A stretch of 64,000 bases of DNA from Candidatus Kryptobacter tengchongensis (GTDB taxonomy: Bacteria; Bacteroidota; Ignavibacteria; Kryptoniales; Kryptoniaceae): assembly GCA_001485605.1 (NCBI GenBank), contig FAON01000004.1, positions 1-64,000 of the forward strand, written 5' to 3'. This document shows positions 1 through 64,000 of this stretch, piece after piece. Under the pieces are notes generated by a model. That model was not told the DNA's origin, did not search any database, and was given only the letters and a program-made list of their open reading frames with translations. Positions within the stretch are counted from its first letter, which is position 1, and each line of letters begins with the position of its first letter. The position numbers and the translations under genes were made by a program.

Positions 1-806
1 TATACATCCGTATATTCACAATATCCTGCTAAAACAGCCAATTCATAATGCCCATAGTGACTAAATATCCTCGCACCTGGAAAAACTTCTTTGAATAGTT
101 CTTTCTGGAATTCATAGAGATTTTCAGACGCGCACAATATACCTTTTATTGGAGGAAATGACTTATTATTTTCTTTTAAGTATTTGGCAAAAAGATAAAG
201 AGAAGAAGGATACCCTTTAAGAAATTCTGGTTGATATTCAAAAGCTACTTTTCTATATATTTCCATTTGCTCAGGTATCAAATAGTATGAAGAGCACCTT
301 AGCTCATTAAACTCAGGATGAAACTCCATACGATCAGGGGTATTGATAGGTAGTCCTCTGAAAACCATCTGCCTACAACCTTCTTTCCAGCCAACTCTAC
401 TATATAAAAATGCTTTTGAAGCAAGTTCTCTTGCAAAGGCTTTTTTACCTCTATAAAAACCAAAAGGTATACCGGTACTTCCACCTGTTGTTACATATTC
501 CATGTCATCTGTAACAAATGTGAATTTATTCAAATCAGCCTGTATAAGCTTTTTATCAACAAATGGTAGTTTCCTAAAATCTTCAAAGGTTTTGATATCA
601 TCTGGAGTTATACCCGCATTTATGTAAATTTCACGATAACCTTCGGTGTTTTTAAAAGCATGTTGGACTATACTTTTTATCTCCTTTAATTGATAATCAA
701 GAATTTGTTCCTCTGTCCAATTTTCAGTTCTTTTTAGAAACTCTTTCCATTCTACATAATAAGGATTTTTCAAGTCCTTATGTATCTCATCAGCTTTAAA
801 TCTCAT
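1..806 (-). CDS. CapK/PaaK-like adenylate-forming enzyme, 3' end outside window
   Basis: Partial gene: the frame is open from an ATG at 806 to the window edge, giving the first ~268 residues. The TTGGSTGIP stretch near residue 110 matches the Ser/Thr/Gly-rich nucleotide loop of the phenylacetate-CoA ligase / CapK family of adenylate-forming enzymes. Members of the CapK branch are typically found in capsule and exopolysaccharide loci, although the reaction is often unknown. The start overlaps the stop of the upstream epimerase gene by four bases (ATGA), so the two are probably co-translated. The neighbouring GDP-mannose epimerase supports a cell-surface polysaccharide role. Family assignment is good; substrate is unknown. 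Confidence 0.8.
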   Translation of the reverse strand, partial: MRFKADEIHKDLKNPYYVEWKEFLKRTENWTEEQILDYQLKEIKSIVQHAFKNTEGYREIYINAGITPDDIKTFEDFRKLPFVDKKLIQADLNKFTFVTDDMEYVTTGGSTGIPFGFYRGKKAFARELASKAFLYSRVGWKEGCRQMVFRGLPINTPDRMEFHPEFNELRCSSYYLIPEQMEIYRKVAFEYQPEFLKGYPSSLYLFAKYLKENNKSFPPIKGILCASENLYEFQKELFKEVFPGARIFSHYGHYELAVLAGYCEYTDV

Positions 807-1774
807 AGACTCTTCCTCACTTGTTCTTCAATCCACTTATAAGTTATCTTCAACCCTTCCTTTAAAGGCATTGATGGTGCCCAACCTAATTTTTCTTTAA
901 TTAATCTATTATCTGAATTTCTACCTCTTACACCTTGTGGACCTGGAACATGGATTATTTTCAACTTTACCCCAGCAATCTCCATTATCATTTCTGCTAG
1001 TTGATCTATGGTTACCATTTCCTCTGAACCAATATTTACAGGACCTGTCCAGTCTGAACGCATAAGCCTAATCGTTCCTTCAATGCACTCATCAATATAT
1101 AAAAATGAGCGAGTCTGTTTACCATCTCCCCAAACTTCTATAAAATCTTCTCCTTTCAACTTTGCAGTTGCTACCTTTCTACATAATGCAGCTGGTGCTT
1201 TTTCACGACCACCGCGCCATGTCCCTTCAGGACCAAAAATATTATGGTATCTTGCTATCCTTACCTCCATACCATAATTCCTGTGGTATGCAAGATAAAG
1301 TCTCTCACTAAATAACTTCTCCCATCCATATTCACTATCTGGCATTGCAGGATATGCCGAATCCTCTGAACACTTAGGATTATTCGGATCTCTTTGATTA
1401 TATTCTGGATATATACAAGCAGATGAAGAATAGAATATTCTTTTTATGTTTCTCTTGCGGCAAGTATCTAATACATTAAGGTTTATCATCGCTGAATTGT
1501 GCAATATGTCTGCATCATTCTCACCTGTAAAAACATATCCTGCGCCTCCCATATCTGCTGCGAATTGATAAACCTCATCAAATTTCATATCAATCACATG
1601 CCTTACAAAATATGGATCCCTCAAATCACCAATCACAAAGTCATCCGCCTCTGTTTCTGAAAATTCTGGAAACTTCAAATCAACGCCCCTTACCCAGAAA
1701 CCTTCCTTTTTAAGCCTTTTTACCATGTGACTTCCAATAAATCCACCTGCTCCACAAACTAGGGCTTTTTTCAT
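803..1774 (-). CDS. GDP-mannose 3,5-epimerase-like NAD-dependent epimerase
   Basis: Extended short-chain dehydrogenase fold of 323 residues with an N-terminal GAGGFIGSH dinucleotide loop. It is unusually close to GDP-mannose 3,5-epimerase, the plant enzyme making GDP-L-galactose and GDP-L-gulose. Shared signatures are AADMGG, SSSACIYPE (with the catalytic Cys), YGWEK (Tyr-x3-Lys), the REKAPAALCRK segment with the second catalytic Lys, WGDGKQTRSF and NSDNRLIKEKLGW near the C-terminus. In bacteria this family usually supplies sugars for surface polysaccharide. It is followed by a CapK-like gene with a 4-base overlap. The substrate is inferred from motif identity with the plant family; another GDP-hexose is possible. 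Confidence 0.88.
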   Translation of the reverse strand: MKKALVCGAGGFIGSHMVKRLKKEGFWVRGVDLKFPEFSETEADDFVIGDLRDPYFVRHVIDMKFDEVYQFAADMGGAGYVFTGENDADILHNSAMINLNVLDTCRKRNIKRIFYSSSACIYPEYNQRDPNNPKCSEDSAYPAMPDSEYGWEKLFSERLYLAYHRNYGMEVRIARYHNIFGPEGTWRGGREKAPAALCRKVATAKLKGEDFIEVWGDGKQTRSFLYIDECIEGTIRLMRSDWTGPVNIGSEEMVTIDQLAEMIMEIAGVKLKIIHVPGPQGVRGRNSDNRLIKEKLGWAPSMPLKEGLKITYKWIEEQVRKSL

Positions 1775-2045
1775 AAATTTTTCACGATTTTTTTTTAGTT
1801 AAATTAACTTACTTTTACTCTGTAGTCCAAACATGCTACCGCCATTGGGAGCTCTTCCCTCTCCCCCGAATTAAACTGGCATTTAGATATGTAAACATTA
1901 ACCTCATAAAACTTTGCTATAAATATAATAAATTTTTTAATTCATGTCAAGAGTTTATAACCGAAAATCTTTACTATCTTAAAAATATAGTCGTATCCCC
2001 TACCTTTTACCTTTCATCCTGTTGTTACAAGCATAATTTGCCAAC
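1775..2045. other. AT-rich intergenic stretch, leader of the polysaccharide genes
   Basis: No coding frame is supported here. The first ~200 bases are AT-rich and would hold the promoter of the minus-strand epimerase. I see no convincing -35/-10 pair. Around 1850 a short CCCTCTCCCCC remnant resembles a decayed copy of the hairpin repeat found further right. Confidence 0.4.
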
Positions 2046-2430
2046 TGTCATTGCGAGCGTAAGCCAGGATGAAAAATTGACTCATTCCCTAACCCCCTCT
2101 CTATAAAAATAGAGAGGGGGAATTAAAGGGGGTGAGTTAGAAATAAACGTAAGCAATCTTATAAAAATTGTTCTATTGGACAATGACAGGATGAAAATTG
2201 ACTCACCCTCTAACCCCCTCTCTAAAATTAGAGAGGGAGAACTTAATGGGGGGTGAGTTAATAAATCAGAAATTGTCCCAACGTGATTACTTTGTAACTT
2301 AGTGCTTCGTCCCTCGCAATAATTCACCCCTTGTCCCCTCCCTACAGCTCCAGAAGGGGGAACTAAAAGGGTAAGTTAATAAACTGACTCGCCTCCCTCT
2401 AAAATTAGAGAAGAACTAAGGGGCTGAGTT
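2046..2430. repeat. Repeat cluster 1: four hairpin repeats nested in a TGTCATTGCGAG element
   Basis: Copies of a ~60-bp two-tier hairpin lie at 2080-2138, 2201-2259, 2321-2377 (degenerate) and 2387-2430 (degenerate). The outer arms are ACTCACCCCC and GGGGGTGAGT; the inner arms are CCCCCTCTCTA and TAGAGAGGGGG. They are embedded in a second repeat type that starts TGTCATTGCGAG at 2046-2057 and has a decayed partner CCTCGCAAT near 2311-2319. Open frames across this cluster are low-complexity artefacts of the repeats. Confidence 0.85.
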
Positions 2431-2508
2431 AAAAAACGAAGTAATCTTACTTCTGTTAACTTTTAATCATTGAAATTTACATTTGGATTTTTTATAATTC
2501 AACAAAGA

Positions 2509-2582
2509 GCGCCTGTAGCTCAACTGGATAGAGCGTGGGCCTCCGGAGCCCGAGGTTGCGGGTTCAAGTCCCGCCAGGCGCG
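2509..2582 (+). tRNA. tRNA-Arg (anticodon CCG)
   Basis: A full cloverleaf can be folded. The acceptor is GCGCCTG with CAGGCGC, the D stem is GCTC/GAGC, and the anticodon stem is TGGGC/GCCCG around loop CTCCGGA (anticodon CCG, reading CGG). The variable loop is AGGTT and the T arm is GCGGG-TTCAAGT-CCCGC. Discriminator base is G and the 3' CCA is not encoded. It lies between repeat cluster 1 and pdxJ; no integrase is nearby. Confidence 0.95.
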
Positions 2583-2736
2583 CTAAACCCTTCGTTTGCG
2601 AATTCACCCCGACAAAAAATGACAGCCTTTGAATTTGATAAATGTTTTTATTAAAATTTATTTGGTCTCTTTTCTTCGTTTTCACCTGAAACAAAGTTTG
2701 TTAAGTATATAACAAAAAATAAAAAAATTAATTTTT

Positions 2737-3453
2737 ATGAGACTATCTGTAAATGTTGACCATGTAGCAACTTTAAGGGAAGCAAGAGGGGGACTTGAAC
2801 CCGATCCAGTAACCGCAGCTCATATCGCAGAACTTGCCGGAGCCGATGGAATTGTTTGTCATCTACGAGAAGATAGAAGGCATATAAAAGACCGAGACCT
2901 TCGTCTCCTGCGTGAAACAATAAAGACAAAACTTGATCTTGAGATGGCTGCAACTGAAGAAATGGTTAAAATTGCAATTGAAACCCTGCCAGACCTTGTA
3001 ACACTTGTGCCTGAAAGACGACTTGAAAGAACAACTGAAAGAGGTCTAAATGTAATTGACCAAATCCCGCATCTGACCGATGTTGTAATTGAAATGCATA
3101 AATATAATGTAAAAGTCAGTTTATTCGTTGATCCAGATCCAAAACAGATTGAAGCATCTGCAAAGACTGGAGCTGATTTTATAGAGATTCACACGGGTGA
3201 ATATGCAAACGCGAGAAATGAAAAGGAGCAATTTGAGGAGCTTAAAAAAATAAAGGAAGCAGCAAAGCTTGCAAGAAGCCTTGGGCTTGGCGTAAATGCT
3301 GGGCATGGGTTAAACTATTTAAATGTCATTCCTATAACAAGGGTAGAAGAGATTGAAGAGTTAAGTATTGGTCATGCAATTGTTGCGAGGGCAATTTTCG
3401 TTGGTTTTGAAAGAGCTGTTAGGGAAATGGTGAGGTTGGTAAAGGGAATATGA
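2737..3453 (+). CDS. pdxJ: Pyridoxine 5'-phosphate synthase PdxJ
   Basis: Condenses 1-deoxy-D-xylulose 5-phosphate with 3-amino-2-oxopropyl phosphate to pyridoxine 5'-phosphate, the last step of DXP-dependent vitamin B6 synthesis in the cytoplasm. The 238-residue protein has the normal length and begins with the family hallmark [16 protein letters not shown]. Catalytic residues fit the family: His42 in [10 protein letters not shown], Glu69 in DLEMA and His190 in NAGHGLNY. The upstream bases are A/T-rich without a clear Shine-Dalgarno. It sits alone between repeat clusters 1 and 2. The next gene downstream encodes a PLP-dependent enzyme, but the repeats between them argue against an operon. 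Confidence 0.96.
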
Positions 3454-3454
3454 A

Positions 3455-4164
3455 TGATCATTGCGAACATTGAGAGTAGCATTATATTTGGAGAAATGAT
3501 GAAAAACTGACTCACCCCCTAACCCCCTCTCTATAAATAGAGAGGGAGAACTAAGGTGGTGAGTTGATGAATTGACTCACCCTCTAACCCCCTCTCTACA
3601 ACTGTAGAGAGGGGGAACTTAAAGGGGGTGAGTAAAAAAATAAAAATTCCCCCGACATAATTACTTTGCGACTTCGTCGCTTTGCACCATGCAATAATTC
3701 AACTCCTGTTCCCTCTCTACAATTTTAGAGAGGAGAACTAAAGAGGTGAATTAATAAACTGACTCACCCCCTACCCCCTCTCTAAAATTAGAGAGGGGGA
3801 AAATGAAAAGGGGGTGAGTTGAAAAACTGACTCATCCTCTAACCCCCTCTCTGTAAAATAGAGAGTCGGCGAAGCGATCCCTTCGGGAGGGGAACTAAAG
3901 GGGGTGAGTTAGAAATAAGCGTAGCAATTTTACAGAAACATAGAACAACGAAAAGATGAAAAATTGACTCACCCCCTAACCCCTTCTCTATAAATAGAGA
4001 GGGGGCAAATGAAAAGGGGGTGAGTTGAAAAACTGACTCATCCTCTAACCCCCTCTCTATAAAATAGAGAGGGGGGAAATGAAAAGGGGGTGAGTTAATA
4101 AACTCACCCACCAACTCCCTCTCTAAAAATTAGAGAGGTGAAACTTAAGAGAGTGAGTTTAGAA
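3455..4164. repeat. Repeat cluster 2: eight hairpin repeats with TGTCATTGCG-type flanks
   Basis: Eight copies of the two-tier hairpin repeat lie at 3510-3565, 3575-3633, 3701-3752, 3762-3820, 3830-3910, 3967-4026, 4036-4096 and 4101-4159. Stems are conserved while loops vary (CAACTG, AAAAT, AAATT and others). Fragments of the second repeat family flank and separate them (ATCATTGCGAAC at 3457; GACTTCGTCGC...ATGCAAT near 3669-3695). The fifth copy carries a 23-bp insertion at 3866-3888. The cluster fills the whole space between pdxJ and the next gene; no coding sequence is supported. Confidence 0.87.
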
Positions 4165-4203
4165 GATGACAGCATCTCAAAAAAATAAATAAAAAGAAAG
4201 ACA

Positions 4204-5394
4204 ATGAACAATAAATCAAAAAACAAAAAATTTGGACTTTCTACCCTTGCAATTCACGGTGAAATGAAAGATCAAACATTTCATTCCGTGGTTTATCCAA
4301 TATACCAAACCTCAACATTTTCAGTTGAAAGATCGGACGATTATCAAAAATTTATTAATGAAGAACCCGACTTTTACATCTATTCACGATATGGTAATCC
4401 AACGGTTCGTGAAGTTGAGAAGAAATTAGCGTTAATTGAAAATTGTGAAGATGCAGTTTTATTTTCATCAGGGATGTCCGCAATCACATCCACCGTTTTA
4501 AGTTTCATTGAAGCTGGAGATGAAATCATATCTTTAAGCTCAATCTACGGGATGACATATAGATTTTTCAGAGATTATCTCCCAAAGTTTGGAGTTAAAG
4601 TTAATTTCGTTGATCTGGAAGATATTGATAAAATTGAAAATTTCATCACAGATAAAACGAAATTGATTTACTTTGAAACACCCGTAAATCCAACCACGAG
4701 AATTGTTGATATTGAAAAACTTGTAAACTTTGCCAGAAAGAATAATATCTTGACGGTTATAGATAACACATTCGCAACCCCGGTTAATCAAAATCCAGCT
4801 GATTTCGGGGTTGATATAATATTACACAGCGCAACCAAATATCTTTCAGGGCATAGTGATCTTATACTTGGATGTGCGATCTCCGACAAATTCAAAATTG
4901 AAAAAATAAGAAAAACGAAAAACACGCTTGGCGGAAATCCCGACCCGCATCAAGTATTTTTACTTGGGCGAAGTTTGAAAACACTTGAATTAAGAGTTGA
5001 AAAACAAAATGAAAACGCATTGAAAATTGCACAATTTTTATCCAATCATAAAAAAGTTAGAAGAGTTTTCTACCCCGGGCTTGCTTCACATCCAGAACAT
5101 GAGATCGCAAAGAAACAGATGAGGGGATTCGGCGGTATGCTTTCATTTGAGTTAAATGGGGGATTGGAAGATGCAAAAAAATTCTGCGATTCGCTAAAAG
5201 TTGCACTTAACGCAACAAGTCTTGGAAGCGTTGAAACGCTTGTGAGCATACCAGTTTTAACCTCACATATAAAAATGAGTAAAGATGAACTTGAAAAAGC
5301 CGGAATTACCGAGTCAATGGTTCGGATTTCGGTTGGAATTGAAAATATAGAGGATTTATTATGGGATTTTGAGCAGGCTTTAAATTCAATTTAA
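4204..5394 (+). CDS. Cys/Met-metabolism PLP-dependent enzyme (gamma-lyase / gamma-synthase class)
   Basis: Fold type I PLP enzyme of 396 residues in the cystathionine gamma-synthase / gamma-lyase / methionine gamma-lyase superfamily. Visible signatures are YSRYGNPT (60-67, binding PLP phosphate from the partner subunit), SSGMSAI (88-94), Asp187 in VIDNTFATP and the Schiff-base Lys212 in HSATKYLSGHSD. Canonical methionine gamma-lyases have Cys in the YGCT position; here it is YGMT (Met117), while synthases usually have Gly. Substrate therefore stays open: cystathionine, methionine, or O-acyl-homoserine with sulfide. Preceded by the repeat cluster and followed by a hairpin shared with the convergent peroxiredoxin gene. 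Confidence 0.88.
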   Translation: MNNKSKNKKFGLSTLAIHGEMKDQTFHSVVYPIYQTSTFSVERSDDYQKFINEEPDFYIYSRYGNPTVREVEKKLALIENCEDAVLFSSGMSAITSTVLSFIEAGDEIISLSSIYGMTYRFFRDYLPKFGVKVNFVDLEDIDKIENFITDKTKLIYFETPVNPTTRIVDIEKLVNFARKNNILTVIDNTFATPVNQNPADFGVDIILHSATKYLSGHSDLILGCAISDKFKIEKIRKTKNTLGGNPDPHQVFLLGRSLKTLELRVEKQNENALKIAQFLSNHKKVRRVFYPGLASHPEHEIAKKQMRGFGGMLSFELNGGLEDAKKFCDSLKVALNATSLGSVETLVSIPVLTSHIKMSKDELEKAGITESMVRISVGIENIEDLLWDFEQALNSI

Positions 5395-5396
5395 AA

Positions 5397-5420
5397 TGAA
5401 AAGGCGTGCTTCCGCACGCC
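5397..5420 (-). terminator. Hairpin terminator between convergent genes
   Basis: A 7-bp GC-rich stem (GGCGTGC at 5403-5409, GCACGCC at 5414-5420) closes a TTCC loop. On the minus strand it is followed by TTTTC, fitting a Rho-independent terminator of the peroxiredoxin gene. Because it lies between two converging genes it may also serve the plus-strand PLP enzyme gene, though no T-run follows on that strand. Confidence 0.7.
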
Positions 5421-5430
5421 CTTAGAAATT

Positions 5431-5886
5431 TCACTTTAATTCCTCAAGTACCTTTGCTATTTTATTAACATCTGGAACATTTGGGATGCCGTGTTCTTCA
5501 ACATAGCGGACGATCCCTTCCTTATCAACAACGACCGTCACACGATTGTGAATTCCTTTATCCTCAAGGTAAACGCCATATTTTCTTCCAACCTCACCCT
5601 TTGGATGGAAATCCGCAAGCAGTGGATAACTTATCTTCATTTTCTCCGCAAACGCTTTATGTGTCCATGTGCTATCAACACTTATCCCGAAAATTTGAGC
5701 GTTCAATGCTTCAAAAATTTTCAAAGCATCAACAAAGCAAGCATGTTCATTTGTGCACACGGGGCTAAAGTCAAGCGGATAAAAAACAAGGACTACATTC
5801 TTACCCCTGAAATCACTTAATTTATATTCTTTATCGTCATGCCCTTTAAGAGTAAAGTCTGGTGCTTGATCTCCAACTTTTATCAT
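5431..5886 (-). CDS. Peroxiredoxin (AhpC/TSA, Bcp/AhpE-like)
   Basis: Thioredoxin-fold peroxidase of 151 residues reducing hydrogen peroxide and organic hydroperoxides. The peroxidatic Cys44 sits in the [13 protein letters not shown] motif. A second cysteine, Cys50, lies six residues later (CTNEHAC). In E. coli Bcp the resolving cysteine is five residues away, and AhpE-type enzymes have none, so whether Cys50 resolves is open. The ATG at 5886 is preceded by AGGAG. Downstream is a hairpin terminator. No reductase partner is adjacent. Confidence 0.93.
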
Positions 5887-5950
5887 AATGCATCTCCTTT
5901 AATTTGTTTTTAAAAATTCGGTTTTAAATATAACAATCCTTAAACAAATT

Positions 5951-6304
5951 TCAAAACTTAACAATTTTCACCTCGTTCCCCGCCTTTATAAAACCACCTC
6001 TCAAAATATCCTTGACATAGAACTCAAATGGTTTAATTTTCTCAATATCCAAAATCACATCTCCGATTTCAACAAGAAACCTTTTGGGTAAATCAATTTC
6101 TTCTTCTTTTTTAAAAATAAAAATTGCGAATTTATCATCGCTCAATTTAGTATCCTCACTCTGGCGAAGCAAAATTTTGATAATATCCGCTTGAACTGAA
6201 TCAATAAAAAAACTTCCCCTTACGGCTCTTAACAACGCCCTATCTCTTATGACCCTTTGTCCGTTCTCAAGCGTAAGTTGAATGTATAAAACAGAAGCAA
6301 ACAT
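5951..6304 (-). CDS. Hypothetical protein, 117 aa
   Basis: I do not recognise this protein. It has no signal peptide and no membrane segment. The sequence alternates short beta-like hydrophobic stretches with charged residues, for example FAIFIFKKEEEIDLP and GNEVKIVKF, suggesting a small mostly-beta cytosolic protein. It starts at an ATG, lies 64 bases upstream of and in the same direction as the peroxiredoxin gene, and is divergent from the respiratory operon, whose promoter region it shares. Coding is supported by a long frame with codon use like its neighbours. Function unknown. Confidence 0.6.
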   Translation of the reverse strand: MFASVLYIQLTLENGQRVIRDRALLRAVRGSFFIDSVQADIIKILLRQSEDTKLSDDKFAIFIFKKEEEIDLPKRFLVEIGDVILDIEKIKPFEFYVKDILRGGFIKAGNEVKIVKF

Positions 6305-6402
6305 TTACATGCGATTTAAATTTTTAAATATCAATTTTAAATTTATCCTTCACCCCGAAATTATGCAAAATAGTTTGATTTCATCTCAACCGGACTTAAA
6401 AC

Positions 6403-6431
6403 TTGACTTTTAAATTAGAAAGTTTTAAATT
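6403..6431 (+). promoter_or_regulatory. Candidate sigma70-type promoter of the heme-copper operon
   Basis: TTGACT at 6403-6408, a 17-bp spacer, then TAAATT at 6426-6431. Predicted transcription start is near 6438, about 112 bases before the first gene. The -10 hexamer overlaps the left arm of a perfect inverted repeat. Spacing and overlap with an operator-like palindrome make it credible, but the hexamer match is partial. Confidence 0.5.
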
Positions 6432-6456
6432 AAGACAAAATCTGTCTTAATTTAAA
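6424..6456. promoter_or_regulatory. Perfect 14-bp inverted repeat, candidate operator
   Basis: TTTAAATTAAGACA (6424-6437) and TGTCTTAATTTAAA (6443-6456) are exact reverse complements around a 5-base AAATC spacer. The palindrome covers the putative -10 and start site of the respiratory operon, a position typical of a repressor site. I could not match it to a known NO- or oxygen-sensor motif. The arms could also form a hairpin in RNA. No regulator gene is adjacent. Confidence 0.6.
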
Positions 6457-6549
6457 CGAACATACTTTTAAAGAATAAAAATAACCTTCAAATTAGCACC
6501 TTCCGAAAAAAATAGTTTCTTTTACATAGGAACAAAAACGGAGGTTGCT

Positions 6550-7152
6550 ATGGCGGTGATAAATTTAATTGCCGTGCTAATTTTCATCATTTTTTCCATC
6601 GTTATTTTTGGGGTTTATGCATATTTTTTCAACTCAACCAGAAGACCAGCCGAGGGGGCGGATTATTACAAAGTTGTCACGAAACTTCGTGTTCCCTTCT
6701 TTTTTCTTATTTTGCTTTTATTGATCGCCGGGCTTGTGCTCACTCTCCCTAAAGTTCCTTATCCATCAAGTGGGCAATTTCCAGATGCAGTTGTTTATGT
6801 CGTCGGAAAACAGTTTTCATTTGCCTTTGATACTCAACCAATTGAAACTGAAGAAAGATGGAAAGAAAGAACAGAAGCCGAGCCAGTTCAGGTGCCTTCG
6901 GATAAATGGATTGAATTTAGAGTTACAAGTTTAGATGTAAATCACGGGTTCAGCCTCTATGATGAGAACGGAAAACTTCTCGGACAGACACAGGCAATGC
7001 CAGGATATGTCAATCGCTTGTTTATAAAATTTGATCAACCCGGATTTTACACTGCTTATTGTATGGAACTCTGTGGAAACTCACATCATGCGATGAAAGG
7101 TATAATTGAAGTTGTTGAAACGAGGAGTTTTAGTTCAAAAATTCCAAATTAA
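6550..7152 (+). CDS. Heme-copper oxidase/NO-reductase subunit II, CuA cupredoxin
   Basis: Electron-entry subunit of a membrane heme-copper complex, 200 residues. Two N-terminal membrane segments (about 5-27 and 47-66) anchor a periplasmic cupredoxin domain. The binuclear CuA site is complete: His132, Cys171, Glu173, Cys175, His179 and Met182, from the motif CMELCGNSHHAM. It accepts electrons from cytochrome c and passes them to subunit I, encoded 16 bases downstream. A strong GGAGG lies before the ATG. With subunit I and the SCO gene the order matches clusters described as norSY-senC, where this subunit is called NorS; a b(o/a)3-type oxidase subunit II is the alternative. Confidence 0.9.
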   Translation: MAVINLIAVLIFIIFSIVIFGVYAYFFNSTRRPAEGADYYKVVTKLRVPFFFLILLLLIAGLVLTLPKVPYPSSGQFPDAVVYVVGKQFSFAFDTQPIETEERWKERTEAEPVQVPSDKWIEFRVTSLDVNHGFSLYDENGKLLGQTQAMPGYVNRLFIKFDQPGFYTAYCMELCGNSHHAMKGIIEVVETRSFSSKIPN

Positions 7153-7167
7153 AAATGGGGGTTTAAA

Positions 7168-8628
7168 ATGACAGAGGTAGCAATAAAAGCGGAAGCAATT
7201 GAGATAGAGGCGAAGGTGAAAAAATTAACTCTTATATGGACTGGGTTAACTTTTGTTCTATTCCCAATTCTTGGATTGCTTGGTTTTCTGATGCGGTTTG
7301 TTCAGAGCAATATCTTCCCAGCATTCCCACCAGAATGGTTTTATTCAATTTTAACTCTTCACGGCGTGGGGATGGTCGGATTGTGGTATGTTGAAGGGAT
7401 GACAGCTGTTATATATCTTCTTTCAAAATATGTAAAGCCAAATACAGCTGTTTCTTGGTTTTCGTTTGCACTGACGCTTGTAGGTGTTGCGTTAATTATA
7501 ATTTCAACAATCGGTGGCAAGTTTGGAGCCGGTTGGTATTTTCTTTATCCATTGCCTTACAAATCAGCCGAAATCTGGTCTAATTGGGCAACCGACTTTT
7601 ATCTCATTGGGCTTGGAATTCTTGGAATTGCGTGGACTGTCTGGGTGATAGATGTTTTAAGAGCGATAGCTCAAAGATATTCACTTAATCAGGCGCTTGC
7701 ATGGCATTATCTTGCTGGTAAAGTTGAACCGGAAACCCCACCAATTATTTTAATTGTCACAGTTTCGTGTATCGCTGCTATAACTGGATTTCTGGCAGCT
7801 GTTGCGTTGCTTTTACTGTTTTTATTTGATAGGGTTTCCGGCACACCAGCTGATCCGCTGCTTATGAAAAATCTTGTCTTTTACTTCGGGCATGTGCTTG
7901 TAAATATCACAATGTATCTTGGCGTCGCAATCCTTTATGAAGTATTGCCTCAATATACGCAGAGACCGTGGAAGACAAATAAACTTGTCGCCTTTGCCTG
8001 GAACACAGTTCTATTCCTTGTTCTTTTTGCTTACTTCCATCATTTGTATATGGATTTCGTTCAACCAAAAGCTTTCCAAATAATAGGTCAATTTGCTTCG
8101 TATTTTATTTCAGTTCCAGCTGCGGTGGTGACAATTTTCAGCGCTCTTGCAATGATTTACAGGACAAAGGTTAACTGGACGCTTGGATCTTCATTGGTAT
8201 TTCTTGGGACTATGGGCTGGGCTGTTGGGGGAGTTGCAGCTGTGATTGATTCTTCAATTGCTGTTAATTTTAGGTTTCATAATACGCTCTGGGTCCCGGC
8301 ACATTTTCATACATACTTCCTGATGGGGGTTGTGCTTATGATTCTTGGATTTATATATCACTTTTCACAGGAACATTCAAAAATTCCTGATAACTCAAAA
8401 CTTGCAAGGTTAACCCTCTGGTTAATTTTAATAGGAGGTTACGGTTTCTTAAGCATGTTTTACACAGGTGGAGCACTGTTTGTCCCAAGAAGATATGCGC
8501 TTTATCCATCTACTTTTTCAGCCGGGGTGACAATAGCTCAAATAAGTATTGTTTTTGTCAGTATATTAACGATTGGCTTACTCTTATACCTAATTCAAAC
8601 GATAAGAAGATGGGCAAGATCATTTTAG
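7168..8628 (+). CDS. Heme-copper subunit I, probable NO reductase (active-site Tyr replaced by Asn)
   Basis: Catalytic subunit, 486 residues with about 12-13 hydrophobic helices. All six metal-binding histidines are present: His65 (low-spin heme), His242, His291 and His292 (CuB or FeB), His379 (high-spin heme) and His381 (low-spin heme). In A- and B-type oxidases the first CuB histidine is followed four residues later by a Tyr cross-linked to it. Here the sequence is GHVLVN, with Asn246 in that place. Tyr289, two residues before the His pair, is not at the position used by cbb3 oxidases. Loss of this Tyr is a hallmark of NO reductases in the superfamily, so NO reduction to N2O is more likely than oxygen reduction. 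Family membership is certain; activity is inferred. Confidence 0.88.
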   Translation: MTEVAIKAEAIEIEAKVKKLTLIWTGLTFVLFPILGLLGFLMRFVQSNIFPAFPPEWFYSILTLHGVGMVGLWYVEGMTAVIYLLSKYVKPNTAVSWFSFALTLVGVALIIISTIGGKFGAGWYFLYPLPYKSAEIWSNWATDFYLIGLGILGIAWTVWVIDVLRAIAQRYSLNQALAWHYLAGKVEPETPPIILIVTVSCIAAITGFLAAVALLLLFLFDRVSGTPADPLLMKNLVFYFGHVLVNITMYLGVAILYEVLPQYTQRPWKTNKLVAFAWNTVLFLVLFAYFHHLYMDFVQPKAFQIIGQFASYFISVPAAVVTIFSALAMIYRTKVNWTLGSSLVFLGTMGWAVGGVAAVIDSSIAVNFRFHNTLWVPAHFHTYFLMGVVLMILGFIYHFSQEHSKIPDNSKLARLTLWLILIGGYGFLSMFYTGGALFVPRRYALYPSTFSAGVTIAQISIVFVSILTIGLLLYLIQTIRRWARSF

Positions 8629-9401
8629 TAATTTTACTGGCGCTGGGGCAAACCGCCCTGGCGCAGGATTCATCTGAAATAAATAATCTGTTTCCCTCAG
8701 AGGAAAGATACCTGTATAAAGACATATCAGATGTTAAACTTGTAGATTCCAACGGCAAAATTACTTCTTTATCAAAAATTTGGCATGAAAAACCTATTCT
8801 TCTCACCTTGATTTTCTCCCGCTGTGCTGGAATTTGCTCACCCCTTATTTCATCTTTGAAATTCTCAGTTGACAAAATAAAGGAAAATAAGAATTTTTAT
8901 ATCGTTGTTTTAAGCTTTGATACTGCTGATACACAAGAGGATATGAAAGTTTTAAAAGAGGGGTTTGAACTTGGTGAAAATGAAAATTGGATATTTGGGG
9001 TTTTTGCTGAAAAAGATGAAATTAAAAAATTATCAAAGGAGATAGGATTTTGGTATAAGTGGGTTGACTCAACAGGACAGTATGATCATCCAGGAATTGT
9101 TGTTGGAATAAGACAAGGCAAGATAGTAAGGATTTTAGTTGGGGGCAATATAACCCTTGTAAAACTGCGCGAGGTAGTTCAGGAAATTAAGGGCGAATTT
9201 GTGCCGTTCTATGGGACTCAGAGAAACGTTGCTTTCAAATGTTTAAATTACGACCCTGAAACCGGAAATGTAAAGATAGGATTTGGAACAGTTATATTAT
9301 TTATCCCCGCTCTTTTAACACTTGCAGTAACTCTTTCAATTTTTTATCTAACCCCAAAAACAAAAAATAAAATGGAGGTTAAAAATGCTTCGCAATTCTA
9401 A
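8610..9401 (+). CDS. SCO1/SenC-type copper chaperone with C-terminal membrane anchor
   Basis: Thioredoxin-fold copper chaperone of 263 residues that assembles the CuA site of subunit II. An N-terminal signal segment (MGKIILVILLALGQTALAQ) is followed by the SCO domain. Copper ligands are the CAGIC cysteine pair near residue 70 and a histidine in QYDHPG. Unlike many SCO proteins it also has a C-terminal hydrophobic helix (VILFIPALLTLAVTLSIFYL), so it may be anchored at that end. It overlaps subunit I by 19 bases and the next cytochrome gene by 17, indicating translational coupling. Its presence supports a functional CuA centre. Confidence 0.92.
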   Translation: MGKIILVILLALGQTALAQDSSEINNLFPSEERYLYKDISDVKLVDSNGKITSLSKIWHEKPILLTLIFSRCAGICSPLISSLKFSVDKIKENKNFYIVVLSFDTADTQEDMKVLKEGFELGENENWIFGVFAEKDEIKKLSKEIGFWYKWVDSTGQYDHPGIVVGIRQGKIVRILVGGNITLVKLREVVQEIKGEFVPFYGTQRNVAFKCLNYDPETGNVKIGFGTVILFIPALLTLAVTLSIFYLTPKTKNKMEVKNASQF

Positions 9402-10557
9402 ATTGTTTTATCCTTTGCTTGCTTTGTTATTTCTTTTCATGTTAAGTGAGATTGCCACCGGTATCCCGCTTTTCGCACGAAAGTATAATCGCTCTTGTTT
9501 CACATGTCATACATCACCACCGATGTTGAATGAATTCGGACGAAGATTCCAATCAAATGGTTATCAACTTCCCGGCACCGTTGAATCAACGCCTATCTGG
9601 ATGTCAAATCAACTTCCATTTGCAGCGATGCTCCGCTCAGTTTTTTCGTGGACGAGAGAAGAAGCGGAAGGGACAAAGAAATCAACATTTACATTTGAGC
9701 GAACAGGTGCTGATATATTTACAGCAGGAACGCTCGGAAAGCATTTATCTTATTTTGCTGCTGTTGTCGTTGATCCCGCTGAAGGTGGCGGTTATGAAGC
9801 AGCAGTTGAAGTTGTCCATGTAATTTATAACAATATCTTACCAATGAGCAACTTGAACTTAAAATTTGGCTCCTTCCGACTTGACCTTCCCTACCCTGTT
9901 AATCTCGCATTGAGCGAAGCTGGATATCTTGTTTATGAGCATATTTCAGAAGTTAAAGCAGATAATCAAGTTGAGGCTGAATTTTCACTCGCCGAGCCAC
10001 AGATCGGGGTTTCAGTTTATGGTTTTCTCCCACAGGTTCTTGATGGGTTAAGATATGAAGTTGCAATTGTAAATGGAACAAATGTAAGTGAGGATATAGA
10101 TAACACCCCTGATTTGTATGTCAGATTAAATCAAAGTATATGGTTAAATAATGCACCGTTTAGAGCAGGTATACTTTACTATCTTGGTAAAATGAAGGGA
10201 AGTGTAGAGGAAAATAATTTCAACCGATTTGGTTTTGATGCCGAAATTTATGATCCATGGGCTAAAAAAGTAAATGTTTATTTCCAGTATTTAACAGCCA
10301 CTGATAAAGTTGCAGGTCAAGAATTAAAAATGAATGGTGGATTCATAGGAGCGAATATCTTTATACTTCCAGAGAAGCTTGTAGGCTTTACAAGATATGA
10401 TTTTAAAAAAGCTGAGGATGTGAAAACAAATCAATTTTCAATTGGTTTAAGATATCATCTTGCTCCGAATGTTTTTCTAACTGGCGAGTTTATAAATTCT
10501 AAAGAAGGGGAAATGAAAACGAACAAGTTCATGCTGATGACTCATTTACTATTTTAA
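9385..10557 (+). CDS. Secreted cytochrome c domain fused to probable beta-barrel
   Basis: Signal peptide (about 1-26) followed at once by one heme-c motif, CFTCH (Cys38, Cys41, His42), in the segment ARKYNRSCFTCHTSPP. The remaining ~330 residues are rich in alternating aromatic and polar beta-strand patterns such as GFTRYDFKKAEDV and FSIGLRYHLAPNVFLTGEF. The protein ends in LLF, like an outer-membrane barrel. It could carry electrons at or across the outer membrane, or be a periplasmic cytochrome with a beta domain. It overlaps the SCO gene and has GGAGG before its ATG, so it belongs to the operon. Barrel fold is inferred from pattern only. Confidence 0.75.
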   Translation: MLRNSKLFYPLLALLFLFMLSEIATGIPLFARKYNRSCFTCHTSPPMLNEFGRRFQSNGYQLPGTVESTPIWMSNQLPFAAMLRSVFSWTREEAEGTKKSTFTFERTGADIFTAGTLGKHLSYFAAVVVDPAEGGGYEAAVEVVHVIYNNILPMSNLNLKFGSFRLDLPYPVNLALSEAGYLVYEHISEVKADNQVEAEFSLAEPQIGVSVYGFLPQVLDGLRYEVAIVNGTNVSEDIDNTPDLYVRLNQSIWLNNAPFRAGILYYLGKMKGSVEENNFNRFGFDAEIYDPWAKKVNVYFQYLTATDKVAGQELKMNGGFIGANIFILPEKLVGFTRYDFKKAEDVKTNQFSIGLRYHLAPNVFLTGEFINSKEGEMKTNKFMLMTHLLF

Positions 10558-10591
10558 AATGAAATTTTAAACCAAAAAACGGAGGTTTCAA

Positions 10592-11386
10592 ATGAAGATA
10601 AAGTTATTTTCAGTTCTGTTTATACTTGGGGTTTTCATATACGGCTTTACAGGAAATGATCAACCGAATAGACCCTCAAAAGATGTTATAGAGCAAGGTA
10701 AAAAAGTTTTTAATTACGTCTGTGCGCCATGCCACGGAAAGGACGGAAAAGGAGATGGGGTTGTAAGTTCTACAATTTTTGTTAAACCAAGGAATTTCAC
10801 AACAGGTGTGTATAAGTTTAGATCAACTGAAAGTGGAAACCTGCCAACAGACTCGGATTTGTATGAATCAATCTCACTTGGCTTCCATAATACAGCGATG
10901 CCATCATTTACTAATCTTTCCCCAGAAGATAGATTTGCAGTGATGGAGTACATCAAAACATTTTCGGAAAGATTTTCAAACCCAAATGAATATCCTTTGA
11001 AAATAATTGAGCCTGCGAATCAAATACCACTTTCACCAGAGAGCGTAGCTAAAGGGAGAGAAATTTACCTCAGAATGAAATGCTGGGAATGCCATGGTGT
11101 AAGTGGCAAGGGCGATGGTCCCGCGGCAAAATATGGCTTTAAAGATGATTGGGGAAATAAGATATTGATTCCGGATTTAACAAACCCAAATGAAGTTAAA
11201 AGAGCTACAACAGTTGAGGAAATTTACCTTGTTTTCACAACTGGTTTAAATGGAAGCCCGATGCCTTCGTATAAAGAAGTTTTGACCGATGAAGAAAGGT
11301 GGCATCTTGCAAATTACATTTATGCACTTATTCATGGGATTGCACTTTACGATGGAAAGACAATTGAGCAGTTGAAAACACCGTAA
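10592..11386 (+). CDS. Periplasmic diheme cytochrome c
   Basis: 264 residues with an N-terminal signal segment and two class I cytochrome c domains. Heme-binding motifs are CAPCH (Cys44, Cys47, His48) and CWECH (Cys164, Cys167, His168), each followed by GKGDG. Likely axial Met ligands are Met103 (TAMPSF) and the Met of GSPMPSY near residue 225. It probably donates electrons to the CuA site of the heme-copper complex encoded upstream. GGAGG precedes the ATG. This is the last gene of the operon; repeat cluster 3 begins about 15 bases beyond the stop. Confidence 0.93.
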   Translation: MKIKLFSVLFILGVFIYGFTGNDQPNRPSKDVIEQGKKVFNYVCAPCHGKDGKGDGVVSSTIFVKPRNFTTGVYKFRSTESGNLPTDSDLYESISLGFHNTAMPSFTNLSPEDRFAVMEYIKTFSERFSNPNEYPLKIIEPANQIPLSPESVAKGREIYLRMKCWECHGVSGKGDGPAAKYGFKDDWGNKILIPDLTNPNEVKRATTVEEIYLVFTTGLNGSPMPSYKEVLTDEERWHLANYIYALIHGIALYDGKTIEQLKTP

Positions 11387-11402
11387 ATGATAGCTTATCA
11401 AC

Positions 11403-12083
11403 TGTCATTGTCGCTAAGCCCTAAAGGTCCTAAGGAGCTCATAGAACCTTTGGACTTTAGGGATGCCCCCTGGGACGAGCAGAAGCGTGGCGATCTTTTC
11501 AAAATTAACTCACCCCCTAACCCCCTCTCTATAAAAAAATAGAGAGGGGGAACTTAAAGGGGGTGAGTTAAAAAACTGACTCATCCCTGTCACCCTCTCT
11601 AAAGTTAGAGAGAGGAGAAATAAGAGGGGTAAGTTAATAAATTGACTCACCCCCTGTCCCCCTCTCTACAACTGTAGAGAGGGGGAACTTAAAGGGGGTA
11701 AGTTAGAAAATAACTTTTTGAGATTGTCCCAATGGGATCACTTTGTGACTTCGGTGGCTTGCGTGTCCCCTCGCAATGACAAGTGTCTCAGGCTTTCACT
11801 TTTTGAACTATCCTTGTCATTGCAAGCGTAAGCGAAGCAATCTTATAGAAATTATTATATTTGGAGAAATGAGAGGATGAAAAATTGACTCACTTCCTAA
11901 CCCCCTCTCTAAAATTAGAGAGGGGGAACTTAAAGGGGGTGAGTTGAAAAATTGACTCATCCCCTAACCTCTTCATCTAAAATTAGAGTGGGGGAAAATT
12001 AAAAGGAAGAGAGTTGAAAAATTAACTCACCCCCTAACCCCCTCTCTACAACTGTAGAGAGGGGCAACCTAAGGGGGTGAGTT
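11403..12083. repeat. Repeat cluster 3: six hairpin repeats, three inside a TGTCATTG...CAATGACA element
   Basis: Hairpin repeat copies lie at 11507-11569, 11579-11635, 11645-11704, 11888-11945, 11955-12015 and 12024-12083. The first three sit inside an element bounded by TGTCATTG (11403-11410) and CAATGACA (11774-11781). A second element begins TGTCATTGCAAG at 11815-11826 and continues with AGCGTAAGCGAAGCAATC before the other three copies. The region between the diheme cytochrome and phoU is entirely repeat-derived; no gene is supported. The strong hairpins may also stop transcription from either side. Confidence 0.87.
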
Positions 12084-12106
12084 AAAAAGGTTATCAAACA
12101 ACCTTA
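12084..12106 (-). terminator. Possible terminator after phoU
   Basis: Read on the minus strand, the phoU stop codon runs directly into AAGGTT, a 7-base loop, AACCTT and a TTTTT-AA tail. The stem is only 6 bp and AT-rich, so efficiency is doubtful; the following repeat hairpins may help. Confidence 0.45.
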
Positions 12107-12775
12107 TGCTCCACCTTCTGCCTCTTTATATCTGCCATGCTTTATAACCTTTCCTTCAACTATATAAACGACATCCTCTCCTATATTTGTAGCAAGATCC
12201 GCAATTCTCTCAAGATTCCTTGATATCCTTTCAATATGAATTGCCCTTTCAATTGTCGTTGGGTCAGAGATCATATATGTAATTAACTCCCGCAGAATCT
12301 GGTCTCGGTAAGCGTCAACTATATCGTCCCTTTCACAAACGTTTTTCGCAAGATTTGAATCATTTTTTATAAAGGCATCAATGCTATCTTTAAGCATCCT
12401 AATTGTTTCTTCTGCCATCTTTGGTAGATCAATCAAGGGTTTAACTTGCGGTCTTTCAATCAGAAAAAGAGCACTATCAGCTATATTTTCAGCCATATCT
12501 CCAATTCGCTCAAGATCGTTATTCATTTTTAAAATCATTATAACAGTTCTCAAATCGCGAGCCTCCGGTTGAAATCTTGCGATTAAATTAACACACATTT
12601 CATCTATTTCAATTTCATTTTCGTTGGATCTTGGCTCATCAACTTGAATCACTTCAAGAAGAAGCTGTCTATCCTTGTTTAAAAGCCCTCTGATGCTTTT
12701 CTCAATCATGCTTTCAACAAGATTTCCCTGTTCAATGATTTTTTCTTTAAGTTTATTTAATTTTTCATAAAACAT
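12104..12775 (-). CDS. phoU: Phosphate signalling protein PhoU
   Basis: All-alpha cytoplasmic regulator (about 223 residues) linking the PstSCAB transporter to the PhoR kinase so that Pho genes are off when phosphate is plentiful. Two PhoU repeats are visible, each with the conserved acidic metal-binding patch: NNDLERIGDMAENI and SRNLERIADLATNI. The ATG at 12775 is preferred because AGGTG lies 6 bases upstream; a GTG at 12784 in the same frame is part of that Shine-Dalgarno. It is the last gene of the pst operon, 21 bases after pstB, and is followed by a weak hairpin and repeat cluster 3. Confidence 0.96.
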   Translation of the reverse strand: MFYEKLNKLKEKIIEQGNLVESMIEKSIRGLLNKDRQLLLEVIQVDEPRSNENEIEIDEMCVNLIARFQPEARDLRTVIMILKMNNDLERIGDMAENIADSALFLIERPQVKPLIDLPKMAEETIRMLKDSIDAFIKNDSNLAKNVCERDDIVDAYRDQILRELITYMISDPTTIERAIHIERISRNLERIADLATNIGEDVVYIVEGKVIKHGRYKEAEGGA

Positions 12776-12796
12776 AAAGTTCACCTATAAATTAAT

Positions 12797-13576
12797 TTAT
12801 CCAATTTTACCTGCGAGAAACTCCTCTGTTTTCTCATGGGATGGTCTTGTAAATACAATATCCGTTGGACCATACTCAATTAACTCCCCAAGATACATAA
12901 ATGCAACATAATCTGAAATTCTTCCAGCTTGCCCGACATTATGGGTAACTATAACTATCGTTACGGTATCTTTCAATTGCTCAATCAATTCCTCAATTCT
13001 CATTGTTGCAACTGGATCAAGCGCTGAGGTTGGCTCATCAAGTAGAATGATATCTGGTTTCATTGCCAGTGCTCTTGCGATGCAAAGACGCTGTTGTTGT
13101 CCACCTGATAAAAAAGTCCCCCTCTTATTGAGTCGGTCTTTCACTTCATCCCAAAGCGAAACCTTTTTCAAAGTTTCTTCAACTATTTCATCAGCTTCAC
13201 TTTTCTTAAGTTTTATCCCATTTAGAATATATCCAGCTATCACATTCTCATATATTGTCATTGTTGGGAAAGGATTAGGTCTTTGAAAAACCATTCCAAT
13301 TTTTCTTCTCACAAGCATTGGATCAATTGAATATATGTCAATTTCTTCCCTCTTATAAGAATTTTCAATAAGATAAACTTTCCCTTCAACTCTTGCTTTA
13401 GGTGAAAGTTCATGCATTCGGTTAAAGCAACGAATAAGTGTGGTTTTACCGCATCCAGAAGGACCCATGATCGCAGTTATACTATTCCTCACTATGGAAA
13501 GACTTACATTTTTTACAACGACATGTTCATCGTATGAAGCGGTCAAATTTTCAGTTCTCAAAACTATATCAATCAT
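12797..13576 (-). CDS. pstB: Phosphate ABC transporter ATP-binding protein PstB
   Basis: ATPase of the high-affinity phosphate importer, 259 residues. Walker A is GPSGCGKTT (38-46), followed by the PstB-typical IRCFNRMHEL. The Q-loop (VFQRPNPFP), ABC signature LSGGQQQRL, Walker B IILLDEPTSALDP and switch His in VTHN are all present and intact. It drives the PstA-PstC pore and also takes part in phosphate sensing. Length and motif order are normal. It lies 45 bases downstream of pstA and just before phoU. Confidence 0.97.
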   Translation of the reverse strand: MIDIVLRTENLTASYDEHVVVKNVSLSIVRNSITAIMGPSGCGKTTLIRCFNRMHELSPKARVEGKVYLIENSYKREEIDIYSIDPMLVRRKIGMVFQRPNPFPTMTIYENVIAGYILNGIKLKKSEADEIVEETLKKVSLWDEVKDRLNKRGTFLSGGQQQRLCIARALAMKPDIILLDEPTSALDPVATMRIEELIEQLKDTVTIVIVTHNVGQAGRISDYVAFMYLGELIEYGPTDIVFTRPSHEKTEEFLAGKIG

Positions 13577-13621
13577 TCTCTATAAAAAATTTGTTTTTCA
13601 TCCCAAAAAGTTTAGATAAAA

Positions 13622-14440
13622 TCATCTTTTGCTTAACAATCTCGTTATCACATTTAAAGATAAGACAAAAATAACCAAAATACAAGATGCCCCCCATGCT
13701 TTTGACCACCAATCTTCATAAGGACTCACTGCGTAGGTAAAAATTAGAAGTGGCATTGCACTTATTGGTTTAAGTATATTGAAATTTAAAAATGGATTCC
13801 CGAATGCTGTGAAAAGCAAAGGAGCTGTCTCCCCAGCTATTCTTGCAACCCCAGCAAGTATCCCCGTTAAAATACCACTTAAACCAGCTGGAATTATAAC
13901 CCTCAAAATTGTTCTATAATAAGGCACACCAAGCGCAAGCGAAGCTTCTTTTATTTCATTAGGGATTAACTTTAAAATTTCCTCTGTTGATTTTATAACA
14001 AGCGGTAACATCATTATTCCAAGTGCAACCCCTCCAGATAAAGCTGAAAAATGCCCCATTGGCTTAACAACCCAGAGATAAGCAATTATTCCAATTACAA
14101 TTGACGGAACCCCTTGTAAAATTTCCGATACAAGTCGCGAGAAAAACGCAATTTTACCTTCAGGGTGTTCAGAAAGATAAATTCCAACCATAATGCCCAA
14201 AGGAACAGAGAGAAATAAAGCGATCAAAATTAAAATTATCGTCCCGACCAGTGCATTTAAAATCCCGCCCCCGGGTTCACCAACAGGCTTAGGAAGAGTT
14301 GTTAAAAACTCCCAATTGATAACAGATATCCCATTTTTCAAAATAAAGTAAAGAACAAGCAGAAAAGGTATGGTGGATAAAAGTGCAATAAAAGTTAATA
14401 AAACTGAAATTGCTTTGCTTTTGATTATTCTAAAATACAT
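13622..14440 (-). CDS. pstA: Phosphate ABC transporter permease PstA
   Basis: Inner-membrane permease subunit of 272 residues with about six membrane helices. It carries the cytoplasmic EAA loop contacting PstB (IKEASLALGVPYYRTILRVI) and the PstA-typical GETAPLLFTAFGNPF segment. It pairs with PstC to form the phosphate channel. The gene starts 12 bases after pstC and is 45 bases before pstB. The sequence is complete, with no frameshift. Confidence 0.95.
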   Translation of the reverse strand: MYFRIIKSKAISVLLTFIALLSTIPFLLVLYFILKNGISVINWEFLTTLPKPVGEPGGGILNALVGTIILILIALFLSVPLGIMVGIYLSEHPEGKIAFFSRLVSEILQGVPSIVIGIIAYLWVVKPMGHFSALSGGVALGIMMLPLVIKSTEEILKLIPNEIKEASLALGVPYYRTILRVIIPAGLSGILTGILAGVARIAGETAPLLFTAFGNPFLNFNILKPISAMPLLIFTYAVSPYEDWWSKAWGASCILVIFVLSLNVITRLLSKR

Positions 14441-14452
14441 AACTTTTCATTT

Positions 14453-15346
14453 TCAATGTTGTAATTTTTTCAAAATGAATCTGCCAATTAAATTTACCAC
14501 CGTAGTTATTATAAACAGGGTCATGCCAAGATACATCAAGCTTGAAAGATATACCTCGCTGGTTGCCTCTGTAAATTCATTTGCTATGACGCTTGCTATT
14601 GTATTTCCGGGACTAAATATATTCTCAGGAATCCCGTGATAGTTTCCGATTACCATTGTGACAGCCATTGTTTCACCGAGTGCGCGACCAAGTGATAAAA
14701 TTACCCCGGCAATTATTCCAGATCTTGCGTAGGGAAGCATAACTTTTTTTATCATTTCCCAGCGTGTTGCCCCAAGTGCATAGGCTGCCTCTTTAAGCTC
14801 ATTTGGGACAAGTCGCATCGCATCTTTCCCAATTGAAGCCGAATAAGGTAAAATCATAAAAGCAAGAATTATTGACGCTGTTAAAATACCAACTCCATAT
14901 GGAGTAACGCCAATTTTTATTTCAAACTCCCGAACCAATGGAACAAGAAAAAACAACCCCCAAAAACCAAGCACAACCGATGGGACACCAGCAATTAACT
15001 CGGTCAAATATCTTAAAATCTCAGCAAAAAAACCTTTTTGAAAATACTCACCAAGGACTATGCTTATCGCAATTGAAAATGGCAAAGAAATAGCAAGAGA
15101 TATGAAAGATGTCACAAGCGTTCCGTAAATATAAGGCAATGCACCAAACTTCTCTTGAACCGGATCCCAGATAACACCTGTAAAAAAGGATAATCCAAAT
15201 TTTTTCAAAGATACAAGCGATGCGTTAAATAAACTCAAGAAAAACCCAACACCAAGGATAATTAAAATAACCGCTGAAACAGCCAAAATTAAGTTGAATA
15301 TTTTATCTTTATTTAATTCCCACCTCTTTATAAACTGGCTTGCCAT
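14453..15346 (-). CDS. pstC: Phosphate ABC transporter permease PstC
   Basis: Inner-membrane permease subunit of 297 residues with about six helices. The EAA loop (LKEAAYALGATRWEMIKKVM) and the PstC motif LGRALGETMAVTMVIGN are intact. Its ATG lies inside the 3' end of pstS (38-base overlap), so translation is coupled to the binding protein gene. The binding-protein and transporter genes follow the standard order pstS-pstC-pstA-pstB-phoU. Confidence 0.95.
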   Translation of the reverse strand: MASQFIKRWELNKDKIFNLILAVSAVILIILGVGFFLSLFNASLVSLKKFGLSFFTGVIWDPVQEKFGALPYIYGTLVTSFISLAISLPFSIAISIVLGEYFQKGFFAEILRYLTELIAGVPSVVLGFWGLFFLVPLVREFEIKIGVTPYGVGILTASIILAFMILPYSASIGKDAMRLVPNELKEAAYALGATRWEMIKKVMLPYARSGIIAGVILSLGRALGETMAVTMVIGNYHGIPENIFSPGNTIASVIANEFTEATSEVYLSSLMYLGMTLFIITTVVNLIGRFILKKLQH

Positions 15347-16394
15347 TATATGTTATCGTTTTGATTAAAGCTTCTGCCTTTTTAACGACTTCAGGTGGTA
15401 ACTTCGCATAATCAAGTGGCTCTGTATGCGCTTGCCCTTCATGTATCATCCACCATAAAAGCTTTACAAGTTGTTTAGCTCTCTCAAGAGATCTGTTTTT
15501 ATAATTTTGCTCTTTATAAATAAGTATCCAAGTGAAGCTACTTATCGGATAGCCATCTTCGGCATCGGTATCTGTGACTGATACTCTTGTGTCACTTGGA
15601 ATATCTACCTTCGCAGAAGAAGTGATAGAAAATAACTCTGGTTTTATGAATTTTCCTTTTTTATTTTTAATCAAAGCTACAGGTAATTTATTTTGTTTCG
15701 CATAGATTAACTCAACATATCCTATACTCCCTGGGATTTGTTTAACAAGCCCTGTAACCCCTTCATTTCCTTTGCCACCAAGTCCAACTGGCCATGCTAC
15801 TGAAGTGCCACGACCAACTTTGGTTTCCCACTCCTTACTTACTTTTGATAGATAATCAACGAAAACAAATGTAGTCCCGCTCCCATCAGACCTATGAATT
15901 ACAGTTATATTCATATTTGGCAATTTCACATCAGGGTTTAGAGATACAAGCTTTGGATCATTCCATTTTTTAATTTTTCCAAGATAGATATCCGCTATGA
16001 CATCAGGAGTTAATTTAAGTTCTGGGTTTCCAGGCAAATTATAGGTTATCACGACAGCACCAAGACAAATTGGGATATGAATAACTGGTGAATCAAACTC
16101 CCTAAGTTGAGCCTCGGAAAGAAAAGCGTCGGAAGCTCCAAAATCAACGGTTTTTTCCTTCAACTGCCTTATTCCACCGCCCGAACCAATTGATTGATAA
16201 TTAACCTTTATCCCAGTTTTTTTGTAATAATCATCAAACATTTTTGAATAGAGAACATATGGAAATGTAGCACCCGCTCCAAGAAGCTCTCTGTCTTGAG
16301 AAATTAGAAGAGATGTTAGCAGGAAAGATAAGGTAAGCGTAGTGAAGATTTTTTTCAAATCCATCCGTTTAAGGTGTTTATATTTTTTATTCAT
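15309..16394 (-). CDS. pstS: Phosphate-binding protein PstS
   Basis: Periplasmic phosphate-binding protein that delivers phosphate to PstCA. After the signal segment (LKKIFTTLTLSFLLTSLLIS) the mature part begins near LLGAGATFPYVLY, the usual PstS opening. Phosphate-contacting loops SIGSGGGIRQL and HRSDGSGTTFVFVDYL are present. No lipobox Cys follows the signal, so it should be soluble. The ATG at 16394 is used here, but the Pho box ends only 21 bases upstream. An ATG at 16364, directly before the signal segment, may therefore be the real start. A TTG at 16412 would overlap the Pho box spacing and is unlikely. Confidence 0.94.
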   Translation of the reverse strand: MNKKYKHLKRMDLKKIFTTLTLSFLLTSLLISQDRELLGAGATFPYVLYSKMFDDYYKKTGIKVNYQSIGSGGGIRQLKEKTVDFGASDAFLSEAQLREFDSPVIHIPICLGAVVITYNLPGNPELKLTPDVIADIYLGKIKKWNDPKLVSLNPDVKLPNMNITVIHRSDGSGTTFVFVDYLSKVSKEWETKVGRGTSVAWPVGLGGKGNEGVTGLVKQIPGSIGYVELIYAKQNKLPVALIKNKKGKFIKPELFSITSSAKVDIPSDTRVSVTDTDAEDGYPISSFTWILIYKEQNYKNRSLERAKQLVKLLWWMIHEGQAHTEPLDYAKLPPEVVKKAEALIKTITYNGKPVYKEVGIK

Positions 16395-16414
16395 GCGAAA
16401 GTTAACTTTCAAAG

Positions 16415-16452
16415 GTTAAAATTTTGTTAAAGAAATATTAAGAAATCGTTAA
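16415..16452 (-). promoter_or_regulatory. Pho box upstream of pstS: four TTAA(C/T) repeats, 11-bp period
   Basis: On the minus strand TTAAC, TTAAT, TTAAC and TTAAC start at 16452, 16441, 16430 and 16419, exactly 11 bp apart, filling the 41-base phoR-pstS gap. Direct TTAAC-type repeats at 11-bp spacing are the known binding pattern of PhoB/PhoP regulators. Both regulator genes lie immediately upstream, so induction of pstSCAB-phoU on phosphate starvation is likely. Confidence 0.8.
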
Positions 16453-16453
16453 A

Positions 16454-17836
16454 TCAAATTTTAATTTCTTTCGGTTTAATTTTGTCTTGCTTTTTAACAG
16501 GGAGCACAATTTCAAACCTTGTTCCAATGCCAACCTTGCTTTCAACATTTATTTTACCATTGTACATCAAAACAATATGCTTCACAATTGACAATCCAAG
16601 TCCCGTTCCCCCACTTTGCCTTGACCTTGACTTATCCACAACATAAAATCTTTCAAATATTCTTGGAATATGCTCCCTTGGGATACCTATTCCCGTATCT
16701 TCAACGATTATCCTTATTGCATTTGGTTTTCTTTCAGAATGCTGTTTATATGGTTCAATCCTGATCTTTATACCACCTTTGTCGGTATATTTTACAGCGT
16801 TATCCACGAGATTGAAAAGCATTTGCTCAATTCTATATGGGTCAGCATAAAATTCAGGGAGCTCATCTGATATGTTAAGTTCACAAGATAATTTTTTATC
16901 CTTCAAAGTTTTCTCATACATCTTTAAAATTCCATTGAGGATCTTTTTAAAATCAATTTTTTCTTCCTCAAATTTTACTCCATATTCAACCTCCGAAAGT
17001 ATCAAAAGGTCATTTATAATTCTTATCAATCTATCTGTATTTCTTTTCACGGGGTCAAGGTAAATTATAATCTCATTAATTTGTTTAAACTTTTTCCCTA
17101 TTCTTTTAAGTTCTTCCTCAAGCGTTTCAATATAGCCTTTTATATTTGAAAGTGGGGTTTTCAACTCATGTGAGATATTCTCTACAAGTTCCCTTTTTAT
17201 CTCAACAAGTTCTTTAGCCAAACTTATATCGTCAAAAATTATAAACACTTCCTCATCATTGCCTTTAAATGCGCTAACATTAAAAGTTTTCCCATAAATT
17301 TCAATCTCTCGTGAAAGTTTCAAATTATCCCACTTACCCCTATACCCAACTGCATATTTAATGAACTCAATCAAATTAAAATCACGAATTATTTCCCAGT
17401 AAAACTTTCCATCCCCGATTTTCTCAGCAGTCTGAATTAACACGCCCATCTTTGAAAAAAGATCAAAAAACTTACCATTGTAATACTTTATCTTTCCGTT
17501 ATCATCAACAAGCAAAATGGCATTTGGTAAAGATTCAAGAAAAAACTTAAATTTTTCTTCTTTTTCTTCAAGAGTTTTCAAAAGATTCTCATATTCAAAC
17601 AGCAACTTATCAATTTCCCTCTCCGTTTCCCATAGAGTTATCTCATCGGCTGATGACTTCTTAAAGATGGAAAAGTTTTTTATTTTATCATTGATTTTTT
17701 GCAATGGGTTAATAAAGTTTTTCAAACACCAAAGCCCAAATAAAAGCGCGCAAACAATACCAATGATGGGGTTGATAAAAAGCAACACAACTGTCAAAAT
17801 CAAAAATATGAAAAAATAAATTTTGATGTTTTTCAT
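16454..17836 (-). CDS. phoR: Phosphate regulon sensor histidine kinase PhoR
   Basis: Membrane sensor kinase of 460 residues. A hydrophobic hairpin (about 5-37) is followed by a linker, a PAS domain (about 97-205), the dimerisation domain with phospho-acceptor His223 in ENISHELKTPLSN, and the HATPase domain. ATP-binding boxes are NLVDNAVKYTDKG, VEDTGIGIPREH, FYVVDKSRSR and SGGTGLGLSIVKHI. There is no large periplasmic sensor, as in E. coli PhoR, fitting phosphate sensing through PstSCAB-PhoU. It starts 3 bases after phoB. The assignment as PhoR rests mainly on its place between phoB and pstS. Confidence 0.94.
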   Translation of the reverse strand: MKNIKIYFFIFLILTVVLLFINPIIGIVCALLFGLWCLKNFINPLQKINDKIKNFSIFKKSSADEITLWETEREIDKLLFEYENLLKTLEEKEEKFKFFLESLPNAILLVDDNGKIKYYNGKFFDLFSKMGVLIQTAEKIGDGKFYWEIIRDFNLIEFIKYAVGYRGKWDNLKLSREIEIYGKTFNVSAFKGNDEEVFIIFDDISLAKELVEIKRELVENISHELKTPLSNIKGYIETLEEELKRIGKKFKQINEIIIYLDPVKRNTDRLIRIINDLLILSEVEYGVKFEEEKIDFKKILNGILKMYEKTLKDKKLSCELNISDELPEFYADPYRIEQMLFNLVDNAVKYTDKGGIKIRIEPYKQHSERKPNAIRIIVEDTGIGIPREHIPRIFERFYVVDKSRSRQSGGTGLGLSIVKHIVLMYNGKINVESKVGIGTRFEIVLPVKKQDKIKPKEIKI

Positions 17837-17839
17837 TTT

Positions 17840-18529
17840 TCACTCAGATTCAATTTTATATCCAAGCCCGCGAACACTTTTGATTAACTTTCCCGCTTTA
17901 CCAAGTTTATCTCTTAACTTTTTTATATGAACATCAATCGTCCGATCAAATATGAATTTACTGCTTCCCCACACAGAGTTAAGGATCTGCTCCCGTGAGA
18001 AAACCCATCCAGGTTTTTCAGCAAGACATTTGAGTATCTTGAATTCAGTCAAGGTAAGATCAACTTTTTCATTCCCAACATAAACTTCCATCCTGTTTAC
18101 ATCAATCGTAAGCATATCACCTACTTTAATAATTTCAGATTTTTGTTCCCCTACCGATGTTCTTCTTAAGACTGCTTTCACCCTTGCCATAAGCTCACGG
18201 GGAGAAAACGGTTTGGTCACATAATCATCTGCTCCAAGTTCAAGCCCAACTATTTTGTCCACTTCATCAATTTTTGCAGTTAAAATTATTATCGGTAATT
18301 TTGATGTAGCAGGATCACTTCGCAATTTCTTACAAATCTCAAGCCCGTCAATATCAGGCAACATCAAATCAAGAATTAAAAGGTCAGGGATATCAGTTGA
18401 AAGATATCTGAGAAAAGATTCAGCATTTTCAAATTTTTTCGCTTTGAAACCAGCTTTTTGTGCGTGTAATGCTATAAGTTCAAGTATATCTTTGTCATCC
18501 TCAATTATTGCGATTGTTTTTTCAGCCAT
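17840..18529 (-). CDS. phoB: Phosphate regulon response regulator PhoB
   Basis: OmpR/PhoB-family transcription factor of 229 residues. The receiver domain has the acidic pocket (Glu10-Asp12), phospho-acceptor Asp54 in LILDLMLPDIDG, Thr84 and Lys86. The C-terminal winged helix (about 130-228) ends in the wing-helix signature TIDVHIKKLRDKLG with SVRGLGYK. It pairs with phoR, 3 bases downstream, and probably binds the TTAAC array before pstS. It sits 3 bases from the S58 peptidase stop, so it may also be read from the long upstream run. Confidence 0.95.
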   Translation of the reverse strand: MAEKTIAIIEDDKDILELIALHAQKAGFKAKKFENAESFLRYLSTDIPDLLILDLMLPDIDGLEICKKLRSDPATSKLPIIILTAKIDEVDKIVGLELGADDYVTKPFSPRELMARVKAVLRRTSVGEQKSEIIKVGDMLTIDVNRMEVYVGNEKVDLTLTEFKILKCLAEKPGWVFSREQILNSVWGSSKFIFDRTIDVHIKKLRDKLGKAGKLIKSVRGLGYKIESE

Positions 18530-18532
18530 TTT

Positions 18533-19696
18533 TTACTTCGTTTTAAATTTTTTATCATAATTAAGGACATTGTATTTATTGAGGATTTCCAGAACTTTAC
18601 CTATTGGTATTGCCTCAACCTTTCTGCCCATATATCCAGTTATCGTCGTTGCTTTTAAAATTGAGTTGTAAATTGCTTCTTCTGTTGCTTCTACGACAGC
18701 TTGAAAAAGTGGTGAAAGAGCAAAGTTTGGCAAAACTTTTATTGTTTGCGGTTGATAATCCTCTATTGATTTAATTCTACAATCTGGATTTGTAGAAAAA
18801 GCTATGACATAATCACCGCTTCCGTTTGTAGATGGGGAACCAGTCCTTGCAAGTCCAAGCATTGCTCTTTTTGCAAGTCGTTTTAATTGATTTGGCATAA
18901 GTGGAGCATCTGTTGCGATCACAATTATAATTGAGCCATCTGCTTTTTCAAGCTCATTTTTAAGATAAAACTTGCCAAGTTCAAGCCCAACAGGTGCTCC
19001 GTTTATGCTTAAAATTCCACCAAAATTTGTTTGCACGAGAACTCCTACCGTCCATCCACCAAGATTTTTGGGTAAAACCCTTGAAGCTGTTCCTATCCCC
19101 CCTTTCCAGCCAAACGCGATCGTCCCAGTCCCAGCTCCAACCGAACCTTCCTCAACTTCTCCAGAACTTGCAGAATTTATCGCATCAAGAACATCTTGAT
19201 ATGTGATAACTCTATCTTGAATTTTGTTAAGATAGCCATCATTTGTTTCCCCAACGACGGGATTAACGGAGCGGATCTCCATCCCAGATTTTTCAAGTGT
19301 AAACTGAATTAACGCATCCGCAACCTTTGGCACCGCAAGTGTGTTAGTAAGGGCAATTGGTGTTTCAAGTTCCCCAAGCTCTTCAATTTGAGTTGAGCCG
19401 ACAAATTTTCCAAACGCATTTCCAGCATAAAACGCGCAGGGAACTTTTTCCTTAAATATATCACCTTCATGCGGGATTATCACCGTAACTCCCGTCCTTA
19501 TACTATCACCTTTGATTATCGTTTTATGTCCAACTTTTACCCCTTTAACATCGGTGATCGCATTATATTTTCCAGTTGGTAAGATCCCAACCGCAATTCC
19601 CAATTCTCTTGCCCTATACCTTCTTTCGCTTTCCTGTGAGAGCATGATTGAAGTAAAAATTTGTTGCAAAAAAATTAACAAGAATAAAACTTTCAT
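18533..19696 (-). CDS. S58-family (DmpA-type) self-processing peptidase, secreted
   Basis: 387 residues with a signal peptide (about 1-20), then the P1/DmpA aminopeptidase fold of the N-terminal nucleophile type. The ITDVKGVKVGH opening, PVVGETNDG and GSVGAGTGTIAFGWKGGIGTAS are characteristic. Self-cleavage should occur at Gly254-Ser255 in KADGSIIIVIATDAP, leaving Ser255 as the nucleophile of a 133-residue beta chain, close to the size known for DmpA. Likely releases N-terminal residues or beta-amino acids from short peptides in the periplasm. Its start overlaps the ubiX stop (ATGA). Confidence 0.9.
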   Translation of the reverse strand: MKVLFLLIFLQQIFTSIMLSQESERRYRARELGIAVGILPTGKYNAITDVKGVKVGHKTIIKGDSIRTGVTVIIPHEGDIFKEKVPCAFYAGNAFGKFVGSTQIEELGELETPIALTNTLAVPKVADALIQFTLEKSGMEIRSVNPVVGETNDGYLNKIQDRVITYQDVLDAINSASSGEVEEGSVGAGTGTIAFGWKGGIGTASRVLPKNLGGWTVGVLVQTNFGGILSINGAPVGLELGKFYLKNELEKADGSIIIVIATDAPLMPNQLKRLAKRAMLGLARTGSPSTNGSGDYVIAFSTNPDCRIKSIEDYQPQTIKVLPNFALSPLFQAVVEATEEAIYNSILKATTITGYMGRKVEAIPIGKVLEILNKYNVLNYDKKFKTK

Positions 19697-20307
19697 TCTT
19701 CCTCACCCCATTTTTTGTAAAGGTTATGTTTTACTCCAAAAAGAGTTAAAACTTTCCCAGCTATGAAATCAGCAAGCTCTTCAAATGTCCTTGGCTTATG
19801 ATAGAAAGCTGGGGAAGCCGGAAGAATTTTAGCGCCAGCTTGAGTAAGTGTAAGCATATTTTGAATGTGAATTAAATTCAACGGGGTCTCACGAAAAACA
19901 AGAACGAGAAGGCGATTTTCCTTCAAACAAACATCCGCGGAACGCTCAATTAAATTTGAAGATGTCCCATTTGCAATCCCAGAAAGCGTCTTAACAGAAC
20001 AGGGAACCACAATCATACCATCCGTTTCAAAAGAGCCACTTGAAATCCTCGCTTTTAAATCTCTGAAATTGTATTTTACGATCTCGCCATTCTCAATCTC
20101 TGAACCAAACATCTTTCTAAAAATTTCCATTGGCTCCCCAGCCCTAAGATCAATCCCGCATTCATCCTTTAAAACAAAATTTCCATAGTCCGAAACAATA
20201 AGATGAATTTCAAAACCGTGGATCAAAAATGCCCTTATCGTCCTCACCGCATAAATTCCACCACTTGCGCCCGATACTCCAATTATCACCCTCCGCTTAT
20301 TTGACAT
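19693..20307 (-). CDS. ubiX: Flavin prenyltransferase UbiX
   Basis: Makes prenylated FMN, the cofactor of UbiD-type decarboxylases, from FMN and dimethylallyl phosphate. 204 residues, normal length. The GVSGASGGIYAVRTI nucleotide loop, the VVPCSVKTLSGIANGTSSNLIERSADV segment split across FMN- and prenyl-binding loops, and RETPLNLIHIQNM are all typical. No ubiD gene is next to it here; the partner decarboxylase must be elsewhere. It overlaps the membrane protein gene before it by 22 bases and the S58 gene after it by 4. Confidence 0.94.
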   Translation of the reverse strand: MSNKRRVIIGVSGASGGIYAVRTIRAFLIHGFEIHLIVSDYGNFVLKDECGIDLRAGEPMEIFRKMFGSEIENGEIVKYNFRDLKARISSGSFETDGMIVVPCSVKTLSGIANGTSSNLIERSADVCLKENRLLVLVFRETPLNLIHIQNMLTLTQAGAKILPASPAFYHKPRTFEELADFIAGKVLTLFGVKHNLYKKWGEEE

Positions 20308-21941
20308 TTGAAAATCCTCCCTACCTTTCGTTTCAAAATTTTTAAACTATATCTTTCAACAACCATAAGAAAAATTAAAAATGGTAAAAGCACAAAATAA
20401 CTTTTAGAAATTATAACTAATCCATAGATTCCCTTCTCAAATATCACAGCTATGAAAACCGCCATCAATGCAAAAATCTGGGCAAATATCTTCTCGGCTG
20501 AACTTAACTTTTCATATGGCTGACTTAAAGGCAAATTAACGAAAAAAAGCAAGGCAAAATTAAAAAATACCTTCAGGATCAAAAGCGTTATGAAAATATG
20601 CAGAAAAACAGCTAAAAACTCACCCGTCCTGATCAAATATGTAAAGAAGAAAATAACGAGCAATGGAATTAAAATATGATGCCAGAGAACCATAAAACCA
20701 GAGCGAAATGTCTCATAAATTTCATCCATGCCGATGAAGTTATAAACCCAGTTTGCTTCATAATCCCGATGATTTTGTATAGCGGTAATCCCAGCGATGA
20801 CATTAAAGAAAAGTGAAATTAACATCATAACATTTGCCCTTGATGCTGGTTCAAGAATTGGATTTCCAACCCGATCTAAAGTTAAAAGGTAGACGGCTAT
20901 TGCAATTGATATAACAAATGCTGATAAAATTTTGACCCTGATAGACCTGTCCCTTCTTAAGTAGACATAAACGAGCTCATAAATTGCAAAAGTTGACCCC
21001 GTTTTGAAGAATAATTTTTTAAACCTTTTCAAAATTTCAATGAACCAGTAACTCACACCTTCACCTCTTCCCGAATTATACCCAACAAGTATGTTCTTGA
21101 GATTTTCAAGCTTCAGAAAGAAAACAGGACTTATTAGAAGCATCAAAAACACAATCACGATAATTTCAAAAAACTTTAAACTCTCATAACCAACGCCCGA
21201 CAATATGATAAAAATTTTTGGAAAAACAAATTGTGGTAAAATCGCAATGAATGAAAATTTCCTGTCCAGAAGTGTAAATATGCCATCGCTTTCATTAGAG
21301 GTAAGGTATTTGTTAAGCACTTGATAAATGAAAAACACAGCGAAGACAGCAAAAATTTGCAGTGGGAAAATAAATTTTTTGAGCCTTTCAATCTTGACCC
21401 CCCTTCCAAGAAAAAGCAATCCAAGAAGCACAAAATTTGAAATTAAAACCACATATAAAAACGAAACGAATAGATATGAAAGTGAAATTTTCAAAAACGA
21501 ATTTTCATAAATTCCAGAAGTAAAAAAATTCAAAATTGAAAGAACAAGCGCTGGCGAAAGATTGTAAGAAAAACTTAATAAAGAAATAAAAAACAAGAAA
21601 TTGAAATACTTCGCTAACCCATAAATTGTTTGGTTGATGGGTAGAAATGAAAAAAATTCAACTTCCAGCGGATTTAATAGGAGTAAATCAAACTCAACAA
21701 TTATTGTAAATGCAATTAGCAGAAATTCAAGCGAGAAAATTACAAAAGAAAAATCAAGAAGAAACAATCTCAAATTTTGTTTGTCTATTCCAGAAATTGC
21801 AATTGTGGAACTTAATATGAAAAACCATAAAAAATTCGTCACAAAAATCAAAATGAGCCTGCCATACGAAATCTTCCCTTCTTTCCTCGTGCGAAGGTCA
21901 ATTTTGAGTAAAAACTTAAATATCTCCAGAATCAACTTCAT
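20286..21941 (-). CDS. Polytopic membrane protein of unknown function, 551 aa
   Basis: I do not recognise this protein confidently. It has about 13-14 hydrophobic segments spread over the full length, with short charged loops and a long loop around residues 270-310 (VGYNSGRGEGVSYWFIEIL). The arrangement of two halves of about six helices resembles ABC-2-type exporter permeases, but no ATPase gene is adjacent, so this is a weak suggestion. Its start overlaps the end of the chorismate mutase-MltG gene (4 bases) and its end overlaps ubiX, so it is translated within the same transcription unit. Confidence 0.75.
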   Translation of the reverse strand: MKLILEIFKFLLKIDLRTRKEGKISYGRLILIFVTNFLWFFILSSTIAISGIDKQNLRLFLLDFSFVIFSLEFLLIAFTIIVEFDLLLLNPLEVEFFSFLPINQTIYGLAKYFNFLFFISLLSFSYNLSPALVLSILNFFTSGIYENSFLKISLSYLFVSFLYVVLISNFVLLGLLFLGRGVKIERLKKFIFPLQIFAVFAVFFIYQVLNKYLTSNESDGIFTLLDRKFSFIAILPQFVFPKIFIILSGVGYESLKFFEIIVIVFLMLLISPVFFLKLENLKNILVGYNSGRGEGVSYWFIEILKRFKKLFFKTGSTFAIYELVYVYLRRDRSIRVKILSAFVISIAIAVYLLTLDRVGNPILEPASRANVMMLISLFFNVIAGITAIQNHRDYEANWVYNFIGMDEIYETFRSGFMVLWHHILIPLLVIFFFTYLIRTGEFLAVFLHIFITLLILKVFFNFALLFFVNLPLSQPYEKLSSAEKIFAQIFALMAVFIAVIFEKGIYGLVIISKSYFVLLPFLIFLMVVERYSLKILKRKVGRIFKCQISGG

Positions 21942-23335
21942 TTAATTTTTTCGTTTGTTTTGCTTCGCTCACTTCTTTCAGCAAGAGCTTTTCTATATCT
22001 TCTCACCGCTTTAAGATGCTCATCATATGTTCGTGAAAAAACATGTCTCCCACTCCCATCAGAGACGAAATATAAAAACTTATTTTTCTCAGGATAGAGA
22101 ACAGCTAGAATTGAACTTCTGCCTGGATTATTCACAGGTCCTGGGGGCAAGCCAGGATTTAGGTATGTGTTATAAGGCGATTCAATTTTTAAATCTTTAT
22201 AAAACAATCTTCTCGGTCCATCTGGAATTATATATTGAATCGTTGGGTCAGCTTCAAGTGGCATCTTTCTTTTTAAACGATTAAAATATACACCCGCAAT
22301 TCGCTGTTTTTCATCCTCAAACCTTGCTTCCCCTTCAACTATTGAAGCAAGCGTCACAACTTGATGAGTATTTAATCCAACAACTTTTTCCCTTTCCATC
22401 AAACTATCATTGTAAAATTTCTTAAACTCTGAAACCATTTTCTCAATCACTTTTTCTTCATCATCTCCCCACACGAAAATATATGTATCTGGCATAAGAT
22501 AACCCTCAAGCCCATTTGCCTGTATCCCAAGCTTTTGTGCAAAATCAGCGCTGTTGACAAGTTGCATAAATTTTGTTGAGTCAATCCCAATTTTTGATTT
22601 CAATATACCTGCGATTCTTCGTGCGGTTATCCCTTCTGGAATTGTGACGCTTATGGATATAATATAGGCTGGATTTGTTATCTCTTTTACCACAATAGCC
22701 ATTGGCAGATTATCTATAAAAATGTATCTTCCAGCCTTAACCTTTCTATCAAAGCCAAGCACTTTGCCGGTATAATAAAAAATTATTTTACTTTTCAAAA
22801 TCCCCTCGGAGTTTAAAATTTCAACTGTTTGTTTAAATGTTGAATTTTTAGGTACCTCAATAAAAACAAACTTGGTCGCAGGAGAGTTGGAAAGGAAAAA
22901 TTCACTGTTGATTATATGAAGAAAAATTAAAATCAGCAAAATTACAAGTTTCCTTAAAAGGTCAAACATCGCTTTTCCTGAAAACGAATTCACATTTATT
23001 GCTTGAATTTTATTTTTTCCTCTGAGTTCCGCTGATTCCCTTTCAAGTCGTCTTGACTCATCAATGATTCTTTCATATAACCTTTTAATTGCCATATCCG
23101 ATAAAGGACCGTAATTATGTTTCATGACATTCTGGATGACCTGACTTTCTCGTTCTGGTGAATAGATGGGTAAATTCAATTTTTGTTTTATTTTTCCGAT
23201 TTCGTTTGCATACCTCGCTCTTCTATTTAGAAGTCGGACAATTTTGATATCAATTTTATCAATTTTTTTGCGCCACCTTTCAATTTCATCATAGTATTTA
23301 TTTTTTCTCTTCAACCAGTCCATTTTTGAGCTCAC
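21938..23335 (-). CDS. mltG: Chorismate mutase (AroQ) - endolytic transglycosylase MltG in-frame fusion
   Basis: One uninterrupted 465-residue frame. Residues ~17-100 are an AroQ chorismate mutase; catalytic residues Arg22, Arg39, Lys50, Arg62, Glu63 and Ser94 are conserved, with Glu98 where E. coli has Gln88. A membrane helix (about 126-145) is followed by the MltG domain, with LEGYLMPDTY, catalytic Glu334 in LASIVEGEA and EADPTIQY. MltG terminates glycan strands. Chorismate mutase would be cytoplasmic and MltG periplasmic, so the fusion is topologically possible. An internal ATG at 22969 (Met123) has AGGA 6 bases upstream and is where a normal MltG would start, so both products may exist. 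The GTG at 23335 overlaps trpA; ATG at 23323 is an alternative start. Confidence 0.88.
   Translation of the reverse strand: MSSKMDWLKRKNKYYDEIERWRKKIDKIDIKIVRLLNRRARYANEIGKIKQKLNLPIYSPERESQVIQNVMKHNYGPLSDMAIKRLYERIIDESRRLERESAELRGKNKIQAINVNSFSGKAMFDLLRKLVILLILIFLHIINSEFFLSNSPATKFVFIEVPKNSTFKQTVEILNSEGILKSKIIFYYTGKVLGFDRKVKAGRYIFIDNLPMAIVVKEITNPAYIISISVTIPEGITARRIAGILKSKIGIDSTKFMQLVNSADFAQKLGIQANGLEGYLMPDTYIFVWGDDEEKVIEKMVSEFKKFYNDSLMEREKVVGLNTHQVVTLASIVEGEARFEDEKQRIAGVYFNRLKRKMPLEADPTIQYIIPDGPRRLFYKDLKIESPYNTYLNPGLPPGPVNNPGRSSILAVLYPEKNKFLYFVSDGSGRHVFSRTYDEHLKAVRRYRKALAERSERSKTNEKIK
22976..22979 (-). promoter_or_regulatory. Internal Shine-Dalgarno for a stand-alone MltG
   Basis: AGGA on the minus strand, 6 bases before the in-frame ATG at 22967-22969 (Met123 of the fusion). 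The encoded N-terminus from that ATG (MFDLLRKLVILLILIFLHII) is a typical MltG membrane anchor, so internal initiation is plausible. Confidence 0.5.
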
Positions 23336-24095
23336 TTATAAATTCAAAGGCAACTTTCACACACTTTGAAATTTCGTCAATGTTGAAGAGCTTTTTTATC
23401 AGCGCTGATCCAACCACAGCGCCATCAGCCCATCTCCACGCCTCTAAAACATGATCTCGTTTTGATATACCAAATCCAACGACAAATGGTTTGTTTGAGT
23501 TTGCTCTAACCCTCAGCATAAAGTTTTCAAAATCTTCTCCGCCGAATTCTTCCCTCTCACCTGTTACACCCATAACCGACACGCAATAAACAAAATGGGT
23601 TGATTTTTCCGAGACCAGCTTTATACGCTCATCGCTTGAAGTCGGAGCGACAAGAAATATATTGCTCAATCCATATCTTTGAGAGATTTCAATTAATTTA
23701 TCTGCCTCATCTATTGGAAGATCGGGGACTATAACTCCATCAACGCCGTTTGAGATAGCTTCAACGACGAAATTTTCAATTCCACGACTTAGAATTGAAT
23801 TATAATAACCCATCAAAATAATTGGCGTTGAATATTTTTTCCTAAATTTTGAAACATCGTCCAAAATTTTTTTAAAACTTGCCCCGTTTTTAAGAGCAAC
23901 ATAAGAAGAATGCTGAATCGTGGGTCCATCTGCTATCGGATCACTGAACGGAATTCCAATTTCAATCATATCACTCCCAGCATCAAAAAGCCCTTCAAGT
24001 AAGGGTAAAGTCACTCCTTTGATTGGGAATTCAGGCGTAATGTAAGGAATTAACATTTTATTTTTGGTATTTAAGACATTTTGAATTCTGTTCAT
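23298..24095 (-). CDS. trpA: Tryptophan synthase alpha chain
   Basis: TIM-barrel enzyme of 265 residues cleaving indole-3-glycerol phosphate to indole, which passes to the beta chain. Catalytic Glu and Asp lie in DMIEIGIPFSDPIADGP. The loop GVDGVIVPDLPIDEA and phosphate-binding VGFGIS and GAVVGSAL segments are present. trpB is not adjacent, so the rest of the pathway lies elsewhere. It overlaps by 38 bases the start of the chorismate mutase-MltG gene, which links it to another aromatic amino-acid enzyme. It starts 12 bases after tsaD. Confidence 0.96.
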   Translation of the reverse strand: MNRIQNVLNTKNKMLIPYITPEFPIKGVTLPLLEGLFDAGSDMIEIGIPFSDPIADGPTIQHSSYVALKNGASFKKILDDVSKFRKKYSTPIILMGYYNSILSRGIENFVVEAISNGVDGVIVPDLPIDEADKLIEISQRYGLSNIFLVAPTSSDERIKLVSEKSTHFVYCVSVMGVTGEREEFGGEDFENFMLRVRANSNKPFVVGFGISKRDHVLEAWRWADGAVVGSALIKKLFNIDEISKCVKVAFEFISELKNGLVEEKK

Positions 24096-24106
24096 CGGTT
24101 TTGAAC

Positions 24107-25150
24107 TTAAATTTTTAAATTCGGGACAGGGGCTAAATCAAAATCATGTTTAATTCCACTTTTAAGTTTAATATATCCAACGAAAGCGATCATTGCAGCG
24201 TTATCCGTGCAATATGCAAGATCTGGGATGTAAAGCTTTAAGCCTTCATTTTCAGCTTTTTCCTTCATTGTTTTTCTGAGTTCGGAATTAGCGGCAACCC
24301 CACCTGCAATGGTTATGTTTTTTACATTAAAATCTTTCGCTGCTTTTATAGTTTGCTCAACGAGTGCTTCAACCACAGCCCTTTGAAAACTTGCGCTTAT
24401 ATCTCTTATCAATTTGTTTTTTTCCTCTTCCCCAAGACTTTGAAAGTTTATTTTTTTCAAATAATAAAGAACCGCGGTCTTTAAACCGCTGAAGCTGAAC
24501 TCATATTTGTTCAACTCATCGGTTTCCCTTGAAGATTTGCTTTTTGAGGATGGTATTGGCTTTGGAAATTTCACAAAATTTGGATCACCTTCACGGGCAA
24601 GTTTATCTATAAATGGTCCCCCGGGGTAACCAAGCCCCAAAAGTTTTGCTACTTTATCAAAAGCTTCCCCAGCTGCGTCATCTCGGGTTTGCCCGAGAAG
24701 TGTCAACTTCAAAAAGTCCTCAACGAGAATAAGCATAGTATGACCACCCGAGACAACAAGCGCTATAAATGGAAAATCCGGATGCTCATCCATAAGGAAA
24801 GTTGAAAACACATGACCTTCAATATGATTGACACCAACAATTGGAATTTTTAACCCATAAGCCATCGCTTTTGCGAAGCTAACGCCAACAAGTAATGAAC
24901 CAATCAATCCAGGTCCATAGGTTACAGCAATTCCATCAATTTCTTCTTTCTTAATCCCCGCTGAGGTTAAAGCTTCATCTACAACTTTTACAATTACCCT
25001 TTGATGTGCCCTTGATGCAAGCTCTGGGACAACGCCACCATATTTTGAATGAAAATACTGAGATGAAACTATACTTGAGAGCAATTTCCCATCCTTTAAA
25101 ACAGCAGCGGATGTTTCATCGCACGATGTCTCTATCCCAAGAACTATCAC
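24107..25150 (-). CDS. tsaD: tRNA N6-threonylcarbamoyladenosine transferase TsaD
   Basis: Catalytic subunit of the essential t6A37 tRNA modification complex, 347 residues. The ASKHA fold is clear: IETSCDETSAAVL near the start, the metal-binding HIEGH (His109, His113), VSGGHTMLI and DDAAGEAFDKVAKLLGLGYPGG, and the C-terminal DNAAMIA. Start codon is GTG at 25150, since the protein begins exactly at the family N-terminus (IVLGIETSC). First gene of the long minus-strand run; divergent from the comF-like gene. Confidence 0.96.
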   Translation of the reverse strand: MIVLGIETSCDETSAAVLKDGKLLSSIVSSQYFHSKYGGVVPELASRAHQRVIVKVVDEALTSAGIKKEEIDGIAVTYGPGLIGSLLVGVSFAKAMAYGLKIPIVGVNHIEGHVFSTFLMDEHPDFPFIALVVSGGHTMLILVEDFLKLTLLGQTRDDAAGEAFDKVAKLLGLGYPGGPFIDKLAREGDPNFVKFPKPIPSSKSKSSRETDELNKYEFSFSGLKTAVLYYLKKINFQSLGEEEKNKLIRDISASFQRAVVEALVEQTIKAAKDFNVKNITIAGGVAANSELRKTMKEKAENEGLKLYIPDLAYCTDNAAMIAFVGYIKLKSGIKHDFDLAPVPNLKI

Positions 25151-25267
25151 TTCCGTTTGAGGTTTTTAAAAAAATTAATCAAAATAACTTATATATTCAA
25201 AATTTAAATTTCATTTCCCATTCCAAGCTTATTTTTTGAGTGAATCGCTCTTCAAAATCATAATCTC

Positions 25268-25296
25268 TTGACGCGAGGAAATTTCTTTGTTATATT
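25268..25296 (+). promoter_or_regulatory. Candidate sigma70 promoter for the comF-like gene
   Basis: TTGACG at 25268-25273, an exact 17-bp spacer, and TATATT at 25291-25296. Transcription would begin near 25303, leaving a leader of about 60 bases before the ATG at 25364. It lies in the 213-bp divergent space with tsaD. Confidence 0.55.
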
Positions 25297-25363
25297 TATC
25301 TTGTGCTGTTAATTCTATATGACGCAGTGCAAATTGCAGAACTCCTAATTAATAGCGGATAAA

Positions 25364-26071
25364 ATGCTTCTGTCAACGATCAAATTCTTTCTTGATTCAA
25401 TTCTTGACTTCATTTTTATCTATGAATGTGAAATCTGTCATCGGCATCTTGAAGATAAACGAATGATAATTTGCTCTGAGTGCATACATAAAATTGAAAG
25501 AGTTGAACCTGTTGATATAGAACGAACCTTTACGACAAAATTTAGGAGCGATGGGTATATATCCAAAGCATTTGCTTGTTTCTATTTTAAAGATGAGAGC
25601 ATAATTCAAACTTTAATTCACGAACTTAAATACCAAAATAAACCATCAATTGGAATACTTCTTGGAGAAATTGTGGGAAATTCCGTTAAAAATGATCCCG
25701 ATTTCATCTCTTCCGACGCTTTAATTCCCGTCCCACTTCACAAAATTAGATTAAGGGAAAGGGGGTATAACCAAAGTGAATTAATTTCAAAAGGCATAAG
25801 CAGAGTAACTGGAATAAACCTTATAAATGACCTTCTCATCAGAGTAAGAAACACACAAACACAGACAAAGTTAAATCTTGAACAGCGAAAAGAAAATGTA
25901 AAAGATGCCTTTAAGGTCAAAGATAAATATAAAAATTTCGTCCCCTGGAGAAAATTTATTGTTGTTGATGATGTCATCACAACTGGTTCAACTGTGAATC
26001 AGTGTGCGAAGGCACTTGTTGATGCTGGAGCTTCACGAGTTTTGGCTTTATCTATCGCCATTGCAAATTAG
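25364..26071 (+). CDS. ComF-family phosphoribosyltransferase-like protein
   Basis: 235-residue ComF/GntX-type protein: an N-terminal zinc ribbon (Cys22, Cys25, Cys37, Cys40) joined to a type I phosphoribosyltransferase domain with the PRPP loop VVDDVITTGST near residue 205. ComF proteins are required for DNA uptake in competent bacteria, and some have other roles in DNA repair. The motif LIPVPLHKIRLRERGYNQSELI is diagnostic of the family. It is a lone plus-strand gene between minus-strand blocks with its own promoter; its 3' end overlaps the converging acyl-CoA dehydrogenase gene by 4 bases. Confidence 0.9.
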   Translation: MLLSTIKFFLDSILDFIFIYECEICHRHLEDKRMIICSECIHKIERVEPVDIERTFTTKFRSDGYISKAFACFYFKDESIIQTLIHELKYQNKPSIGILLGEIVGNSVKNDPDFISSDALIPVPLHKIRLRERGYNQSELISKGISRVTGINLINDLLIRVRNTQTQTKLNLEQRKENVKDAFKVKDKYKNFVPWRKFIVVDDVITTGSTVNQCAKALVDAGASRVLALSIAIAN

Positions 26072-27225
26072 TCCAGATGTGAAAGCTCCTTAAGTATTTT
26101 ATTTGCTATGATGAGCTTTTGAATCTCGCTTGTCCCCTCACCTATCGTTAAAAGTTTCGCATCTCTGTAAAGTTTTTCAACGGGATATTCTTTTATATAG
26201 CCATATCCGCCGTAAATTTGAACAGCTTCATTTGCACATTTGACGGCAACTTCACTTGCAAAGTATTTCGCCATTGATGCATAAAGTGAATAGTCTTTAC
26301 CTTGGTCTTTAAGATAAGCTGCTTTATATGTAAGCAACCTTGCTGCCTCTATTTGAGTGGCCATATCTGCAAGTTTCCATTGAATGGCTTGAAACTCACC
26401 TATATATTTCCCGAAAGCCTTCCTTTCTTTTGCATATTTCAAACTCAATTCCAAAGCTCCCTGAGCAAGCCCAACAGATAACGCAGCTATCCCAATTCTA
26501 CCACCAGCGAGAATTTCCATTGCCTGTCTGTATCCTTGTCCCTCCTCACCGATTAAATTTTCAGCTGGAACCTTACAATTATCAAATGTTAACGAGCATG
26601 TTTCGCTCGCTCTCATCCCAAGTTTATCTTCCCTCTTACCAACGATTATACCACTATAACCTTTTTCAACTATGAAAGCAGAGATTCCATTTTTACCCTT
26701 GCTTTTATCTGTCACAGCCATAACCACAACTACCTCAGCAACACCACCATGCGTTGTAAAGGTTTTATTTCCATTAATCACATAATAATCATTATAACGA
26801 ACGGCGTTTGTTAGTAAATTTGCTGCATCGCTTCCTGCTTGTGGTTCTGTTAAAGCCCAAGCACCTATCTTTCTACCACTGCAAAGTTCAGGAAGATATT
26901 TTTGCTTTTGCTTCTCATTTCCGAACATGAAAATATGATTTGAACAAAGCCCATTGTGTGCTGCAACGCTCAAACCTATTGATGGATCAACTCTGCTTAT
27001 TTCTTCAATTATCACAACATAATCCAAGTAGCTTAATCCCGCACCGCCGTATTTTTCGGGAAATGTTATCCCGAGGAAACCAATTTCACCCAGCTTTTTT
27101 ATTATCTCAACTGGGAACTCACCTGTTATGTCAAATTTTTTGACATAAGGTGAAATTTCATTTTCTGCAAAATCACGAGCAAGTTGTTTAACTTGCTTTT
27201 GAGTTTCGGTTAAATAAAAGTCCAT
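26068..27225 (-). CDS. Acyl-CoA dehydrogenase
   Basis: FAD enzyme of 385 residues catalysing alpha,beta-desaturation of acyl-CoA, passing electrons to electron-transfer flavoprotein. Family signatures are ALTEPQAGSDAANL, the flavin and substrate loops around KLGMRASETCSLTF, QIYGGYGYIKEYPVEKLYRDAK, and the C-terminal IGEGTSEIQKLI holding the catalytic Glu. Length and pattern match short- and branched-chain enzymes such as butyryl- or isovaleryl-CoA dehydrogenase. AGGG precedes the ATG. The next gene upstream in the same direction is meaB, hinting at propionate, branched-chain or odd-chain acid metabolism; the substrate is not determined. Confidence 0.93.
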   Translation of the reverse strand: MDFYLTETQKQVKQLARDFAENEISPYVKKFDITGEFPVEIIKKLGEIGFLGITFPEKYGGAGLSYLDYVVIIEEISRVDPSIGLSVAAHNGLCSNHIFMFGNEKQKQKYLPELCSGRKIGAWALTEPQAGSDAANLLTNAVRYNDYYVINGNKTFTTHGGVAEVVVVMAVTDKSKGKNGISAFIVEKGYSGIIVGKREDKLGMRASETCSLTFDNCKVPAENLIGEEGQGYRQAMEILAGGRIGIAALSVGLAQGALELSLKYAKERKAFGKYIGEFQAIQWKLADMATQIEAARLLTYKAAYLKDQGKDYSLYASMAKYFASEVAVKCANEAVQIYGGYGYIKEYPVEKLYRDAKLLTIGEGTSEIQKLIIANKILKELSHLD

Positions 27226-27274
27226 AACTTTTGCCCTAAATTATTTTTCAATGGAGCTTTTGACTCCGATTTTT

Positions 27275-28225
27275 CTATAGTGAATTTTGCTGGTAAAAAT
27301 GTTCAATTAGTTCTTCCGCCACTTCAAATGGGTTTATATGTAAGTTTGTAAGGAGATTGACCTTTTCCTCAAGCAACTTTTGACGATCATCTGTCCAGAA
27401 ATCCTCACGGAGCTTCTCTTCAACTATTTCCTTTATCTTCAGTTTTAACTTTTCTTTTCTTCTTTTTTCAAATTCACCCGTGTTATATAAAAATTCCCGA
27501 TGTTTTTTGATCAAATTCAGAAGCTCGTTAACTCCAGCGCCTGTGCTTCCAATTGTCTTTACAACCTCAACCTCCCATTCGTCTTTCTTAACCCTGAAAC
27601 TTAACACACTTTTAATTGCATTTACAGCTATATCTGCACCTTCTCTGTCGCTTTTATTTAAAACGAATATATCGGCTATTTCCATTAATCCAGCTTTCAT
27701 TGCTTGAATTGAGTCACCTGATTCGGGGACGAGAACAACTATGACCGTATCGGCAACTTTTACAACATCAAGTTCGGATTGACCCACCCCGACCGTTTCA
27801 AAAATTACATAATCAAATCCACCTGCATCAAGTATATCTCCTGCTTCAACTGCTTTTTTGCTTAATCCACCCAAACTTCCTCTGGTCGCCATACTTCTTA
27901 TAAAGACGCCTTCATCAAGGGACAGCTCATTCATCCTTACTCTATCGCCAAGCAATGAACCCCCAGTGAATGGACTTGTTGGATCAACAGCGATTATTCC
28001 AATTTTTGCTTTTTCATTTCTCAAAAGTTTTGTGAGTTGAAAAACGAGCGTGCTTTTACCAGCGCCTGGCGGACCTGTTATACCAATTTTATAAGCCTTT
28101 CCTGTGTATTTATAAATTTTCTTCAAAAGTTCTTCAGCCCCTTCATATTCATTTTCAATTATTGATATCGCCTTTGAAATCGCCCTGAAGTCACCATCTA
28201 TCACCTTTTTAACAAGCTCAATCAC
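27275..28225 (-). CDS. meaB: Methylmalonyl-CoA mutase-associated GTPase MeaB
   Basis: G3E-family P-loop GTPase of 316 residues that protects and loads the cobalamin cofactor of methylmalonyl-CoA mutase. Walker A is GPPGAGKST (51-59); VDPTSPFTGGSLLGDRVRM and FIRSMATRGSLGGLS are diagnostic of the MeaB/ArgK group; the GTP base motif is NKSD. The start is a GTG at 28225 overlapping the stop of the sugar epimerase gene. The mutase itself is not in the window. Proximity to an acyl-CoA dehydrogenase supports a propionate or branched-chain degradation role. Confidence 0.94.
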   Translation of the reverse strand: MIELVKKVIDGDFRAISKAISIIENEYEGAEELLKKIYKYTGKAYKIGITGPPGAGKSTLVFQLTKLLRNEKAKIGIIAVDPTSPFTGGSLLGDRVRMNELSLDEGVFIRSMATRGSLGGLSKKAVEAGDILDAGGFDYVIFETVGVGQSELDVVKVADTVIVVLVPESGDSIQAMKAGLMEIADIFVLNKSDREGADIAVNAIKSVLSFRVKKDEWEVEVVKTIGSTGAGVNELLNLIKKHREFLYNTGEFEKRRKEKLKLKIKEIVEEKLREDFWTDDRQKLLEEKVNLLTNLHINPFEVAEELIEHFYQQNSL

Positions 28226-29157
28226 CTTGATCTTTCTGCAAATTTATTTTTAAAAAATTCAACCGTCAACTTTAAACCTTCATCCAAAGAGATTTCTGGC
28301 TTCCACCCAAGTGTTCTATAAACCTTTTCATAGCTTATAACACTTCTTCTTTGTTCCCCTGGTTTAGGTGGTCCATGGACTTCATCACAATTTGCACCTG
28401 TCAATTCTTTTAGTTTGCGGAAAAGTGTATTTACATCGGTTTCAATCCCTGTCCCTATGTTGAAAACATCGGATTTATCATAATTGAGAGCAAGCAAATT
28501 TGCCTTTACGACATCCCCAACATATGTATAATCCCGTGTTTGGAAACCATCACCATTTATTATCGGTTGTTCTCCCTTTAACATTTTACTTGTGAAGATC
28601 GCAACGACGCCAGCCTCACCGTGCGGATTTTGCCTTGGTCCATAGATATTTGCATATCTTAGGATAACATAATTTAGTCCATGCACCTCTTTATAAAAAT
28701 AAAGATATTTTTCAACTGTTAACTTCGCAACACCATAAGGGGAAAGCGGTCTTGTCGGATGCTCTTCATCAGCAGGAAAATAATCTTGTTCTCCATAAAT
28801 CGCACCCCCCGTTGATGCAAAAATGAACTTCTTTACTCCATATTTGATGCTGAATTGCAAAAGTTTCAGGCTTCCGATTATGTTTACATCCGCATCATAA
28901 ATTGGGTCCTCAACCGATTTGCGAACATCCATCTGTGCTGCATGGTGATTCACAATATCAATTTTCTCGCTTTTAAAAATCTCCTCCACCTTATCGTCCC
29001 TTATATCAAGATGATAAAATTTCGCTTTTGGGTTTAGATTTTCAAGTGAGCCGGAAGATAAATTATCAACGACAATAACATTATGACCAAGTTCAATATA
29101 GGAATCAACAACATGTGAGCCGATGAAGCCAGCTCCTCCTGTTACAAGTATGTTCAT
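28222..29157 (-). CDS. NAD-dependent sugar-nucleotide epimerase (UDP-glucose 4-epimerase type)
   Basis: Extended short-chain dehydrogenase of 311 residues. The dinucleotide loop is TGGAGFIGSH and the catalytic triad comes from FASTGGAIYGE and SPYGVAKL (Tyr-x3-Lys). RYANIYGPRQNP and QTRDYTYVGDVV are typical of the bacterial GalE-like group that lacks the long C-terminus of E. coli GalE. Substrate is probably UDP-Glc/Gal or their N-acetyl forms. It overlaps the M28 peptidase upstream (ATGA) and meaB downstream (GTGA), forming a tight operon of unrelated functions. Confidence 0.9.
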   Translation of the reverse strand: MNILVTGGAGFIGSHVVDSYIELGHNVIVVDNLSSGSLENLNPKAKFYHLDIRDDKVEEIFKSEKIDIVNHHAAQMDVRKSVEDPIYDADVNIIGSLKLLQFSIKYGVKKFIFASTGGAIYGEQDYFPADEEHPTRPLSPYGVAKLTVEKYLYFYKEVHGLNYVILRYANIYGPRQNPHGEAGVVAIFTSKMLKGEQPIINGDGFQTRDYTYVGDVVKANLLALNYDKSDVFNIGTGIETDVNTLFRKLKELTGANCDEVHGPPKPGEQRRSVISYEKVYRTLGWKPEISLDEGLKLTVEFFKNKFAERSR

Positions 29158-31241
29158 TTGCCCTCCATAAATGTTTTAGTGAAATTTTGAATTTCTTTTA
29201 CGATGTTGTCAATCGCTTCCTCAAGTAATTTAGTTTCTTTCTTTGCAACTTCAAAATTGCCAGATTGCAACGCCTCATTTATACCAGGCAATGGCTGTGT
29301 CCCATAACCAAGATAATAACCCGGGGCATAGATCCTGTGCTTATACCAATCCCTGTTTGGAAGCCCAATTTTTTGCGTAAATTTCTGTTCAAGTTTTTGA
29401 ACTTCAACCTTTGGAAATTTTTTTTGAATCAAGTTAAGTGTATCAGAATAAAATCTCATAATTTTGATTTTCTCTTTTACACCTCCAAAATCAATGCCAT
29501 TCGTTTTGAGCATAACCTCGTAATTCCTTTCAATATCAATGATGTATTTTTCAATTTCATCAGCATAATCACCATAGTTAAAAGGCAAGTAATCGCACGA
29601 ACTCAACCTCATCAAAACAAGCCCAACTATTTTTGCCATTGTTTCATGGTATTTGAAACTTGGATCACAAAAATTTTTCATCCAATAAAAATTGTCAAGT
29701 TGAGAATGATACACTCCATATGGACCTGTAAATCTCATATCAATTGATGGGATACCACAGAAATCAAGAAATGCGGTGTAATCAGAGCCACTCCCCAACC
29801 TTCCGAATTTAATTTTGGCAGTATCAGGTGGATTTGAAACCTGTTTTAATGATTTATTTTGCCTTTTCCAGGTTTCAGCGAAGATGCTATTTCCCGTTTC
29901 TGGGTCATTTACAGACTTTATAACTTCCTCAATAAAGCGGTCAAGCGATGGGACAGAGCTTGCCTCAAAATTTTTCCCAGAGACAGCCGCATCAACATTG
30001 ATATAAGCGATCGCATTTTTAACAAGATCGTTATAATTTTCCTCAACCCATTCTGTTGAACCAATCAACCCATATTCTTCAGCATCCCATGCACAGAATA
30101 AAATACTTCTTTTGGGTTTCCATCCCTGCTTTATGAGTTTTGATAAAGCTCTTGCTGTTTCAAGCATCACCGCTGTTCCACTGCTTGGGTCAACCGCACC
30201 ATAAATCCACGCGTCGTGATGATTTCCCATTATTATTTTCTTCTCCGGCTCTTCAAAACCGCGGATTTCTGCGATGACATTTTTGATTTGCCTTATTTTC
30301 CAATCTGATTTGACTTTCATTTTAACTTTGGCAGGTCCCGGTCCAGTGTGATATGCAAAGGGCAAACCACCTTGCCACCCTTCGGGGACATTCGGACCGG
30401 ATAAATTTTTAAGAATTTCACTTGCAATTTTATATGAAACTGGCATAGTTGGTATTCGTGGCAAACTTTTCGCCTGCTCAGGGTTAATTCTTTTTACATC
30501 TTTCTTTGCTGGATATCCAGGTGTAAGCGGATCGCCAGGATATTCAAACATATAATAAATGCTTCCCCTTTGCACAGCATCTTCAGGTCTCCAGGGTCCT
30601 CGGGGATAAACATCACCCTTCATGTATCCATCATCCATCGGATCAGAATAAATAATCAACCCAATTGCGCCATTTTCTTCCGCAACCTTTGCCTTTACAC
30701 CTCTAAATGATTTACCATACCTTGCTATAGCTATCTTCCCTTTCACACTTATTCCAAGCTCTTTGAGTTTCTCATAATCCTCAGGAAGACCATAATTGAC
30801 ATACACAACCTGTGCTTCTATTTCACCATCTGGAGAATAGGCATTGAAAAATGTGAAGATATCATCATACGTGTCTTTATCCCAATTCCAAGCCGTTTCC
30901 TTCAATTCAAATTTAATTTCATAGGGTTGTATCAACTCAAGCGATATTTCTTTAGGATATGGCAGATAAACCCAATAGTCAACAATTTTTGAATTCAATC
31001 CGTAGGATTTGAAAAGGCTATCTATATATTCAGCGACCCGATAGCCTGTTTCACTTCCAGCAGGGTGTGGTTCTTCAGTGAGAATAAATAAATGTCTTTC
31101 ACAATTTTTTGCACTTGGAATTTTTAAAAATTTTTCCTCCCACTCAATTTGTTTCTTTAGATTATCACCGAGAAAACCTGTTAATATCTGCGCAGTAGAT
31201 ATCCCCGAGATAACAATCAGAAGTATTATAGCTTTTCTCAT
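29154..31241 (-). CDS. Secreted M28-family metallopeptidase, glutamate carboxypeptidase II-like
   Basis: 695 residues with a signal peptide (about 1-17, ending near ISTAQ). It has a protease-associated domain (about 160-330) inserted before the zinc peptidase core. Zinc ligands come from NHHDAWIYGAVDPSSG, CAWDAEEYGLIGSTEW with the catalytic Glu, and YHSQLDN. The C-terminal ~130 residues resemble the transferrin-receptor-like dimerisation domain. This architecture matches PSMA/GCPII, which removes C-terminal Glu or Asp from peptides. Likely periplasmic or extracellular. First gene in its unit after a 157-base gap. Confidence 0.92.
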   Translation of the reverse strand: MRKAIILLIVISGISTAQILTGFLGDNLKKQIEWEEKFLKIPSAKNCERHLFILTEEPHPAGSETGYRVAEYIDSLFKSYGLNSKIVDYWVYLPYPKEISLELIQPYEIKFELKETAWNWDKDTYDDIFTFFNAYSPDGEIEAQVVYVNYGLPEDYEKLKELGISVKGKIAIARYGKSFRGVKAKVAEENGAIGLIIYSDPMDDGYMKGDVYPRGPWRPEDAVQRGSIYYMFEYPGDPLTPGYPAKKDVKRINPEQAKSLPRIPTMPVSYKIASEILKNLSGPNVPEGWQGGLPFAYHTGPGPAKVKMKVKSDWKIRQIKNVIAEIRGFEEPEKKIIMGNHHDAWIYGAVDPSSGTAVMLETARALSKLIKQGWKPKRSILFCAWDAEEYGLIGSTEWVEENYNDLVKNAIAYINVDAAVSGKNFEASSVPSLDRFIEEVIKSVNDPETGNSIFAETWKRQNKSLKQVSNPPDTAKIKFGRLGSGSDYTAFLDFCGIPSIDMRFTGPYGVYHSQLDNFYWMKNFCDPSFKYHETMAKIVGLVLMRLSSCDYLPFNYGDYADEIEKYIIDIERNYEVMLKTNGIDFGGVKEKIKIMRFYSDTLNLIQKKFPKVEVQKLEQKFTQKIGLPNRDWYKHRIYAPGYYLGYGTQPLPGINEALQSGNFEVAKKETKLLEEAIDNIVKEIQNFTKTFMEGK

Positions 31242-31398
31242 TTTTCTGCATTTTCTTTTTGCAAGAAATTAAAGAAATGAAAAATTAAAATCAAACAGAT
31301 TCACACCCTTCAAATTTTGGGAAAACCCCAGAGAAGTTAATAAGAACCACCCAAATAAATCTTTCGTATGTGCTACCCGAGATCTTCAAAAAAGGAAA

Positions 31399-31914
31399 TC
31401 ATATTTCGTGAATCAAATCTTTTATCTCCCTTCTCGGTGTTGGTTCAGGGGTTTCGTCTGGATATCCAACCGGAAGAATTGCAATTGGAATTAAATTTTT
31501 GTCAACTCCAATTATCTTCCTAACCTCATCTTCATTGAAAGCGCCAACCCAAACACTTCCCAACCCAAGGGCTGTTGCTGAAAGCTGTGCATAAGCACAT
31601 GCGATCGTCGCGTCCTGCAAACAGTAAAGTTTTTCACCCCTCATTCCATATCTCCATCTTGACCTTGCTGGATTTGCACAAAATACAAAAGCAACAGGTG
31701 CTTCTGCAATAAATTCCTGACCAAGCGCAGAATCCGCAAGTTGCTTTAATTTAACTCTATCCCTCACCACAAAAACCTCATATGCCTGAAGGTTTCCAGC
31801 AGAAGGCGCCGAATTTATAGCTTCATAAATTAATTTAAGCTCATTCTCCGAAATAGCCTGGTCTTTAAATTTTCTTATTGACCTTCTTCTCTTTAAAACC
31901 TCAAAAAAATCCAT
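31399..31914 (-). CDS. Nitroreductase-family FMN protein
   Basis: 171-residue nitroreductase-fold protein. The RRRSIRKFKDQAISENEL N-terminus, NSAPSAGNLQAYEVFVV FMN loop and ALGLGSVWVGAF segment are characteristic. Such proteins bind FMN as dimers and reduce nitro-compounds, quinones or act as specialised oxidoreductases using NAD(P)H. The native substrate cannot be told. It follows the radical SAM gene by 20 bases, so the two may act together. Short for the family but complete. Confidence 0.88.
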   Translation of the reverse strand: MDFFEVLKRRRSIRKFKDQAISENELKLIYEAINSAPSAGNLQAYEVFVVRDRVKLKQLADSALGQEFIAEAPVAFVFCANPARSRWRYGMRGEKLYCLQDATIACAYAQLSATALGLGSVWVGAFNEDEVRKIIGVDKNLIPIAILPVGYPDETPEPTPRREIKDLIHEI

Positions 31915-31933
31915 ATCACCTGCTTTATTTTAT

Positions 31934-32869
31934 TTAATACCACGGACTAAGTTCTATCCTTTTTAAGCCGAACTTTTGCGCTATTCGCACAGCTTCTTTA
32001 TATTCCTGGATGGTAATTCTCCGTGCAAGTTCTGGTTTCAGAAACGCATTAAAGTATGGTCTATATTGTGCCATTATGTTAACATATGTGTCTTTTGAAA
32101 CTTCATTCGCTATAAATTCAAAAACTTTCTCAGATCCGGCTATGTTATTTGGCAAAACAAGGTGCCTTACAAGTAAACCTCTTACCGCAATTCCATCAAT
32201 TATTTCAAGATCACCAACCTGTCGCCACATCTCTTTAACAGCCGGACGCACCACATCCCAGTAATCAGGCACACCTGAATACCTCAATCCATGCATATTG
32301 TCGGAATACTTTATATCAGGCATATAAATATCAACAATTCCCTCAAGCAATTTTAATGTTTCAACAGATTCATATCCACCGCAGTTGTAAACAATTGGTA
32401 TTTTTAAACCTTTATTAACAGCAATTAAAATTGCCTCAACGATCTGAGGCACATAATGTGTCGGCGTAACAAGATTTATATTGTGACATCCTATCTTTTG
32501 AAGATAAAGCATTGACTCAGACAGAGTATAAACACTTACAACTTCACCCTGTTTAAATCTGCTTATTTCAAAATTTTGACAATATATGCAGTTCATATTA
32601 CAACTTGCAAAGAAAATCGTCCCTGAACCATGGGTTCCAACAAGACAGGATTCCTCCCCAAAGTGCGGATGAACACCTGAAATTATAATTTCACTCCCAA
32701 CTCTACACTTCCCCTTCTTGCCAGCGTTTCTATTGACATGGCAATTTCTCGGACAAAGCGTGCAATCGTTTAAAATCTGCTTTAATATCTCAACTCGTTC
32801 CTTTAATATACCCTTTCTGTTAAGTTCAATATACCCGGGCTCATACCTTTCAACTATGGCTCTGTGCAT
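31934..32869 (-). CDS. Radical SAM protein, PflA-like (COG1313 type)
   Basis: 311-residue radical SAM enzyme. The 4Fe-4S cluster that binds S-adenosylmethionine is held by Cys90, Cys94 and Cys97 in ASCNMNCIYC. An N-terminal cysteine cluster (Cys36, Cys39, Cys43, Cys55 in CTLCPRNCHVNR...GKC) probably binds a second Fe-S centre or zinc. The pattern matches the uncharacterised pyruvate-formate-lyase-activase-like group; no glycyl-radical partner gene is nearby. The nitroreductase-family gene follows within 20 bases. Substrate unknown. Confidence 0.9.
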   Translation of the reverse strand: MHRAIVERYEPGYIELNRKGILKERVEILKQILNDCTLCPRNCHVNRNAGKKGKCRVGSEIIISGVHPHFGEESCLVGTHGSGTIFFASCNMNCIYCQNFEISRFKQGEVVSVYTLSESMLYLQKIGCHNINLVTPTHYVPQIVEAILIAVNKGLKIPIVYNCGGYESVETLKLLEGIVDIYMPDIKYSDNMHGLRYSGVPDYWDVVRPAVKEMWRQVGDLEIIDGIAVRGLLVRHLVLPNNIAGSEKVFEFIANEVSKDTYVNIMAQYRPYFNAFLKPELARRITIQEYKEAVRIAQKFGLKRIELSPWY

Positions 32870-32882
32870 CTAAAAAGAAGCA

Positions 32883-32918
32883 TGTTTTTTAAAAACCCCG
32901 GGGACAAAAATCCCCGGG
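32883..32918 (-). terminator. Rho-independent terminator
   Basis: CCCGGGGA (32897-32904) and TCCCCGGG (32911-32918) form an 8-bp GC-rich stem around CAAAAA. On the minus strand a TTTTTAAAAAACA tail follows. It lies 8 bases beyond the stop of the small membrane protein and separates it from the radical SAM gene. Confidence 0.85.
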
Positions 32919-32926
32919 ATTTCTTT

Positions 32927-33250
32927 TTAAGATGATGATTTAGTCAAAGCGCCCCAGAACCCAAGAACTATCAGGACAATTCCAACGATAATCTCATTAA
33001 CAATGCCCTGGAGACCACTGACAAACGATGAGATACCAAGCCATATCCCGGCGATACCGATAATCGCTGAAAATACCTTCAACAAGCCTTTAACGGCGCC
33101 TGTGAATACCCATAAACCAAGGACAAAAGAAATAATGCCAACAATAAGATAAATAACTTCAAAATCCCCTTTTAAGACGGAAACATTCATTAAACCTGAC
33201 CCCAGAAAGAACCAAAGCCCCATCATTAAGGTTACCCAGAATTGCCACAT
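32927..33250 (-). CDS. Small membrane protein, SPW-repeat-like, 107 aa
   Basis: Four predicted membrane helices (about 5-22, 32-50, 58-76 and 84-103) with very short loops, in two similar halves. The pattern of Trp-rich helices recalls SPW-repeat small membrane proteins, often annotated as hypothetical. A canonical GGAGG lies before the ATG at 33250. A short inverted repeat (ATTGCCA / TGGCAAT, 33241-33256) places the start codon in a potential RNA loop. It has its own terminator, so it is a monocistronic gene. Function unknown. Confidence 0.8.
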   Translation of the reverse strand: MWQFWVTLMMGLWFFLGSGLMNVSVLKGDFEVIYLIVGIISFVLGLWVFTGAVKGLLKVFSAIIGIAGIWLGISSFVSGLQGIVNEIIVGIVLIVLGFWGALTKSSS

Positions 33251-33280
33251 GGCAATCCTCCTTTTTTAATTTTATTTTAT

Positions 33281-33310
33281 ATTTGCCCGCTTTCACGGGC
33301 AAATTTTTTT
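33281..33310 (+). terminator. Terminator-like hairpin on the plus strand without an upstream plus-strand gene
   Basis: ATTTGCCCG (33281-33289) pairs with CGGGCAAAT (33296-33304) around CTTTCA and is followed by seven T on the plus strand. The geometry is that of an intrinsic terminator for plus-strand RNA, but only minus-strand genes lie to the left back to 26071. It could stop antisense transcription, or act as a leader hairpin for the minus-strand gene. Confidence 0.6.
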
Positions 33311-33452
33311 CCACATGAAAATACAATTCAAAATCCATACCAAATAAAAATTAAAAAATTTTAAACTATATTTCAACCCATAACAATAGATGTTCCATCT
33401 TTGTATGTGATAACTTGTTCAATAATTTCACACATTACACCACAGGCTAAAA

Positions 33453-33580
33453 AGAGGCTATGTCTTAATTAGCTAAAAATGGCTATTTCGCTCTTTTGAC
33501 GGGCAAGTTATAGGTTAGCAAATCATATATTAATGTGTGAAGATTTTACTGATAATAAAAGAGGTTATGACACAGCCTCT
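33453..33580. mobile_element. Possible MITE relic with 16-bp imperfect terminal inverted repeats
   Basis: AGAGGCTATGTCTTAA (33453-33468) and TTATGACACAGCCTCT (33565-33580) match as inverted repeats at 14 of 16 positions, bounding a 128-bp AT-rich segment with no coding frame. Ends of the form GAGGCTGTGTC are common among insertion sequences. I see no convincing target-site duplication and no transposase, so this is tentative. Confidence 0.4.
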
Positions 33581-33625
33581 AAAGCATCCAGCTACTTTAT
33601 ACCTTAACAATTTGTTTTTTTCCTA

Positions 33626-33650
33626 TTTTTTGTTCAAATTGAACAAAAAA
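33626..33650. promoter_or_regulatory. Perfect 12-bp-arm palindrome, candidate operator
   Basis: TTTTTTGTTCAA and TTGAACAAAAAA are exact reverse complements around a single A. The site ends 12 bases before the ATG of the site-2 protease gene, where a bound protein would block transcription or translation of the six-gene operon. The core TTGTTCAAATTGAACAA is operator-like; I cannot name the regulator. Confidence 0.55.
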
Positions 33651-33662
33651 CCTGAACGATAG

Positions 33663-34622
33663 ATGAGCAGTCCTGAATATTATCAACCCTTCGGATATAA
33701 AGAATATAGACCAAACTATCTACTTCACATCTTCCTATTTGCTATAACATTTTTCACAGTAACAATAGCCGGGGTTCAATGGGTTTTAAAAGACCCATTT
33801 GAGTTAACCAATCTTCATTTTGGACTTCCATATTCTCTTTCAATTTTGTTTATAATTGCATCACACGAATTTGGTCATTACTTTGCTGCAAAAAAACATG
33901 GTGTGACAACAACCCTGCCTTATTTCATACCGTTTCCCCCAATTCCATTCGTTTTAAACTTCGGGACACTTGGGGCAGTTATAAGAATAAAATCACTTGT
34001 ACCAAATAGAAAAGCTCTTTTTGACATTGGAGTTGCTGGACCAATTGCTGGCTTCATAGCAACATTGATTGTGTTAATATACGGTTTTGAAAATCTTCCA
34101 GATATAGAATATCTTTATCAGATCCATCCAGAATATCGCTTTCTTCCCAAGTTACCTGAAGGTGATCTGACATTTGGCGATACACTCCTTTTCTTTTTAC
34201 TTAAAAAACTTTTTTCAATTTTAAATCCTGATGCTTTTATACCCCCAATGAACGAGATTTATCATTACCCCTATTTATGTGCTGGTTGGTTTGGATTGCT
34301 TGTTACTGCGATGAATTTAATACCTGTTGGACAGCTTGACGGCGGTCATATAATCTTTGCAATGTTTGGTGATAAACATAAATTTATAGCTCGTGGATTT
34401 TTCTTCAGTTTGATTTTCCTCGGTGTATTTGGGATATTTGAGCAAAATTTGGGCTGGCCTGGTTGGCTTGTATGGGCTTTCGTCCTTTATTTTATTGTTA
34501 AAATTGAACATCCACCTATAGGAACATTTGGTCTGCTTGACAAAAAACGCATGGTAATTGGATGGCTTGCAATCGCCATATTTATTCTATCAATTTCACC
34601 ATCACCGATAAAAATAAAATGA
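33663..34622 (+). CDS. Site-2 protease family (M50) intramembrane metalloprotease
   Basis: 319-residue polytopic membrane protein with about 6-7 helices. The zinc motif HEFGH (68-72) lies in the second helix and the third ligand region is NLIPVGQLDGGH near residue 220. The FIPFPPIPFVLNFGTLGAVIRIKS insert is typical of the EGY1/SREBP-like S2P branch without PDZ domain. Such proteases cleave membrane-bound regulators or leader peptides. It is the first gene of a six-gene operon encoding surface proteins; the stop overlaps the lipoprotein start (ATGA). Substrate unknown. Confidence 0.92.
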   Translation: MSSPEYYQPFGYKEYRPNYLLHIFLFAITFFTVTIAGVQWVLKDPFELTNLHFGLPYSLSILFIIASHEFGHYFAAKKHGVTTTLPYFIPFPPIPFVLNFGTLGAVIRIKSLVPNRKALFDIGVAGPIAGFIATLIVLIYGFENLPDIEYLYQIHPEYRFLPKLPEGDLTFGDTLLFFLLKKLFSILNPDAFIPPMNEIYHYPYLCAGWFGLLVTAMNLIPVGQLDGGHIIFAMFGDKHKFIARGFFFSLIFLGVFGIFEQNLGWPGWLVWAFVLYFIVKIEHPPIGTFGLLDKKRMVIGWLAIAIFILSISPSPIKIK

Positions 34623-35443
34623 GGAAAATGAAAAAAATCTTACTTGTTTTAATAACACTGCTGATCATATCGTGCGAGAAAAAAAGTTTAAACATCATTG
34701 ACATTAACTTCTCAAACCCACCGATTGTAAAGTCAGTAAAAATTGAACCTGATAAAATTAACCTTGATACTATATCAGCTGGCATAGAGATAACCCCGGA
34801 AGATACCCTTAAAATAAAACTCAAAACAACAGCCGTTATCTTTGATAAAGATGGTCAAGATGACATCGCCAAAACCATTTGTCAAGTGATAAACCCATAT
34901 AGAGGAATTACACTCACAAGGATAAATCTTGACAAAATAAATGATTCAACTTTTTACGGTGAACCTGAATTCAAAATCAAAAGAAAAGAATCAGGAAATT
35001 ACTATGTTAAAATTTTTTCCATTGATAAATCTAACTTTTCAAGCAACGAAGTTTATTTTAGCCTGAACCTCTACCGTGGGAATCGTCCTCCTGTTATATC
35101 CGATCTCATAGCACCCGATACAGTTTTCCTTCAGACACAAACCGTTCTAATAAAAATGACAATTAAAGCAACTGACCCAGATGGAGATAATGATATAAAA
35201 ACAGTCCAATTTAACTCTTACAAGCCAGACGGTTCACCTTCATCTGGCAATCCATTCAAAATGTATGATGATGGAAATTCAAGTGGAATAAGTGGAGATG
35301 ATAAAGCTGGCGATGGGATCTATTCTATTATAATTCAACTTCCACCAAATACTCAAAAAGGCAAATACAGATTTGAATTTCAAGCAATTGATAGAGCAGG
35401 CGCATCAAGCAATGTTATAACACATTTTATTGCGGTTTTATGA
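34619..35443 (+). CDS. Lipoprotein with Ig-like domains
   Basis: About 274 residues with a lipoprotein signal: KKILLVLITLLIISCEKK, the Cys being the lipidated residue. The rest is beta-rich; the C-terminal ~110 residues (PPVISDLIAPDTVFLQ to the end), with ATDPDGDNDI and GDDKAGDGIYS, look like a cadherin-like or Ig-like repeat with acidic calcium-binding-type residues. It should sit in the outer membrane. The ATG at 34619 overlaps the protease stop; a second ATG at 34628 is preceded by AGGAAA and may be used instead. Ends in a 4-base overlap with the next gene. No specific function recognised. Confidence 0.82.
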   Translation: MRKMKKILLVLITLLIISCEKKSLNIIDINFSNPPIVKSVKIEPDKINLDTISAGIEITPEDTLKIKLKTTAVIFDKDGQDDIAKTICQVINPYRGITLTRINLDKINDSTFYGEPEFKIKRKESGNYYVKIFSIDKSNFSSNEVYFSLNLYRGNRPPVISDLIAPDTVFLQTQTVLIKMTIKATDPDGDNDIKTVQFNSYKPDGSPSSGNPFKMYDDGNSSGISGDDKAGDGIYSIIIQLPPNTQKGKYRFEFQAIDRAGASSNVITHFIAVL

Positions 35444-36978
35444 GGGGAAAGTTATTAACATTAATTTTTATTTTTTCAAGTTTTTCATATTCCCAGATTA
35501 AAAATACCTATGAGCTGAATTCACCACAAAGTTTGTCATCCTCAGTGGGTTTATCAGATTTGCCGTCTGGGAATATAGTGACAAATATATGCATTTGTGG
35601 AGATACTGTCTGGATTGGAACAAGCAAAGGTTTAAGCAGGACTACCGACGGTGGGAAAACATGGAAAAATTATTTTAAAACTCCCGAATTTGGAGAAAGC
35701 AAAATCTCAGCAATCGCTTGTAGAGATGGGATTATCTGGGTTGCTCTTGCCAGAACTGTGAAAATAGATAATAACTATTTCCCTGAAGGACTTGGGTTAA
35801 TGTATTCAACCGATGGCGGTGAAACATGGACAAAAGTAAATCAACCAATTGATGATAAAAATGACACTGTTGAAATATACGGAATAAACCAAATAAAAAC
35901 TCTACCAGTTACAACCACGATCAATAACATAGTTTACGATATTGCTTTAACAAAAAACGCAGTGTTCATAGCATCATTTGCGGGGGGATTGAGAAAATCA
36001 ACCGATATGGGTAAAACTTGGCATCGTGTTGTTCTTCCACCCGACAACTTAAACCAAATTAACCCACAGGATACATTGAACTTTGAGCTAAATCCTGTTA
36101 AAAATTACAATCATCGTGTTTTCTCAGTTATCTCGGTTGAAGATTCAATCATTTGGGTCGGCACCGCTGATGGAATAAACAAATCAACAGATGGCGGAAT
36201 AAGCTGGATTAAATTCAATCATCAAAATCAATCTTCGCCTATATCTGGAAACTTTGTTGTGGCGCTTGGAAATCAAAAAATTAATATAGGTAATTCAGAA
36301 AAAAATATAATCTGGGGTGCAACGATAAACGCAAACGACCCAAATGAATATAAAGCCCTGAGCTTTTCCGAAGATGGTGGCAACACTTGGACTACAACAT
36401 TGACAGGCGAGTTTGTTCATAATATCGCTTTCAAGGATTCAATTGTTTATGCTGTAAGTGATAACGGGCTCTGGAAAACGAAAAACTTAGGAAAAACTTG
36501 GGAAAAAGCTGGAAAAATAGTTGACCCATCATCTCGCCATATTATTCAAACAAGCATCTTTTATTCAATCGGTGTTCAAAGAGATACAATCTGGGCAGGA
36601 AGTTCAGACGGGCTTGTTAAGTTTATTGATTCTGAAATTTTTGGAGAGAACTGGAAAATTTATAGAACATACGAGAAAGTCGCTGGACTTGGCAAAACTT
36701 ATGCATATCCAAATCCATTTTCCCCGTGGCTTGAGGTTACAAGAATTCATTATAGCGTTGAAAACATACAAAGCAAGGTGACAATTGAAGTTTTTGATTT
36801 TTCAATGAGAAAAATCAGAACAGTCATTTTAAATGCACCAAGGGATGGCATAAAAGAATACGATGAGATATGGGACGGGAAAGATGATAACGGAAACATT
36901 GTCCCCAATGGTGTTTATTTCTACAAAGTTAAAATAGACGATAAAGAAATTTATGGCAAGATACTTGTCATACAATAA
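35440..36978 (+). CDS. Secreted beta-propeller (Asp-box/BNR repeats) with T9SS-like C-terminal tail
   Basis: 512 residues with a signal peptide (about 1-18). At least six Asp-box motifs repeat along the chain (TTDGGKTW, STDGGETW, STDMGKTW, STDGGISW, SEDGGNTW, TKNLGKTW), as in sialidase-like and YCF48 propellers. The last ~90 residues begin YAYPNPFSP and end EIWDGKDDNGNIVPNGVYFYKVK, the FlgD-like or type IX sorting-domain pattern that directs proteins across the outer membrane. It is likely a cell-surface or released protein; enzyme activity cannot be inferred. The start overlaps the lipoprotein stop. Confidence 0.88.
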   Translation: MRGKLLTLIFIFSSFSYSQIKNTYELNSPQSLSSSVGLSDLPSGNIVTNICICGDTVWIGTSKGLSRTTDGGKTWKNYFKTPEFGESKISAIACRDGIIWVALARTVKIDNNYFPEGLGLMYSTDGGETWTKVNQPIDDKNDTVEIYGINQIKTLPVTTTINNIVYDIALTKNAVFIASFAGGLRKSTDMGKTWHRVVLPPDNLNQINPQDTLNFELNPVKNYNHRVFSVISVEDSIIWVGTADGINKSTDGGISWIKFNHQNQSSPISGNFVVALGNQKINIGNSEKNIIWGATINANDPNEYKALSFSEDGGNTWTTTLTGEFVHNIAFKDSIVYAVSDNGLWKTKNLGKTWEKAGKIVDPSSRHIIQTSIFYSIGVQRDTIWAGSSDGLVKFIDSEIFGENWKIYRTYEKVAGLGKTYAYPNPFSPWLEVTRIHYSVENIQSKVTIEVFDFSMRKIRTVILNAPRDGIKEYDEIWDGKDDNGNIVPNGVYFYKVKIDDKEIYGKILVIQ

Positions 36979-37915
36979 AAAAATTATCTTATTTTTACTG
37001 ACTTTATCGCTCGTTGTGAAGGTCACAGGTCAAAATCTTTCCGTTGCCTCATTTTCAAGGTTAGGTTTTACTTCAAGAGGCATAGGGCTCGGGAACGCAA
37101 TGACCTCTGTGACCCATGGCGAAATAACTGGTTATTATAATCCTGCAGTTTTACCATTCTCAAACATAAAGTCTGCTTCGCTTACAATTGGTATTTTATC
37201 GCTTGATAGAACGCTTGATTTTATTCACTACACACAATCTCTATACCCAACAGCTGGATTCTCAATTTTTATAATCAGAGCTGGCGTGAAAAACATTGAC
37301 TCCAGAGATGTGGATGGATATCATATTGAAAACCTTAGCACAAGGGAATACCTAATTGGTTTTTCATTTTCAAACAGAATTATAGAAAAGATATCCGTCG
37401 GTTTGTCATTGAAGTTTTATGTTAATAAACTATATCGGGATATATCATCACAAACCCTTGGAATTGATTTCGGCGTTTTGTTTAAGCTTAACGAGCATAT
37501 CACAAGTGGAATTTCAATTCACGATATAAACGCAAAATACAAATGGGATTCATCAGTAATTTATCAGGAAAAAGGACGAACCGTTGTTGAAAGTTTTCCA
37601 TTAACCGCAAGATTTGGGATAACCTATACTGTTCAAAATTCTTTCATGGCCTCAGTTGGATATAGTAGTATTGGCAAGGAGAAAATTATAAACATTGGCT
37701 CGGAAATATATCCGCTCTATTTCTTATCTGAACAATTCAAGCAAAGCGTGTGTGTAAGGGGTGGGATTCAATTTTTTAGTGATATAGATTTTTCGCTTGG
37801 ATTTGGATTAAACAGAAAAATAAGTAATTTTATAGTGTCTTTTGACTATGCATATAAGTTTGAAAAATATTCCCCATCAGGGATGCAATTGTTAACTATC
37901 GGACTAAAACGGTAA
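36953..37915 (+). CDS. PorV/PorQ-like outer-membrane beta-barrel protein
   Basis: 320 residues with a signal peptide (about 10-27). The region SFSRLGFTSRGIGLGNAMTSVTHGEITGYYNPAVL is the hallmark opening of the PorV/PorQ family (FadL-like barrels), in which a conserved Gly-rich turn and NPA motif recur. In T9SS, PorV binds sorting tails and shuttles cargo to the attachment complex; PorQ has a related role. The gene overlaps the end of the propeller gene by 26 bases and is followed 17 bases later by a second PorV-like gene. Probably part of cargo export for its neighbours. Confidence 0.8.
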   Translation: MARYLSYNKKIILFLLTLSLVVKVTGQNLSVASFSRLGFTSRGIGLGNAMTSVTHGEITGYYNPAVLPFSNIKSASLTIGILSLDRTLDFIHYTQSLYPTAGFSIFIIRAGVKNIDSRDVDGYHIENLSTREYLIGFSFSNRIIEKISVGLSLKFYVNKLYRDISSQTLGIDFGVLFKLNEHITSGISIHDINAKYKWDSSVIYQEKGRTVVESFPLTARFGITYTVQNSFMASVGYSSIGKEKIINIGSEIYPLYFLSEQFKQSVCVRGGIQFFSDIDFSLGFGLNRKISNFIVSFDYAYKFEKYSPSGMQLLTIGLKR

Positions 37916-37932
37916 AAAAATTTTTAGGTATC

Positions 37933-38841
37933 ATGGAGAGGGCTTTGAAGATATTTTTAACGCTTTTTGTCCTTTGTTTTCAAGTCTTGCTAAGTGGTGG
38001 AAAAACTGGCTTTAATTTTCTTTCCATTGGTGTTGATGCAAGGGTAGTTTCGCTTGCTGATGCCGGAGTTGCACTACCTCCTGAAATCGGGACGATTTAC
38101 TACAACCCAAGTGGGCTTGCTTTACACAAAAAAACTTCTCTTTTGCTAACATACAGGAATTGGCTTGTTGATGGTAGATTTATTTACACTTCTTTCTCGT
38201 TTCCATCAAGATTTTCAAATTTCGCTATTAGTTTAACCTCATTTAGCATCCCTGATATTGAAATAAGAACAAGACCAAGCGAAGCTCAAGGTAAATTTAC
38301 ATTTCGGGATTTATCCATTGCTTTTTCAGCTTCGCCAAACTGGAAATCAAGAATTAAAACAGGAATTACAGTCAAATACATTTTTGAGAAAATTTTTGTA
38401 GATGAGACACACCTTGTTGCTTTTGATTTTGGAGTTTTATACGCCTTTGCAATTTCACGGTTTAATTTTTACACAGGGGCATCTTTAAAAGACATAGGTT
38501 TTAAGGGGAAATATAGAAATTCAAGCGTTAATCTACCCTCAGCAATTTCAATTGGGGCTTCAGCATCATATTCGGTAGCACAAAGTGGCATTGAAATTTT
38601 ACTACTTGTAGAAGCAAAGCGTAAATTTTATGAATCAGTAAATCTAATTAGCACTGGTTTTGGATTTAAATTTTTATCCAGTTTTGTCTTAAATTTAGGT
38701 TATGTATCTGGTAGAAAGTTGGAAAATTTAAGATTTGGAGGAGGAATAGAACTTAACAAGATCCGACTTTACTATTCATTTTCATCACTTGAATATAACT
38801 TTCCAAATTCCCACACGATAACAATTAACTTTAACTTTTAA
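37933..38841 (+). CDS. Second PorV/PorQ-like outer-membrane beta-barrel protein
   Basis: 302 residues with a signal peptide (about 1-22). The N-terminus NFLSIGVDARVVSLADAGVALPPEIGTIYYNPSGLA is the PorV-type signature with the YYNPSGLA turn. Alternating aromatic strands continue to the C-terminal ITINFNF, typical of outer-membrane barrels. It differs clearly from the adjacent PorV-like protein, so it is not a recent duplicate. The start follows the previous stop by 17 bases, and the next gene begins directly after its stop codon. Confidence 0.82.
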   Translation: MERALKIFLTLFVLCFQVLLSGGKTGFNFLSIGVDARVVSLADAGVALPPEIGTIYYNPSGLALHKKTSLLLTYRNWLVDGRFIYTSFSFPSRFSNFAISLTSFSIPDIEIRTRPSEAQGKFTFRDLSIAFSASPNWKSRIKTGITVKYIFEKIFVDETHLVAFDFGVLYAFAISRFNFYTGASLKDIGFKGKYRNSSVNLPSAISIGASASYSVAQSGIEILLLVEAKRKFYESVNLISTGFGFKFLSSFVLNLGYVSGRKLENLRFGGGIELNKIRLYYSFSSLEYNFPNSHTITINFNF

Positions 38842-39975
38842 ATGAAAAGATCTAAAATTTTGATTATCTTCCTTGGAAATCCAGCACATGATTCAAGAAG
38901 TTTAAAGATATTTAAATCATTGTCTGATCTTGGATATACTGTAAGGATTATCTGCGCACATCAACCTGGGGAAAATTTTTTAAACCACCCTTGTATACTT
39001 TATGTTAAAATAAAAAGTTTTAAAAGGGCATTTTTTAGAATTTTAATGTTTTATATAAAGGCACTTCCACTCGTTTTGAAGGAAAAAACAGATATTGTAA
39101 TCGCATCGGATTTATTTTCATTGTCGTTGGCATGGCTTGCTTCTAAAAAAAATAATAAAGCTAAATTAGTATACGATTCCCGAGAGATTTACTCCGCACT
39201 TGCATCGCTTCACAGGCGTAAATTCAAGCAATGGTTGATTACAAAGTATGAGACATTTTTTGCTTTAAATTCTAACTTAATTTTAACTGTAAATGAATCA
39301 CTTAATAAATTTTTATCAGACAAATTCTATAATAAAAAAATTCATACTTTGCATAACTTCCCCCTGAAAAAAGATGAAACAAAATTGTTTGTTATACCAC
39401 AAAAATTTTTCAGCCCAGATAGTATCTTGTTGGTTTACTTTGGATTGTTTCATCCAGGGCGCGGGTTGAATCTTTATTTCACACTGATTGAAAAACTCCG
39501 CCATGAATTTGCCAACATAAAACTTTTGCTAATTGGAAAAGGAGAACTAAAATCGGAGATAGAAAACGAAATAAAAAAGAGAAATCTTCAAAATGAGGTT
39601 TTAATTTTTGGTCCTTATTCCCCCGAACAATATATTTTGATGCCAAGCGTTAAAAAGATTATAGGTTTATGCGTAATTGAACCATTGGGGTTGAGCTACT
39701 TTTATTCATTGCCAAACAAGGTTTTTGAATACATACAACATCAAATACCTTTTATAGCAAGTGATTTCCCTGAAATAAGAAATATAGTGAGAAAATATAA
39801 CCTTGGAATTTTGGTCAATCCAACCAATTTTGAAGATGTTTTCTCTGCAACATTAGAATTAATTATCAATGATGATTTATATGAAAATCTGAAACAAAAC
39901 TGCAAAATAGCTTTAAATGAATTAAACTGGGAAAGTGAGATAGAGAAATTTCACGAAGTCATCAAATCACTATAA
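38842..39975 (+). CDS. Glycosyltransferase family 4 protein
   Basis: 377-residue GT-B enzyme. The C-terminal nucleotide-sugar domain contains LLVYFGLFHPGRGL, LLIGKGELKSEI and the ExnnE-like segment around LSYFYSLPNKVFEYIQHQIPFIASDFPEIR. No membrane helix or signal peptide, so it acts on the cytosolic face. The family makes polysaccharides, lipid-linked sugars or protein glycans. It is directly after the PorV-like gene (stop immediately followed by ATG) and ends convergent with, and overlapping by 6 bases, a small minus-strand gene. Sugar donor unknown. Confidence 0.88.
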   Translation: MKRSKILIIFLGNPAHDSRSLKIFKSLSDLGYTVRIICAHQPGENFLNHPCILYVKIKSFKRAFFRILMFYIKALPLVLKEKTDIVIASDLFSLSLAWLASKKNNKAKLVYDSREIYSALASLHRRKFKQWLITKYETFFALNSNLILTVNESLNKFLSDKFYNKKIHTLHNFPLKKDETKLFVIPQKFFSPDSILLVYFGLFHPGRGLNLYFTLIEKLRHEFANIKLLLIGKGELKSEIENEIKKRNLQNEVLIFGPYSPEQYILMPSVKKIIGLCVIEPLGLSYFYSLPNKVFEYIQHQIPFIASDFPEIRNIVRKYNLGILVNPTNFEDVFSATLELIINDDLYENLKQNCKIALNELNWESEIEKFHEVIKSL

Positions 39976-40146
39976 CGATTTCCTTTTTATTCCCCTTTTT
40001 TCTATAAATCTTCCCACGGCAAAAAGAAAAATGCCAACACCAGCAAATAGCATTTCTTTGCTCATGCTCCCCTGTAAACCTGCAATTAGCCCTATCATCG
40101 TCTCAGCGATACCGATTGCCTGAAGAAATTTACCCAGGGTTATCAT
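39970..40146 (-). CDS. Small conserved membrane-associated protein, 58 aa
   Basis: Short gene read from an ATG at 40146. The protein begins MITLGKFLQAIGIAETMIG and contains two hydrophobic helices separated by QGSMSKE, ending with the basic stretch RFIEKRGIKRKS. The start lies 2 bases after the lgt stop, in the same operon. Compact proteins of this shape near lgt are seen in other bacteria, but I cannot name this one. Its 3' end overlaps the convergent glycosyltransferase gene by 6 bases. Coding is supported by position and an intact N-terminal helix pattern; function unknown. Confidence 0.65.
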   Translation of the reverse strand: MITLGKFLQAIGIAETMIGLIAGLQGSMSKEMLFAGVGIFLFAVGRFIEKRGIKRKSL

Positions 40147-40148
40147 CT

Positions 40149-41021
40149 TTAGCTTTTAATGTTAGGTTTTAACTTTTTAAGCATAGCGACTCCAGCGATA
40201 AAAATAACAATTGAAATTAACTGGGCCTCTGAGAGACCAAAAATCAACGGTGGGTTAATGCGAATAAATTCAATGAAAAACCTTTCCATAGAAGAAAAAA
40301 TTAAATATATTCCAAAAAGTTCTCCCGAATACTTAATTCTTTTTCTATAAATCCATAAGAAAGTAAAAATCAAAACCATGATTAAAAACTCGTAGATAGG
40401 GGTTGGATGAAGTTTTATAAATGTGTCAAACTCAGTAATTACACCAAATTTATCCTCTCCAACGATTTTTGATGCTTTCTCCCAATAACCATATTTTTCC
40501 GCAAGTTCAGGAAATCTTTCAAAGTAATCCCGGAGTGCGTAGGTTGGTTTTAAAGTACCATTGGCATATATAGCGCCCCATGGTAATGATGTTGGAATGC
40601 CATAATCTCCATCGCCAGAAAGGTGGCATCCTATTCTACCAATTCCATATCCAAGAGCAAGCGCAGGTGCTACGGCATCAAGAACCTTTAAAATCGGAAG
40701 TTTCTTTCGTTTTGCGTAAACAAATAGGATAATAAATGCGAGAATAAATCCTCCATACCATGTTAAGCCGCCGGCAGAAAAAAGCATTTCAAGTGGGGAT
40801 GCTAAAAAATCTTTTAGATTCTCAATCAAATATAAAATTTTCGCCCCAACAATTCCAGACACAAGAGCTAGCACAACCATTTCATTAGCATAGTTTACAT
40901 TCAACTTCAATCTTTTGAATTCCCTACCAAGCAAATAATCCGCAACAAGAAAAGCAATCGCCATCATAAGCCCATAGCTATAAACGGGAATGGGTCCTAT
41001 TTGAAATAAGATAGGTCGCAT
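40149..41021 (-). CDS. lgt: Prolipoprotein diacylglyceryl transferase Lgt
   Basis: Inner-membrane enzyme of about 290 residues transferring diacylglycerol to the lipobox Cys of prolipoproteins. Seven membrane helices are visible. Signatures are YSYGLMMAIAFLVADYLLGREF, the catalytic-site loop GRIGCHLSGDGDYG, GGLTWYGGFILA with active-site His/Tyr region, and FIEFIRINPP near the C-terminus. The ATG at 41021, one base after the upstream stop (TAATATG), is preferred over the in-frame TTG at 41033. In an operon with hisS and ptsN-like genes. Confidence 0.95.
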   Translation of the reverse strand: MRPILFQIGPIPVYSYGLMMAIAFLVADYLLGREFKRLKLNVNYANEMVVLALVSGIVGAKILYLIENLKDFLASPLEMLFSAGGLTWYGGFILAFIILFVYAKRKKLPILKVLDAVAPALALGYGIGRIGCHLSGDGDYGIPTSLPWGAIYANGTLKPTYALRDYFERFPELAEKYGYWEKASKIVGEDKFGVITEFDTFIKLHPTPIYEFLIMVLIFTFLWIYRKRIKYSGELFGIYLIFSSMERFFIEFIRINPPLIFGLSEAQLISIVIFIAGVAMLKKLKPNIKS

Positions 41022-41022
41022 A

Positions 41023-41436
41023 TTAACGCTCAATTATGTTTAACTTAACAAACTTATTTTTCCTCGGCTCGTTTTCCACAGAAATATTATCTCCAGAAAT
41101 TAAAATTGAAAAAATGTTTTTTAGATTCTCCTTTTTAACTATCGTTAATGTATAAACGCCATCTGTGTAATTGTAAAAGTTATATTCAAATCTTGCTGGT
41201 CCAGGACGAGATACAGGCGAACTTGGTGGTTTAAAGCCTTGAATTTTAAAAGTTATTTTTTTATCCCCAACGCTTACTCTGACATCTAACTCATAATTAA
41301 ATGCAAGGAAATGTTGTGTTGTTTCAAATAAAAATTTCAAGAACTTCTGTTTTTTTAACTCATCATATTCTTTTGAAATGTGAAGAATAAAATCGTATTT
41401 TAGCTCTGGCTCAATTCTTGGCAGTTTTCTCGGCAT
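41023..41436 (-). CDS. Hypothetical protein, 137 aa
   Basis: I do not recognise this protein. It has no signal peptide or membrane segment; secondary structure looks mixed, with beta-rich C-terminal half (GVYTLTIVKKENL, NKFVKLNIIER) and a Pro-rich loop near residue 75 (FKPPSSPVSRPGPAR). Its start overlaps the 3' end of hisS by 26 bases and its stop is one base before the lgt ATG, so it is translated within the hisS-lgt operon. Maintained between two essential genes, it is likely real. Function unknown. Confidence 0.7.
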   Translation of the reverse strand: MPRKLPRIEPELKYDFILHISKEYDELKKQKFLKFLFETTQHFLAFNYELDVRVSVGDKKITFKIQGFKPPSSPVSRPGPARFEYNFYNYTDGVYTLTIVKKENLKNIFSILISGDNISVENEPRKNKFVKLNIIER

Positions 41437-42703
41437 ATTTTGAGATTACAAATTCAGAAATTTTATTTAAATCAACTTCAATTTGCTTTGCTTTCTTCAT
41501 ATCACGAAGCACACACTTACCGTTTTTTAATTCGTCCTCGCCCAAAATTATGACATAACGAGCTCCTTGTCTATCAGCTTCTTTCATTTGAGATTTTAAA
41601 CTTCTATCTAAAAGCTCAATCTCACATGGTATTAATTTCCGTCTCAAATCTTGAGTGATACTTAAAGCGATTTTCCGTGGCTCAGAACCAAGGTAGGCAA
41701 CATAAACAAATGGTTTGGTGCTCTCATTAAAAGTATACTTTTTCTTTTCAAGGATTAACATCATCCTTTCAATCCCAAGCGCAAAACCAACCCCAGGAAC
41801 CTCAGGACCTCCAAGCTCTTTTGAAAGAAGGTCATATCTTCCTCCGCCAGCAACTGCGTCTTGAGAACCAAGATCAGGGCTTATTACTTCAAAGGCTGTT
41901 TTAGTATAATAATCAAGTCCACGAACAAGGTGCGGTTCTATTTCATATCTTACTCCAAGGTAATTCAAATAACTTTTTAATTTTTCAAAATGCTCCTCAC
42001 AATTAGCACACAGATATTCATAAATTAAAGGTGCGTTTTCTATCACTTTTTTATCGCTTTCATCTTTTGAATCAAGAATTCTCAAAGGATTCCGGTCAAG
42101 TCGCCTTTTGCTGTCTTCGGATAAGGTATCGTAAAATTTTCTAAAATATTCTTTTAAAACCTCTTTGTATGATGGCCGACAAGTTTCGCAACCAACGGAG
42201 TTAAGTTTTAGGCTATAATTTTTTATTTCAAAACTTTCAATTATATGAATGACAAGTGAAATTATTTCAGCATCAACTTCGGGATTTGGACTTCCTATCG
42301 CTTCAGCTCCTATTTGATGAAATTGTCGCAATCTACCAGCCTGTGGTCGTTCTTGCCTGAACATTGGGGAAATGTAATAAACCTTGAAAAGTGGCGTTTG
42401 TTTATTTATCCCGTATTGAATATATGCCCTCATCACAGACGCCGTCATTTCAGGTTTTAATGTTAAACTTGTTCCGCCTTTATCAAGAAATGTATACATT
42501 TCCTTGCTAACTATATCCGTAAGTTCCCCAATTCCTCTTGCAAATAGCTCCGTTTCTTCAAAAATCGGCGTCCTTATCTCTTTGTAATTATAAACTTCAA
42601 AAATTTCCCTTACCTTTCGCTCAACATGCCACCATTTGTATGACTCATCGGGTAGTATATCCCTGGTGCCACGGATATTTTTCAAAATTTTTTTCTCAGC
42701 CAA
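41411..42703 (-). CDS. hisS: Histidyl-tRNA synthetase
   Basis: Class II aminoacyl-tRNA synthetase of 430 residues charging tRNA-His. Motif 1 region and motif 2 (KVYYISPMFRQERPQAGRLRQF), the two histidine motifs LVRGLDYYTKTAFEV and GGGRYDLL, and motif 3 GVGFALGIERM are intact. The C-terminal anticodon-binding domain follows. The start appears to be a TTG at 42703, which overlaps the last codons of the EIIA gene by 8 bases; no ATG precedes the conserved IRGTRDILP. Length is typical. Confidence 0.96.
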   Translation of the reverse strand: MAEKKILKNIRGTRDILPDESYKWWHVERKVREIFEVYNYKEIRTPIFEETELFARGIGELTDIVSKEMYTFLDKGGTSLTLKPEMTASVMRAYIQYGINKQTPLFKVYYISPMFRQERPQAGRLRQFHQIGAEAIGSPNPEVDAEIISLVIHIIESFEIKNYSLKLNSVGCETCRPSYKEVLKEYFRKFYDTLSEDSKRRLDRNPLRILDSKDESDKKVIENAPLIYEYLCANCEEHFEKLKSYLNYLGVRYEIEPHLVRGLDYYTKTAFEVISPDLGSQDAVAGGGRYDLLSKELGGPEVPGVGFALGIERMMLILEKKKYTFNESTKPFVYVAYLGSEPRKIALSITQDLRRKLIPCEIELLDRSLKSQMKEADRQGARYVIILGEDELKNGKCVLRDMKKAKQIEVDLNKISEFVISKYAEKTAKN

Positions 42704-43163
42704 GGTATTTTTCTTCCTCTGTTTTGAATAATTCTACAACTTCTTTTGAATCTTTCGCGTTAAGCAATCTCTCACGGAAATTGTTATCATTCATAAGTTT
42801 TGAAATTCGGCTCAAAAGCTTTATATGTGGTCCAACCATATTATCCCTTCCAACAAGTAAAAAAATTAAACGAACTGGCTCTCCATCAAGTGAATCGTAA
42901 TCAATCGGTTTTTTCGTAATTGCAAATGCTGCAACAATATCTGTAACAGCATCTGTTTTCCCATGTGGAACCGCAAATCCTTTCCCAACCCCTGTTGTCA
43001 TTATCTTCTCCCGTTCAAAAACCGCTTCTCTTACTTTGTTTACATTTTTAACTTTTTCCGACTTTGATATCAACTCAACAAGTGCGTTTATAGCGTCTTC
43101 TTTAGATGAGACATCAAGACCAACAACAACAAAATCTTCAGTTAAAATATCACTTATTTTCAC
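42696..43163 (-). CDS. PTS EIIA domain protein (PtsN / fructose family)
   Basis: 155-residue single-domain PTS EIIA of the mannitol/fructose/nitrogen type. The phosphorylated histidine lies in FAVPHGKTDAV near residue 67. No EIIB or EIIC is encoded nearby, so it is probably a regulatory PtsN-like protein rather than a sugar importer. It precedes hisS with an 8-base overlap and follows the sugar nucleotidyltransferase gene by 23 bases. In other bacteria PtsN tunes potassium and carbon-nitrogen balance; here its target is unknown. Confidence 0.9.
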   Translation of the reverse strand: MKISDILTEDFVVVGLDVSSKEDAINALVELISKSEKVKNVNKVREAVFEREKIMTTGVGKGFAVPHGKTDAVTDIVAAFAITKKPIDYDSLDGEPVRLIFLLVGRDNMVGPHIKLLSRISKLMNDNNFRERLLNAKDSKEVVELFKTEEEKYLG

Positions 43164-43186
43164 CTTCTAAACCTTAATTTTATTTT

Positions 43187-45703
43187 TCAAGATTTCATCC
43201 ACCGTTCAACTTTATCTGAATAAGTGGCGAGCAAATTCTCTACCTTTTTTTCCTCATCCGATTCCGCAAATAAGTGAATCTCACTTCGCTGTCTGTCCGG
43301 CAAAATTAAAATCCAAGTGAAATCATCCATAAAGATTTTAACCCCATCTATCAATTGTCGCCTATATTTTTCAGACTCAAGCGTTGCATAACGCATAACC
43401 TTTCCCTTCAAATCGCGAGAACACGGTAAAACTTTATGTCTTAGAACAAGCTTTGGCAAAGATTTTTCAACCTCGCCAATTTTTAATCCTGTTATAGATA
43501 TCAATTCAAGAATTTTTGATATAGAAAACATCCCATCGGAAGCGAAAAGAAACTCCGAAAATATAAATCCTCCTTTCGTTCCACCAACAAATTTTACCTC
43601 TGGATCTTTTAGAACAGCTTCCATCATCCCGTAATGTGAGTTTTTAGTCCTGACAACCTCAACCCCATATTCACCTGCAATCATATCAACTTCAAGCGAA
43701 GCAGTTATAGGAACAGCAATTTTTTTAACTTTATCACGATTTGCTTCAAGATACAATTTTACTACAATGGAAAGAAGACGATCGTTTTCAATCAATTTCC
43801 CTCTTTCGTCAACAACCCAAATTCTTTCGGCCCCAGGATTTAACATAAACCCAACATCATAACGAATTGAAGTTACAATTTGGGAGAGTTCATCAATAGC
43901 TCTTTTGAACTCCTTCTCATCTTTTGTTAATTTTGACGGATCAAGATAAGCATTTAAGGAAATAACTTGACAGCCAAGTTGTCCAAGTATATTTGGGAAA
44001 ATTGTAACTGCAACACCATTTGAATAATCAACCACAATTTTAAAACCTTGTTTTCTAATGATTTCAATGTTCAATGATTCTAAAAATTTTTCAACATACC
44101 CTTCAGCTACTCTTACTGGAAAGTTAATTGTCCCAACTTTATCGTAAGGGACACGGGGGAAATCTTCACCGAAAAATAATCTCTCAATCGCTTTTGCTTT
44201 GCTCACAGGTAAATCCACTCCATTTGAATCAAAAAATATAATATCCGTTTGATGCTTATCAACCGGAGATTTTCTTACATGAAGTCCTCCTGCGTATCTT
44301 CCACTGCGAAGTTCATGCCTAACCATAGGGATTGATGCGATTCTAAGATCATCAACATCAAGTCCTGCTGAAATAAGTCCACAAATTAAAGCACGATTCA
44401 TCATCCTTGAAACATTATCCACATCCCGACTCACAAGCACAGTTTTCCCCTGCCCAAGGAAAGCACCAAATGCTGCCCCAAGTTTTGCCCCAAATTCGGG
44501 CGTCATTTCAATGTTTGAAATTCCGCTGACCCTTGATTCAGTGAAAAGCTCCTTAAGCCACTTATCCTCCCAAACCAAACTTTTTGATAAAATTGAACCA
44601 TCCTCAACGACCTTCCATGGCCAAAGTTTTATGTTTGACATCAGCTTTGACTCTCGCCCAATCACACAATGATCGCTTATAAAAACATTTTCATTTATTT
44701 CCGCTTTCTCCCCAATTACACAATCATAGCCTATAACATCAAGCGTTAGTTTTGCTCCCTTCCCAATTTTTGTTCTATCCCAGATGACGGAATTAATAAT
44801 TTCACAGTTATCCCCAATCTCGCAGTCAGAGCCAATCACAGAATTAACTAACTTCACATTTTTCCCGATCTTCGTATTTTCACCTATGACGACAATTCCT
44901 TCAAATTTACTATAGTCTTCAATCTGCGAATTTCCACCAGTGTATAAAGTTGTTCCTTTGGTTTCAATTTTTTCACCTTTAATTTCAAGATCAACCATTC
45001 CAGCAAGGCAATCAAGGTGAGCTTCAAGGTAATCACCAAGCGTTCCGATATCACGCCAGTAATTTTCCGTTAGGAAGCCATAAAATGGGATTTTCTTTTC
45101 AAGCAAAATTGGAAAAAGATTTTTGCTGAAATCAAATTCTTGTTTATAAGGAACAAACTCAAGAATAGATGGATTTAAAACATAAATACCAGTATTAATC
45201 GTATCACTAAAAACCTCGCCCCAGCTTGGTTTCTCAAGAAAGCGTGAAATTTCGCCTGTGTCTTTAACTATTACAATTCCATACGGAAGCGGATTTTTAA
45301 CCCTTGTTAGAACTATTGTGGCTTTTGCTTTTTTATCAAAATGATAATTTATCACCTTTGAAATATCAATATCAGTTAAAACATCACCACTTATAACGAT
45401 GAACTCATCGTCACCAATCAAATCAGCTGCATTTCTAACGCTTCCTGCGGTTCCAAAATCTGCTTCAGCTCTGACATATGAAATTTTCACTCCAAAATCT
45501 TTTCCATCTTTGAAGTAATTCATTATAACATCAGGGTAATAATAAACAAGCGCAATTATCTCAGTGATCTTATATTTTTTCAACAAACTTATTATTCTAT
45601 GCATTATCGGGATATTGACAACTGGAACCATTGGTTTAGGGATGTTCATCGTCAAAGGTCTTAAGCGAGTTCCAAAACCTCCGGCCATTATAACTGCTTT
45701 CAT
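43187..45703 (-). CDS. Mannose-1-phosphate guanylyltransferase-like protein fused to a degenerate phosphomannomutase
   Basis: About 838 residues in three parts. Residues 1-235 are an NTP transferase with GGFGTRLRPLT and the Lys of NIPKPMVPVVN. Residues ~255-370 are hexapeptide repeats of a left-handed beta-helix. The rest has a phosphohexomutase fold, but its key loops are altered. The phosphoserine loop TASHNP is replaced by HVRKSP, and the metal loop DGDADR by NPGAER. The mutase part is therefore probably regulatory. Such proteins are often annotated as GDP-mannose pyrophosphorylases. ATG at 45703 follows AGGTG; a GTG at 45715 is less likely. Confidence 0.9.
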   Translation of the reverse strand: MKAVIMAGGFGTRLRPLTMNIPKPMVPVVNIPIMHRIISLLKKYKITEIIALVYYYPDVIMNYFKDGKDFGVKISYVRAEADFGTAGSVRNAADLIGDDEFIVISGDVLTDIDISKVINYHFDKKAKATIVLTRVKNPLPYGIVIVKDTGEISRFLEKPSWGEVFSDTINTGIYVLNPSILEFVPYKQEFDFSKNLFPILLEKKIPFYGFLTENYWRDIGTLGDYLEAHLDCLAGMVDLEIKGEKIETKGTTLYTGGNSQIEDYSKFEGIVVIGENTKIGKNVKLVNSVIGSDCEIGDNCEIINSVIWDRTKIGKGAKLTLDVIGYDCVIGEKAEINENVFISDHCVIGRESKLMSNIKLWPWKVVEDGSILSKSLVWEDKWLKELFTESRVSGISNIEMTPEFGAKLGAAFGAFLGQGKTVLVSRDVDNVSRMMNRALICGLISAGLDVDDLRIASIPMVRHELRSGRYAGGLHVRKSPVDKHQTDIIFFDSNGVDLPVSKAKAIERLFFGEDFPRVPYDKVGTINFPVRVAEGYVEKFLESLNIEIIRKQGFKIVVDYSNGVAVTIFPNILGQLGCQVISLNAYLDPSKLTKDEKEFKRAIDELSQIVTSIRYDVGFMLNPGAERIWVVDERGKLIENDRLLSIVVKLYLEANRDKVKKIAVPITASLEVDMIAGEYGVEVVRTKNSHYGMMEAVLKDPEVKFVGGTKGGFIFSEFLFASDGMFSISKILELISITGLKIGEVEKSLPKLVLRHKVLPCSRDLKGKVMRYATLESEKYRRQLIDGVKIFMDDFTWILILPDRQRSEIHLFAESDEEKKVENLLATYSDKVERWMKS

Positions 45704-45794
45704 AAAGCCGAACACCTGCTGTAATTTTCATTTAGGTTAAATATAACATAAAGAAAGTAAATTAACAATCTCGCTTATGGTTTCATCTCGGCAG

Positions 45795-47267
45795 CTATTT
45801 TACTGAATTCAATTTGCTATGTTTATAACCATAGACAAAATAAACCACAAGCCCAATGAGAAGCCACACAACAAAACGAATCCATGTTATCAACGGCAAA
45901 CTTATCATCAAGTAAAAACAAGTAAAGATGGCAAGTAAAGGAACAAACGGAACAAGTGGAGTTTTAAAGGCTCTCGGGGTGTTTGGATCAGTATATCTCA
46001 ACACAAGAACTCCAGCTGAGGTCAGGACGAAGGCAAAAAGTGTCCCGATGTTTGTAAGCTCAGCTGCTTCTCCAATATCTGCAAACGCCGCTGGAATCGC
46101 AACGAAAACACCTGTTAAGATGGTAGTCACATACGGTGTTTTAAACCTCGGATGAATTTTCGCAAACCACTGAGGCAAAAGACCATCTCTTGCCATAGAG
46201 AAGAATATCCTCGGCTGTCCCAGCTGAAATACAAGCAGGACAGCAGTAGTTGAAACAACAGCGCCGAAAGAAACTATCCCAGCAGCCCAATTTAAACCGA
46301 TAACGCTAAATGCTTTTGCGAGTGGCTCGGGAACATTTAATTCTGAATAATGTATCATACCAGTAAGAACAATAGCAACAGCAATGTAAAGAATTGTCGT
46401 GATAATAAGCGATGCGATGATCCCTATTGGTAAATTTTTTTGGGGATTTTTAGTTTCCTCAGCTGCTGTTGATATTGCATCAAATCCAATGTAAGCAAAG
46501 AAGACAAGTGCAGCACCAGTCATTATTCCTTTCCATCCATTTGGAGCAAAAGGTTGCCAATTTTCAGGCTTCACATAGAAAGCCCCAACAATGATAAAGA
46601 AAAGCAAAATAACAAGTTTAATTGCAACCATAATTGCGTTAAAAGCCGAACTTTCCCTTATCCCAATAACCAAAACAATCGTTATAACAGCAACGATACC
46701 AAAAGCTGGAAGATTAAAAATTATGGGTATAGTTTTATTTAAAATTGGAAGTGTAATATGTGGTGCTGAATTTAAAATTTCAGGTGTGTTCACAGCCCTT
46801 ACATAATCTGTAGCAAGCCACGCTGGTATTGTAATTCCGAAACCGCGCAAAAGTTCAACAAAATATGCTGACCAGCTGATTGCAACAGCGATATTTCCAA
46901 CCGCATATTCAAGGATTAAGTCCCATCCAATTATCCATGCAATGAATTCTCCAAACGCTGCATATGAATATGTGTAAGCGCTCCCCGAAATCGGAAGCAT
47001 TGATGCAAGTTCAGCGTAGCACAGCGCAGCAAAGCCACACGCCAATGCAGTGACAATAAAGGATATAACTATTGCTGGACCAGCCCCAATGTGATGAGCT
47101 CCCCCGGCTGAAGCTGTCCCGGTAAGAGCAAAAATCCCAGCTCCAATAATTGCACCAATCCCAAGCGCAGTTAAATCAATTGCATTCAAAGCTCTTTTAA
47201 GCCGATTTTCACCGCTTTCAGCTTCCATTAAAATTTGAGAAACTACTTTCTTACGAAATAAATTCAC
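45795..47267 (-). CDS. Amino-acid permease (APC family, cationic-type)
   Basis: 490-residue secondary transporter with about 12-13 membrane helices. The first helix motif GIGAIIGAGIFALTG is the substrate-binding unwound helix of the APC family. Also present are FFAYIGFDAISTAAEETKNP and the GQPRIFFSMARDGLLP segment typical of the CAT/cationic group. It begins at a GTG preceded by GGAGGG. It lies 26 bases downstream of the tryptophanase gene in the same direction. That pairing suggests uptake of tryptophan or another amino acid, but specificity is inferred from position only. Confidence 0.92.
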   Translation of the reverse strand: MNLFRKKVVSQILMEAESGENRLKRALNAIDLTALGIGAIIGAGIFALTGTASAGGAHHIGAGPAIVISFIVTALACGFAALCYAELASMLPISGSAYTYSYAAFGEFIAWIIGWDLILEYAVGNIAVAISWSAYFVELLRGFGITIPAWLATDYVRAVNTPEILNSAPHITLPILNKTIPIIFNLPAFGIVAVITIVLVIGIRESSAFNAIMVAIKLVILLFFIIVGAFYVKPENWQPFAPNGWKGIMTGAALVFFAYIGFDAISTAAEETKNPQKNLPIGIIASLIITTILYIAVAIVLTGMIHYSELNVPEPLAKAFSVIGLNWAAGIVSFGAVVSTTAVLLVFQLGQPRIFFSMARDGLLPQWFAKIHPRFKTPYVTTILTGVFVAIPAAFADIGEAAELTNIGTLFAFVLTSAGVLVLRYTDPNTPRAFKTPLVPFVPLLAIFTCFYLMISLPLITWIRFVVWLLIGLVVYFVYGYKHSKLNSVK

Positions 47268-47292
47268 CGTTTCCCTCCATGAATTTTATTTT

Positions 47293-48675
47293 TTAATTGA
47301 TAGGTTCAAATCTCGCTGTAAAATGTCTTAAAAGTGGAGCCTCCCAAACAATTTTATAACCTTTCAATTTATCTCTATTTCTGTAAACCTCGGTTATCAC
47401 CTCAACTACATAATCAATATGGCTTTGAGTATAAACTCGCCTTGGTATAGCAAGCCGAACAAGCTCCATCGTGTGAGGGATGAATTTACCTGTTTCCTTA
47501 TCTCTTCTCCCAAACATTACACTTCCAATTTCCACGCTTCTTATACCACCAACCCTGTAAAGTTCAACAACTATTGACTGACCCGGAAATTGTTCTGGGG
47601 GGATATGTGGCGCAAATTTCTTCGCATCAAGATAAACGGCATGACCCCCTGGAGGAATCAAAACAGGGATACCACGCTCTATTAATTTCTCAGCAAGATA
47701 CTCAACTGACCTTATCCTGTAAAGCAGATAATTTTCATCAAGGACTTCCTCAAGCCCTTGAGCTATTGCTTCAAGGTCCCGACCCGCAAGCCCCCCATAA
47801 GTTGGAAATCCTTCTGTAACGATAAGAACATTCCGTGCTTTTAATGCAAGTTCATCATCGTTCATAGCAAGAAATCCGCCGATATTTGCAAATGCATCTT
47901 TTTTAGCGCTCATCGTACATCCATCAGCATATGAAAACATCTCCCTTGCTATCTCAAAAATTGTCTTATTCTCATAACCCTTCTCCCTCTTCTTTATAAA
48001 ATAAGCATTTTCGGCAAATCTACACGCATCAAGGAAAAGTGGAATACCATATTTATCACAAACCTCCCTAACCTCACGAATGTTTTGCATTGAAACTGGC
48101 TGACCTCCATTAGAGTTATTTGTCACAGTCAGCATAACAAGCGGGATATTTTCAGGACCCTTCTCCTTTATAAAATTTTCAAGTCGCTCAACATCCATAT
48201 TCCCTTTAAAAGGATGCCATAAATCTGGTTGAATTCCCTCCGGAATTGGCAAATCAACTGCATTTCCTCCAACAAATTCAATGTTAGCCCTTGTTGTATC
48301 AAAATGTGTATTGTTTGGAATATACTTCCCGGGTCCAGCAACGATTGAGAACAAAATTTTTTCTGCAGCTCTTCCTTGATGCACGGGAATGATATGTTTA
48401 AACCCAGTTATCTTCCTTACAACACTTTCAAACCTAAAAAAACTTTTTGAACCAGCATAGGATTCATCGCCATCCATAATTCCCGCCCATTGTTTTGAAC
48501 TCATTGCGTTTGTCCCGCTATCAGTTAAAAGATCAATTATGACATCTTCAGCAGGGATATTAAAAACATTATAACCCGCCTTTTTTAAAATTTCCTCCCT
48601 TTCCTGCTCGGTTGTAAATTTAATAGGTTCTACAACTTTAATTTTGAACGGCTCAATTATTGTTTTGAATTTCAT
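47293..48675 (-). CDS. tnaA: Tryptophanase (tryptophan indole-lyase)
   Basis: PLP enzyme of about 460 residues in the beta-eliminating lyase family. The Schiff-base Lys lies in SAKKDAFANIGGF. Three positions separate it from tyrosine phenol-lyase: Asp in HFDTTR (Thr in the phenol-lyase), Ile in RSVEIGS (Arg there), and His in LRHFTARF (Phe there). All three agree with tryptophanase, which splits tryptophan to indole, pyruvate and ammonia. The ATG at 48675 has GGAGG five bases upstream; a GTG at 48687 is not needed. Coupled with the amino-acid permease gene. Confidence 0.9.
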   Translation of the reverse strand: MKFKTIIEPFKIKVVEPIKFTTEQEREEILKKAGYNVFNIPAEDVIIDLLTDSGTNAMSSKQWAGIMDGDESYAGSKSFFRFESVVRKITGFKHIIPVHQGRAAEKILFSIVAGPGKYIPNNTHFDTTRANIEFVGGNAVDLPIPEGIQPDLWHPFKGNMDVERLENFIKEKGPENIPLVMLTVTNNSNGGQPVSMQNIREVREVCDKYGIPLFLDACRFAENAYFIKKREKGYENKTIFEIAREMFSYADGCTMSAKKDAFANIGGFLAMNDDELALKARNVLIVTEGFPTYGGLAGRDLEAIAQGLEEVLDENYLLYRIRSVEYLAEKLIERGIPVLIPPGGHAVYLDAKKFAPHIPPEQFPGQSIVVELYRVGGIRSVEIGSVMFGRRDKETGKFIPHTMELVRLAIPRRVYTQSHIDYVVEVITEVYRNRDKLKGYKIVWEAPLLRHFTARFEPIN

Positions 48676-48692
48676 ACTTCCCTCCACTTCCT

Positions 48693-50639
48693 TTATTTTA
48701 TCAGAATCATTTTCCTAATTCTGCTGTATATCTGGCGTCCACTATCAGAAATGGTCAACTTGTAAAAATATATACCTGATGGAATTCCATCAGCTACAAA
48801 ATTAATAATATATCTCCCTGCACCAAGCCTTCCACTGAAAATCTTTTTGATTTCCCTACCAAGCACATCAAATACAATCACCTCACACTCGTAAATTTTC
48901 CCATCATTGGCGATCTCAAATGGAATTTTCGTAATTGAATTAAACGGATTCGGATAATTTTGATGGAGATCAAAGTTCAAACTCAAAGGAGATTGAACAT
49001 AGGTAACAGAAAGAATATTTTTTAAAATTTTCTCGTCTGGATCAACTTGAATTTCTATATTTCCAGAAGAAACTGAACCGCCAAGTGTTATAATGTATAT
49101 TGTGTCCGCTGTATATGTCCATAAAGTTAAAAGTGTATCAAAGTTTTGGTTCCGAATTCTTACATCAATCGGAAACTTAAAAATTCTTGCGTTTTTCTGA
49201 ATCTGCCTTAACTGTAGAGACAGCTTTAAATTATCTTGATCTATTGAGGTGATGCTAAAATCAAGCACAGGATACCCAGAATCATAAACCCACTGCTCAA
49301 AAAACCATGAATAATCTCTTCCTGTAATATCATTCACAACATTAATAAATCCTTGAGTTGTCCCTGTCCCGTAAGCATATCTTCTTCCCCATTCTTTCAA
49401 TACCTGAAAGAACAATGAATCTCCAATTAAATTTCTTAACATATGCAATACCCAAGCTCCTTTGTAATAAACCGCTGTCCCAAAAAGTTTTGCGGGTGGC
49501 GGATTATAAATTGGATATCTAAGCGCTGAATCCTCTAAAAAATAAGCCCTTGCCCAACTTTTAAGTTTCGTTCTAAAGATCTCCACACCATATTTATATT
49601 CTGTGTATAAAGCATCGCTATAGGAAGCAAAACCTTCATTAAGCCATATTTCAGCCCAGTTCTCACATGTGACAAGATCACCCCACCATTGATGGGCAAG
49701 TTCATGAGCTATCCCACCCTCAAAATTGCCATCAAGCCATCTTCTATGAATTGTCGTCATAGTTTGATGTTCCATACCACCATAGCGAAATGGATAAACC
49801 GCAACCATACCATATTTTTCAAACGGATACTCACCAAATTTCTTTGAGAAAAAAGTCATCATATCAACAACATTTCTAAACGCAAGAACTGCTTTTGACG
49901 AGTCCTCACGCCAGACATAGTATTTAATTTCAATTGAATCAGACGGATTTGAAACTTTGCGATACCAATCGGAAAAGGTTATATATTCAGAAGTTGCAAA
50001 AGCAATTAAATAAGTTGACATTGGATATTTTGAGCGCCAATGAAAAGTTCTTTCTTCACCGTTAATCTCATCACGGATCAACAAGCCATTTGAAGCAACA
50101 AGAAAATTATTTTTAACTTTTACAATGATATCAACGCTTGCCTTGTCCCAAGGTTCATCATAGCAAGGAAACCAGTATCTTGAGTCAGACGGTTCCGTCA
50201 TCGTATATGCTATATCAGATGGAAGGTTCGGGTATAATTCATCGCTTCTGTAAAAATAGAAACCACGATCAAGATTTGATTCACGCCTGAAGTAAATTAA
50301 CACATTTGAGGTTTCACCTTGTAAAATTGTTGATGGAAAAATAATTTTTAAGTTTTCATAACTTTGCTGAAAACTTAACCTTGAATTATTAAAAACAATT
50401 GAGTCAATTTGAATAACATCGCCCCCAGAGTGAATGGCAATTTCACTTAAATTTTTATTTGCAAGAAATTTTATCTTAACATATCCCTTGTAATAACCAG
50501 TGCGTTGTTTAAGCCCGTTGAAAAGGTCAATATAAATTTCATAATGAAGAACATCAAAATCGCTCTTAACCTGCGAGAACACAAGACCACAAGTTAAAAC
50601 CATATTTACAATTAAAAAACTAAAAATCCATCTGCTCAT
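48693..50639 (-). CDS. Secreted M1-family aminopeptidase with T9SS-like C-terminal domain
   Basis: 648 residues with a signal peptide (about 1-22). The M1 fold shows the substrate-binding GGMEH (287-291), zinc motif HELAH (312-316) and third ligand Glu335 in NEGFASY. The C-terminal ~85 residues begin HQNYPNPFN and end with GIYFYKL and a basic tail, the type IX sorting-domain pattern. It should therefore be displayed on or released from the cell surface. It removes N-terminal residues from peptides; the exact preference is not visible. It overlaps the EamA transporter start by 4 bases. Confidence 0.92.
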   Translation of the reverse strand: MSRWIFSFLIVNMVLTCGLVFSQVKSDFDVLHYEIYIDLFNGLKQRTGYYKGYVKIKFLANKNLSEIAIHSGGDVIQIDSIVFNNSRLSFQQSYENLKIIFPSTILQGETSNVLIYFRRESNLDRGFYFYRSDELYPNLPSDIAYTMTEPSDSRYWFPCYDEPWDKASVDIIVKVKNNFLVASNGLLIRDEINGEERTFHWRSKYPMSTYLIAFATSEYITFSDWYRKVSNPSDSIEIKYYVWREDSSKAVLAFRNVVDMMTFFSKKFGEYPFEKYGMVAVYPFRYGGMEHQTMTTIHRRWLDGNFEGGIAHELAHQWWGDLVTCENWAEIWLNEGFASYSDALYTEYKYGVEIFRTKLKSWARAYFLEDSALRYPIYNPPPAKLFGTAVYYKGAWVLHMLRNLIGDSLFFQVLKEWGRRYAYGTGTTQGFINVVNDITGRDYSWFFEQWVYDSGYPVLDFSITSIDQDNLKLSLQLRQIQKNARIFKFPIDVRIRNQNFDTLLTLWTYTADTIYIITLGGSVSSGNIEIQVDPDEKILKNILSVTYVQSPLSLNFDLHQNYPNPFNSITKIPFEIANDGKIYECEVIVFDVLGREIKKIFSGRLGAGRYIINFVADGIPSGIYFYKLTISDSGRQIYSRIRKMILIK

Positions 50640-51577
50640 ATTTTCCCATTTAAAAATTTTTTGAACAGGAAAAATGAATTAACTAAAAGCATCCCCGTTA
50701 GCACGAGTAAAGCACCAAACAGAACATTTGCGGTTATGCTTTCTTTCCCAACAAACACTCCAATTATAACAGCGAAAACTGGTGTGAGAAAAGCTGTCAA
50801 AGACATTATAACAGTGGATATCTTTTTTAAAAGCCAGTAATAAATTGTAAAGGTTACTATTGATCCAAAAATTCCAAGATAAATTACACTTCCGACCCCT
50901 TTTACTCCAAATTTAATTGTGCTCCAATCCTCAAAAATGCCAGATAGGATTAAAAGAATCAAACCACTCAAATTCAACGGGATAAAATTAATCGCAAGCG
51001 GATGGATATCAGCACCATACTTTTTAACCATTATCAACACCGATGCATTAAGAAAGGCACTGGCAACGACAGCAAACATACTTATAAAAAATTTTCTATT
51101 TTGCAAAGATAAAACATCGCCAAAATCTAATGTATCTGTTTTAAAAATAAAAACAACCCCGATAAAACCGAGGATTAAGCCAAATCGTTGAAGCGAATTT
51201 AAACTTTCTTTTAAAAAAATTCTTGAAAAAATTGCAGCAAAAAAAGGCATTGTTGAAAAAAGAATACTCGCAAGATTGCTCGGTATCGTCAATTCAGCCC
51301 AATATACAAGCAAAAATGGAATTAAAAATGAGAAAAAGGTTAAATAAAGATAAAGAAATAATTGCTTATCATTTACTGGAACTTGAATGTTGAAAGTTTT
51401 CAAGAGCGTCAAAAGAACAAGCCCTGCAAGAAGAAAACGAAGTGACAAAGAAAACATAAGGGGCAATTCTTGCAACCCGAGCTTTATCGTAAACCATGTT
51501 GAACCCCAAATGAAACATATAAAAACGAAAAGAAAAACTTTAACAGCGCTTTTATCAAGCAACCTTCGCAGTCGCAT
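50636..51577 (-). CDS. EamA/DMT-family transporter
   Basis: 313-residue integral membrane protein with ten predicted helices in two EamA repeats. The FIWGSTWFTIKLGLQ start and LTAFLTPVFAVIIGVFVGKE near the end are typical of RhaT/YdcZ-like drug/metabolite exporters. The substrate is unknown. Sited between the M14 and M1 peptidase genes and overlapping M1 by 4 bases, it could export amino acids or peptides, but this is a guess from position. Confidence 0.88.
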   Translation of the reverse strand: MRLRRLLDKSAVKVFLFVFICFIWGSTWFTIKLGLQELPLMFSLSLRFLLAGLVLLTLLKTFNIQVPVNDKQLFLYLYLTFFSFLIPFLLVYWAELTIPSNLASILFSTMPFFAAIFSRIFLKESLNSLQRFGLILGFIGVVFIFKTDTLDFGDVLSLQNRKFFISMFAVVASAFLNASVLIMVKKYGADIHPLAINFIPLNLSGLILLILSGIFEDWSTIKFGVKGVGSVIYLGIFGSIVTFTIYYWLLKKISTVIMSLTAFLTPVFAVIIGVFVGKESITANVLFGALLVLTGMLLVNSFFLFKKFLNGKI

Positions 51578-51612
51578 TAAATTTGATAATTTGTTTTAAA
51601 TAATGTGCTTTT

Positions 51613-54168
51613 TTAATTCAGAAGTGCATTAAATATAAATTTAAAAGTTGCCCATGTCTGCGATCTGTGTTGTGGTCTAAAAGCAAACATTATAATTTTA
51701 CCCTTTTCATACGGAACCTCACACAAAGCTGGTTTTCCCTTTATTTTATCCGACCCCAAAAGATAACCACTCAATAAAACATTCGCATCATCAAAACATG
51801 CGACGGACGAAATCTTATCAAAATACGAAGCTGTTGAAAAAGCAATTGAATTGATAATATAAGCTGGGACATATTCCCTGAGCCCGTAGGTGAGCGGATT
51901 ATCAACATCGCTGATTTTCAACTTAACAATTGTCCCAGGTGCAAAAAACTCTTTTATACTTGTATTTTTCAAAACATTTCTCACAGGAACCCCAATCTGT
52001 TCAATTACAAAATCACTTGCCTCACCGAAAGCAAGAAGCACCCCACCTTTTTTGATGAATTCCTTTATGTTATCAACTCCCTGTTTCCCAATCCCACCAC
52101 TGTATTCCTCTGGCATTTGAGGAAGATCAATCCTCTGCTGACCTCTAAATTCGCGACCTTCAACAATTGCATTTGTTCCCATGCTCGGCAAAATCAAAAT
52201 ATCAAGTTCATCAAGTGTTTTTTTATCTTTTATGTCTTGATTGTGAAGAACGCTATAACTAAAGTAAAAGCTATCAAGCACAAGACGAGTCCATCCCTCG
52301 TCCATGCTTGTAATCCAGGGTTGATAAATTCCGATCTTTTTTAATTTCACCTCTATAAGATCTGCATCTTTAAGATCGTCAATAAGTTTTATTTCAAGCC
52401 CGAGATTTTTCGCATGTGAACGAACTTTGCCTGAGGTTTCTTTCTCATTTTTTACTATAAAGCTTCCTTTAAATTTTTTGTCACTACTATAAAAAACCTT
52501 AACCCCATCCTTCAAAAGCAAGTTGACAAGACGATACGAGTTTATAAACCTTCTATCAATTACAAAATAACTTCCTCTTCCAACAAACTTTGAATCACCA
52601 AAATTAATTGTTTCAATTTTCTCAAGTGGTATTTCAACTTTTTCTTTCAATTCAAAAACATCTACTCCCATTTGCAATGGCAATGTCCAAGCGGTCACAT
52701 CATAAGGTCTTTTCGGCGGTCCATCTGGATAAAGCCTAATATCTGGATAATTTTGGATTTCCATAACATCTTTGATGAAAGGTCTACAAGGTTGGGCAAG
52801 CGGAATTACAATCGTATTTTCGGAAAAGACAAGATTACCAACCGAAAAGCTTTTTTTAGCCCTATAAATCTCAACTCCAGCAAATTGCAACCTCTTAACA
52901 AGTTCAATTGCGGAATTTGGATCATGCTGTGCGTTTAGATCAATAAGGTAAGCAAATGGTGGTTCTGTTAATCCCCTTTCAATTGATTTTTTATTTGCAC
53001 TATAAAATGTCCACAAAATTTTATCCCTGTTAAGAGCTGAAAAATTTAAAATTGCGTATGTTGCTGCTTTCTCATAGTCAATTATATCTCTTAATCTCCA
53101 CCAGCCTTCTTCAAATGGGTTAAGATTATTGTTTGATAAACTATTATCGGGGATTTCATCACCAAGCCCCTCAACGCTTCCATATGGAAGATAAATTGGT
53201 GTTGCAATCCTCACACTTGCTGCTTCTGAAAGAATTCCAACTCTGTTATGCCACAGTGGTGTCTTTGACATTGTCCCTTGAAAATACGCATTAAACCTTC
53301 CCCCAGTCACAACCCCCTTAAAACCTTTCTGAATCATATCAAAAACAATATATTTCCCGAAAAGATTTGTAAGAGCCATTATCTCTGGCAAAACATTTGG
53401 GTTTACAGGGTCCGAATAAGGAGGCACGAAAAGACGAGGACCATTTGAACCCATCTGATGTTGGTCATAAACAACTTGAGGAAACCAATCATGATACAAA
53501 ACCTTTGCAGTTAACCTTGTTTCAACTAAACTGAAAAAGTGCCAGTCGCGATTATTGTCATGCCCAGCATAATAATGATAAAGCCACGGCATAGGTGAAG
53601 CCTCATATTTCGTCCCAACATATTTCTTATACCAATCTACAACCATCTGCTGACCATCTGGATTAAGCGACGGGATTAAAAGAATTACACAATTATCAAG
53701 TATATTCCTCATTTCATCGTCATTTCGGGTTGCAAATTCATAAACCAGTTCAACTGATTCCTGACTTGAGGCTATTTCCGTTGAATGTATATTCATCGTG
53801 ATGAGAATAAAAACTTTCCCCTCACGAATTAAATTTTGGGCTTCCCTTTCATCAACGCCGTATGGTTTTGCAAGCTTTCTCTGGATTGACTTCAGTTTCT
53901 GTATTTCTCTCATATTTTTTTCTGAGGAAGCAATGACAACGAGAAATGGTTTCCCAAGCGTTGTTTTACCAAGTTCCTCAATGATAATTCTATCTGAATT
54001 TTTATCAACATAACTTAAGTATGAAACAATTTCATCCCAGCCGATTAGTTTTTTATCTTCACCGATTTTGAAACCGAAAAATTTCTCAGGCGACAAAACC
54101 TGTCCGAAAGATAAATTGATGACAAAGATTAAGACAGTTAAGAAGATAAGATATAAATTTCTTCTCAT
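51613..54168 (-). CDS. Secreted M14 zinc carboxypeptidase with C-terminal glutaminase-like domain
   Basis: About 851 residues. A signal peptide (MRRNLYLIFLTVLIFVINL) is followed by an M14 carboxypeptidase domain; zinc ligands are in MNIHSTEIASSQE and the downstream YYAGHDNNRDWHF region. Beyond it lie ~250 residues and a class I amidotransferase-like fold near the end (GGIGKQGVDNIKEFIKKGGVLLAFGEAS). The combination is typical of large bacterial M14 proteins of unknown substrate. The ATG at 54168 (AGGTG 8 bases upstream) is chosen over earlier starts that would overlap the SPL-like gene and lack a leading signal. Confidence 0.88.
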   Translation of the reverse strand: MRRNLYLIFLTVLIFVINLSFGQVLSPEKFFGFKIGEDKKLIGWDEIVSYLSYVDKNSDRIIIEELGKTTLGKPFLVVIASSEKNMREIQKLKSIQRKLAKPYGVDEREAQNLIREGKVFILITMNIHSTEIASSQESVELVYEFATRNDDEMRNILDNCVILLIPSLNPDGQQMVVDWYKKYVGTKYEASPMPWLYHYYAGHDNNRDWHFFSLVETRLTAKVLYHDWFPQVVYDQHQMGSNGPRLFVPPYSDPVNPNVLPEIMALTNLFGKYIVFDMIQKGFKGVVTGGRFNAYFQGTMSKTPLWHNRVGILSEAASVRIATPIYLPYGSVEGLGDEIPDNSLSNNNLNPFEEGWWRLRDIIDYEKAATYAILNFSALNRDKILWTFYSANKKSIERGLTEPPFAYLIDLNAQHDPNSAIELVKRLQFAGVEIYRAKKSFSVGNLVFSENTIVIPLAQPCRPFIKDVMEIQNYPDIRLYPDGPPKRPYDVTAWTLPLQMGVDVFELKEKVEIPLEKIETINFGDSKFVGRGSYFVIDRRFINSYRLVNLLLKDGVKVFYSSDKKFKGSFIVKNEKETSGKVRSHAKNLGLEIKLIDDLKDADLIEVKLKKIGIYQPWITSMDEGWTRLVLDSFYFSYSVLHNQDIKDKKTLDELDILILPSMGTNAIVEGREFRGQQRIDLPQMPEEYSGGIGKQGVDNIKEFIKKGGVLLAFGEASDFVIEQIGVPVRNVLKNTSIKEFFAPGTIVKLKISDVDNPLTYGLREYVPAYIINSIAFSTASYFDKISSVACFDDANVLLSGYLLGSDKIKGKPALCEVPYEKGKIIMFAFRPQHRSQTWATFKFIFNALLN

Positions 54169-54190
54169 ATCTTTTGCACCTGACTTTGTT

Positions 54191-55009
54191 TTAAAATAGA
54201 ATTTCAACTTCAATCCCTTTAGACGAAAATTGTCTTGATATTTCTTCAGCGACCGCATTGAAATATTCATCCCTTGTAGCAAACTCAAGCGAATTCGCCT
54301 TGTAAATTTTCTCCGTTTTCCATATGTAATTCATCCTATCAACAAGAACATAATCAACAAGTCCATCTAATAAATTTGATAGCTTTTTCGCATCCATTGG
54401 GAGAATTGGACCAACGAAAGCAAATGTCTTTATGTTATTTTTCTTTAATACTTCAAGTGTCTTTATCCTGCTTTTAATTGATGGCGCCTTGGGTTCAAAG
54501 ATTTTCCTAATGTTCTCATTATCTGTTGTTATAGTTATTCCGATTTCAAGATCTTCAAACCCAACAAACAAATCAATATCTCTCATAACAAGCGGGGAGC
54601 GTGTGAGTATGCCAGTGGGATACTGAAACTCAGCTAAAACTTCAAGACATTTTCGTGTTAGCTTAAACTTTTTCTCAATGGGTTGATAAGGGTCTGTAAC
54701 TATGCTTAGCCATATATTGGGCTTTCTTGTTCTTTTATCTGAAAAGAGAGAAATTTTGCTTTCAATTTGCAAAATTTCCTCCCTTAACTTCTCGTGAATG
54801 TTAATTTTCACCCCAACGAACTTGCCCCATTTGAGACCAGGAAAGTGGACTGAATAATTTTTTGAAAATCTCGTCATGAAATCAGCATAACAGTATATGC
54901 ATCCGAACTCACACCCGAAATATGGATTGATCGTATAATCAATCCCAGATATTCGTGATTTTGAAAGGGCGTTTTTAATCTCTATGATTTTAACAGTCAA
55001 ATTTTTCAT
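54191..55009 (-). CDS. Spore photoproduct lyase-like radical SAM protein
   Basis: 272-residue radical SAM enzyme of the SPL/Rv2578c-like group. Cluster cysteines are Cys33, Cys37 and Cys40 in NPYFGCEFGCIYCYADF. The WLSIVTDPYQPIEKKF segment is shared by the group. True spore photoproduct lyases repair UV lesions in endospores, which are not expected here, so the role is unknown. It follows the DUF1015 gene by 2 bases and precedes the M14 gene by 22. Confidence 0.88.
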   Translation of the reverse strand: MKNLTVKIIEIKNALSKSRISGIDYTINPYFGCEFGCIYCYADFMTRFSKNYSVHFPGLKWGKFVGVKINIHEKLREEILQIESKISLFSDKRTRKPNIWLSIVTDPYQPIEKKFKLTRKCLEVLAEFQYPTGILTRSPLVMRDIDLFVGFEDLEIGITITTDNENIRKIFEPKAPSIKSRIKTLEVLKKNNIKTFAFVGPILPMDAKKLSNLLDGLVDYVLVDRMNYIWKTEKIYKANSLEFATRDEYFNAVAEEISRQFSSKGIEVEILF

Positions 55010-55011
55010 TT

Positions 55012-56265
55012 TTAAAATTTCCTCATCACAATTCCAGATAATAACTTCGGATAAAAATAAGTTGATTTTTGAGGCATCGTTACCCCCGATAATGAAACAT
55101 TTTTAACATCCGAAACCGAAGGGGGATTCAGAATGAAAGAAATTTTATCAGATTGTTTTGAAAGCTCAACCGCGGTTTTAAAATCGTGAGTGTAAATAAT
55201 TTTAACTCGTTCAAGGTCAAATTGAAACAATCTGAAAATAAATTCGTGCAAAATTGTAACATCAAGATTTTTCACCGCCTGCGGAAGCTCAGGAGCCAAG
55301 CTTTGCTCTATCACATTATAATCTTTTATTTTCAACACGATAGATTTACCATCTATTTGATGAACCCCGAAAACACCCCTCGTAAACTTCCTCATGAAGC
55401 TCTTTAACTCATCAAGCGTATCAATTTCTGCAATATCAAAAAACTTGCCGAAATCTTCTGAAAACAATTTCTTTTTTAAGTTTTCCTTATCAACTCCCGT
55501 TAAAACCCTATGCGTTGGAAGTATCATCAAACCTTCCGATTCCATATTTGTAAGATACATCAGGATGTAATTATGTTCATCTCTTTCAAGCGATAGAGAC
55601 CTCATGTAATCCCTAAACATCAATCCCGTTTCATATCTATGATGCCCGTCAGCGATGAAAATTGGAATTGTTTTGAAGAAATCAATAATACTGTGAATGA
55701 AATTTTCATCTGTGATTTCGTATAATTTATGCTTGATTTTGCTTCCTGCTGGAAATTCAAAATCAAACAATGGTTGTTTTGGTTTATGCACTTTAATAAT
55801 GTTTTCCACCACAAAATTTGGATCTGAATAAATTCCGAATATATGATCAAACTGTGCGTTAGTTGCTTTTAAAAGGTTGAATCTGTCCTCCTTTGGTTTA
55901 GGTAGTGTTTTCTCGTGCGGGAAAACATTTCCTTTGCCCAGTTCTTCAAGCCTCATCAAACAAATAATCCCGCTTCGTGTATAACCTTTCTCCTCATATT
56001 CAAATTCCTGCTCATATACAAAAATTGCTTCCTTTTCCCTTTCAACAATGATACCATCGTTTAACCACTTTTCAAAATAACCCTTTGCACTCTCATATCT
56101 ATTTTCATCTTTGTTCAGGATCAATCTTATCACATTATAAGGATGAAGCATGTATAAACTATCTCTTTCCTCATCCGAGATGACATCGTAAGGCGGAGCG
56201 ACAAGTTTATGGATTGGTAAAGTTAAATTATAAATCAATCCTTTAAATGGTTTTATCTCTGGCAT
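55012..56265 (-). CDS. DUF1015-family protein
   Basis: 417-residue member of the DUF1015 family, recognised by APPYDVISDEERD near the N-terminus, HPYNVIRLIL, FPHEKTLPKPKEDR, FIADGHHRYET in the centre and VTMPQKSTYFYPKL at the end. The His-rich IADGHHRYET motif suggests a hydrolase- or nuclease-like active site, but no reaction is established that I can cite. The gene lies between era and the SPL-like gene with very short gaps, so it is in an operon. Cytoplasmic. Confidence 0.9.
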   Translation of the reverse strand: MPEIKPFKGLIYNLTLPIHKLVAPPYDVISDEERDSLYMLHPYNVIRLILNKDENRYESAKGYFEKWLNDGIIVEREKEAIFVYEQEFEYEEKGYTRSGIICLMRLEELGKGNVFPHEKTLPKPKEDRFNLLKATNAQFDHIFGIYSDPNFVVENIIKVHKPKQPLFDFEFPAGSKIKHKLYEITDENFIHSIIDFFKTIPIFIADGHHRYETGLMFRDYMRSLSLERDEHNYILMYLTNMESEGLMILPTHRVLTGVDKENLKKKLFSEDFGKFFDIAEIDTLDELKSFMRKFTRGVFGVHQIDGKSIVLKIKDYNVIEQSLAPELPQAVKNLDVTILHEFIFRLFQFDLERVKIIYTHDFKTAVELSKQSDKISFILNPPSVSDVKNVSLSGVTMPQKSTYFYPKLLSGIVMRKF

Positions 56266-56283
56266 TTTAACTTGTGTTAATTT

Positions 56284-57240
56284 TTAATCAACTGTATAAC
56301 CCAATCTTTTAAGCCACGCTTTGCTATCACGCCATTTCTTCCTTGCTTTTACATAAAGTTCAAGATAAACAGGTCTTCCAAGAAACCACTCAATCTCTTC
56401 CCGAGCCAGTGTCCCTATTTTTTTCAGCATTTGTCCATCTTTACCAATTATAATTCCTTTTTGTGATTCCTTTTCAACATAAATTTCAGCCATTATATAA
56501 TCCCTCTCCCCCTCGTTCTGCGCTTCTCTAAACTCTACTATTGATACCGTGGTTGAGTAAGGTATTTCCTGTCTGCAAAGCTGAAAAATTTTCTCACGAA
56601 TTATTTCAGCGACAAAAAATCTCTCTGGATGTTCCGTAATCATATCCGGTGGATAAAATGGCGGGTGATTGGGAAGATATTGAATCAAGACTTTTTTAAG
56701 CTCATCTATGTTTTGACCTTTCAATGCGGATATTGGAACGATCTCCTTAAACGGGAAAACCTTACTAAAGAAATCAATTATCGGAAGCACTTCAAGCTTA
56801 TTGATAAGATCAACTTTGTTTATCACGAGAATTATGGGTTTTTCATCAACATACCTTTTTAAAATTTCAAATGGTAATGTTTTAGCGATTGCTTCATTTG
56901 TTTTAACTTTTTTGACATCAACCATGAATGAAATTATGTCTGCATCCCTTAAAGCTGATTCAGCGTATTCCATCATCACTTCCTGAAGTAAATATCTCGG
57001 TTTGATCAACCCCGGGGTATCAAGAAAAACAATTTGATAATTTTCACCGGTCATTATTCCAACTATTTTATGTCTCGTCGTTTGAGGTTTCGGTGTAACT
57101 ATTGAAATTTTATGTTGAAGTAAAGTATTAAGAAGGGTTGATTTTCCCACATTCGGCTCACCAACAATTGCAACATAACCGGCTTTAAAGTCTGGCGCTA
57201 TTTTGTTTTTTACTTCACCTTCAACGAATTTATCCGGCAT
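56284..57240 (-). CDS. era: GTPase Era
   Basis: Essential GTPase of 318 residues that binds 16S rRNA during 30S assembly. The G1 loop is GEPNVGKST (27-35), G3 is DTPG, and G4 is NKVD. The C-terminal KH domain carries the diagnostic GIIIGKDGQMLKKIGTLAREEIE and ends WLKRLGY. N-terminal ~20 extra residues (MPDKFVEGEVKNKIAPD) may be a lineage extension. Located between the GH94 and DUF1015 genes in the same orientation. Confidence 0.96.
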   Translation of the reverse strand: MPDKFVEGEVKNKIAPDFKAGYVAIVGEPNVGKSTLLNTLLQHKISIVTPKPQTTRHKIVGIMTGENYQIVFLDTPGLIKPRYLLQEVMMEYAESALRDADIISFMVDVKKVKTNEAIAKTLPFEILKRYVDEKPIILVINKVDLINKLEVLPIIDFFSKVFPFKEIVPISALKGQNIDELKKVLIQYLPNHPPFYPPDMITEHPERFFVAEIIREKIFQLCRQEIPYSTTVSIVEFREAQNEGERDYIMAEIYVEKESQKGIIIGKDGQMLKKIGTLAREEIEWFLGRPVYLELYVKARKKWRDSKAWLKRLGYTVD

Positions 57241-57261
57241 AATTTGATATCGCTTGTTTTT

Positions 57262-59715
57262 TTAAATTTTTCCCATTATAACTTTTACATCACAAACGCT
57301 TCCTTTTTTAAACAAAGGCAAAATATGGTCGGAGTGTCTCCTCCCGTTAACCCATATTTCTTTAACGCCTTTATTAACCCCATCAGGATTTAAAAATTCA
57401 ATTTCATATTTTACTCCACGGAATAACCTTGTAATTTTAAAGTTTTTCCAAACAGATGGAACACAGGGATCAACTAACAATCCAGCATAAGTTGGTCTCA
57501 CTCCAATCATATACTCAACTACACTCTTAAAAAACCAATCAGATGAACCAGTAAGCCAGGAATGACTTGCTTCGCCGAAAGTTTGATGATCAGGGCTTGT
57601 CACATATTCGGAATAAACATATGGTTCCATTTTGTAAATGTCAGCATCAATGGCATTATTAAGTGGCAGTGTGGCGTGGTAGATTTTATAAGCTCTTTCG
57701 GCATCTCCAGCAATAAGTTCTGCAAGAAAAACCCAACTTGCTACATGATTGAAGATAGCTCCATTTTCCTTTTTACCCGGAACACATCGGGTTGCAAGTC
57801 CAATGCTTGGGTCTACTTTTGTAAATGGTGGATGTAGTATTTTAGGACCTTTTGGTGTATCTAAATACTTTTCAACCGAAGCAAGGCAAATTTTTGTTCT
57901 TTCTTCATCTGCAACTCCACTTATCACAGCCCATGATTGAGGGTTGGCGAAAATTTTCCCTTCTTTATTTCTTGAAGAACCAAAAGGCTTTCCATCATCC
58001 TTAAAACCTCTTATATACCACTTTCCATCCCAGCAAAATCTATTTATATTATTTGCAATTTTTAGATAAGCATCAAGATATTTTTTCAACAATTTCTTAA
58101 AGCCAAGATAATTGAAGAGTTCTACCATCTCTTTTAAAACATAAGCAAGAAACTCCGAACCCCACACAGTTTCACCCTTGCCCTTTAAGCCTACATAATC
58201 CAAAGTATCGTTCCAATCTCCGCGCCCAAATTTAAGTAATCCATGTTTACCAAGGTTGCTCAACGAAAAATCAACAGCCTTTATCAAATGCCGTAAAACA
58301 GTTCCACTTCCTCCATCATAAAACTCAACTTTCTCATCAAGCAAGCGAAAATCGGCGGTCTCCTTCAAATAGGTTATGATCCCAAATGGCAACCAAAGAG
58401 GTGTATCAGAGTGTCCCGTTTTCTCCCCGCTTTTTGAAATCCTAAAAAAGTTATGTAGCATGCTACCATCTTTAAATTGATAACCACAAACTTCAATTAT
58501 CCTATCGCGGACTTTTTCAGGATTTGCAATCAGCTCGCCGAAGATATCTTGCATTTGGTCCCGAATTCCAGTTCCAAATAGTAAACCACCGTGATAATAG
58601 CCAGCATTTCTTGACATATCAAAAGTTACAGCTATCTGATACCGATTCCACACATTAATGAAAAGGTTCAGCTTTTCATCTGGAGTTTGCACTTGAAGAG
58701 TTTGAAGATAATTATCCCAGTATTTTTTTAATTCTTCAAATTTCTTGTGCACATATTCAATATCCCTCAACTTACCAATGGTTTCAACTGCTTTTAGATA
58801 TGACTTAGAACCCTTTTTTAATCTTTCATTTGTATGTAATGAAGGTTTGTCAACAAGGAACATGAAAATTACAAATTCTTTTTCTTCCCCAGCTTCAAGT
58901 TCAATTTCGGATTGGATAGACGCGCAAGGATCACCAGCTGTTATCTCGCTATTGAAACATTGCCCAAGTTCTACCGCTTCAGGGTTAGCATTGCTCCTCC
59001 ACCTTCCAACGAATTTTTCTTTATCCCCATCAAATCCTTTAATTTCAAGCGAAGTTGAAAAAACGAGATAATATGGCCATGCGTGATTCGGCTGAGAGAC
59101 GCTAACACCCCTATTAGTCACCCAATACCTTCGTGTTGCTATAACTGCATTTAAATCCTCATCAAAATACACATCGGGAAAATGTTTATCATTTGGTTGG
59201 TTTATCAAATCGTTAAGGGCGTTTCCCATAACAAGCTCAGCGTAAGAAAACACATCAATTTCTCTTCTCTCATTTGTTAAGTTCTTTAACCTGACGAGCC
59301 AAATTTCAGCATCAAGATCACGAGGGACAAAGTAAGTAATTTCACCTTTTATTCCCAAATTTTCTGTTGTTATTTTAGTGTAACCGAGTCCATGTCTGCA
59401 TTCATAAAAGTCATAATTTAAGTCAATTGTAGGTGCCCAGCTCAAGGAAAAATATCTTTGCAATTTTTTATCTCTAACATATACATATCTTCCGGGCTGA
59501 TCCCATGGAAGACAGTTATATCTATATCTTGTGATACGATTATCACGAGGTGTTAAATAAAAGCTATAGCCTCCACCTGTGTGGCTTACAAGACCAGCCC
59601 AGCGCCCGTTCCAGATATAGTTCATCCACGGAGCCGGGGTTTTCGGGTTAATTATAACAAATTCTTTCCCATCTTCGGTGAAATATCCATATTTATTGAC
59701 TTGAAAAATTTTCAT
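57262..59715 (-). CDS. GH94-family glycoside phosphorylase
   Basis: 817 residues of the cellobiose/chitobiose phosphorylase family, which reversibly cleaves beta-glycosidic bonds with inorganic phosphate to yield a sugar 1-phosphate. N-terminal TPAPWMNYIWNGRWAGLVSHTGG, SFYLTPRDNRITRYRYN and the central GIRDQMQD match the family. The GDWND motif at 499-503 contains the general-acid Asp. C-terminal GKKENGAIFNHVASW and YPFVYSEY-like segments support an intact domain. No signal peptide, so it works in the cytosol. Acceptor (glucose, glucuronic or cellobionic acid, GlcNAc) is not resolved. Confidence 0.88.
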   Translation of the reverse strand: MKIFQVNKYGYFTEDGKEFVIINPKTPAPWMNYIWNGRWAGLVSHTGGGYSFYLTPRDNRITRYRYNCLPWDQPGRYVYVRDKKLQRYFSLSWAPTIDLNYDFYECRHGLGYTKITTENLGIKGEITYFVPRDLDAEIWLVRLKNLTNERREIDVFSYAELVMGNALNDLINQPNDKHFPDVYFDEDLNAVIATRRYWVTNRGVSVSQPNHAWPYYLVFSTSLEIKGFDGDKEKFVGRWRSNANPEAVELGQCFNSEITAGDPCASIQSEIELEAGEEKEFVIFMFLVDKPSLHTNERLKKGSKSYLKAVETIGKLRDIEYVHKKFEELKKYWDNYLQTLQVQTPDEKLNLFINVWNRYQIAVTFDMSRNAGYYHGGLLFGTGIRDQMQDIFGELIANPEKVRDRIIEVCGYQFKDGSMLHNFFRISKSGEKTGHSDTPLWLPFGIITYLKETADFRLLDEKVEFYDGGSGTVLRHLIKAVDFSLSNLGKHGLLKFGRGDWNDTLDYVGLKGKGETVWGSEFLAYVLKEMVELFNYLGFKKLLKKYLDAYLKIANNINRFCWDGKWYIRGFKDDGKPFGSSRNKEGKIFANPQSWAVISGVADEERTKICLASVEKYLDTPKGPKILHPPFTKVDPSIGLATRCVPGKKENGAIFNHVASWVFLAELIAGDAERAYKIYHATLPLNNAIDADIYKMEPYVYSEYVTSPDHQTFGEASHSWLTGSSDWFFKSVVEYMIGVRPTYAGLLVDPCVPSVWKNFKITRLFRGVKYEIEFLNPDGVNKGVKEIWVNGRRHSDHILPLFKKGSVCDVKVIMGKI

Positions 59716-59726
59716 GATCTTGCTTT

Positions 59727-60680
59727 TTATATGTTTGAAATAACTTCAACAGCTGATTGAATAACTGAAATTTTTATCCATCTTAAGGTTGTTCCAATTA
59801 TTTCTCCATCAGCATGCATTGTGAGATTTGAATTTGAACGAATTTCAATTTCCATCGCTTTAAACATTGATACCTCTGGATAATGAGTATGTTTTCCTTT
59901 TAAAACTGTTGGAAGAACTTGAAGAATTCTAAAAATTGACAAATCTTTAACAAGACATACATCAAATAACCCATCGTTAATTTTTGCATCTGGCGTGAGA
60001 AGAAATCCACCACCTGCTGAAACACCGTTTCCAATTGCAACTAAAAAAATTCTATCCTTTATCAACTTGCCATCAATATAAACCTCCATTTCTGGAGTTT
60101 CATATTTTCGTAATGTTTTAAAAAGAGCAAACAAATACAAGGGGATGCCACGAAGATGTTTTATTTTTCTGCTTTCGTTGGCAACCATTGCATCAAATCC
60201 AATCCCGACCCCATTTATGAAAAATCTTTCACCAAATTTGCCATACTCATCAATAAATTTAATCATTCCAACATCTGATGCTATTACCTTTCTTCGTTTC
60301 AATGACTCAAGCGCAAGTTTAATCTTAAACGGTTTTAAATTCAGCATCTTTGCGAAATCATTACCAGAACCGATCGGGATAACTCCCAATAATTTTTCCT
60401 GATTACTTTGCAAAATTCCATTCACGACTTCATTTATTGTCCCATCCCCGCCAGCTGCAACTACAAGCTCAGCTGATGTATCCCTTGCAATTTTAATAGC
60501 TTCACCAGGAGCTGTGGTCACCTGAAATCGTTCAAGATAACCCAAATGTCTCGCATATTGAACTATCTTATGATAAAGTTTCGCTCCTTTCCATCTACCT
60601 GCATATGGATTCAAAACTATATGCGTTTTAAGTTCATTACCGAGAGTGAACCATTTTGATAAAACGAATTTGTATGACAA
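59727..60680 (-). CDS. Diacylglycerol/lipid kinase family protein (YegS/DagK)
   Basis: 317-residue lipid kinase of the DagK/YegS/sphingosine-kinase fold. Characteristic are HIVLNPYAGRWKGAK near the start, the nucleotide loop VVAAGGDGTINEVVNGI and PIGSGNDFAKML, and LTMHADGE near the end. It probably phosphorylates diacylglycerol or another lipid in the inner membrane. The start is a TTG at 60680 supported by GGAG six bases upstream; no in-frame ATG precedes the conserved region. It lies 12 bases from the GH94 gene. Confidence 0.9.
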   Translation of the reverse strand: MSYKFVLSKWFTLGNELKTHIVLNPYAGRWKGAKLYHKIVQYARHLGYLERFQVTTAPGEAIKIARDTSAELVVAAGGDGTINEVVNGILQSNQEKLLGVIPIGSGNDFAKMLNLKPFKIKLALESLKRRKVIASDVGMIKFIDEYGKFGERFFINGVGIGFDAMVANESRKIKHLRGIPLYLFALFKTLRKYETPEMEVYIDGKLIKDRIFLVAIGNGVSAGGGFLLTPDAKINDGLFDVCLVKDLSIFRILQVLPTVLKGKHTHYPEVSMFKAMEIEIRSNSNLTMHADGEIIGTTLRWIKISVIQSAVEVISNI

Positions 60681-60700
60681 CTATAGCTCCATTTTTATTG

Positions 60701-61708
60701 TTATTTTAAAAAACCATGTGGCAAGCCAATATCAGCCATTGTTAAAAGCCCGGGTTTTGAATTGAAAATTAAATAAGCACAGTTAATCAAACTTCCAACA
60801 GTTGCCATATCCCCGAAAACACCGTTTAAAATCTTCATATTTATTGGTGGCTCCCCATCAATGTAAACCGCATCATAATCTTTATGATCACCCACATACA
60901 TTTTCAAATCAAGAACGATAACCTCTTTACCGTCTTTAAATCCAACTGCTGTATGATGTATTCCAGCAACTCTTCCCTTTTGAATTGTTAAGTATTCAGT
61001 TTTCAAACTTTTCTTTGTAACTATTGGATTTAAAGTTTCCTTTATCTCATCAAGCTGTATATTTAAAATATAAGCCAAAAATTGCAGTGATTCAACAAGA
61101 CCGATATGCCCAAATTTACCAGTTGCCTTTTTAGTCTTAAACTCTCCAACTTTTAGACCTGCTCCAATTTTTAATTGCAATGGCAATCTTCTCTTTGATG
61201 CATTTACAACCCTTTCAACTTTTACCTTTTTAACATTGGTGCAAACTTGAGTTAAAACAGCAGGCAATACATCCATTACAAAACCAGGGTTAACCCCAGT
61301 CCCGAGAACTCTGACTTTAAATTTTTTCGCAAGCAAATCAATTTCCTGTGCAATTTCGCGATTTCTAAACCACGGGAAAAATAATTCCTCGGTTGATGAA
61401 ACCACATTTAATTTTAACTTTATCAACTCAGTAAGTTGATCCTTTACTTCTTCCATAAAGGATGTAGTTGTATGAAAAACGAGATCAACTTTATGTTTTT
61501 TGAGAATTTTTTTAATATCATTCTCAACAATTATTCCCGTGCTGTTAATTCCGATTAACTCTCCAACATCTTTGCCAACTTTGGAAGGATTGATATCAAC
61601 AGCTCCAACAAGATTAATTTTGTCACTGTGTTTTTCAATTATTGTTTTCGCACAAAGTTGTCCTATTGGACCAAGCCCAAACTGAACTGCGTTGATTTTC
61701 TTTTTCAT
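60701..61708 (-). CDS. DapB-like NAD(P)-dependent dehydrogenase
   Basis: 335-residue Rossmann protein of the dihydrodipicolinate-reductase fold: VQFGLGPIGQLCAKTI at the N-terminus and TGVNPGFVMDVLPAVLT in the middle. It resembles the 2,4-diaminopentanoate dehydrogenase branch rather than true DapB, since the catalytic His-rich motif of DapB is absent. The substrate is an amino or keto acid that cannot be named. A GAGGAAG precedes the ATG. It lies 20 bases from the FAD oxidoreductase gene, with which it probably shares a pathway. Confidence 0.85.
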   Translation of the reverse strand: MKKKINAVQFGLGPIGQLCAKTIIEKHSDKINLVGAVDINPSKVGKDVGELIGINSTGIIVENDIKKILKKHKVDLVFHTTTSFMEEVKDQLTELIKLKLNVVSSTEELFFPWFRNREIAQEIDLLAKKFKVRVLGTGVNPGFVMDVLPAVLTQVCTNVKKVKVERVVNASKRRLPLQLKIGAGLKVGEFKTKKATGKFGHIGLVESLQFLAYILNIQLDEIKETLNPIVTKKSLKTEYLTIQKGRVAGIHHTAVGFKDGKEVIVLDLKMYVGDHKDYDAVYIDGEPPINMKILNGVFGDMATVGSLINCAYLIFNSKPGLLTMADIGLPHGFLK

Positions 61709-61728
61709 AACTTCCTCTGTTTTTGTTT

Positions 61729-63087
61729 TTAGATATTTCCACGTGCTTTTAATTTTTTGTAAATTATTTCATAAGGGACACGCCTGACATCTCCATCAAA
61801 TCCAACTGCAAGTCCTGCTACTACACCCGCTGCCTCACCTGTTGCTGCAGATGTCGCTTGAATTCTCAAAGCCGAATGTCCTTCTCTTGTTGCAGATATA
61901 CATTTGCCAGCAACAAGTAAATTCAGGGCTTTCTTAACTATTAGGGCTCTTAAAGGAATTTCATAATATTGTCCTTCTTTCAAATGTTCAAGCCGTGATT
62001 TTCCCTCCCTTTGCCCGTGAATGTCAATCCCATAACAAGCTCTTGCAACCGCATCTTCAAACTTTCGTGCCCGCAATATATCCTCACCAGTTACAATGTA
62101 TTCACCTATTGCCCTTCTTGTTTCCCTAACACCAACTTGAATTGCCGATTCAATCAAATACGAATTCTCAAAACCTTGAATTTTTTGCTTCAAAAAATTG
62201 AATATCTCCCACATTTGAAAACGCCCTCTTATCTCTGCCTCAGTTAAATCAAATGAACTTGTTCCATCAAGCCCGAGTATATTTGTAGTATTAAAAGAAG
62301 CTTCACCTTCTTCTGGCAAAGTTGTGAAGAATATATATTCAATCTCCTCTGGTAGTAAACCCTTCTCTTTTCCCTCTTTTACAAGATCAAAATAACCAGC
62401 GATTGAAACTATTTGCCCGGGAACATATATAGATGTTGACCATGGATAAAATTGTTCAGGGTTATCTCTCACAAATTCAATCGCCCTTATTACATCAATT
62501 CCTCCAACCCTGAAAAAAAGCGTCATCGCCTGCGTCAAACCTGTTTTTTCGTCACCTTTCATCCAACCAGCATTTGCAAGATAAACAATTTCCGCATCAC
62601 CAGTTGTGTCAATGAAAACCTTTCCAGATATACGATAAAATTTTGAGTTACGATTTAAAAGCAAAGAAATAATTTTTCTTTTCCTATTGATATTTTCATA
62701 TTCAACACCAAACAAAAGCACATGTCTTATAGTTTTAACTCCAGCATCATGTAAGAGCTCGTTAACAACTTTTCTGAAAGCCCATGCACTGAACCCGTTA
62801 TCTATCGTCCCACCGATTTTCTCCATCCCTCTTACAATTTCTTCAAACACACCACCGACAAGAGGTTTAACTTTGTTATCAAACTCATCAAAAATCCAAT
62901 ACTTCATAAATGGTGAAACCATTCCAGCGGTGGACATTCCGCCGAAAAATCCATATCTATCAATTAACACCGTCTTCGCACCTTCTCTTGCAGAGGCAAT
63001 TGCCGAGCAAACACCCGCTATACCAGCTCCAGCAACAACGACATCGGTTTCCCCAATTTCAATAATATTTTGTAGAATCCTTTTCAT
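61729..63087 (-). CDS. FAD-dependent oxidoreductase (FAD_oxidored family)
   Basis: 452-residue flavoprotein. The N-terminal dinucleotide loop is VVVAGAGIAGVCSAIASAREGAKT, followed by IDRYGFFGGMSTAGMVSPF and, near residue 170, FIDTTGDAEIVYLANA. The C-terminal LLVAGKCISATREGHSALRIQ is typical of FAD_oxidored proteins found next to sugar and amino-sugar catabolic genes. Substrate unknown. The start overlaps the nanE stop by 4 bases. It is followed by the DapB-like gene 20 bases later. Confidence 0.88.
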   Translation of the reverse strand: MKRILQNIIEIGETDVVVAGAGIAGVCSAIASAREGAKTVLIDRYGFFGGMSTAGMVSPFMKYWIFDEFDNKVKPLVGGVFEEIVRGMEKIGGTIDNGFSAWAFRKVVNELLHDAGVKTIRHVLLFGVEYENINRKRKIISLLLNRNSKFYRISGKVFIDTTGDAEIVYLANAGWMKGDEKTGLTQAMTLFFRVGGIDVIRAIEFVRDNPEQFYPWSTSIYVPGQIVSIAGYFDLVKEGKEKGLLPEEIEYIFFTTLPEEGEASFNTTNILGLDGTSSFDLTEAEIRGRFQMWEIFNFLKQKIQGFENSYLIESAIQVGVRETRRAIGEYIVTGEDILRARKFEDAVARACYGIDIHGQREGKSRLEHLKEGQYYEIPLRALIVKKALNLLVAGKCISATREGHSALRIQATSAATGEAAGVVAGLAVGFDGDVRRVPYEIIYKKLKARGNI

Positions 63088-63773
63088 TCCCTCATTTTTT
63101 TAATTTCTTCAACAAACCTTTGAACAATCAACCTTGGTCTTGTAACTGCAGAGCCAATCACAACAGCATATGCACCAAGTTCAAACATTTTCCTAACTTG
63201 TTCAACAGTCCATATGCGTCCTTCAGCAATAATTGGGATATTAAGCAAAGCAGCAAGTTTATGAACAAGTTCAAAATCAGGTTCATACTTTTTAAATGAA
63301 TATCTTGTGTAAGGAGTATACCCAGCCAATGTCGTAGCAACAAGATCAGCGCCAAGTTCAGCAGATTTAATTCCTTCTTCAAATGTTGAAATATCAGCCA
63401 TCAAAATTTTATCTTTATAAGCTTCTCTTATCTCCCTGAAAAATTCAAATCTTTTGTCCCTTGAGGTTACATCAACAGCAACTATATCAGCACCTGCTTC
63501 AATTATTTTCTTAACAGAGTCAGAATCTGGAGTTATAAGAACACTCCCATCCGGATATTTACCCTTTATAAGACCAATTACTGGAATTTTAACCTTGCTT
63601 TTTACAGCTTTTATATTCTCCACGCCTTCAGTTCTTATTGCAACAGCTCCGCCAAATTCAGCTGCAACTGAAAATTCAACAATAAACTTAACATCTGAGA
63701 AAAGCCCAACTTCATCAGGTTGACACGAAACTATGATGCCATTTTTCAACCTTTTTAAAATTTCCTCTTTCAA
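63084..63773 (-). CDS. nanE: N-acetylmannosamine-6-phosphate 2-epimerase-type protein NanE
   Basis: TIM-barrel epimerase of 229 residues converting N-acetylmannosamine 6-phosphate to N-acetylglucosamine 6-phosphate. The motifs NGIIVSCQP, FGGAVAIRTEGVENIKAVK, PVIGLIKGKYP, MADISTFEEG and GADLVATTLAGYTPYT are all diagnostic. The start is a TTG at 63773, one base after the upstream stop and with AGGG just upstream. In the classical route it follows sialic acid lyase and kinase; neither is in the window, so it may serve another amino-sugar pathway. Overlaps the FAD oxidoreductase start. Confidence 0.92.
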   Translation of the reverse strand: MKEEILKRLKNGIIVSCQPDEVGLFSDVKFIVEFSVAAEFGGAVAIRTEGVENIKAVKSKVKIPVIGLIKGKYPDGSVLITPDSDSVKKIIEAGADIVAVDVTSRDKRFEFFREIREAYKDKILMADISTFEEGIKSAELGADLVATTLAGYTPYTRYSFKKYEPDFELVHKLAALLNIPIIAEGRIWTVEQVRKMFELGAYAVVIGSAVTRPRLIVQRFVEEIKKMRE

Positions 63774-63774
63774 C

Positions 63775-64000
63775 TTATACCCTTGCTTTGATTCTGTTCA
63801 AACCCAAATTATTTTTATATGCAAATGCGATAAGATTCCCAATGTTTTCTGATGTTTTTATTGCGAATGGGAAAGAATAAAGTATAAATTTTAAATCATC
63901 ATCTACATCAGCAATTCTTCCAACTGCAACAAGATTTTTTATATCTGTTAAAAAAGATGAAAATGGAATACGAATTACGAGTTTGTTAAATTTTCCATCA
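63775..64000 (-). CDS. C-terminal end of an FAD-dependent oxidoreductase-like protein (partial)
   Basis: Only the last ~74 residues are inside the window. The frame is open to the right-hand edge and stops at TAA (63777-63775), one base before the nanE TTG. The segment IPFSSFLTDIKNLVAVGRIADVDDD resembles the C-terminal flavin-binding region of FAD_oxidored proteins (usually IPYRALVPK...NLLVAGR), but with substitutions. This suggests a divergent second family member. Assignment rests on a short stretch. Confidence 0.55.
   Translation of the reverse strand, partial: DGKFNKLVIRIPFSSFLTDIKNLVAVGRIADVDDDLKFILYSFPFAIKTSENIGNLIAFAYKNNLGLNRIKARV

Follow-up and report, generated by a model that had tools for sequence, protein, structure and literature searches.

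Oxidases of the heme-copper superfamily carry a cross-linked Tyr in subunit I, and NO reductases of the same superfamily carry Glu, Gln, Asp, or Asn at that position (PMC3475470). The residue is Asn in sNOR, Gln in eNOR, and Asp in gNOR (PMC8756737). These reports bear out two statements that an earlier, sequence-only reading of the locus described here (the original prediction) had made: that NO reductase families lack the Tyr and that they have distinct polar residues in its place. In ammonia oxidizers, the sNOR genes are found in the order norSY-senC-orf1, e.g., NE0683-86 (PMC4940428). We found no purified sNOR and no direct sNOR activity data in the literature. There is indirect evidence in Nitrococcus, and the same work prefers a high-affinity oxidase role for sNOR in Nitrosomonas (PMC6967387).

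We analyzed a window of 64,000 nucleotides (the whole stretch of DNA under study) from contig C4 of a 2.68-Mb genome, 98.7% complete, of Candidatus Kryptobacter tengchongensis, a hot-spring bacterium of the Candidatus Kryptonia. Based on sequence comparisons and models, we believe, with a probability of about three in four, that an operon in this window encodes an Asn-type CuA, cytochrome c-fed NO reductase of the sNOR (norS-norY-senC) kind. This family of NO reductases is known and poorly characterized. A Cyc2-like module in the operon and a promoter shared with an oxidase operon appear to be the new parts.

Subunit I has an Asn at the position of the cross-linked Tyr

The gene at 7168-8628 (+ strand, ATG start) encodes a 486-residue protein, the putative catalytic subunit I (NorY/sNOR-like), that matches Pfam COX1 with 199 bits (cut-off 34.8). 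We aligned this protein with the ba3 oxidases of Thermus thermophilus and Aquifex aeolicus, using sequences from PDB matches. The six His ligands previously noted were all present: H65, H242, H291-H292, H379, and H381 align with H72, H233, H282-H283, H384, and H386 of Thermus ba3. Asn246 aligns with Tyr237 of ba3, in agreement with the reported replacement of Tyr by Asn. We considered an ordinary oxidase made to look unusual by misalignment and rejected this because the Tyr column is unambiguous and Asn is fixed family-wide. A shift of the Tyr to its C-type position was also ruled out. The cbb3 sequences read here have a Tyr in helix VII, at the sixth position ahead of the HH pair, and subunit I has Val285 there.

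Conservation was also examined at other Tyr and at the K-channel residues. Tyr250 is invariant in the family, and Tyr289, two residues before the HH pair, is nearly so, its equivalent being Phe in one NorY from an ammonia oxidizer. Two of four K-channel residues are kept: Y244, Y248, S309, and T312 of ba3 correspond to V253, Y257, A318, and T322. An AlphaFold model of subunit I has 12 membrane helices (pLDDT 87). In a fold search this model matched aa3 and ba3 enzymes with TM scores up to 0.84 and 0.77, a match at the level of the superfamily that does not discriminate between its members.

Asn is conserved among relatives of subunit I

A scan of named genomes yielded 80 loci with relatives of subunit I that are 40-91% identical, the closest named record being Ca. 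Chrysopegis kryptomonas (91%). The family is spread over Acidobacteriota, Bacteroidota, Planctomycetota, Spirochaetota, Myxococcota, Pseudomonadota, Methylomirabilota, Calditrichota, and Actinomycetota. Asn was at the Tyr column in all family members read (80 fetched loci) and in 42/42 members of the comparison set, including same-genus orthologues that are 86-91% identical. Because all of these carry Asn, Asn246 is neither chance nor a sequencing slip. Among all heme-copper proteins read, the Asn, Tyr, Gln, and Glu forms are separate groups.

We also noted several unusual proteins. In Ca. Parvibacillus calidus (L058:8001-9440), the helix VI His is replaced by Arg and the Asn is kept (FGRTLVN), indicating either a sequence error or a dead enzyme. 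One contig (L036) has a standard family member and also, at 7683-9200 on the minus strand, a divergent Asn-type subunit I (FAHTLVN, MGHHLQ) that is 31% identical to the window protein and has its own CuA subunit nearby. Two proteins from Burkholderiales/Sulfuritalea (L149:1803-3365, minus strand; L150:1847-3424, plus strand) have Glu at the Tyr position (FAHNLMEAM), adjoin a CuA subunit, and branch beside the Asn clade in our tree. In these, HFM or HTM replaces HFH, so that the second ligand of the low-spin heme would be Met.

Subunit I groups with NorY and not with proven oxidases

For sNOR anchors, we turned to ammonia oxidizers, recognized as genomes of one betaproteobacterial order that have amoA, often in multiple copies. 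Two of eight such genomes had an Asn-bearing subunit I, 36-38% identical to that in the window, in the order CuA-I-SCO-orf, and these two were the anchors. In a maximum-likelihood tree, the window protein, its relatives, these two NorY proteins, and proteins from Ruegeria (the R. pomeroyi megaplasmid) and Thermomicrobium (a plasmid) formed one Asn clade (support 99/95). The proven ba3 oxidases of Thermus and Aquifex were apart from this clade and grouped with the Gln (eNOR-like) proteins (99/98), and a tree with more rows gave the same picture. Clustering with proven B-type oxidases, named beforehand as evidence against an NO reductase, did not occur in our trees. The deeper order is less sure due to the long branches of the Glu proteins and the divergent minus-strand copy of L036.

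Other classes were compared and set aside. A B-type (ba3) oxygen reductase has Tyr237 where the window protein has Asn246, and the two do not group. A C-type (cbb3) enzyme has Tyr in place of Val285. The eNOR proteins have Gln and are in a separate clade, and gNOR and cNOR/qNOR have the wrong residue (Asp and Glu, respectively). For bNOR, which is outside the tree, the distinction is by published description: subunit I of the window has 12 helices, not 13, and subunit II has two transmembrane helices, not one.

The flanking genes encode a CuA subunit and a SCO protein

The gene at 6550-7152 (+) encodes a putative NorS-like CuA subunit II (Pfam COX2). It has two predicted N-terminal transmembrane helices (hydrophobic segments at residues 1-30 and 40-72) and an intact CuA motif, C-x-E-x-C-x3-H-x2-M. 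Overlapping the end of subunit I, the gene at 8610-9401 (+) encodes a predicted SCO1/SenC copper chaperone (Pfam SCO1-SenC) with a CxxxC motif at residue 72. A subunit II homologue adjoins subunit I in 83 of 84 loci, and a SCO homologue is near it in 51 of 84. The resemblance to norS-norY-senC that had been suggested thus holds, both in the clade shared with amoA-anchored NorY and in the gene order (PMC4940428).

Among the genes flanking the relatives (n=123), the most frequent families after SCO were formate/nitrite transporter (7) and hemerythrin (5). ScdA_N (3), Rrf2 (2), and cytochrome d1 (1) were also found. These families indicate a nitrogen-oxide setting, which we count in favor of an NO reductase.

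Taken together, the operon has what is expected of an sNOR as judged from sequence: Asn with the six His, placement in the NorY clade, a two-helix CuA subunit, 12 helices in subunit I, and an adjoining SenC gene.

The operon contains a Cyc2-like gene and a diheme cytochrome gene

The gene at 9385-10557 (+), which overlaps the SCO gene, encodes a 390-residue protein that appears to be a Cyc2-like fusion of a monoheme cytochrome to an outer-membrane beta barrel, a type of cytochrome that iron-oxidizing bacteria use. Published marks of Cyc2 are PXFAR[Q/K][T/Y], CXXCH, and PXL motifs, a length of at least 365 residues, and a 16-strand porin (PMC8406198). The protein has an N-terminal hydrophobic segment, then PLFARKY-x3-CFTCH-x3-PML with a single CXXCH, and then a strand-only domain. 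Its model is an all-strand barrel of about 16-18 strands (pLDDT 76), and Foldseek matched this model to outer-membrane porins, including OprO, with Omp32 and OprP among the best. The protein thus agrees with the published marks in motif, length, and porin, with Gly in place of the leading Ala of AXPXFAR. The gene at 10592-11386 (+; Pfam Cytochrom_C) encodes a predicted diheme cytochrome c (CAPCH, CWECH), a likely electron carrier.

Among the NOR loci read, only those of Kryptonia have the Cyc2-like and diheme genes at the end of the operon (9385-11386). Three further genomes from the wider phylum also have their nearest Cyc2-like gene directly beside one for a diheme cytochrome that is 47-50% identical. 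One of these (L222) has the pair at the end of a cluster that also includes an A-type oxidase and an ActD-type gene of alternative complex III. Ahead of the pair is a gene whose cupredoxin-like product is a homologue (35%) of the protein encoded by the gene that heads the A-type oxidase operon in Kryptonia. Because Cyc2-like genes are common in the phylum (80 of 297 genomes) and often paralogous, iron as the electron donor is hypothetical.

One genome of the genus (G003; loci L085 and L004) has an in-frame TGA in the NOR subunit I gene, has lost the Cyc2-like gene, and has a remnant of the diheme gene. Parts of the operon therefore seem to decay together.

The promoter region resembles that of the A-type oxidase operon

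A putative promoter with a perfect dyad is at 6403-6450 (+). The -35 (TTGACT, 6403-6408) and -10 (TTAAAT, 6425-6430) sequences were recognized by consensus only. The dyad, TTAAGACA-AAATC-TGTCTTAA (6430-6450, +), overlaps the promoter and is 100 bases upstream of the subunit II gene. Allowing at most one mismatch, TTAAGACA-N5-TGTCTTAA occurs in five places genome-wide compared to three for a reversed control. A second dyad, at 229095-229115 of contig C4, has the same -35 sequence and spacing and heads the A-type oxidase operon. The first gene of that operon encodes a cupredoxin-like protein, assigned by an H...C-x-x-H-x-x-M motif rather than by a family match.

The arrangement is conserved in the genus. 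Promoter and dyad precede the NOR operon both in the window and in three other genomes, and they precede the A-type oxidase operon in 6/6 genomes examined. Since they are common to both operons, both terminal enzymes appear to be under one regulator. FNR-type boxes in the window were near chance level. Elsewhere in the window (2067-4141), there are at least seven imperfect repeats of ~79 nt between genes, with a hairpin core CCCCCTCTCTA..TAGAGAGGGGG; spurious open reading frames arise there.

Denitrification genes in the genome and the genus

The genome encodes only two heme-copper subunits I, the protein at 7168-8628 and an A-type protein that has the Tyr (LGHPEVY). NosZ is present (925 bits). 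Searches of the genome gave only weak partial matches for NirS, only a weak match for NirK inside the nosZ gene region, and no clear match for NrfA, with weak partial matches in other frames. With NirK, NirS, and a clear NrfA absent, NO must come from outside, and we count this against an NO reductase.

In the genus, NOR genes are in five genomes, one of them with the in-frame stop described above. NosZ is in four of these five, and the fifth is only 71% complete. Of two further genomes, one has NosZ but lacks NOR and the other lacks both. Kryptonia were described as having NosZ and no other denitrification gene (PMC4737851). The operon is a candidate NO reductase, recognized by its sequence, that this description missed and that contradicts it.

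Function of the operon

The tree, the Asn, and the gene layout support, by inference, the original prediction that the operon encodes an NO reductase and not a terminal oxidase. We infer the electron route, catalysis, and substrate as follows. A periplasmic cytochrome c, for which the diheme cytochrome of the operon is the obvious candidate, would pass electrons to CuA of subunit II. From there they would move to the low-spin heme (H65/H381) and on to the high-spin heme (H379) and the metal at H242/H291/H292, where two NO could be joined to form N2O. With Asn246, the enzyme would lack the redox Tyr on which oxygen reductases rely to split the O-O bond; reduction of NO needs only two electrons. 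The N2O could then pass to NosZ. We count NosZ and the separate Tyr-bearing A-type oxidase in favor of an NO reductase. Counted against it are the promoter shared with the aerobic oxidase operon and the partly kept K-channel (Y257 and T322, with the Y244 and S309 equivalents lost).

It is possible, but in our estimation unlikely, that the enzyme instead reduces O2 with high affinity, managing without the cross-linked Tyr and obtaining the extra electron from another residue, such as Tyr289 or Tyr250, or from fast delivery. This role has been put forward for the Nitrosomonas sNOR because limiting O2 induces it (PMC6967387). The conservation of Tyr250 and Tyr289 would fit, but the Phe for Tyr289 in one NorY and the lack of a Tyr at the cbb3 position would not. 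Likewise, the promoter and dyad are those of the A-type oxidase operon, yet that oxidase already provides the genome with a Tyr-bearing enzyme, and the neighbors of the relatives point to nitrogen oxides. Moreover, the purified Bacillus CuA-NOR also has Asn for Tyr (PMC3475470). A different notion, which we regard as slightly less likely still, is that NO is reduced mainly for detoxification when O2 is present, perhaps with some reduction of O2 on the side, and that the enzyme protects the co-regulated A-type oxidase rather than supporting NO respiration. The promoter common to the two operons in the genus, the absence of a nitrite reductase upstream, and the hemerythrin and ScdA-type genes beside relatives are consistent with this notion; that all but one of the five genomes with NOR also have NosZ fits a respiratory role as well. 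The respiratory and detoxifying roles of an NO reductase are not exclusive.

If the operon encodes an NO reductase, then Kryptonia could take NO through N2O to N2 within a single cell, beside Thermus strains that stop at N2O. Standard databases list Asn-type CuA NO reductases of Bacillota as cytochrome c oxidases (PMC11388526). Given such COX1-type scoring and annotation and the spread of the family over many phyla, turnover of NO and N2O is probably under-counted.

Comparison with known systems

The operon is like that for sNOR of ammonia oxidizers in the helix VI Asn, the CuA subunit, the adjoining SCO gene, and the clade of subunit I (36-38% identity). It differs in that the family of the window protein branches as a sister subclade, and in that ammonia oxidizers have orf1 where Kryptonia have the Cyc2-like and diheme cytochrome genes. 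Type II CuA-NOR of Bacillus/Geobacillus (PMC3475470) shares the length of ~490 residues, 12 helices, the Asn, a two-helix CuA subunit II, and SenC, a likeness drawn from the published description and not from the Bacillus sequence. The Geobacillus enzyme has been placed under sNOR (PMC8756737). The purified bNOR (qCuANOR) of Bacillus azotoformans also has Asn for Tyr, a CuA subunit, and SenC; in contrast, it is longer, with 13 helices, a subunit II with a single transmembrane helix, and a 46-residue peptide (PMC3475470).

The module at the end of the operon is most like the rus operon of Acidithiobacillus, cyc2-cyc1-cup-coxBACD-rus (PMC10654088). In both, genes for an outer-membrane Cyc2-like protein, a diheme cytochrome c, a cupredoxin-like protein, and a CuA heme-copper enzyme are together or under one type of promoter. 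This suggests that electrons entering at the outer membrane may feed the NO reductase and the A-type oxidase, and the Cyc2-like gene makes such entry into an NO reductase a concrete, testable claim. A more specific idea, which we consider doubtful, is that the operon does for NO reduction what rus does in Acidithiobacillus: Fe(II) or another outside donor would reduce the Cyc2-like protein, which would pass electrons to the diheme cytochrome, then to NOR and, with the cupredoxin-like protein, to the A-type oxidase, enabling iron-dependent NO reduction in hot springs. Two differences from rus are that a predicted Asn-type NO reductase adjoins the Cyc2-like gene in Kryptonia, and that the cupredoxin-like gene heads the other, A-type oxidase operon. 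In L222, the cupredoxin-like, Cyc2-like, and diheme genes are together behind the oxidase cluster, as in the rus operon.

Follow-up and report, generated by a model that had tools for sequence, protein, structure and literature searches.

Does a reading frame that carries a chorismate mutase at one end and a cell-wall enzyme at the other encode one protein, and if so, how did the two come to be joined and do both ends still work? The question arises in a window of 64,000 nucleotides from Candidatus Kryptobacter tengchongensis (contig FAON01000004.1, positions 1 to 64,000), in which a first-pass annotation had proposed that an AroQ-type chorismate mutase (CM) is fused in frame to the peptidoglycan transglycosylase MltG.

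The fused frame and its relatives

The genes at the locus are as follows:

24107..25150, minus strand: tsaD, upstream of trpA and a member of the conserved gene block
23298..24095, minus strand: trpA, the upstream neighbour, overlapping the fusion gene by 26 nt
21938..23323, minus strand: the cm-mltG fusion gene; read from its likely start, ATG 23323, it encodes 461 aa, and the frame is already open at GTG 23335
20286..21941, minus strand: a downstream gene of 551 aa, whose ATG overlaps the fusion stop by 4 nt
19693..20307, minus strand: a flavoprotein gene, read as UbiX-like, often found further downstream in relatives

The minus-strand frame opens at GTG 23335 and continues without a break for 465 codons until its stop codon at 21938; it encodes in order an AroQ (type II) CM domain, a linker, a hydrophobic membrane helix and an MltG/YceG domain. 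In four members of the genus (G001, G002, G005 and G006), the frame begins one codon before the Met equivalent to ATG 23323, and the stop just before that Met makes ATG 23323 the likely start; the overlap with trpA is measured from this codon. Pfam placed CM_2 (E 3.2e-24, 85.4 bits against a cut-off of 27) and YceG (E 2.1e-83, 280.4 bits against 32.4) in the one frame, both above cut-off and as the annotation had claimed, and the TIGR00247 model matched as well (242.2 against 103.4). No prephenate dehydratase, prephenate dehydrogenase or DAHP synthase domain was among the Pfam matches of the fusion, and the 551-aa downstream gene had no Pfam match. A scan for promoters and terminators gave 13 and 2 sites, too close to the 10.9 and 2.1 in shuffled sequence to be informative.

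Relatives were collected by searching 391 genomes of the class with a CM alignment, and 96 of them matched at 1e-12. Long frames read from this search held further CM–MltG fusions, ten of family f22 and one of f26, along with four chorismate synthase–CM proteins and one CM–prephenate dehydratase; one more f22 fusion (G156) was added from a search of the phylum. Among the matches listed outside the class in that search, every match with both domains carried at least one stop. The 98 classified genomes comprise 27 with the fusion, 61 with adjacent genes, six with MltG but no CM nearby and four with CM but no MltG nearby, in a non-random sample of loci, each picked for a match to CM or MltG. The classification deliberately excludes seven loci: L122 and L143 (second CM of G000), L134–L137 (AroC–CM) and L138 (the PheA of G081). 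G156 is counted in the 27 fused loci and is absent from the 26 aligned fused proteins.

By classified locus, the fusion is present in all seven genus members, in 8 of 13 in the sister family f2, in 11 of 21 in f22 and in one of four in f26. The five unfused f2 loci include four with separate, adjacent genes and one (G015) with MltG at a contig end and no CM in sight. The fusion is seen in the hot-spring Kryptonia and some of their relatives.

An assembly or sequencing artefact, in which a stop codon was lost or a frameshift falsely introduced, might be suspected from the draft state of most of the genomes and from the split in one relative (G007), where the two-frame difference is an apparent one-base insertion. 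However, the 27 fused loci come from four families and from different assemblies, including LDXX01000001.1 and NZ_CZVW01000008.1, which rules out an artefact or a single lost stop codon and leaves this explanation exceedingly improbable. The annotation had also raised a lost stop codon as the cause of the fusion. In 49 of the 61 adjacent pairs the two genes lie in different frames, so that loss of one stop would not fuse them in most relatives, and this proposal does not hold. Nor do close relatives consistently have two genes, since the genus is fused throughout. The 40 codons past the CM domain are free of stops in the coding frame in all 27 fused loci, which is true by the definition of fused; each of the two other frames is stop-free there in four of the 27. 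Positions 21938–23323 of the window are a genuine one-frame CM–MltG fusion.

The two ends of the protein

The following features lie within the fusion gene:

23042..23275, minus strand: AroQ CM domain, Pfam CM_2 match, residues 21–98
22967..22969, minus strand: internal ATG with AGGA upstream, a candidate separate MltG start, unconserved in the genus
22892..22948, minus strand: membrane helix, the most hydrophobic 19-residue stretch, residues 126–144 of the 461-aa form
21998..22861, minus strand: MltG/YceG domain, Pfam YceG match, residues 159–446
22328..22330, minus strand: codon of E336 (counting from GTG 23335), the catalytic Glu that aligns with E218 of E. coli

The active site of E. coli CM, which we take to consist of R11, R28, K39, D48, R51, E52, S84 and Q88, aligns with R22, R39, K50, S59, R62, E63, S94 and E98 of the fusion (numbered from GTG 23335). 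Six of these eight, namely R11, R28, K39, R51, E52 and S84 of the E. coli enzyme, are kept in all 26 aligned fused proteins, which agrees with the nearly complete active site noted in the first-pass annotation. The D48 column holds S in 18 proteins and N in eight; the Q88 column holds E in 15 and Q in ten and is unaligned in one. E. coli TyrA, in the same alignment, likewise has D48 replaced and has E at Q88. The nearest PDB sequences to the CM end are the CM domains of the DAHP synthase–CM proteins 2d8d, 5gmu and 5j6f.

At the other end, the catalytic Glu had been given as E334. However, E218, the catalytic residue inactivated in E. coli MltG (PMC8135044), aligns with E336 when its position is taken from the MG1655 mltG gene, and the E336 column is Glu in all 26 fused and all 56 adjacent MltGs. 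The E334 column is variable in the fused proteins (E in 23, and D, K and Q in one each), and together with the E218 alignment this excludes E334. The MltG domain itself is intact, with YceG above its cut-off and the catalytic Glu present throughout.

A single dominant hydrophobic stretch was found in each of the 26 fused proteins, although in a few genus members the runner-up is close (1.74 versus 1.44). The charges flanking the helix clearly indicate a cytoplasmic N-terminus in f22, f26 and most of f2, whereas the positive-inside signal is weak in the genus, with three to four Lys and Arg before the helix and three after. This layout allows what had been proposed from the usual topology of MltG, a working bifunctional protein.

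An AlphaFold2 model built from the 26 fused proteins had a mean pLDDT of 80.8 and a pTM of 0.58, with low confidence for residues 107–115 and 358–395; any mutual arrangement of the two ends in it is tentative. The model places the helix at residues 115–143. Its CM part has the all-helical AroQ fold and matched 2d8e with Z 11.7 and an rmsd of 1.0 over 87 residues; for helical proteins such a Z is modest, and it is the sequence match that carries the CM assignment. The best structural match of the MltG part was to 4iiw (Z 21.4, rmsd 8.8 over 280 residues), followed by 8yq7 (Z 20.9, rmsd 3.5 over 223 residues) and 2r1f (Z 19.5, rmsd 5.5 over 250 residues).

In six pairs of close relatives, dN was lower for the CM part (0.010–0.064) than for the MltG part (0.028–0.12) in every pair. 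In one pair dS was about 0.3; for the CM and MltG parts of the others it was close to 1 or higher, or undefined. The linker had the highest dN in five of the pairs (0.066–0.655) and lay between CM and MltG in the sixth (0.053).

No second AroQ CM was found in 26 of the 27 fused genomes, although several are incomplete drafts (G005 71%, G002 78%) in which one could have been missed, and no AroH-type CM was found in any of the 27. Every fused genome has exactly one MltG; prephenate dehydratase is present in 26 and prephenate dehydrogenase in 24. The exception with a second CM is the genome of the window itself, which has a CM–prephenate dehydratase of the PheA type on contig C3, a contig that also carries a second chorismate synthase. 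The tetranucleotide composition of the first 40 kb of C3 correlates less well with stretches outside C3 (0.43–0.66) than these do among themselves (0.66–0.89). With so foreign-looking a composition, this stretch may have been misbinned or acquired from elsewhere, which may explain the second CM; none was found in the six congeners. The TyrA of the window genome has no CM domain. As nearly all fused genomes have no recognisable CM or MltG besides the fusion, neither end should be dispensable, and most likely the CM of the cell sits at the membrane, on its inner side.

Could the CM end instead lack enzyme activity and serve as a scaffold or dimerisation piece? The differences from E. coli PheA at the D48 and Q88 positions in most fused proteins might suggest so. 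However, the six other site residues are invariant, the CM part is the slowest-changing part of the protein, it is the sole CM in 26 of 27 genomes, and 26 of the 27 keep a prephenate dehydratase. These observations disfavour an inactive CM and make it very unlikely. The one genome in which such a reading could hold is G156, where no prephenate dehydratase or dehydrogenase could be recognised and where the CM match is the weakest among the fused proteins (49 bits).

Joining, apparent re-splitting and the internal start

The two genes are old neighbours. In 59 of the 61 adjacent pairs they lie within −40 to +50 nt of each other, a spacing pulled towards zero by use of the start codon nearest the CM stop, and 15 pairs have a 4-nt overlap. 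Among the named loci, the best 80 of 388 confirmed, 11 were fused, 36 were adjacent and 33 had no MltG in the flank, although two of these had less than 400 bases of flank left. Within the limits of the flanks, trpA and tsaD lie upstream in all 11 fused loci, and the 36 adjacent loci have both genes in 22 cases, only trpA in two, only tsaD in six and neither in six. The 33 loci without MltG (27 Acidobacteriota, one Gemmatimonadota and five without a named phylum) have trpA upstream in 25 cases, with the same limits. In f22 and f26, tsaD was found before the fusion gene and trpA was not found. In the wider phylum, with one genome each, the order is trpA–aroQ–mltG–flavoprotein in f32, tsaD–aroQ–mltG in f40 and aroQ–mltG in f37 and f50. 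The two genes could be joined because they had long lain side by side, and the fusion is one case of the repeated joining of the aroQ–mltG pair.

A tree of TsaD, CM and MltG with 96 rows requires ten or more changes of the fused state, six of them forced by starred branches; these counts do not tell gain from loss, and they come from a quick tree search in which branches are long and several forks within f22 are open. A tree constrained to place all 27 fused rows together was rejected (p-AU 4e-53), so that the fused proteins do not form one clade. An earlier tree of TsaD only (66 rows) gave nine changes, four of them forced. The joining of aroQ and mltG seems to have occurred more than once, with one early fusion followed by many later splits as a less likely history.

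Three f2 genomes (G010, G016 and G019) nest within fused f2 rows yet carry two frames; two have an ATGA overlap at the junction, and the third has an AGGAG ahead of its new ATG. These three have apparently re-split from the fused state.

The internal ATG at 22969, which had been suggested as the normal start of a separate MltG, bears on whether two products are made from the one frame. The ATG with its AGGA exists in the window, but a search of the other six genus members for the same pattern found no start with a Shine–Dalgarno-like match there. A conserved genus feature is thereby ruled out, though single species may use such a start. Outside the genus, seven of 19 fused proteins have a start with a Shine–Dalgarno-like match in the linker, ATG in G017 and G018 and GTG or TTG in the five others. 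These starts, and the real ones used at this place by the re-split relatives, would fit two working products, with MltG made from an internal start or the fusion cut after synthesis. However, many linkers lack an ATG and the start has no position common to the fused proteins; with its absence from the rest of the genus, we consider two products quite unlikely.

Probable working of the fusion and its meaning

Taken together, it is likely that CM–MltG is a two-ended membrane protein, both ends of which work, that arose by the repeated joining of old neighbours. We infer its activities, topology, dimeric state and the reason for joining as follows. The N-terminal AroQ domain would reside in the cytoplasm and convert chorismate to prephenate for phenylalanine and tyrosine; one helix would cross the inner membrane, and the MltG domain outside would cut newly made peptidoglycan, as MltG is known to trim nascent glycan (PMC8135044). 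AroQ active sites are common to two intertwined chains (PMC10520331), and since the sites are built from two chains, the fusion protein probably works as a dimer at least. The old neighbours aroQ and mltG, in that order within a block that includes tsaD and in many cases trpA, would have been joined more than once, and one group has apparently reversed this step. The most economical reason for joining would be shared expression from overlapping genes, with each end keeping its own job.

Both domains are members of known families, but for their combination we found no report in the open-access literature, although the architecture may be listed elsewhere. The known partners of AroQ fusions act in aromatic synthesis (PMC1173090, PMC10520331), and in papers on other AroQ fusions (PMC1173090, PMC10520331, PMC4921024) we found no description of one with MltG. 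CM and MltG/YceG are mentioned together in PMC7481392, where TyrA appears merely in a substrate table. The main text of the Kryptonia paper (PMC4737851) lacks the word chorismate.

Like PheA (CM–prephenate dehydratase), TyrA (CM–prephenate dehydrogenase) and DAHP synthase–CM, the present protein has an AroQ domain at its N-terminus that continues in frame into a second enzyme, but here the partner acts on the cell wall, is bound to the membrane and tethers the CM there. The exported CM–cyclohexadienyl dehydratases are also rare CM fusions that arose more than once; they differ in having an exported AroQ of the gamma type and the next enzyme of the pathway as partner, and no catalytic benefit of their joining was found (PMC10520331). 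Compared to an ordinary MltG, with which it shares the full YceG domain, the catalytic Glu and one N-terminal membrane helix, the fusion bears a folded enzyme on its cytoplasmic end. The MltGs of E. faecalis and S. pneumoniae also have cytoplasmic segments, that of E. faecalis predicted to be disordered (PMC12369325, PMC8135044). In E. coli, mltG lies 2 nt downstream of pabC, again a chorismate-pathway gene, but the genes are separate and the enzyme is a different one, and the arrangement may be coincidence.

A more demanding reason for joining would be functional coupling, in which the CM dimer sets the oligomeric state or place of MltG, or the binding of chorismate or prephenate tunes it, so that wall growth tracks the supply of aromatic amino acids; this would extend the two-ended protein rather than oppose it. 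In favour of coupling are the recurrence of the fusion, the retention of aroQ–mltG in the 6 of 36 adjacent named loci with neither trpA nor tsaD within the flank, the pabC–mltG order in E. coli and the cytoplasmic N-terminal segments of other MltGs, where phosphorylation changes drug resistance in E. faecalis (PMC12369325). Against it are the re-split relatives, the fast-changing linker and the 6 of 17 loci without CM in which tsaD lies immediately before mltG (three checked by Pfam and the rest by eye), which show that gene order alone can explain the neighbourhood. Coupling appears unlikely, and we are similarly doubtful of a trans-membrane device, selected repeatedly, in which MltG would have its activity or oligomeric state set by the turnover of chorismate or prephenate or by the CM dimer itself. 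If it were true, the length of glycan strands would follow aromatic amino-acid supply.

In these bacteria CM, a central biosynthetic enzyme of the cytoplasm, apparently occurs solely as the tail of a wall-cutting enzyme that is bound to the membrane. This would give CM a new place in the cell and a partner from outside its own pathway. The pair also offers a natural case of the repeated fusion and apparent re-splitting of two genes, in which the question of whether a fusion signals shared function or mere neighbourhood can be tested directly.

Separate CM and MltG genes, and the gene downstream of the fusion

L011, L012, L014, L015, L018 and L020 (family f6): separate, same-frame chorismate mutase (CM) and MltG genes
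window 20286-21941 (-): 551-aa gene downstream of the cm-mltG fusion

At all six f6 loci, MltG starts immediately after the CM stop codon or within 6 nt of it, and in the same frame; a single stop codon therefore separates these pairs from being fused. The gene downstream of the fusion overlaps its stop by 4 nt. The 551-aa product, which appeared hydrophobic as judged by eye, had no Pfam match.

Other chorismate-pathway genes

L163:1801-3635 (E. coli MG1655): pabC and mltG pair
L134-L137 (genomes G065, G038, G306 and G081; families f12 and f18): AroQ CM domain joined to the C-terminus of chorismate synthase
L143 (contig C3 of the window's own genome, within ~1-40000): second CM-prephenate dehydratase

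In E. coli MG1655, mltG lies 2 nt downstream of pabC, another chorismate-pathway gene. The MltG PDB entry 2r1f is titled "predicted aminodeoxychorismate lyase". The chorismate synthases with a C-terminal AroQ domain, found in four genomes of the bacterial class to which the window belongs, are a further AroQ fusion of an unusual kind. The C3 stretch also houses a second chorismate synthase, and its tetranucleotide use differs from that of the remaining genome; it may represent a binning error or acquired DNA.

The fusion in G156

CM and MltG are also fused in genome G156 (L203, family f22), in which no recognisable prephenate dehydratase or dehydrogenase was found. This fusion had the weakest CM match, and its CM end is possibly losing or changing its role.
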